A stretch of 12,965 nucleotides of DNA, taken from contig CASEGD010000016.1 of NCBI GenBank assembly GCA_949287345.1, positions 1-12,965 of the forward strand. The letters are read 5' to 3'. Under the pieces are notes generated by a model. It was not told the DNA's origin. It worked only from the letters and a program-made list of their open reading frames with translations, and made no database searches. The translations under genes and the position numbers were made by a program. The number at the start of each line of letters is the position of its first letter. Position 1 is the stretch's first letter. Origin of the DNA: an uncultured Phascolarctobacterium sp. (GTDB lineage: Bacteria > Bacillota > Negativicutes > Acidaminococcales > Acidaminococcaceae). This document shows positions 1-12,965 of the stretch, piece after piece.

Positions 1-303
1 TCCGAACTGTCGCTGTTTGATGTTACCGAAGCTTCCAACATTATTACCGAAGCCGTTGACCCGGATGCCAACATCATCTTCGGCGCGGTTATTGATGAAA
101 ACCTCAAGGATGAAATCCGCGTAACCGTTATTGCTACCGGCTTCAATAAAGAACTGCCGACGCATGGCGGCAGGCCGATGGGCAAAAGCCCCAGCACTTA
201 CCAGCAGCCGCACGATATCGACACCAAACCGCATGTAGGCGGCAGCGGAATTATTCACAAACATTCCTCCGATACGGAGATTCCGCCCTGGATTCGCGGT
301 TAA
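1..303 (+). CDS. ftsZ: Cell division protein FtsZ, C-terminal part (5' end outside window)
   Basis: FtsZ is the tubulin-like GTPase that polymerises into the division ring at midcell. Only the last 100 codons are visible; the frame is open from base 1. The stretch ANIIFGAVIDENLKDEIRVT followed by VIATGF is the end of the FtsZ C-terminal tubulin-like domain. A short, low-complexity linker of about 40 residues follows, then the C-terminal tail IPPWIRG, which in this family binds FtsA and other partners. The linker is short, as is common in Bacillota. The GTP-binding T-loops lie upstream, outside the window. A hairpin terminator follows the TAA. Identification is firm from the C-terminal half alone. 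Confidence 0.93.
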   Translation, partial: SELSLFDVTEASNIITEAVDPDANIIFGAVIDENLKDEIRVTVIATGFNKELPTHGGRPMGKSPSTYQQPHDIDTKPHVGGSGIIHKHSSDTEIPPWIRG

Positions 304-324
304 TTAAAACCAAATAACGCACTT

Positions 325-358
325 AAAGCCTCTGTCTGTACGGACAGGGGCTTTTCTA
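325..358 (+). terminator. Rho-independent terminator of ftsZ
   Basis: A 12-bp stem pairs 325-336 with 343-354 (AAAGCCTCTGTC against GACAGGGGCTTT, one G-T wobble) around a 6-nt loop, and runs into a T-rich tail. It lies 22 nt after the ftsZ stop and separates ftsZ from the nrdR promoter. Confidence 0.85.
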
Positions 359-425
359 TATTTTGGGGCTGATATTTATTGATAAGTAAAATAAACACAA
401 GATGTTGTTTCTTTTAACTTGCTGG

Positions 426-436
426 TATGGTATAAT
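426..436 (+). promoter_or_regulatory. Extended -10 promoter of the nrdR-nrdD-nrdG operon
   Basis: TATGGTATAAT contains a perfect -10 hexamer (431-436) preceded by TG one base upstream (428-429), an extended -10 element. There is no good -35 at 17 bp; TTGTTT at 405-410 is 20 bp away. The start of nrdR is about 38 nt downstream. I could not pick out a clear pair of NrdR boxes here, although NrdR typically represses nrd operons, often including its own. Confidence 0.65.
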
Positions 437-474
437 AAAGCTATCCATTAAATCGAAAACAGGGAAGTGAATGT

Positions 475-969
475 ATGAGATGCCCATTTTGTAATTATCA
501 CGACAGCAGGGTTGTGGACTCGCGTTCCGTCGATGACGGCGCTTCTATCCGCCGCAGGCGTGAATGCCCTGACTGCGGGCGCAGGTTTACCACCTACGAA
601 AAATACGAGGAAACTCCGCTGGTTGTAAATAAAAAGGACGGGCGCCGCGAATTGTTTGACAGCAAAAAGCTGCTGAACGGTTTGATTAAGGCCTTTGAAA
701 AACGCCCGATTTCTTACGAGAAAATTAAAGAAATGGCAGACCATATCGAGCGCGAGCTGCGTATGCGCGGCGAATCGGAAGTGCGCAGCGAAGTGATTGG
801 CGAGCTGGTGATGAAGCATCTGGAAAAGACCGACCAGATTGCCTATGTGCGTTTTGCTTCGGTGTACAGGCAGTTTGCCGATGTCAACAATTTTATGCAG
901 GAGCTGCAAAGAATAATCAATAACAACGAAAATAAAGAAAGAAGTGACGCTAACCATGAAAATCCGTAA
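475..969 (+). CDS. nrdR: Transcriptional repressor NrdR
   Basis: NrdR senses ATP/dATP and represses ribonucleotide reductase operons by binding NrdR boxes. The protein is 164 aa, close to the usual 150-170. The N-terminal zinc ribbon shows C3-x2-C6 and C31-x2-C34, with the diagnostic MRCPFC start and the basic stretch RRRRECPDCGRRFTTYE. The ATP-cone domain begins near residue 48 (PLVVNKKDGRRELFD) and runs to about 138. The ATG at 475 gives the canonical N-terminus, and AGGGA lies at 461-465. The last codons overlap the start of nrdD, so NrdR is co-transcribed with the reductase it would control. The C-terminal 20 residues (NNNENKERSDANHENP) are a hydrophilic tail beyond the core fold. Confidence 0.97.
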   Translation: MRCPFCNYHDSRVVDSRSVDDGASIRRRRECPDCGRRFTTYEKYEETPLVVNKKDGRRELFDSKKLLNGLIKAFEKRPISYEKIKEMADHIERELRMRGESEVRSEVIGELVMKHLEKTDQIAYVRFASVYRQFADVNNFMQELQRIINNNENKERSDANHENP

Positions 970-1624
970 GCGCGACGGGCGCGTTGTTGCCTTTGATGAC
1001 AGTAAAATAACGGATGCTATTTTTGAAGCTGCCAAATCCGTCGGCGGCGCAGACCGCGAAATGGCCGTTGAAATTACGCTGGACGTTTTAAAAAGCCTTA
1101 AGGCTGAAAACGTGGACGTTGTAGACGTTGAACATGTGCAGGATATTGTTGAAAAGGTGCTGATTGAAAAAGGGCACGCCAGAACAGCCAAGTCCTATAT
1201 TTTGTACAGGGCAAAACGTACGGATATCCGCAACGCGCGCAGCGAGCTGATGGACACTGTGGCGGAAATTTTGAAGGAAACCGACCGCGACAACGCCAAT
1301 ATTTCCAACTCGCCTTCGGCTAAAATGCTGCAAATCGCGTCGGCTGCCAGCCGCGAATATTACCTGAACCGCGTTATCCCCGAAGAAATGGCTGCGGCGC
1401 ATAAACGCGGCGATATTCACATTCACGACCTTGATTTTTACGGCAAAACCTTAAACTGCCTTAATATTCCGCTGGGCAGGCTGCTGCATGAGGCTTTATC
1501 CGTCCGCCGAAGCGCCCGGGCAGTGCGGCAGCGTTGGCGGCAATTGTGCTGCAAAGCAACCAGAACGATATGTTCGGCGGCCAGTCCTTCGGCTTTTTTG
1601 ATACCGACATGGCCGATTTTGTAG
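956..1624 (+). pseudogene. nrdD: Anaerobic ribonucleoside-triphosphate reductase NrdD, N-terminal fragment (frameshifted)
   Basis: Class III ribonucleotide reductase converts NTPs to dNTPs anaerobically using a glycyl radical. This fragment carries the regulatory ATP-cone (residues 1-90, MKIRKRDGRVVAFDDSKI) and the start of the catalytic barrel, including HIHDLDFYGKTLNCL with the conserved active-site cysteine. Homology ends at about base 1492 (LLHE, residue 179). Beyond that the frame gives arginine-rich nonsense (VRRSARAVRQRW) to a TAG at 1622-1624. The family normally reads on through a GFSTGHG-like stretch into IRPPK, which is found one frame back from 1492. ATG at 956 is preferred, with GAAGTGA at 941-947 as SD. 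A GTG at 944 would add four residues. The start overlaps nrdR by 14 nt. Confidence 0.85.
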
Positions 1625-2880
1625 AGGGCGCTGACGAAAACGAAGTGTTCCAGGCAATGGAGGCGCTGGTTTACAACCTGAACAGCATGCATTCCCGCGC
1701 CGGTGCGCAGGTGCCGTTCAGCAGCCTGAACCTTGGCCTTGACACCAGCGAAAACGGCCGCAAGGTTACGCGCAATTTGTTAAAAGCTTACGGCAACGGC
1801 CTGGGCCGCGGCGAAAACCCAATTTTCCCGAATGTCATCTTCCGTGTAAAACGTGGCGTTAACCTTGACCCCGGCGACCCGAACTATGATTTGTTCCAGC
1901 AGGCTATCGGCGTTGCGGCAAAGCGACTGAACCCGACCTTCAGCTTTATGGATACCACCTTTAACCGCGATTACGATGGTCAGGTAGCTTATATGGGCTG
2001 CCGTACGCGCGTTATCAGCAACCGCCATGGTGAAGAAATTACCACCGGCCGCGGCAACCTGTCCTTTACCACCATCAACCTGCCGCGTCTGGCGATTAAG
2101 GCGGAGCGCAATATCGACAAGTTCTATCAGATGCTGGACGATATGATGGATTTGGTGGCGGAACAGCTGATGCACCGCTACCACGTTCAGGCTAATCTGC
2201 GCGTGCGCGACCTGCCGTTTTTGATGGGGCAGGGGCTGTACATGGGCAGCGATAAGCTGAAAAAGGACGACCGCATTGAACCGGCAATTAAAAACGGCAC
2301 GCTGACAGTTGGCTTTATCGGCCTTGCCGAAACCCTGACCGCGCTGGTTGGCAAACATCACGGCGAAAGCGAAGAATCGCAGAAGCTGGGCGAAGAAATT
2401 ATTGCCCATATGCGCAAGCGTGTTGACGAATATGCAGATAAATATGATTTGAATTTCAGCCTGATTGCCACTCCGGCAGAAGGGCTTTCCGGACGCTTCA
2501 TCCGCATCGACCGCAGGGAATACGGCATTATACCCGGCGTGACCGATAAAGCGTACTATACAAACTCCTTCCATGTGCCGGTTGGCTATCCCATCAGCGC
2601 GTTTGATAAGATGCGCCTTGAAGGGCCGTACCACAAATATACCAACGGCGGGCATATCAGCTATGTAGAGTTTGAATCTTCGCCGGTGCATAATTTGCAG
2701 GCGGTTGAAGATGTTTTGCGCCACATGCTGGCGTGCGACTGCGGTTACTGCGGCATTAACTTCCCGATTGATTATTGCGAGGACTGCGGCTACACCGGCA
2801 TTATCGACACCGATTACTGCCCGGTTTGTGAGAAGAAGCTGACGCAGATCCGCCACCGCGTAAATTGCTGCGCAGAATAG
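1492..2880 (+). pseudogene. nrdD: NrdD, C-terminal fragment (different frame, glycyl-radical segment absent)
   Basis: This frame is open from 1492 after a TGA at 1489-1491. It begins GFIRPPKRPGSAAALAAIV, exactly the sequence expected to continue the upstream fragment. It keeps QSNQNDMFGGQSF, the catalytic MGCRTRV cysteine (codon 1999-2001), the TPAEGLSGRF and TDKAYYTNSFHVPV barrel motifs, and the C-terminal zinc site (cysteines between 2734 and 2829, CGYCGINFP through CPVC). It then ends IRHRVNCCAE. The usual RxTGY glycyl-radical motif and the roughly 25 residues after it are missing, and neither other frame restores them before nrdG. If translated alone it would need an internal start such as TTG 1534. 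The body is otherwise undamaged, so the lesions are recent or are assembly errors. As written, the gene cannot make a normal class III reductase. Confidence 0.85.
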
Positions 2881-2890
2881 GAGGTGCGCC

Positions 2891-3379
2891 ATGCTGAGGG
2901 TTGCAGGCATTTTAAACGAATCTATCGTCGATGGCCCGGGCATTCGCACGGTTGTGTTTTTCCAGGGCTGCCCGCGACACTGTGAAGGCTGCCATAACCC
3001 GTCCACACTGCCGTTTGAAGGCGGCACGGAATATACGGCGGCTGCTTTGGCGCAGGACGTTGCCTCACGCCTGACCCCGCTGCACAGGGGCATAACCTTA
3101 AGCGGAGGCGATCCGCTGGCACAGGCGGACGGCGTGCTGGAGTTTCTGCACGAAATTAAAAAGCTGAAACCGGATTTAAGCGTGTGGTGCTACACCGGTT
3201 ATGTGTATAATGATGTTAAAGATTTGCTGGTGCTGAACGAGATTGACGTGCTGGTAGACGGGCCGTTTATCATTGCTCAGCGCGATTTGGATTTTCCATA
3301 CCGCGGTTCGCGCAATCAGCGTTTGATTGATGTACCGGCGTCGCTGAAAAAAGGCGAAGCAGTGGATTTTAAGTTATAG
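2891..3379 (+). CDS. nrdG: Anaerobic ribonucleoside-triphosphate reductase-activating protein NrdG (radical SAM)
   Basis: NrdG is the radical-SAM activase that abstracts hydrogen from the glycine of NrdD. The protein is 162 aa, the normal length. The cluster motif is C27-x3-C31-x2-C34 (CPRHCEGC), preceded by SIVDGPGIRTVVFFQGC, which is typical of glycyl-radical activases. SGGDPL (the GGE-like SAM-binding motif) and LSVWCYTGY follow, then LVDGPF near the end. A strong SD (AGGAGG, 2879-2884) overlaps the nrdD stop, so the genes are translationally close. The gene is intact although its substrate NrdD lacks the radical-bearing glycine. It may therefore have only recently lost its target, or nrdD may be wrong in the assembly. 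Confidence 0.95.
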   Translation: MLRVAGILNESIVDGPGIRTVVFFQGCPRHCEGCHNPSTLPFEGGTEYTAAALAQDVASRLTPLHRGITLSGGDPLAQADGVLEFLHEIKKLKPDLSVWCYTGYVYNDVKDLLVLNEIDVLVDGPFIIAQRDLDFPYRGSRNQRLIDVPASLKKGEAVDFKL

Positions 3380-3391
3380 GAGGGACAGCTT

Positions 3392-3805
3392 ATGCTGCTG
3401 GAATTATTGCAAAAAGGTTACGGCAAAGCCATGGGGCTGAACTGTGCCGAAAAAATGCTTTATGGGGCAAACTGGGCTTATAATTTGCAGCTGCCGCCGC
3501 AGGCACTAAAAATTGCCAGCGGATTTGGCGGCGGTATGGGTGCAGGTGCGGCCTGCGGCGTTGTTACCGGCGCGTGCATGGTATTAAGCACACTGTATGT
3601 AAAACGCAACGGCAAGGAAGAAGGTACCAAAATCCGCGCGCTGTGCAAAGAATTTATTGATGCCTTTGCTGTGGAAACAGGCAGCTACGACTGCAGCGGA
3701 GTAAAACCTAAATACTTTGAGCCGGAAACCCAGTGTGATAAAGTAATCTACATCGGCGCAGCAATTTTGGATAAGATTGTTGCAAGGGAAGGATTGGGCT
3801 GCTGA
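3392..3805 (+). CDS. C_GCAxxG_C_C family probable redox protein
   Basis: The protein is 137 aa and cysteine rich: C18, C55, C62, C85, C101, C115 and C137. The block SGFGGGMGAGAACGVVTGAC (residues 43-62) followed by spaced cysteines matches the C_GCAxxG_C_C family, small proteins thought to be redox active or metal binding. Their exact reaction is not established. There is no signal peptide. The glycine-rich hydrophobic stretch is part of the motif rather than a clear membrane helix. The SD is AGGAGGG (3378-3384), and the gene starts 12 nt after nrdG. It is probably the last gene of the nrd operon, since a long hairpin with a T-run follows about 95 nt later. The link to nucleotide reduction is positional only. 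Confidence 0.8.
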   Translation: MLLELLQKGYGKAMGLNCAEKMLYGANWAYNLQLPPQALKIASGFGGGMGAGAACGVVTGACMVLSTLYVKRNGKEEGTKIRALCKEFIDAFAVETGSYDCSGVKPKYFEPETQCDKVIYIGAAILDKIVAREGLGC

Positions 3806-3900
3806 TTAAAGCTGCTGTAAAGTAATTTTTAAGTAATGGCTAAAAACAAAATAACCTGCTAACAGTCAACTCAAAAATTTAAAGCAATAAATTTAGTATA

Positions 3901-3957
3901 ATAACAGTCAAAACACTTATTCGCTTCGTTCAGGGCGTGTTTTTGACTGTTATTTTT
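3901..3957 (+). terminator. Long hairpin terminator after the nrd operon
   Basis: A stem of about 16 bp pairs 3901-3916 (ATAACAGTCAAAACAC) with 3937-3953 (GTGTTTTTGACTGTTAT), with one bulged base and a loop of about 20 nt, followed directly by TTTTT (3953-3957). The opposite strand has no T-run after the stem, so it acts mainly on plus-strand transcripts. A third copy of the arm sequence TAACAGTCAA lies at 3860-3869. Apart from these, 3806-4035 holds nothing I can name. Confidence 0.7.
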
Positions 3958-4035
3958 ATGGAATATTGCAATTTTTGAATGTTTCCTGTCAGCCGGTTAT
4001 TCTTGTTTTTATTTATTTGTTATGCCGTTATTAAA

Positions 4036-4335
4036 TTATTCTTTCGGCAAGGTATAATTTTCAACGGCGGCGATAAAATCGTTATCGTCTGCGTTAGCGG
4101 TGCGGAGGGATTGTAAGGCGGCGAAGTTTTGCAGTTCCTTGCCCCATAAAAAGGCGTCGCGGTCGTCGTAGCAGGCGGCAACAATGGGCGCTTTGGCGTC
4201 CACCGGCGTTTTGCCGTCAAGGTCGGTAAAAATAATGTAGCAGTTATCAAAATCCAGCCCGTAAACGCTGATATGTTCTTCTTCGGTCGGTGCGCTCCAG
4301 CAGCCGAGCGCTTCAAATTCTTTTTGCAATGCCAT
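4036..4335 (-). CDS. Hypothetical 99-aa protein
   Basis: I do not recognise this family. The protein is small, acidic and soluble looking, with no signal peptide, membrane helix or metal motif. It starts MALQKEFEALGCWSAPTEEE and contains a middle DFDNCYIIFTDLDGKTPVDA stretch that looks like beta strands, then aromatic and leucine-rich helices. The minus-strand start has a good SD (GAGG seven bases before the ATG) and an extended -10 element about 30 nt upstream. These support this frame over an overlapping frame of similar length on the same strand. It is the only minus-strand gene in the window, and divergent from the 65-aa zinc-ribbon gene. It could be a small immunity or regulatory protein, but nothing in the sequence decides this. 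Confidence 0.62.
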   Translation of the reverse strand: MALQKEFEALGCWSAPTEEEHISVYGLDFDNCYIIFTDLDGKTPVDAKAPIVAACYDDRDAFLWGKELQNFAALQSLRTANADDNDFIAAVENYTLPKE

Positions 4336-4362
4336 AATGTAACCTCGCTTAAACTTTATTTA

Positions 4363-4371
4363 ATAATAGCA
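4363..4371 (-). promoter_or_regulatory. Extended -10 promoter for the minus-strand 99-aa gene
   Basis: Read on the minus strand this is TGC followed by TATTAT, an extended -10 about 28 nt ahead of the start codon at 4335, in AT-rich DNA. No -35 of quality is visible. Confidence 0.4.
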
Positions 4372-4438
4372 TATAAAATTTTACGCGGTTTGTCCATAAA
4401 ACTTGCAACAAAATCTGCAAAAAAGCGCCGCGGTAGTG

Positions 4439-4444
4439 TATAAT
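4439..4444 (+). promoter_or_regulatory. -10 element for the 65-aa zinc-ribbon gene
   Basis: TATAAT lies 33 nt before the ATG at 4478. The best upstream hexamer, TCTGCA at 4414-4419, is weak and 19 bp away. It sits back to back with the minus-strand -10 at 4363-4371. Confidence 0.4.
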
Positions 4445-4477
4445 AGATTGGAAAGGCCGCAAAGGAGTTGACGGAGA

Positions 4478-4675
4478 ATGAAAAAATACCAGCCCGGCGA
4501 AAATATGCAGGTGCTTTTTGTTTGCCCTAAATGTGGCAGGCAGCTGGCGTGGGCTTTGCCCGCGGCGGAGATGCAGTGTCCTAAATGCGGCACATGGGTA
4601 ACAAGCAAAAACCGCAAAGACCGCGGGCAGGATGTTTTTCTGCCTCCGGACAGCGACCAGACGGTACTATTTTAA
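4478..4675 (+). CDS. Small zinc-ribbon protein, 65 aa
   Basis: Two CPKCG knuckles, C16-x2-C19 and C34-x2-C37, form a rubredoxin-type zinc ribbon spanning most of the protein. The tail after residue 40 is hydrophilic (SKNRKDRGQD) and probably disordered. The function is unknown. Such mini-ribbons often bind nucleic acid or a larger protein, but no partner is evident. SD-like AAAGGAG (4460-4466) lies 11 nt before the ATG, with a second weak GGAG at 4473-4476 too close to serve. The gene stands alone between divergent and downstream units. An in-frame stop at 4673-4675 ends it before the aldolase gene. Confidence 0.7.
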   Translation: MKKYQPGENMQVLFVCPKCGRQLAWALPAAEMQCPKCGTWVTSKNRKDRGQDVFLPPDSDQTVLF

Positions 4676-4748
4676 GTGAGCGCCAATTAGTGGGGGTTTA
4701 CTGTTTGAATTTATTAACAAAAACTTAAATATGAAAGAGGTATGAGTT

Positions 4749-5393
4749 GTGAAGATTTTTATGGATACCGCTAACGTGGCGGAAATTGCAGAAATAGCGG
4801 CGCTGGGCGTTGTGTACGGTGTTACAACTAACCCGAGCCTGATTGCCAAAACCGGCAGGACGCAGGCGGAGGTTATTCCCGAAATTTGTGGTTTGGTTGA
4901 CGGCCCTGTCAGCGCCGAAGTTATCAGCACGGACTGCGAGGGCATGGTTGCCGAAGCGCGCAAGCTGATGAAAATTTCCGACAAGGTTGTCGTTAAAATT
5001 CCGTGCATTGCCGAAGGCCTGAAAGCCGTTAAAATTTTGAGTAAAGAGGGTATTAAAACCAATGTAACTCTGGTGTTCAGCCTGCCGCAGGCGCTGATGG
5101 CTGCGCGTGCCGGTGCAACTTACGTCAGCCCGTTCATCGGCCGTCTGGACGATATCGGCGAGAACGGCGCAGAGCTGGTTGAAAAAATGGTTAAGGTTTT
5201 CCGCCAGTACAATCTGGATACGCAGATTATCGCGGCCAGCATCCGCAATATGGAGCATGTGGAAAAGGTAATGCTCGCCGGTGCGGATATTGCGACTATC
5301 CCGACCAAAGTTTTAAAAGAACTGCTGCTGCATCCTTTGACGGATAAAGGTCTTGCACAGTTCCTTGAAGACTACAAAAACAGTTTAAAATAA
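4749..5393 (+). CDS. fsa: Fructose-6-phosphate aldolase / transaldolase-like protein (FSA/TalC family)
   Basis: The protein is a class I aldolase of the small transaldolase family, 214 aa, cytoplasmic. Members either cleave fructose 6-phosphate to dihydroxyacetone plus glyceraldehyde 3-phosphate or act as transaldolases in the pentose phosphate pathway. The N-terminus [15 protein letters not shown], the GVTTNPSL motif (24-31), and [14 protein letters not shown] with the Schiff-base lysine K83 are diagnostic. [13 protein letters not shown] near 125 and the conserved ASIRNMEHV near 160 follow. The start is GTG at 4749, chosen because it gives the family N-terminus and has AAAGAGG (4734-4740) eight bases upstream. 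It is monocistronic, with its own terminator. Sequence alone cannot separate aldolase from transaldolase activity. Confidence 0.93.
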
Positions 5394-5399
5394 CATCAC

Positions 5400-5429
5400 G
5401 CGGCGGCGTAATGCTGCCGCTAAATTTTT
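5400..5429 (+). terminator. Terminator of the aldolase gene
   Basis: An 8-bp GC-rich stem pairs 5400-5407 (GCGGCGGC) with 5413-5420 (GCTGCCGC, one G-T pair) around a 5-nt loop. A TAAATTTTT tail follows. It starts 6 nt after the aldolase stop and isolates it from the riboswitch-controlled unit. Confidence 0.8.
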
Positions 5430-5486
5430 ATCTGCGTAAGCAGGATTTTTGCCAAACGCAGAGAATATATTATTTTGGAAAAAATC

Positions 5487-5650
5487 AACAGGTGATGCGG
5501 TTAACCCCGCGAGCTTAATAGGGAAGCCGGTGTGAATCCGGCGCAGTCCCGCTACTGTAATGGCGAGCCGTCTGCAAGATGTCACTGAAGCGATGCTTTG
5601 GGAAGGCGCAGCGCGGCGATGAACCTGAGCCAGGAGACCTGCCTGTTACG
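5487..5650 (+). promoter_or_regulatory. Cobalamin (AdoCbl) riboswitch
   Basis: This is the aptamer of the cobalamin riboswitch class. Conserved blocks appear in order: AACAGGTGATGCGG (P1/P2 side), AGGGAAGCCGGTG then AATCCGGCGCAGTCCCGC, ACTGTAA (5554-5560), and the B12 box AGCCAGGAGACCTGCC (5628-5643). CCTGTT closes P1 with AACAGG. A hairpin with a G-rich loop (around 5656-5690) follows, suitable for the L5-L13 kissing interaction. With ligand bound, the downstream terminator should form and shut off the cob operon. The gap between the aldolase and cobU (5394-5752) holds the aldolase terminator, this element and its terminator. A promoter must lie in about 5430-5485, but I see only weak hexamers there. 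Confidence 0.95.
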
Positions 5651-5702
5651 AGTGCTATTGCCTACGGGGGATAGGTGGGCGCTTGCATATTGGTAAAAGT
5701 GT

Positions 5703-5730
5703 AATCCTCTTTGTTTAAAGGGGATTTTTT
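5703..5730 (+). terminator. Riboswitch expression-platform terminator
   Basis: A 10-bp stem pairs 5703-5712 (AATCCTCTTT) with 5717-5726 (AAAGGGGATT, one wobble) around a GTTT loop, with T's to 5730. It sits about 60 nt after the B12 box and 22 nt before cobU, the right place for ligand-dependent attenuation of the operon. Confidence 0.85.
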
Positions 5731-5752
5731 GTTTATAGAAAGGAGTTTTGCG

Positions 5753-6331
5753 ATGCCGGGTAAACTTGTTTTGGTTACGGGCGGAGCACGCAGCGGCAAA
5801 AGCGAATTTGCCGAAAAATATGTGCTGCATTACGGCGCTAAATGCGCTTACATTGCTACCGCTGAGATTTTGGACGACGAAATGGCTGAACGTGTACGCT
5901 TGCATCAGGCGCGCCGCCCCCAAACGCGCTGGATAAATTTTGAAGCCCCCTACAACGCGCATGAGGTGATGAGCGAGGCTGTGCAGCGGGCAGACGCAGT
6001 TTTGTTCGACTGCCTGACGTTGTACATGAGTAATTTGCTGTACGGCAAGAACGCGCCGCAGGGCACAACGGAAGAAAAGGCGCAGGCTGTGAAGGCAGAG
6101 ATTGCCAAACTTTTGGACGCAGCACGTGCGGGTGATGTGCCGGTGGTGTTTGTTACAAATGAAGTTGGCGCAGGTATTGTGCCGGAGAACGCTATGGCGC
6201 GCGAATATCGCGATATTGCGGGCTGGGTGAACCAGCAGGTGGCGGAAGCTGCGGACAGCGTGTTTTACTGCGTTGCCGGGCAGGCCGTTGATGTGAAGAA
6301 GCTTGCTTTTAAATTTGAGGAGGAAAATTGA
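5753..6331 (+). CDS. cobU: Adenosylcobinamide kinase / adenosylcobinamide-phosphate guanylyltransferase
   Basis: CobU phosphorylates adenosylcobinamide and then transfers GMP, giving AdoCbi-GDP for lower-ligand attachment. The protein is 192 aa, near the family norm. The P-loop GGARSGKS lies at 10-17. VRLHQARRP carries the histidine (H51) in the place of the guanylylated histidine. FDCLTLYMSNLL (Walker B-like region) and VTNEVGAGIVPENAMAREYR follow. The start is ATG 5753, with GAAAGGAG at 5738-5745. An in-frame upstream extension to 5711 would run through the terminator hairpin and is rejected. It is the first gene of the riboswitch operon, and its TGA overlaps the next ATG by one base (TGATG). 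Confidence 0.96.
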   Translation: MPGKLVLVTGGARSGKSEFAEKYVLHYGAKCAYIATAEILDDEMAERVRLHQARRPQTRWINFEAPYNAHEVMSEAVQRADAVLFDCLTLYMSNLLYGKNAPQGTTEEKAQAVKAEIAKLLDAARAGDVPVVFVTNEVGAGIVPENAMAREYRDIAGWVNQQVAEAADSVFYCVAGQAVDVKKLAFKFEEEN

Positions 6332-7359
6332 TGCAGGAGATTACCGTTCCGCCGCTGAACACGGAAGCGGCAGAGATTGTACATAAAAACTGGCTGGCGC
6401 TGGACGAAGTACCCGGTCAGCTTGGCAAGGTTGAAAGAATGGTTGAGCGTTATGCAGCAATTTGCGGCACGCCGGATTTTGACGGCAAACTTAAACCCGC
6501 CATGCTTTTGATGTGCGGCGACCACGGCATTGCCAAATACGGCGTCAGCGCTTACCCGCAGGAAGTAACCATGCAGATGATTAACGGCTATATGCGAGGC
6601 ACGGCGGGTGCAAACGTAATGGCGCGCCACGCCGGTGCGGATGTTTTTGTGGTTGATATGGGCACGACTTTTGATTTAAGCCACCTGCCCAAGGTGCGCA
6701 ACGAAAAGGTTGCCTGGGGCACGGAAGATTTTACCCAAGGGCCTGCCATGACACGCGAGCAGGCGGAAGAAGCCTTGCAGCGCGGCATGAAGGTTGCCGA
6801 TGAGTGCATTGATAACGGCTATAACATGCTGGTAACGGCAGAAATGGGCATTGGCAACACCACAAGCACGGCAGCTATCGTATCGGCGTTTACCGGCCTG
6901 CCGCCGGAGCTGACTGTTGGGCGCGGCACCGGCATTAACGATGAGCGCATGAAGGTAAAACGGCAGGTTGTTGCTGACGGTTTGGCGTTTAACAAGCCAA
7001 AATTGGGCGATGCAATGGATATTTTGTGTAAGGTGGGCGGTTACGACCACGCCGGGCTTGCCGGTATGATTATTGCCGGTGCGCGCCGCCGTGTGCCGAC
7101 AATGGTTGACGGCGTAAACGCAACGGCAGCGGCACTACTCGCTTACGGCATTGAACCTGCCTGCGCCGATTATATGTTCTGCTCGCATTTATCGGCAGAG
7201 ATTTCGCACGCCAAAATGCTGGAAATTTTGAATTTAAAACCGATTGTCGATGCAGGCATGCGCCTTGGCGAAGGCACGGGTGCATCGCTTGCGATTGTAA
7301 TTTTGCAGCAGGCACTTGATTTATACAAAAAAATGACGGCGGGTGGCACAAATGCGTGA
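6331..7359 (+). CDS. cobT: Nicotinate-nucleotide:base phosphoribosyltransferase CobT (ArsA-like partner candidate)
   Basis: CobT makes the alpha-ribotide of the cobamide lower ligand from nicotinate mononucleotide and a base such as dimethylbenzimidazole. The protein is 342 aa, full length. It has CGDHGIAKYGVSAYPQEVT (62-80, base-binding region), GEMGIGNTT-like AEMGIGNTTS (170-179), VGRGTGI, and GEGTGA with the catalytic-base glutamate at E314 (equivalent to E317 of Salmonella CobT). The N-terminal KPPGSLG motif of canonical CobT is altered to EVPGQLGK (26-33). A second, divergent CobT relative two genes downstream keeps that motif, so the two may work together as ArsA/ArsB do in Sporomusa. 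ATG 6331 overlaps the cobU stop. SD GAGGAGGA lies at 6317-6324. Confidence 0.93.
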   Translation: MQEITVPPLNTEAAEIVHKNWLALDEVPGQLGKVERMVERYAAICGTPDFDGKLKPAMLLMCGDHGIAKYGVSAYPQEVTMQMINGYMRGTAGANVMARHAGADVFVVDMGTTFDLSHLPKVRNEKVAWGTEDFTQGPAMTREQAEEALQRGMKVADECIDNGYNMLVTAEMGIGNTTSTAAIVSAFTGLPPELTVGRGTGINDERMKVKRQVVADGLAFNKPKLGDAMDILCKVGGYDHAGLAGMIIAGARRRVPTMVDGVNATAAALLAYGIEPACADYMFCSHLSAEISHAKMLEILNLKPIVDAGMRLGEGTGASLAIVILQQALDLYKKMTAGGTNA

Positions 7360-8137
7360 TTTTATTACCTGCCTGGAATTTTTAACGCGCATCCGTTTCA
7401 GTCACCGTACGGACTGGCGTGACGAGGATTTTTCGCGCAGCGTGCCTTATTTTCCGCTGGTCGGACTTGTTATTGGCGCGTTTCTGGGTGCAGTCAATTA
7501 CGGTCTGGTCTGGCTTGCGGTGCCTGATTTTATGCGGGCGGCGCTTTTAATACTTGCGGAAATTATCATCACCGGCGGGCTGATGTACGATGGTTTTATG
7601 GATACCGCCGACGGCGTTTTTTCGGCGCGTAACCGCGAGCGCATGCTGGAGATTATGAAGGACAGCCACGTTGGTTCCAACGCCGTGCTGGCAGTTGTAA
7701 CCTTGATTTTGCTGAAAGTGGCGGCGTATGTTTCCATCATGCCGCAGGAGCTGACGGCGGCGCTGATTGCCATGAGCGTAGCGACACGCACTTTTATGGT
7801 AATTTTTATCGTCAACTTCCCTTACGCGCGCAAAACCGGCATCGGCCACATGTTTAAAATGTACGCCAAACCCGTTTACACTGTCATCGCGCTGGCGCTG
7901 GGCATTGGCATAACGGCGCTGTGCGGTTTGCAGTACCTTGCGGTGATGGCGGTAACCTTTGTGCTGGTGTTTGGCTTCGGCAAATTTTTGCAGGGGCAGC
8001 TTGGTGGGCTGACGGGCGACACTTACGGCGCGCTGACGGAATGCGGCAACGTGCTGTACTTAATTATGGTAATAATTGGCGGACGCTTTTTGGTGCTTGG
8101 CTTTTATACTTATCACAGCATATTTAGTTTGTTTTAA
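7352..8137 (+). CDS. cobS: Adenosylcobinamide-GDP ribazoletransferase (cobalamin synthase)
   Basis: CobS is a polytopic inner-membrane enzyme that joins AdoCbi-GDP to the alpha-ribotide, giving the cobamide 5'-phosphate. The protein is 261 aa. It starts with the family-typical FLTRIRF. The Mg-binding motif GGLMYDGFMDTADGVFSARN has aspartates D80, D84 and D87, and D104 and H106 lie in KDSHVGSNA. Several hydrophobic segments are clear (about 35-58, 62-78, 112-132, 135-155, 174-215, 238-255). GQLGGLTGDTYGALTE is the conserved late motif. ATG 7352 (overlapping the cobT stop by 8 nt) gives MRDFITCLEFLTR; an in-frame GTG at 7343 is less likely. It lies between the two CobT-family genes. Confidence 0.95.
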   Translation: MRDFITCLEFLTRIRFSHRTDWRDEDFSRSVPYFPLVGLVIGAFLGAVNYGLVWLAVPDFMRAALLILAEIIITGGLMYDGFMDTADGVFSARNRERMLEIMKDSHVGSNAVLAVVTLILLKVAAYVSIMPQELTAALIAMSVATRTFMVIFIVNFPYARKTGIGHMFKMYAKPVYTVIALALGIGITALCGLQYLAVMAVTFVLVFGFGKFLQGQLGGLTGDTYGALTECGNVLYLIMVIIGGRFLVLGFYTYHSIFSLF

Positions 8138-8149
8138 GGATGGTGCAGA

Positions 8150-9001
8150 ATGGAGATAGATGTTTTGGCGGCAAACGTGCTGCCTGCCGATAGAAACTTA
8201 ATTGCCAAAGCGCAGGAGCGTTTTGACAATTTAATCAAACCGGTCGGTTCGCTGGCGAAGCTGGAAGAAATGGCGACGCGCTATGCGGCAATTTACGGCA
8301 GCGCCGATAAGAACGACGTGAATTACCCGCAGAAAACGCTGCTGGTGTGGACTGCCGACCCGGCGCAGGCGGCAGCTTATATGCAGGGCGGCAAACAGGC
8401 AAGCGTGCTGGCGGCTAATGCCGGAATAAACGCGCAGACCTTTCTGGTAACGGCGGAAAGCATTGAAGAAGCGTTGCTTGAAGGCGCGCTTTTGGTTAAG
8501 GAAGCGGCAAGCCTGCAAAGCGGTCAGCAGGTGCTGGCTTTCGGCTGTGCGGACGATGTGCCGGAATATCAGCTTAATGCTGACGCTGACGGCTACGAAT
8601 TTTTGCAGCCGCTTGGCAGTATGGCTATTGCCGCTATGGCAGGCGGCATATTGCAGGCAGCGGCGCTTAAAGTGCCGGTAATGCTGGACGGCGCTGCTAC
8701 CGTGTTGGCGGCAATAGCTGCGGTTAAGTATAATGCGGCGGCAAAGGATTATCTGTTCGCCGGGCATGTATCGGCAGAGCCGGGCATGGAAGATTTGTTA
8801 AAAGCCATTGGGCTTGCCGCGCCGCTGAGGCTGGATATAAAAATCTGCCGCGGCGAGGGCGCTGTGCTGGCTTTGAGTCTGCTTGACGCTGGGCTTAAAG
8901 CCTACAATGAAATGGAAACCTTTACCGAAGCAGGCGTACATGTTGAAGTAAAAGAATTTTCGCATGCCGAGGAATTGAAGGGTAAACAGGGGGCGAAGTA
9001 A
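8150..9001 (+). CDS. Divergent CobT-family paralogue (ArsB-like candidate)
   Basis: The protein is 283 aa, about 60 shorter than CobT. It is clearly related at both ends: ERFDNLIKPVGSLAKLEEMA (23-42, the canonical KPxGSL motif), and PVMLDGAATVLAAIAAVKYN, DYLFAGHVSAEPG and METFTEAGV towards the C-terminus. The DHG..YP.EVT base-binding loop and the GIGNTT motif are absent. Ungapped alignment of the C-termini places R234 at the catalytic glutamate of CobT (CRGEGA against GEGTGA), with a Glu two residues later. It is therefore probably not an active CobT by itself. Position in the cobamide operon suggests a subunit or specificity partner of the upstream CobT. SD AAGGA lies at 8136-8140. Its TAA overlaps the next ATG. 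Confidence 0.85.
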   Translation: MEIDVLAANVLPADRNLIAKAQERFDNLIKPVGSLAKLEEMATRYAAIYGSADKNDVNYPQKTLLVWTADPAQAAAYMQGGKQASVLAANAGINAQTFLVTAESIEEALLEGALLVKEAASLQSGQQVLAFGCADDVPEYQLNADADGYEFLQPLGSMAIAAMAGGILQAAALKVPVMLDGAATVLAAIAAVKYNAAAKDYLFAGHVSAEPGMEDLLKAIGLAAPLRLDIKICRGEGAVLALSLLDAGLKAYNEMETFTEAGVHVEVKEFSHAEELKGKQGAK

Positions 9002-9609
9002 TGGGCAGGCTGTATTTAATCCGCCACGGCGAAACTGATTCCAACAAAAGCTACCGCTTTCAGGGGCAGACTGATATTGAACTGAATGCCAAAGGAAAGG
9101 CGCAGGCGCAGCTTCTGGCAGAGCATTTTAAGGACATCAAGCTGGATAAAATTTATTGCAGCAGCCTTCTGCGCGCACGCCAGACGGCTGAACCGGTGGC
9201 GCAGACGCATGGGCTTGCAATTGAAACGGTTGACGATATCAAGGAAATTGCCTTCGGTGAATGGGAGGGCATGACCTTTGACGAAATCAATGCCAAATGG
9301 CCGGGTGAAATTGATGCTTTCTTTAAAAATCCGGCGCTGTGCCATGTACCCGGCGGCGAAAATTTTACCGCCGTCGCCGCGCGCGTGGAGCCGTTTTTTA
9401 AACGCTGCCTGACGGAGATGGATGACAAAGATATTGCCATTGTGTCGCACGGTGGCATTATCCGTGTGCTGCTGTGCCTGTTTTTGGGCGTGGATTTGAA
9501 TAATATCTGGAATTTCAGCGTTGGTAATTGCAGCACGTCAACGCTTGCAAAATGGCGCGGGTTTACGACAGTGCTGGAAAACACCAACGCAACCTATTAT
9601 TTACGTTAA
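9001..9609 (+). CDS. cobC: Histidine phosphatase, probable alpha-ribazole phosphatase CobC
   Basis: This is a phosphoglycerate-mutase-like phosphatase of 202 aa. In this operon it most likely removes the 5'-phosphate from the cobamide phosphate (or alpha-ribazole phosphate), the last step of nucleotide-loop assembly. The catalytic motif LIRHGETD has the nucleophile H9 and R8. R58 (SSLLRARQTAEP), the acid region KEIAFGEWEGM (81-91) and the second histidine H150 (IVSHGGIIR) are all present. It starts within the TAATG overlap with the CobT paralogue. The family is broad, so substrate assignment rests on operon position. It is the last gene before a new promoter. No convincing terminator hairpin follows. 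Confidence 0.88.
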   Translation: MGRLYLIRHGETDSNKSYRFQGQTDIELNAKGKAQAQLLAEHFKDIKLDKIYCSSLLRARQTAEPVAQTHGLAIETVDDIKEIAFGEWEGMTFDEINAKWPGEIDAFFKNPALCHVPGGENFTAVAARVEPFFKRCLTEMDDKDIAIVSHGGIIRVLLCLFLGVDLNNIWNFSVGNCSTSTLAKWRGFTTVLENTNATYYLR

Positions 9610-9618
9610 ATTTTGCTG

Positions 9619-9656
9619 ACAAATGTTAAAAACAGCCATGATATATTGACATTTGT
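9619..9656. repeat. Inverted repeat ACAAATGT / ACATTTGT around the -35 region
   Basis: Perfect 8-nt arms at 9619-9626 and 9649-9656 are separated by 22 nt. The right arm overlaps the TTGACA -35 box (9646-9651). It could be an operator, or a weak 3' hairpin for the cob operon; there is no T-run. Confidence 0.4.
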
Positions 9657-9674
9657 ACTTTAAAAAGATATACT
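9646..9674 (+). promoter_or_regulatory. Near-consensus promoter of the zinc-ribbon gene
   Basis: TTGACA (9646-9651), a 17-bp spacer and TATACT (9669-9674) form the best sigma-70/sigma-A type promoter in the window. The predicted start is near 9681, leaving a leader of about 120 nt before the ATG at 9804. Confidence 0.8.
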
Positions 9675-9689
9675 TAAATCAGTATATCT
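9666..9689. promoter_or_regulatory. Palindromic operator overlapping the -10 box and start site
   Basis: Perfect arms AGATATAC (9666-9673) and GTATATCT (9682-9689) are separated by 8 bp. The dyad covers the -10 hexamer and the predicted transcription start, the classic position for a dimeric repressor. The regulator is not identified. Confidence 0.55.
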
Positions 9690-9694
9690 CTGTT

Positions 9695-9713
9695 GGTTCA
9701 TAAAGGGTTCATA
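9695..9713 (+). repeat. Tandem direct repeat GGTTCATA, 11 bp apart
   Basis: Two identical copies at 9695-9702 and 9706-9713 repeat with one helical turn spacing, just downstream of the operator. Both TTCATA halves can also pair with TATGAA near 9760, so they may act at DNA or RNA level. Confidence 0.5.
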
Positions 9714-9803
9714 TCTTCTTTGATGCTTCTTGCATTTATATCGAAGCCGTGGCAAATCTATGAAGTCCTCATGGGGTATGATTAATGTAAGGAGCTGATA
9801 ACA

Positions 9804-10094
9804 ATGAAAGAAGACAAAACTTTAGTATGCAAGGAATGCGGCAAGGAATTTGTTTTTTCCGCTTCCGAACAGGAATTTTATGAATCCAAAGGCTTCACCA
9901 ACGAACCGGGCCGCTGCCCTGCCTGCCGTCAGGCACGCAAACAGCGTCTTGGCATTGTAAGCGACCGTCCGGCCCGCCAGATGTATCCGGCAGTTTGCGC
10001 TGAATGCGGTAAAGAAACCGAAGTTCCGTTCAAACCGTCCGAAGACCGTCCGGTTTACTGCCGTGACTGCTTCAACGCGCATCATCGCGCTTAA
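9804..10094 (+). CDS. Zinc-ribbon domain protein with four CxxC pairs, 96 aa
   Basis: Two tandem ribbons are visible. The first has C9-x2-C12 and C38-x2-C41 around FVFSASEQEFYESKGF, matching the probable zinc-ribbon (zf-trcl) domain. The second has C65-x2-C68 and C86-x2-C89 (VCAECGKETEVPFKPS, YCRDCF), matching the CxxC-x17-CxxC small-ribbon type. A basic linker (RQARKQRLG) joins them. There is no signal peptide. The function is unknown; nucleic-acid or ribosome association is a reasonable guess for such proteins. SD AAGGAG lies at 9789-9794. It is monocistronic, with a near-consensus promoter, an operator-like palindrome and a strong terminator, suggesting high but regulated expression. Confidence 0.88.
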   Translation: MKEDKTLVCKECGKEFVFSASEQEFYESKGFTNEPGRCPACRQARKQRLGIVSDRPARQMYPAVCAECGKETEVPFKPSEDRPVYCRDCFNAHHRA

Positions 10095-10107
10095 TTAAAT
10101 AACAACG

Positions 10108-10139
10108 CCTGCCGTTTTTGCGGCAGGTTTTTGTTTTTT
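10108..10139 (+). terminator. Terminator of the zinc-ribbon gene
   Basis: A perfect 7-bp GC-rich stem pairs CCTGCCG (10108-10114) with CGGCAGG (10121-10127) around a 6-nt loop, followed by two T-tracts to 10139. Confidence 0.92.
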
Positions 10140-10171
10140 ATGCAAATTTTATAAATAATGTGACAGAAACT

Positions 10172-10201
10172 TTGGGAAAGTTACCCGCAGTATGGTATAA
10201 T
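10172..10201 (+). promoter_or_regulatory. Extended -10 promoter for the DUF2156/GNAT/purL genes
   Basis: TATGGTATAAT (10191-10201) repeats exactly the 11-mer seen before nrdR. A possible -35, TTGGGA (10172-10177), has an 18-bp spacer. The predicted start is near 10208, giving a leader of only about 26 nt to the ATT start proposed at 10234. Confidence 0.65.
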
Positions 10202-10233
10202 ATTTTAATAAGAACAAAATTGGGGGTCATTTT

Positions 10234-11118
10234 ATTTTAGAACTCAAAGAAATTGCTGTCACCGACAAGGCGTTGTTTGAAAGCTACATGTCGCGCCCGG
10301 ATTACCACGGCTCGGAATGTGCTTTCGGCAATTTGTTTATGTGGCAGACCTGTTACGATATTTTCTGGACCGTTGCGCATGATTTTCTTGTTATCAAGGT
10401 TAAGCGCAACGATGTTGACTTTTTTTTGCAGCCTTTTGGCGGCAAGGATGAAGACCTGCCCAAACTGATGCAGGAAATTAAGGAATACAACGGCGGCAAG
10501 CCGTTTGAAATTCACGGTATTTACGAAGACGGCAAGGAACGCTTGTTAAAAGCATTCCCCGATTTGGAAATTACCGACGACCGCGACAACTGGGATTATG
10601 TTTATTTGCAGCAAAACCTGGCTACTTTGGCGGGGCGTAAATACCACGGCAAAAAGAACCACTGCAATGCTTTTGTAAAAGAGTACCCGGATTATGTTTA
10701 CGAGGAAATGAACAGAAGTAACATCGACGAGTGCATAGCCTTCGGCGATATGTGGTGCGAGCGCCGTATGGGCGATGACCCTTCGCTGGTATGCGAAAAA
10801 TGTGCCATCCACGAAGCGCTGAACAATTTTGAAGCGCTGAAACTGCGCGGCGGCGTTATCCGCATAGGCGGCAAGGTGGAAGCCTTCAGCTTTGGCGAAA
10901 AAATTAATGATAATACCGCAGTGCTGCATGTGGAAAAGGCGAACCCGGAAATCCGCGGGCTGTATTCGGTTATTAACCGCGACTTTGCCAAAAACGCATG
11001 GGGCGACGTAACCTATCTGAACCGCGAGGAAGATATGGGCATCGAAGGCCTGCGCATGGCGAAAGAATCGTACAAGCCGGAATTTATGGTTAAAAAATAT
11101 TCCACTGTTTTTAAATAA
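10234..11118 (+). CDS. DUF2156 (phosphatidylglycerol lysyltransferase C-terminal-like) protein, probable ATT start
   Basis: The protein is 294 aa, the usual size for stand-alone DUF2156 proteins. These adopt a double GNAT fold like the catalytic domain of MprF/LPG synthases; the substrate of the stand-alone forms is unknown. Motifs seen are FGNLFMWQ (31-38), DYVYLQQNLATLAGRKYHGKK (121-141, split by the usual YHGKKNHCNAF block), and IGGKVEAFSFGE near 210. Family members typically begin with MLEFK-like sequence. Here that maps to ATT-TTA-GAA-CTC-AAA at 10234, with GGGGGT (10222-10227) as SD seven bases upstream, so an ATT initiation codon is likely. The next in-frame starts, TTG 10273 and ATG 10288, have no proper SD and would remove conserved residues. 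It is followed 9 nt later by a GNAT gene. Confidence 0.85.
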   Translation: MLELKEIAVTDKALFESYMSRPDYHGSECAFGNLFMWQTCYDIFWTVAHDFLVIKVKRNDVDFFLQPFGGKDEDLPKLMQEIKEYNGGKPFEIHGIYEDGKERLLKAFPDLEITDDRDNWDYVYLQQNLATLAGRKYHGKKNHCNAFVKEYPDYVYEEMNRSNIDECIAFGDMWCERRMGDDPSLVCEKCAIHEALNNFEALKLRGGVIRIGGKVEAFSFGEKINDNTAVLHVEKANPEIRGLYSVINRDFAKNAWGDVTYLNREEDMGIEGLRMAKESYKPEFMVKKYSTVFK

Positions 11119-11127
11119 GAGGTCTGT

Positions 11128-12306
11128 ATGGATTTCAGAATGTTAAACGCAAAGCTGCTGCCGCAGGCGGCGGATTTGTGGGATTACTGCTTTGAAAAAA
11201 AAGGCGACCCGTTTCACGAATGGTATTTCAGCGAATACTGTTTGAAGCAGAACACTGTTATCGGCGGGTTTGACGGCGATAATCTGGCCTGCATGCTGCA
11301 CCTTAACCCGTATGCCATAACGCTGCGCGGCAGCGAGGTACGCCTGCCTTATATTGTGGGCGTGGCAACAGCGCCGGAATACCGTGGACAGCATTTGACA
11401 AGGCCGATGCTGGAAACTGCCTTTACGGTTTTGCGGGCGCAGGGCGCGGCGTTTGCGTTGCTTATGCCTATAAATCCTGCAATTTACACGCCGTACGGTT
11501 TCAGCTACTGCTATTACCGCCATTTTTACAAGCTGCCACTGACGGAGCTGAAAAGCCTGCCGCCGGTGCAGAATGTAAAACTTGTGCGTTATGCTGATAT
11601 AACTGAAGGATTGGATGCAGCAGACAAAATTTACACTGCCTGCGGGCAGAGCCTTAACGGCATGGCGGTGCGCAGCAAAACCAAATGGCAGGAACTTTTA
11701 AACGGCTACAAAGCCGAAAAGGTTATGCTGGCAGCTGCTTTGCAGAATGATGAGCCTGTTGGTTATATGCTTTACGCTATCAGCGGTGGTACATTTAAAG
11801 TGCAGGAAATGCTGACGCTGAACCACGAGGCGCAGAACGCGCTTTTACATTATGCCGCTGGGCATTTAAGCGGCGCGCAGGCCTTTGAATGGCTGGCGGA
11901 AGCGGATAATCTGGCACATCTTGATTTTGCGGGCGCGGATTACTGTGGAAGCGTTAAGCCCTTTATGATGGCGCGCTGTATTAATATCCGCAAGGCGCTG
12001 GAGATTTTGCCCGTGCCGCAGGGTTTGGAAGGCGAAGCCACGCTTTTAATTACCGATAGATTTTTGCCGCTGAACAACGGGCTTTTGAAAATTAAAGCTT
12101 CGGGCGGAGTTTTAACCCACGCCAGCACCGTCGATGATGAAGAAATCGTCATGGACGCGGCGGCTTTTACGCAGTTATGTTTCGGCACGTTCAGCTTTGA
12201 TGAGCTGGTGCGCGCCGGTAAAATAAAAGTTCTTAATCCGCACAAAAGCGGTTTTATGCAGGCATTGTTTGCCAAATGCCGCAACTACATCAACGAGTAT
12301 TATTGA
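11128..12306 (+). CDS. Eis-like GNAT family N-acetyltransferase, 392 aa
   Basis: This is a probable acetyl-CoA-dependent acetyltransferase of the Eis type: tandem GNAT-like regions followed by an SCP2-like C-terminal domain. The acetyl-CoA motif is VGVATAPEYRGQHL (77-90), with the pyrophosphate-binding RGQHL. NPAIYTPYGFSYCYYR (116-131) is the Eis-family hallmark after the first domain. The tail FTQLCFGTFSFDELVRAG matches the end of the SCP2-like domain. There is no signal peptide or membrane segment. The substrate cannot be told; characterised relatives acetylate aminoglycosides or protein/peptide amines, but most members are uncharacterised. ATG 11128 has AAGAGG (11117-11122). Co-transcription with the DUF2156 gene is likely. 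Confidence 0.88.
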   Translation: MDFRMLNAKLLPQAADLWDYCFEKKGDPFHEWYFSEYCLKQNTVIGGFDGDNLACMLHLNPYAITLRGSEVRLPYIVGVATAPEYRGQHLTRPMLETAFTVLRAQGAAFALLMPINPAIYTPYGFSYCYYRHFYKLPLTELKSLPPVQNVKLVRYADITEGLDAADKIYTACGQSLNGMAVRSKTKWQELLNGYKAEKVMLAAALQNDEPVGYMLYAISGGTFKVQEMLTLNHEAQNALLHYAAGHLSGAQAFEWLAEADNLAHLDFAGADYCGSVKPFMMARCINIRKALEILPVPQGLEGEATLLITDRFLPLNNGLLKIKASGGVLTHASTVDDEEIVMDAAAFTQLCFGTFSFDELVRAGKIKVLNPHKSGFMQALFAKCRNYINEYY

Positions 12307-12330
12307 AAATAAAGCAGGGAGGCTGATTTA

Positions 12331-12965
12331 ATGGACAAAATCAGACGCATTTTTGTAGAGAAAAAAGAAGCTTTTGCCGTTGAAGCAAGAGGCATGCTTG
12401 CCGATTTGCAGACTAACCTCGGCATGAAAGGCTTAACCGGCATCCGTGTGCTGAACCGTTACGATGTGATGGGCGTAACCGATGAGGAGTTTGCCGCTGC
12501 CAAAGGTTTGGTTTTAAGCGAACCTCCGGTTGACACCGTTACCGAAGAACTGGAAGTACCGGCAGGCTGCCGCGCTTTTGCCGTGGAATTTTTGCCCGGC
12601 CAGTACAACCAGAGGGAAGACTTTGCCGCGCAGTGCATTCAGCTGATTACCCAGAAGGAGCGTCCGCTGGTATCTTCCGCCAAGGTTTATATTTTGTCCG
12701 GCACAATCAGCGACGAGGAGTTTGCCAAAATCAAGGCTTACTGCATCAACCCGATTGAAGCGCGCGAAGCCGCGTGGGAAAAACCGGCAACCCTTGTGCA
12801 GACCTGCGAGGAGCCTCAGAAAATTAAATCCGTAGAGGGCTTTTTAACCTTTACTAAAGACGAAATGGAAGCCTACCGCGTGGAAAACGGACTGGCCATG
12901 AGCCTGGACGACCTGCTGTGGTGCCAGAAATATTTTAACGAAGAACACCGCGAACCGACCATTAC
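12331..12965 (+). CDS. purL: Phosphoribosylformylglycinamidine synthase (long PurL), N-terminal part, runs off the window
   Basis: PurL converts FGAR, glutamine and ATP to FGAM in purine synthesis. The first 211 codons are visible, starting MDKIRRIFVEKKEAFAVEA. The N-terminal PurS-like region is clear (LQTNLGMKGLTGIRVLNRYD; the phrase VEFLPGQYNQREDFAAQC is the second PurS-like half). The linker has FTKDEMEAYRVENGLAMSLD and DLLWCQKYFNEEHREPT, typical of the large single-chain PurL rather than the short PurL that works with separate PurS and PurQ. SD AGGGAGG (12317-12323) lies seven bases before the ATG. It begins 24 nt after the GNAT gene, so it may share that transcript. The catalytic and glutaminase domains lie beyond the right edge. 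Confidence 0.93.
   Translation, partial: MDKIRRIFVEKKEAFAVEARGMLADLQTNLGMKGLTGIRVLNRYDVMGVTDEEFAAAKGLVLSEPPVDTVTEELEVPAGCRAFAVEFLPGQYNQREDFAAQCIQLITQKERPLVSSAKVYILSGTISDEEFAKIKAYCINPIEAREAAWEKPATLVQTCEEPQKIKSVEGFLTFTKDEMEAYRVENGLAMSLDDLLWCQKYFNEEHREPTI

Follow-up and report, generated by a model that had tools for sequence, protein, structure and literature searches.

A conserved, split-role pair of CobT homologues in a cobalamin operon of Phascolarctobacterium

Why does a cobalamin-riboswitch operon carry two CobT-family genes, the second of them shortened and devoid of the active-site core motifs? The operon in question, cobU-cobT-cobS-short cobT-cobC (5473–9609, forward strand), lies in the window, i.e. 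the whole stretch of 12,965 nucleotides from an uncultured Phascolarctobacterium sp. that was analysed here (Table 1). The first CobT homologue is hereafter called A and the second B. Open reading frames, matches to Pfam and NCBIfam models and the riboswitch model RF00174 all agreed with the claim of the earlier note that both genes belong to one riboswitch operon. Three of the four gene junctions overlap, and cobS and B are separated by a gap of 12 bases. Since promoter-like matches (8, versus 4.7 in shuffled sequences) and terminator-like matches (11 versus 8.2) were close to the shuffle level, only the hairpin following the riboswitch is listed. In the genome from which the window derives (1.46 Mb, 207 contigs, 89.7% complete), the only matches to the Pfam family DBI_PRT (PF02277) were A and B.

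Table 1. Features of the cobalamin operon, with positions in the window.
Feature	Position	Strand	Evidence or remark
Cobalamin riboswitch aptamer	5473..5660	+	RF00174, 115.6 bits
Hairpin resembling a terminator, with a T run after it, in the riboswitch–cobU interval	5703..5726	+	Pattern match only; counts near those of shuffles
cobU	5753..6331 (ORF from 5711; likely start ATG 5753 behind AAGGAG)	+	PF02283, NF004469
A subunit, ArsA-like CobT with intact catalytic motifs	6331..7359 (start 6328/6331)	+	Best PDB match ArsA, 292 bits; TIGR03160, 360.5 bits
A: DEVPGQLG in place of CobT xKPPGSLG (decayed)	6403..6426	+	Alignment
A: catalytic Glu, E314 counted from ATG 6331	7270..7272	+	Alignment; Glu in 45/45 A proteins of the order
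cobS, between both cobT genes	7343..8137	+	PF02654, TIGR00317
B subunit, shortened CobT without active-site core motifs, 283 aa	8150..9001	+	PF02277, 144.2 bits in two stretches; model pLDDT 90.4
B: KPVGSL, kept	8237..8254	+	KP in 43/43 B proteins of the order
B: arginine (Arg234) where CobT has the catalytic Glu	8849..8851	+	Alignment
B: EMETFTEAGVH C-terminal segment, kept	8909..8941	+	Alignment to CobT-invariant columns
cobC, alpha-ribazole phosphatase; start overlaps stop of B	9001..9609	+	TIGR03162, 185.6 bits

Both proteins exceeded the DBI_PRT cut-off of 22.6 bits (A: 379.1 bits; B: E = 7e-42), while only A passed the CobT equivalog cut-off of 319.3 bits, B scoring 136.1 bits. In the alignment, A retained the motifs DHG, AYPQEVT, GNTT, GRGTG and LGEGTGA. 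B read IKPVGSLA near its N-terminus and lacked the DHG/YP, GNTT and GRGTG stretches, a loss that comprises the core motifs and some 60 residues. The motif lists given beforehand for A (DHG/YP, GNTT and E314 kept, N-terminal motif changed) and for B (KPVGSL and the C-terminal part kept, base loop and GNTT gone, arginine at the position of the glutamate) were both borne out. ArsA was the best match of A in the PDB, followed by Thermus CobT (232 bits). For B, ArsB (83.9 bits) was nearly level with Yersinia CobT (82.5 bits), so that this ranking by itself is no proof of kinship with ArsB. A structure model of B was confident (pLDDT 90.4, pTM 0.88); compared with PDB chains, it ranked ArsB first with Yersinia CobT almost level, and three of its four top matches were chains B or D of ArsAB.

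ArsAB of Sporomusa ovata (PDB 4hdk, 4hdm, 4hdn, 4hdr, 4hds) is a heterodimer that activates phenol and p-cresol. Like the pair in the window, it consists of two CobT homologues, one of which has intact catalytic motifs. ArsB resembles B in lacking GNTT and GRGTG and keeping KP; its DHG is changed to DNG. It differs in that it is 350 aa long and itself keeps the glutamate, whereas B has 283 aa and an arginine, which by sequence leaves the catalytic residues in one subunit here; moreover, the genes of the window do not stand in tandem but have cobS in between. A 2012 study by Newmister reportedly found catalysis in ArsAB to be carried out by ArsA only. The homodimeric CobTs of Salmonella enterica, Thermus thermophilus and Yersinia share the fold and hold the full set of residues in one protein, in contrast to the window pair, which divides them between two genes. 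The base pocket of Salmonella CobT is described in one account of the enzyme as built from both chains (PMC9561151).

We consider it very probable, from sequence comparison and modelling, that A and B form an obligate heterodimer with one active site, in which B would lend its termini to the active site of A as in ArsAB. The two proteins would be halves of a single nicotinate-mononucleotide:base phosphoribosyltransferase, a pseudosymmetric heterodimer. A would provide the core, with the base loop, the nicotinate mononucleotide loops and the catalytic glutamate, and B would supply in trans the N-terminal KPVGSL and the C-terminal EMETFxEAGVH as walls of A's base pocket. The second, mirror-image site, composed of the core of B and the termini of A, would be dead, which would lead to the decay of both. 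For the pair in the window, we infer the physical pairing, the contacting residues and the catalytic consequence.

A shortened protein without core motifs might also be a decaying paralogue without function. Its missing core motifs and some 60 lost residues fit such a history, as do a glutamate column that varies freely (E was aligned in 11 of 43 B proteins of the order) and an evolution faster than that of A, the dN/dS of A against four relatives being 0.02–0.07. Yet the dN/dS of B against five relatives was only 0.06–0.15 (the last with saturated dS), KP was retained throughout the order, every order locus extending beyond cobS carried B, and the predicted fold was confident. Decay without function is barely credible on these grounds, and the idea of B as a pseudogene was ruled out by dN/dS, conservation and fold. 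Homologues of B numbered 689; among the 120 listed, the window's own included, identity was 79–100% and length 267–286 aa. Among its closest relatives that carry a name, best-segment identity to B was 97, 94 and 80% in uncultured Phascolarctobacterium, 95% in an Acidaminococcaceae MAG, 53% in Phascolarctobacterium faecium DSM 14760 and 47% in Succiniclasticum ruminis DSM 9236.

A DBI_PRT match was found in 50 of 63 genomes of the order. We fetched 48 loci from 47 of these genomes, leaving out two genomes (G039, G040) in which the pair was fragmentary or on separate contigs, and added the window (n = 49). The order cobU-A-cobS-B-cobC occurred in 43 loci and cobU-A-cobS-B in two; A and B were adjacent in three, and one contig ended after cobS. 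The full gene order of the window, whose cobS between the pair was singled out earlier as worth noting, is kept in 43 of 49 loci. B measured 215–325 aa in 44 loci of the cobS type. At the lower extreme stood the B of locus L058 (G041), with 215 aa, KPKNAL and further deletions, next to an A that was short too (291 aa). One genome (G042; loci L059 and L060, the latter at 3548–5458) had a cobS-separated pair plus a second, adjacent ArsA-like pair. The A of this adjacent pair scored 514 bits to ArsA, and its short B (286 aa) scored 274 bits to ArsB. In nine genomes of one genus (g2), a profile search gave neither a CobT nor a CbiD match. CbiD occurred in 43 of the 59 genomes of the family; the copy in the window's own genome was incomplete and lay at the end of a contig.

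Sampling of the class gave a DBI_PRT match in 123 of 130 genomes. From the matches listed for these genomes, 60 loci were picked by hand, favouring visible pairs and long frames, which biases the shares of the arrangements. All 60 had A and B: 36 adjacent, three around cobS and 21 fused in one open reading frame. In adjacent pairs, the member with the lower score to the A model was named B. The fused frames (L187–L206, L242) encoded 626–709 aa, apart from one of 866 aa with an extension; the A half of L204 carries an untrimmed extension. Several homologues of the fused proteins bear the plain name CobT. These proteins of other Negativicutes (e.g. P0136, from a source whose name begins with Anaerosporomusa) likewise combine an A core with a shortened B, in one chain as against two here, and the fused A halves that were tested fell into the ArsA subclade. 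A model of a fused homologue folded as one unit (pLDDT 92.7, pTM 0.93). A third, distant CobT type (L247–L253) scored 198–212 bits to the A model and lay near cobS or cobC in six of seven loci; four of its genomes (G066, G070, G075, G097) also gave a fetched A/B pair.

The gene neighbourhood offers another explanation, namely that A is an ordinary CobT homodimer and B an accessory protein that, instead of completing the active site of A, docks to CobS or CobC and passes on alpha-ribazole phosphate. The interposed cobS (45 of 49 order loci, counting the two without cobC) and the overlapping or closely spaced genes of the window are in line with it. In the class sample, though, B adjoined or was fused to A without cobS in 57 of the 60 chosen loci. 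A acting alone is also hard to reconcile with the loss of terminal motifs that are normal in CobTs (KP was left in 11 of 45 A proteins of the order), the more so as the segments missing from A are those retained by B. We therefore regard the accessory role as very unlikely.

The division of conserved residues between A and B was quantified on 99 alignment columns whose invariance across 54 ordinary CobTs was 90% or more. This reference was obtained from 58 candidates (L103–L160) by removing L110, which has a pair, and L137, L139, L142 and L152 for their length, and by adding L207. In the order pairs, A alone conserved 44 columns and B alone 18; another 19 were common to both proteins and the remaining 18 had been lost from both, so that A and B together hold 81 of the 99 columns and neither alone has the full set. 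The 18 jointly lost columns compare with 22.6 expected (permutation p = 0.04), a modest complementary excess when pooled. By position, the split was sharp: 13 B-only versus two A-only columns in the termini, and five versus 42 in the core (Fisher p = 9e-8). Pairs of the ArsAB type behaved alike, with 14 B-only and two A-only columns in the termini and three and 44 in the core (p = 2e-9). As the ordinary CobTs had been found by a C-terminal pattern, which inflates C-terminal invariance, the comparison was repeated for the N-terminus only, giving six B-only and one A-only columns against five and 42 in the core (p = 1e-4).

The motif counts, in which L058, L060 and, for B, L043 were left out of the order set, told the same story. 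KP was retained in all B proteins of the order (43/43) and of the ArsB type (60/60) and in all ordinary CobTs (54/54), compared with 15 of 61 A proteins of the ArsA type. Seven of eight CobT-invariant columns in the C-terminal segment were kept in 93–100% of the order's B proteins and 0–29% of its A proteins; the eighth was kept in 2% and 9%, respectively. The complementary losses proposed in the earlier note hence stood as an overall split by position. They are not uniform, given the A proteins that still have KP and the B proteins with an aligned glutamate.

If the chains share active sites, the termini of A serve the core of B, and joint decay of these two parts is expected. Across 106 pairs (without L058, L080, L043 and L234), decay of the A termini correlated with decay of the B core (rho = 0.70), that of the A core with the B termini less so (rho = 0.48), and that of termini and core within the same protein hardly (rho = 0.16 and 0.14). 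Phylogenetic contrasts (n = 105) gave r = 0.67 for the A termini with the B core and 0.15–0.29 for the other five combinations, of which A termini/A core, A termini/B termini and A core/B core reached 0.26–0.29 (p < 0.01). With the N-terminus only, the coupling persisted (rho = 0.62; contrasts r = 0.63), other values being at most 0.33 and 0.25. It amounted to rho = 0.56 in the 93 pairs with a non-intact B. Some results weigh against the heterodimer, among them the appreciable values of other combinations. By arrangement, rho was 0.80 in 39 adjacent and 0.47 in 21 fused pairs, but a weak 0.20 in 46 cobS-type pairs (p = 0.18). Independent pairs on well-supported branches numbered three to five, too few for a sign test. 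Where the core motifs of B were intact, A had KPxxSL in 12 of 13 pairs; where they were lost, A still had it in 13 of 93.

The window thus holds a real, conserved CobT pair with split roles. The heterodimer like ArsAB that had been suggested for it gained indirect support from the complementary and coupled losses and from the natural fusions of A and B. In the trees, all A proteins including ArsA formed one clade (support 100/99), within which those of the cobS type and of the ArsA type were sister subclades. The comparison with ArsA, ArsB and CobT proposed in the earlier note thereby grouped A with ArsA at the level of the clade but not of the subclade. The B proteins of the ArsB type were also one clade (100/100), outside of which B proteins of the window type fell in free trees; the B of L237 stood apart. 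Approximately unbiased (AU) tests rejected neither a grouping of window-type B with the ArsB type (p = 0.52, or 0.34 after five rows that were long or odd had been removed) nor one with cobS-adjacent and other ordinary CobTs of Negativicutes (p = 0.54; 0.40 without these rows). Either constrained tree had a slightly better score than the free one when the larger set was used. We give even chances to a separate origin of B, from an ordinary CobT gene located after cobS in other Negativicutes. In L220, L221, L256 and L257, cobS is immediately followed by an intact CobT, which speaks for such an origin, together with the exclusion of window-type B from the fully supported ArsB-type clade and the presence of both systems in G042. 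It is countered by the equal tolerance of the AU test for an ArsB origin, by long branches and by the isolated position of the L237 protein.

A further question is which lower ligand the pair attaches, and unusual ligands had been suspected. The positions corresponding to S80, Q88 and L175 of Salmonella CobT are Y-M-M in the A of the window and F-M-M in 23 of 45 A proteins of the order. Ordinary CobTs (n = 54) share these residues, with 28 Y-M-M and 24 F-M-M; phenol specificity as read from this triad was consequently dropped as evidence, and the suspicion found no support there. A reading compatible with the heterodimer is that the pair is a phenol and p-cresol enzyme like ArsAB and that the bacteria make phenolyl cobamides, which we judge rather unlikely. 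The sister position of A to the ArsA subclade would suit it, and Y-M-M equals the S80Y/Q88M/L175M variant of Salmonella CobT for which a crystal structure with p-cresol is mentioned, although Y-M-M is so frequent in ordinary CobTs and F-M-M so common in the order. A also retains EVT and LGEGTGA in their CobT-like form, unlike most proteins of the ArsA type.

Genes for benzimidazole synthesis were sought in 59 family genomes. BluB was above the cut-off in none, with matches below it in 52 (68 bits at best in the window's own genome, against a cut-off of 150). Neither BzaB above its cut-off nor BzaD at E = 1e-30 was found in any of the 59, in a search limited to these two of the Bza proteins, in which no control genome exceeded the cut-off. 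These absences would fit phenolic ligands; salvaged benzimidazoles or adenine may serve as well. The BzaB match in the own genome was identified as thiC (NF009895: 680 bits versus 410; BzaB model: 664 versus 700). HydG, which releases p-cresol from tyrosine, was present in the own genome and in agreement with phenolic ligands. ThiH exceeded its cut-off in 14 of the 59 genomes; the own-genome ThiH match proved to be HydG, ThiH not being over the cut-off there.

Phenolyl cobamides are given as 16% in human faeces and 20–34% in the bovine rumen in a study that lists S. ovata and V. parvula as the only known producers (PMC8123684). It seems unlikely that Phascolarctobacterium and Succiniclasticum use the pair to activate phenolics and, as a main source overlooked so far, supply the phenolyl cobamides of faeces and rumen. 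The carriers do include gut and rumen bacteria that convert succinate to propionate. P. faecium is described as such a succinate converter in the gut and as a predicted B12 maker, and the expression of Bacteroides B12 transporters is stated to shift in co-culture with it (PMC7568257). Through this response, the lower ligand of the carriers bears on cobamide sharing.

The best reading, judged from sequences, is that the pair is a variant of the known ArsAB-like kind and would work like ArsAB. A survey of arsAB is described as having relied on neighbouring cobT genes, removing those of <300 or >800 aa, and as having obtained 27 species, almost all Negativicutes (PMC6461909). By requiring neighbouring genes of 300–800 aa, it would miss both shortened, cobS-separated pairs and single fused genes, which suggests that ArsAB-like pairs have been under-counted. 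The 15 arsAB carriers tabulated in another study include none named Phascolarctobacterium or Succiniclasticum (PMC8123684, as far as its table is concerned). Among open-licence papers on ArsAB or CobT, CobT heterodimers, the genus and family names or phenolyl cobamides, no title dealt with this pair. The case illustrates how an enzyme with two chain-shared active sites may turn into a heterodimer with a single site or, in other lineages, into one fused chain; graded intermediates occur within one bacterial class. Apart from the operon, two open reading frames after nrdR (226 and 448 aa; 944–2880 of the window) overlap in different frames; they look like one gene with a frameshift near 1530–1620, possibly an assembly error.
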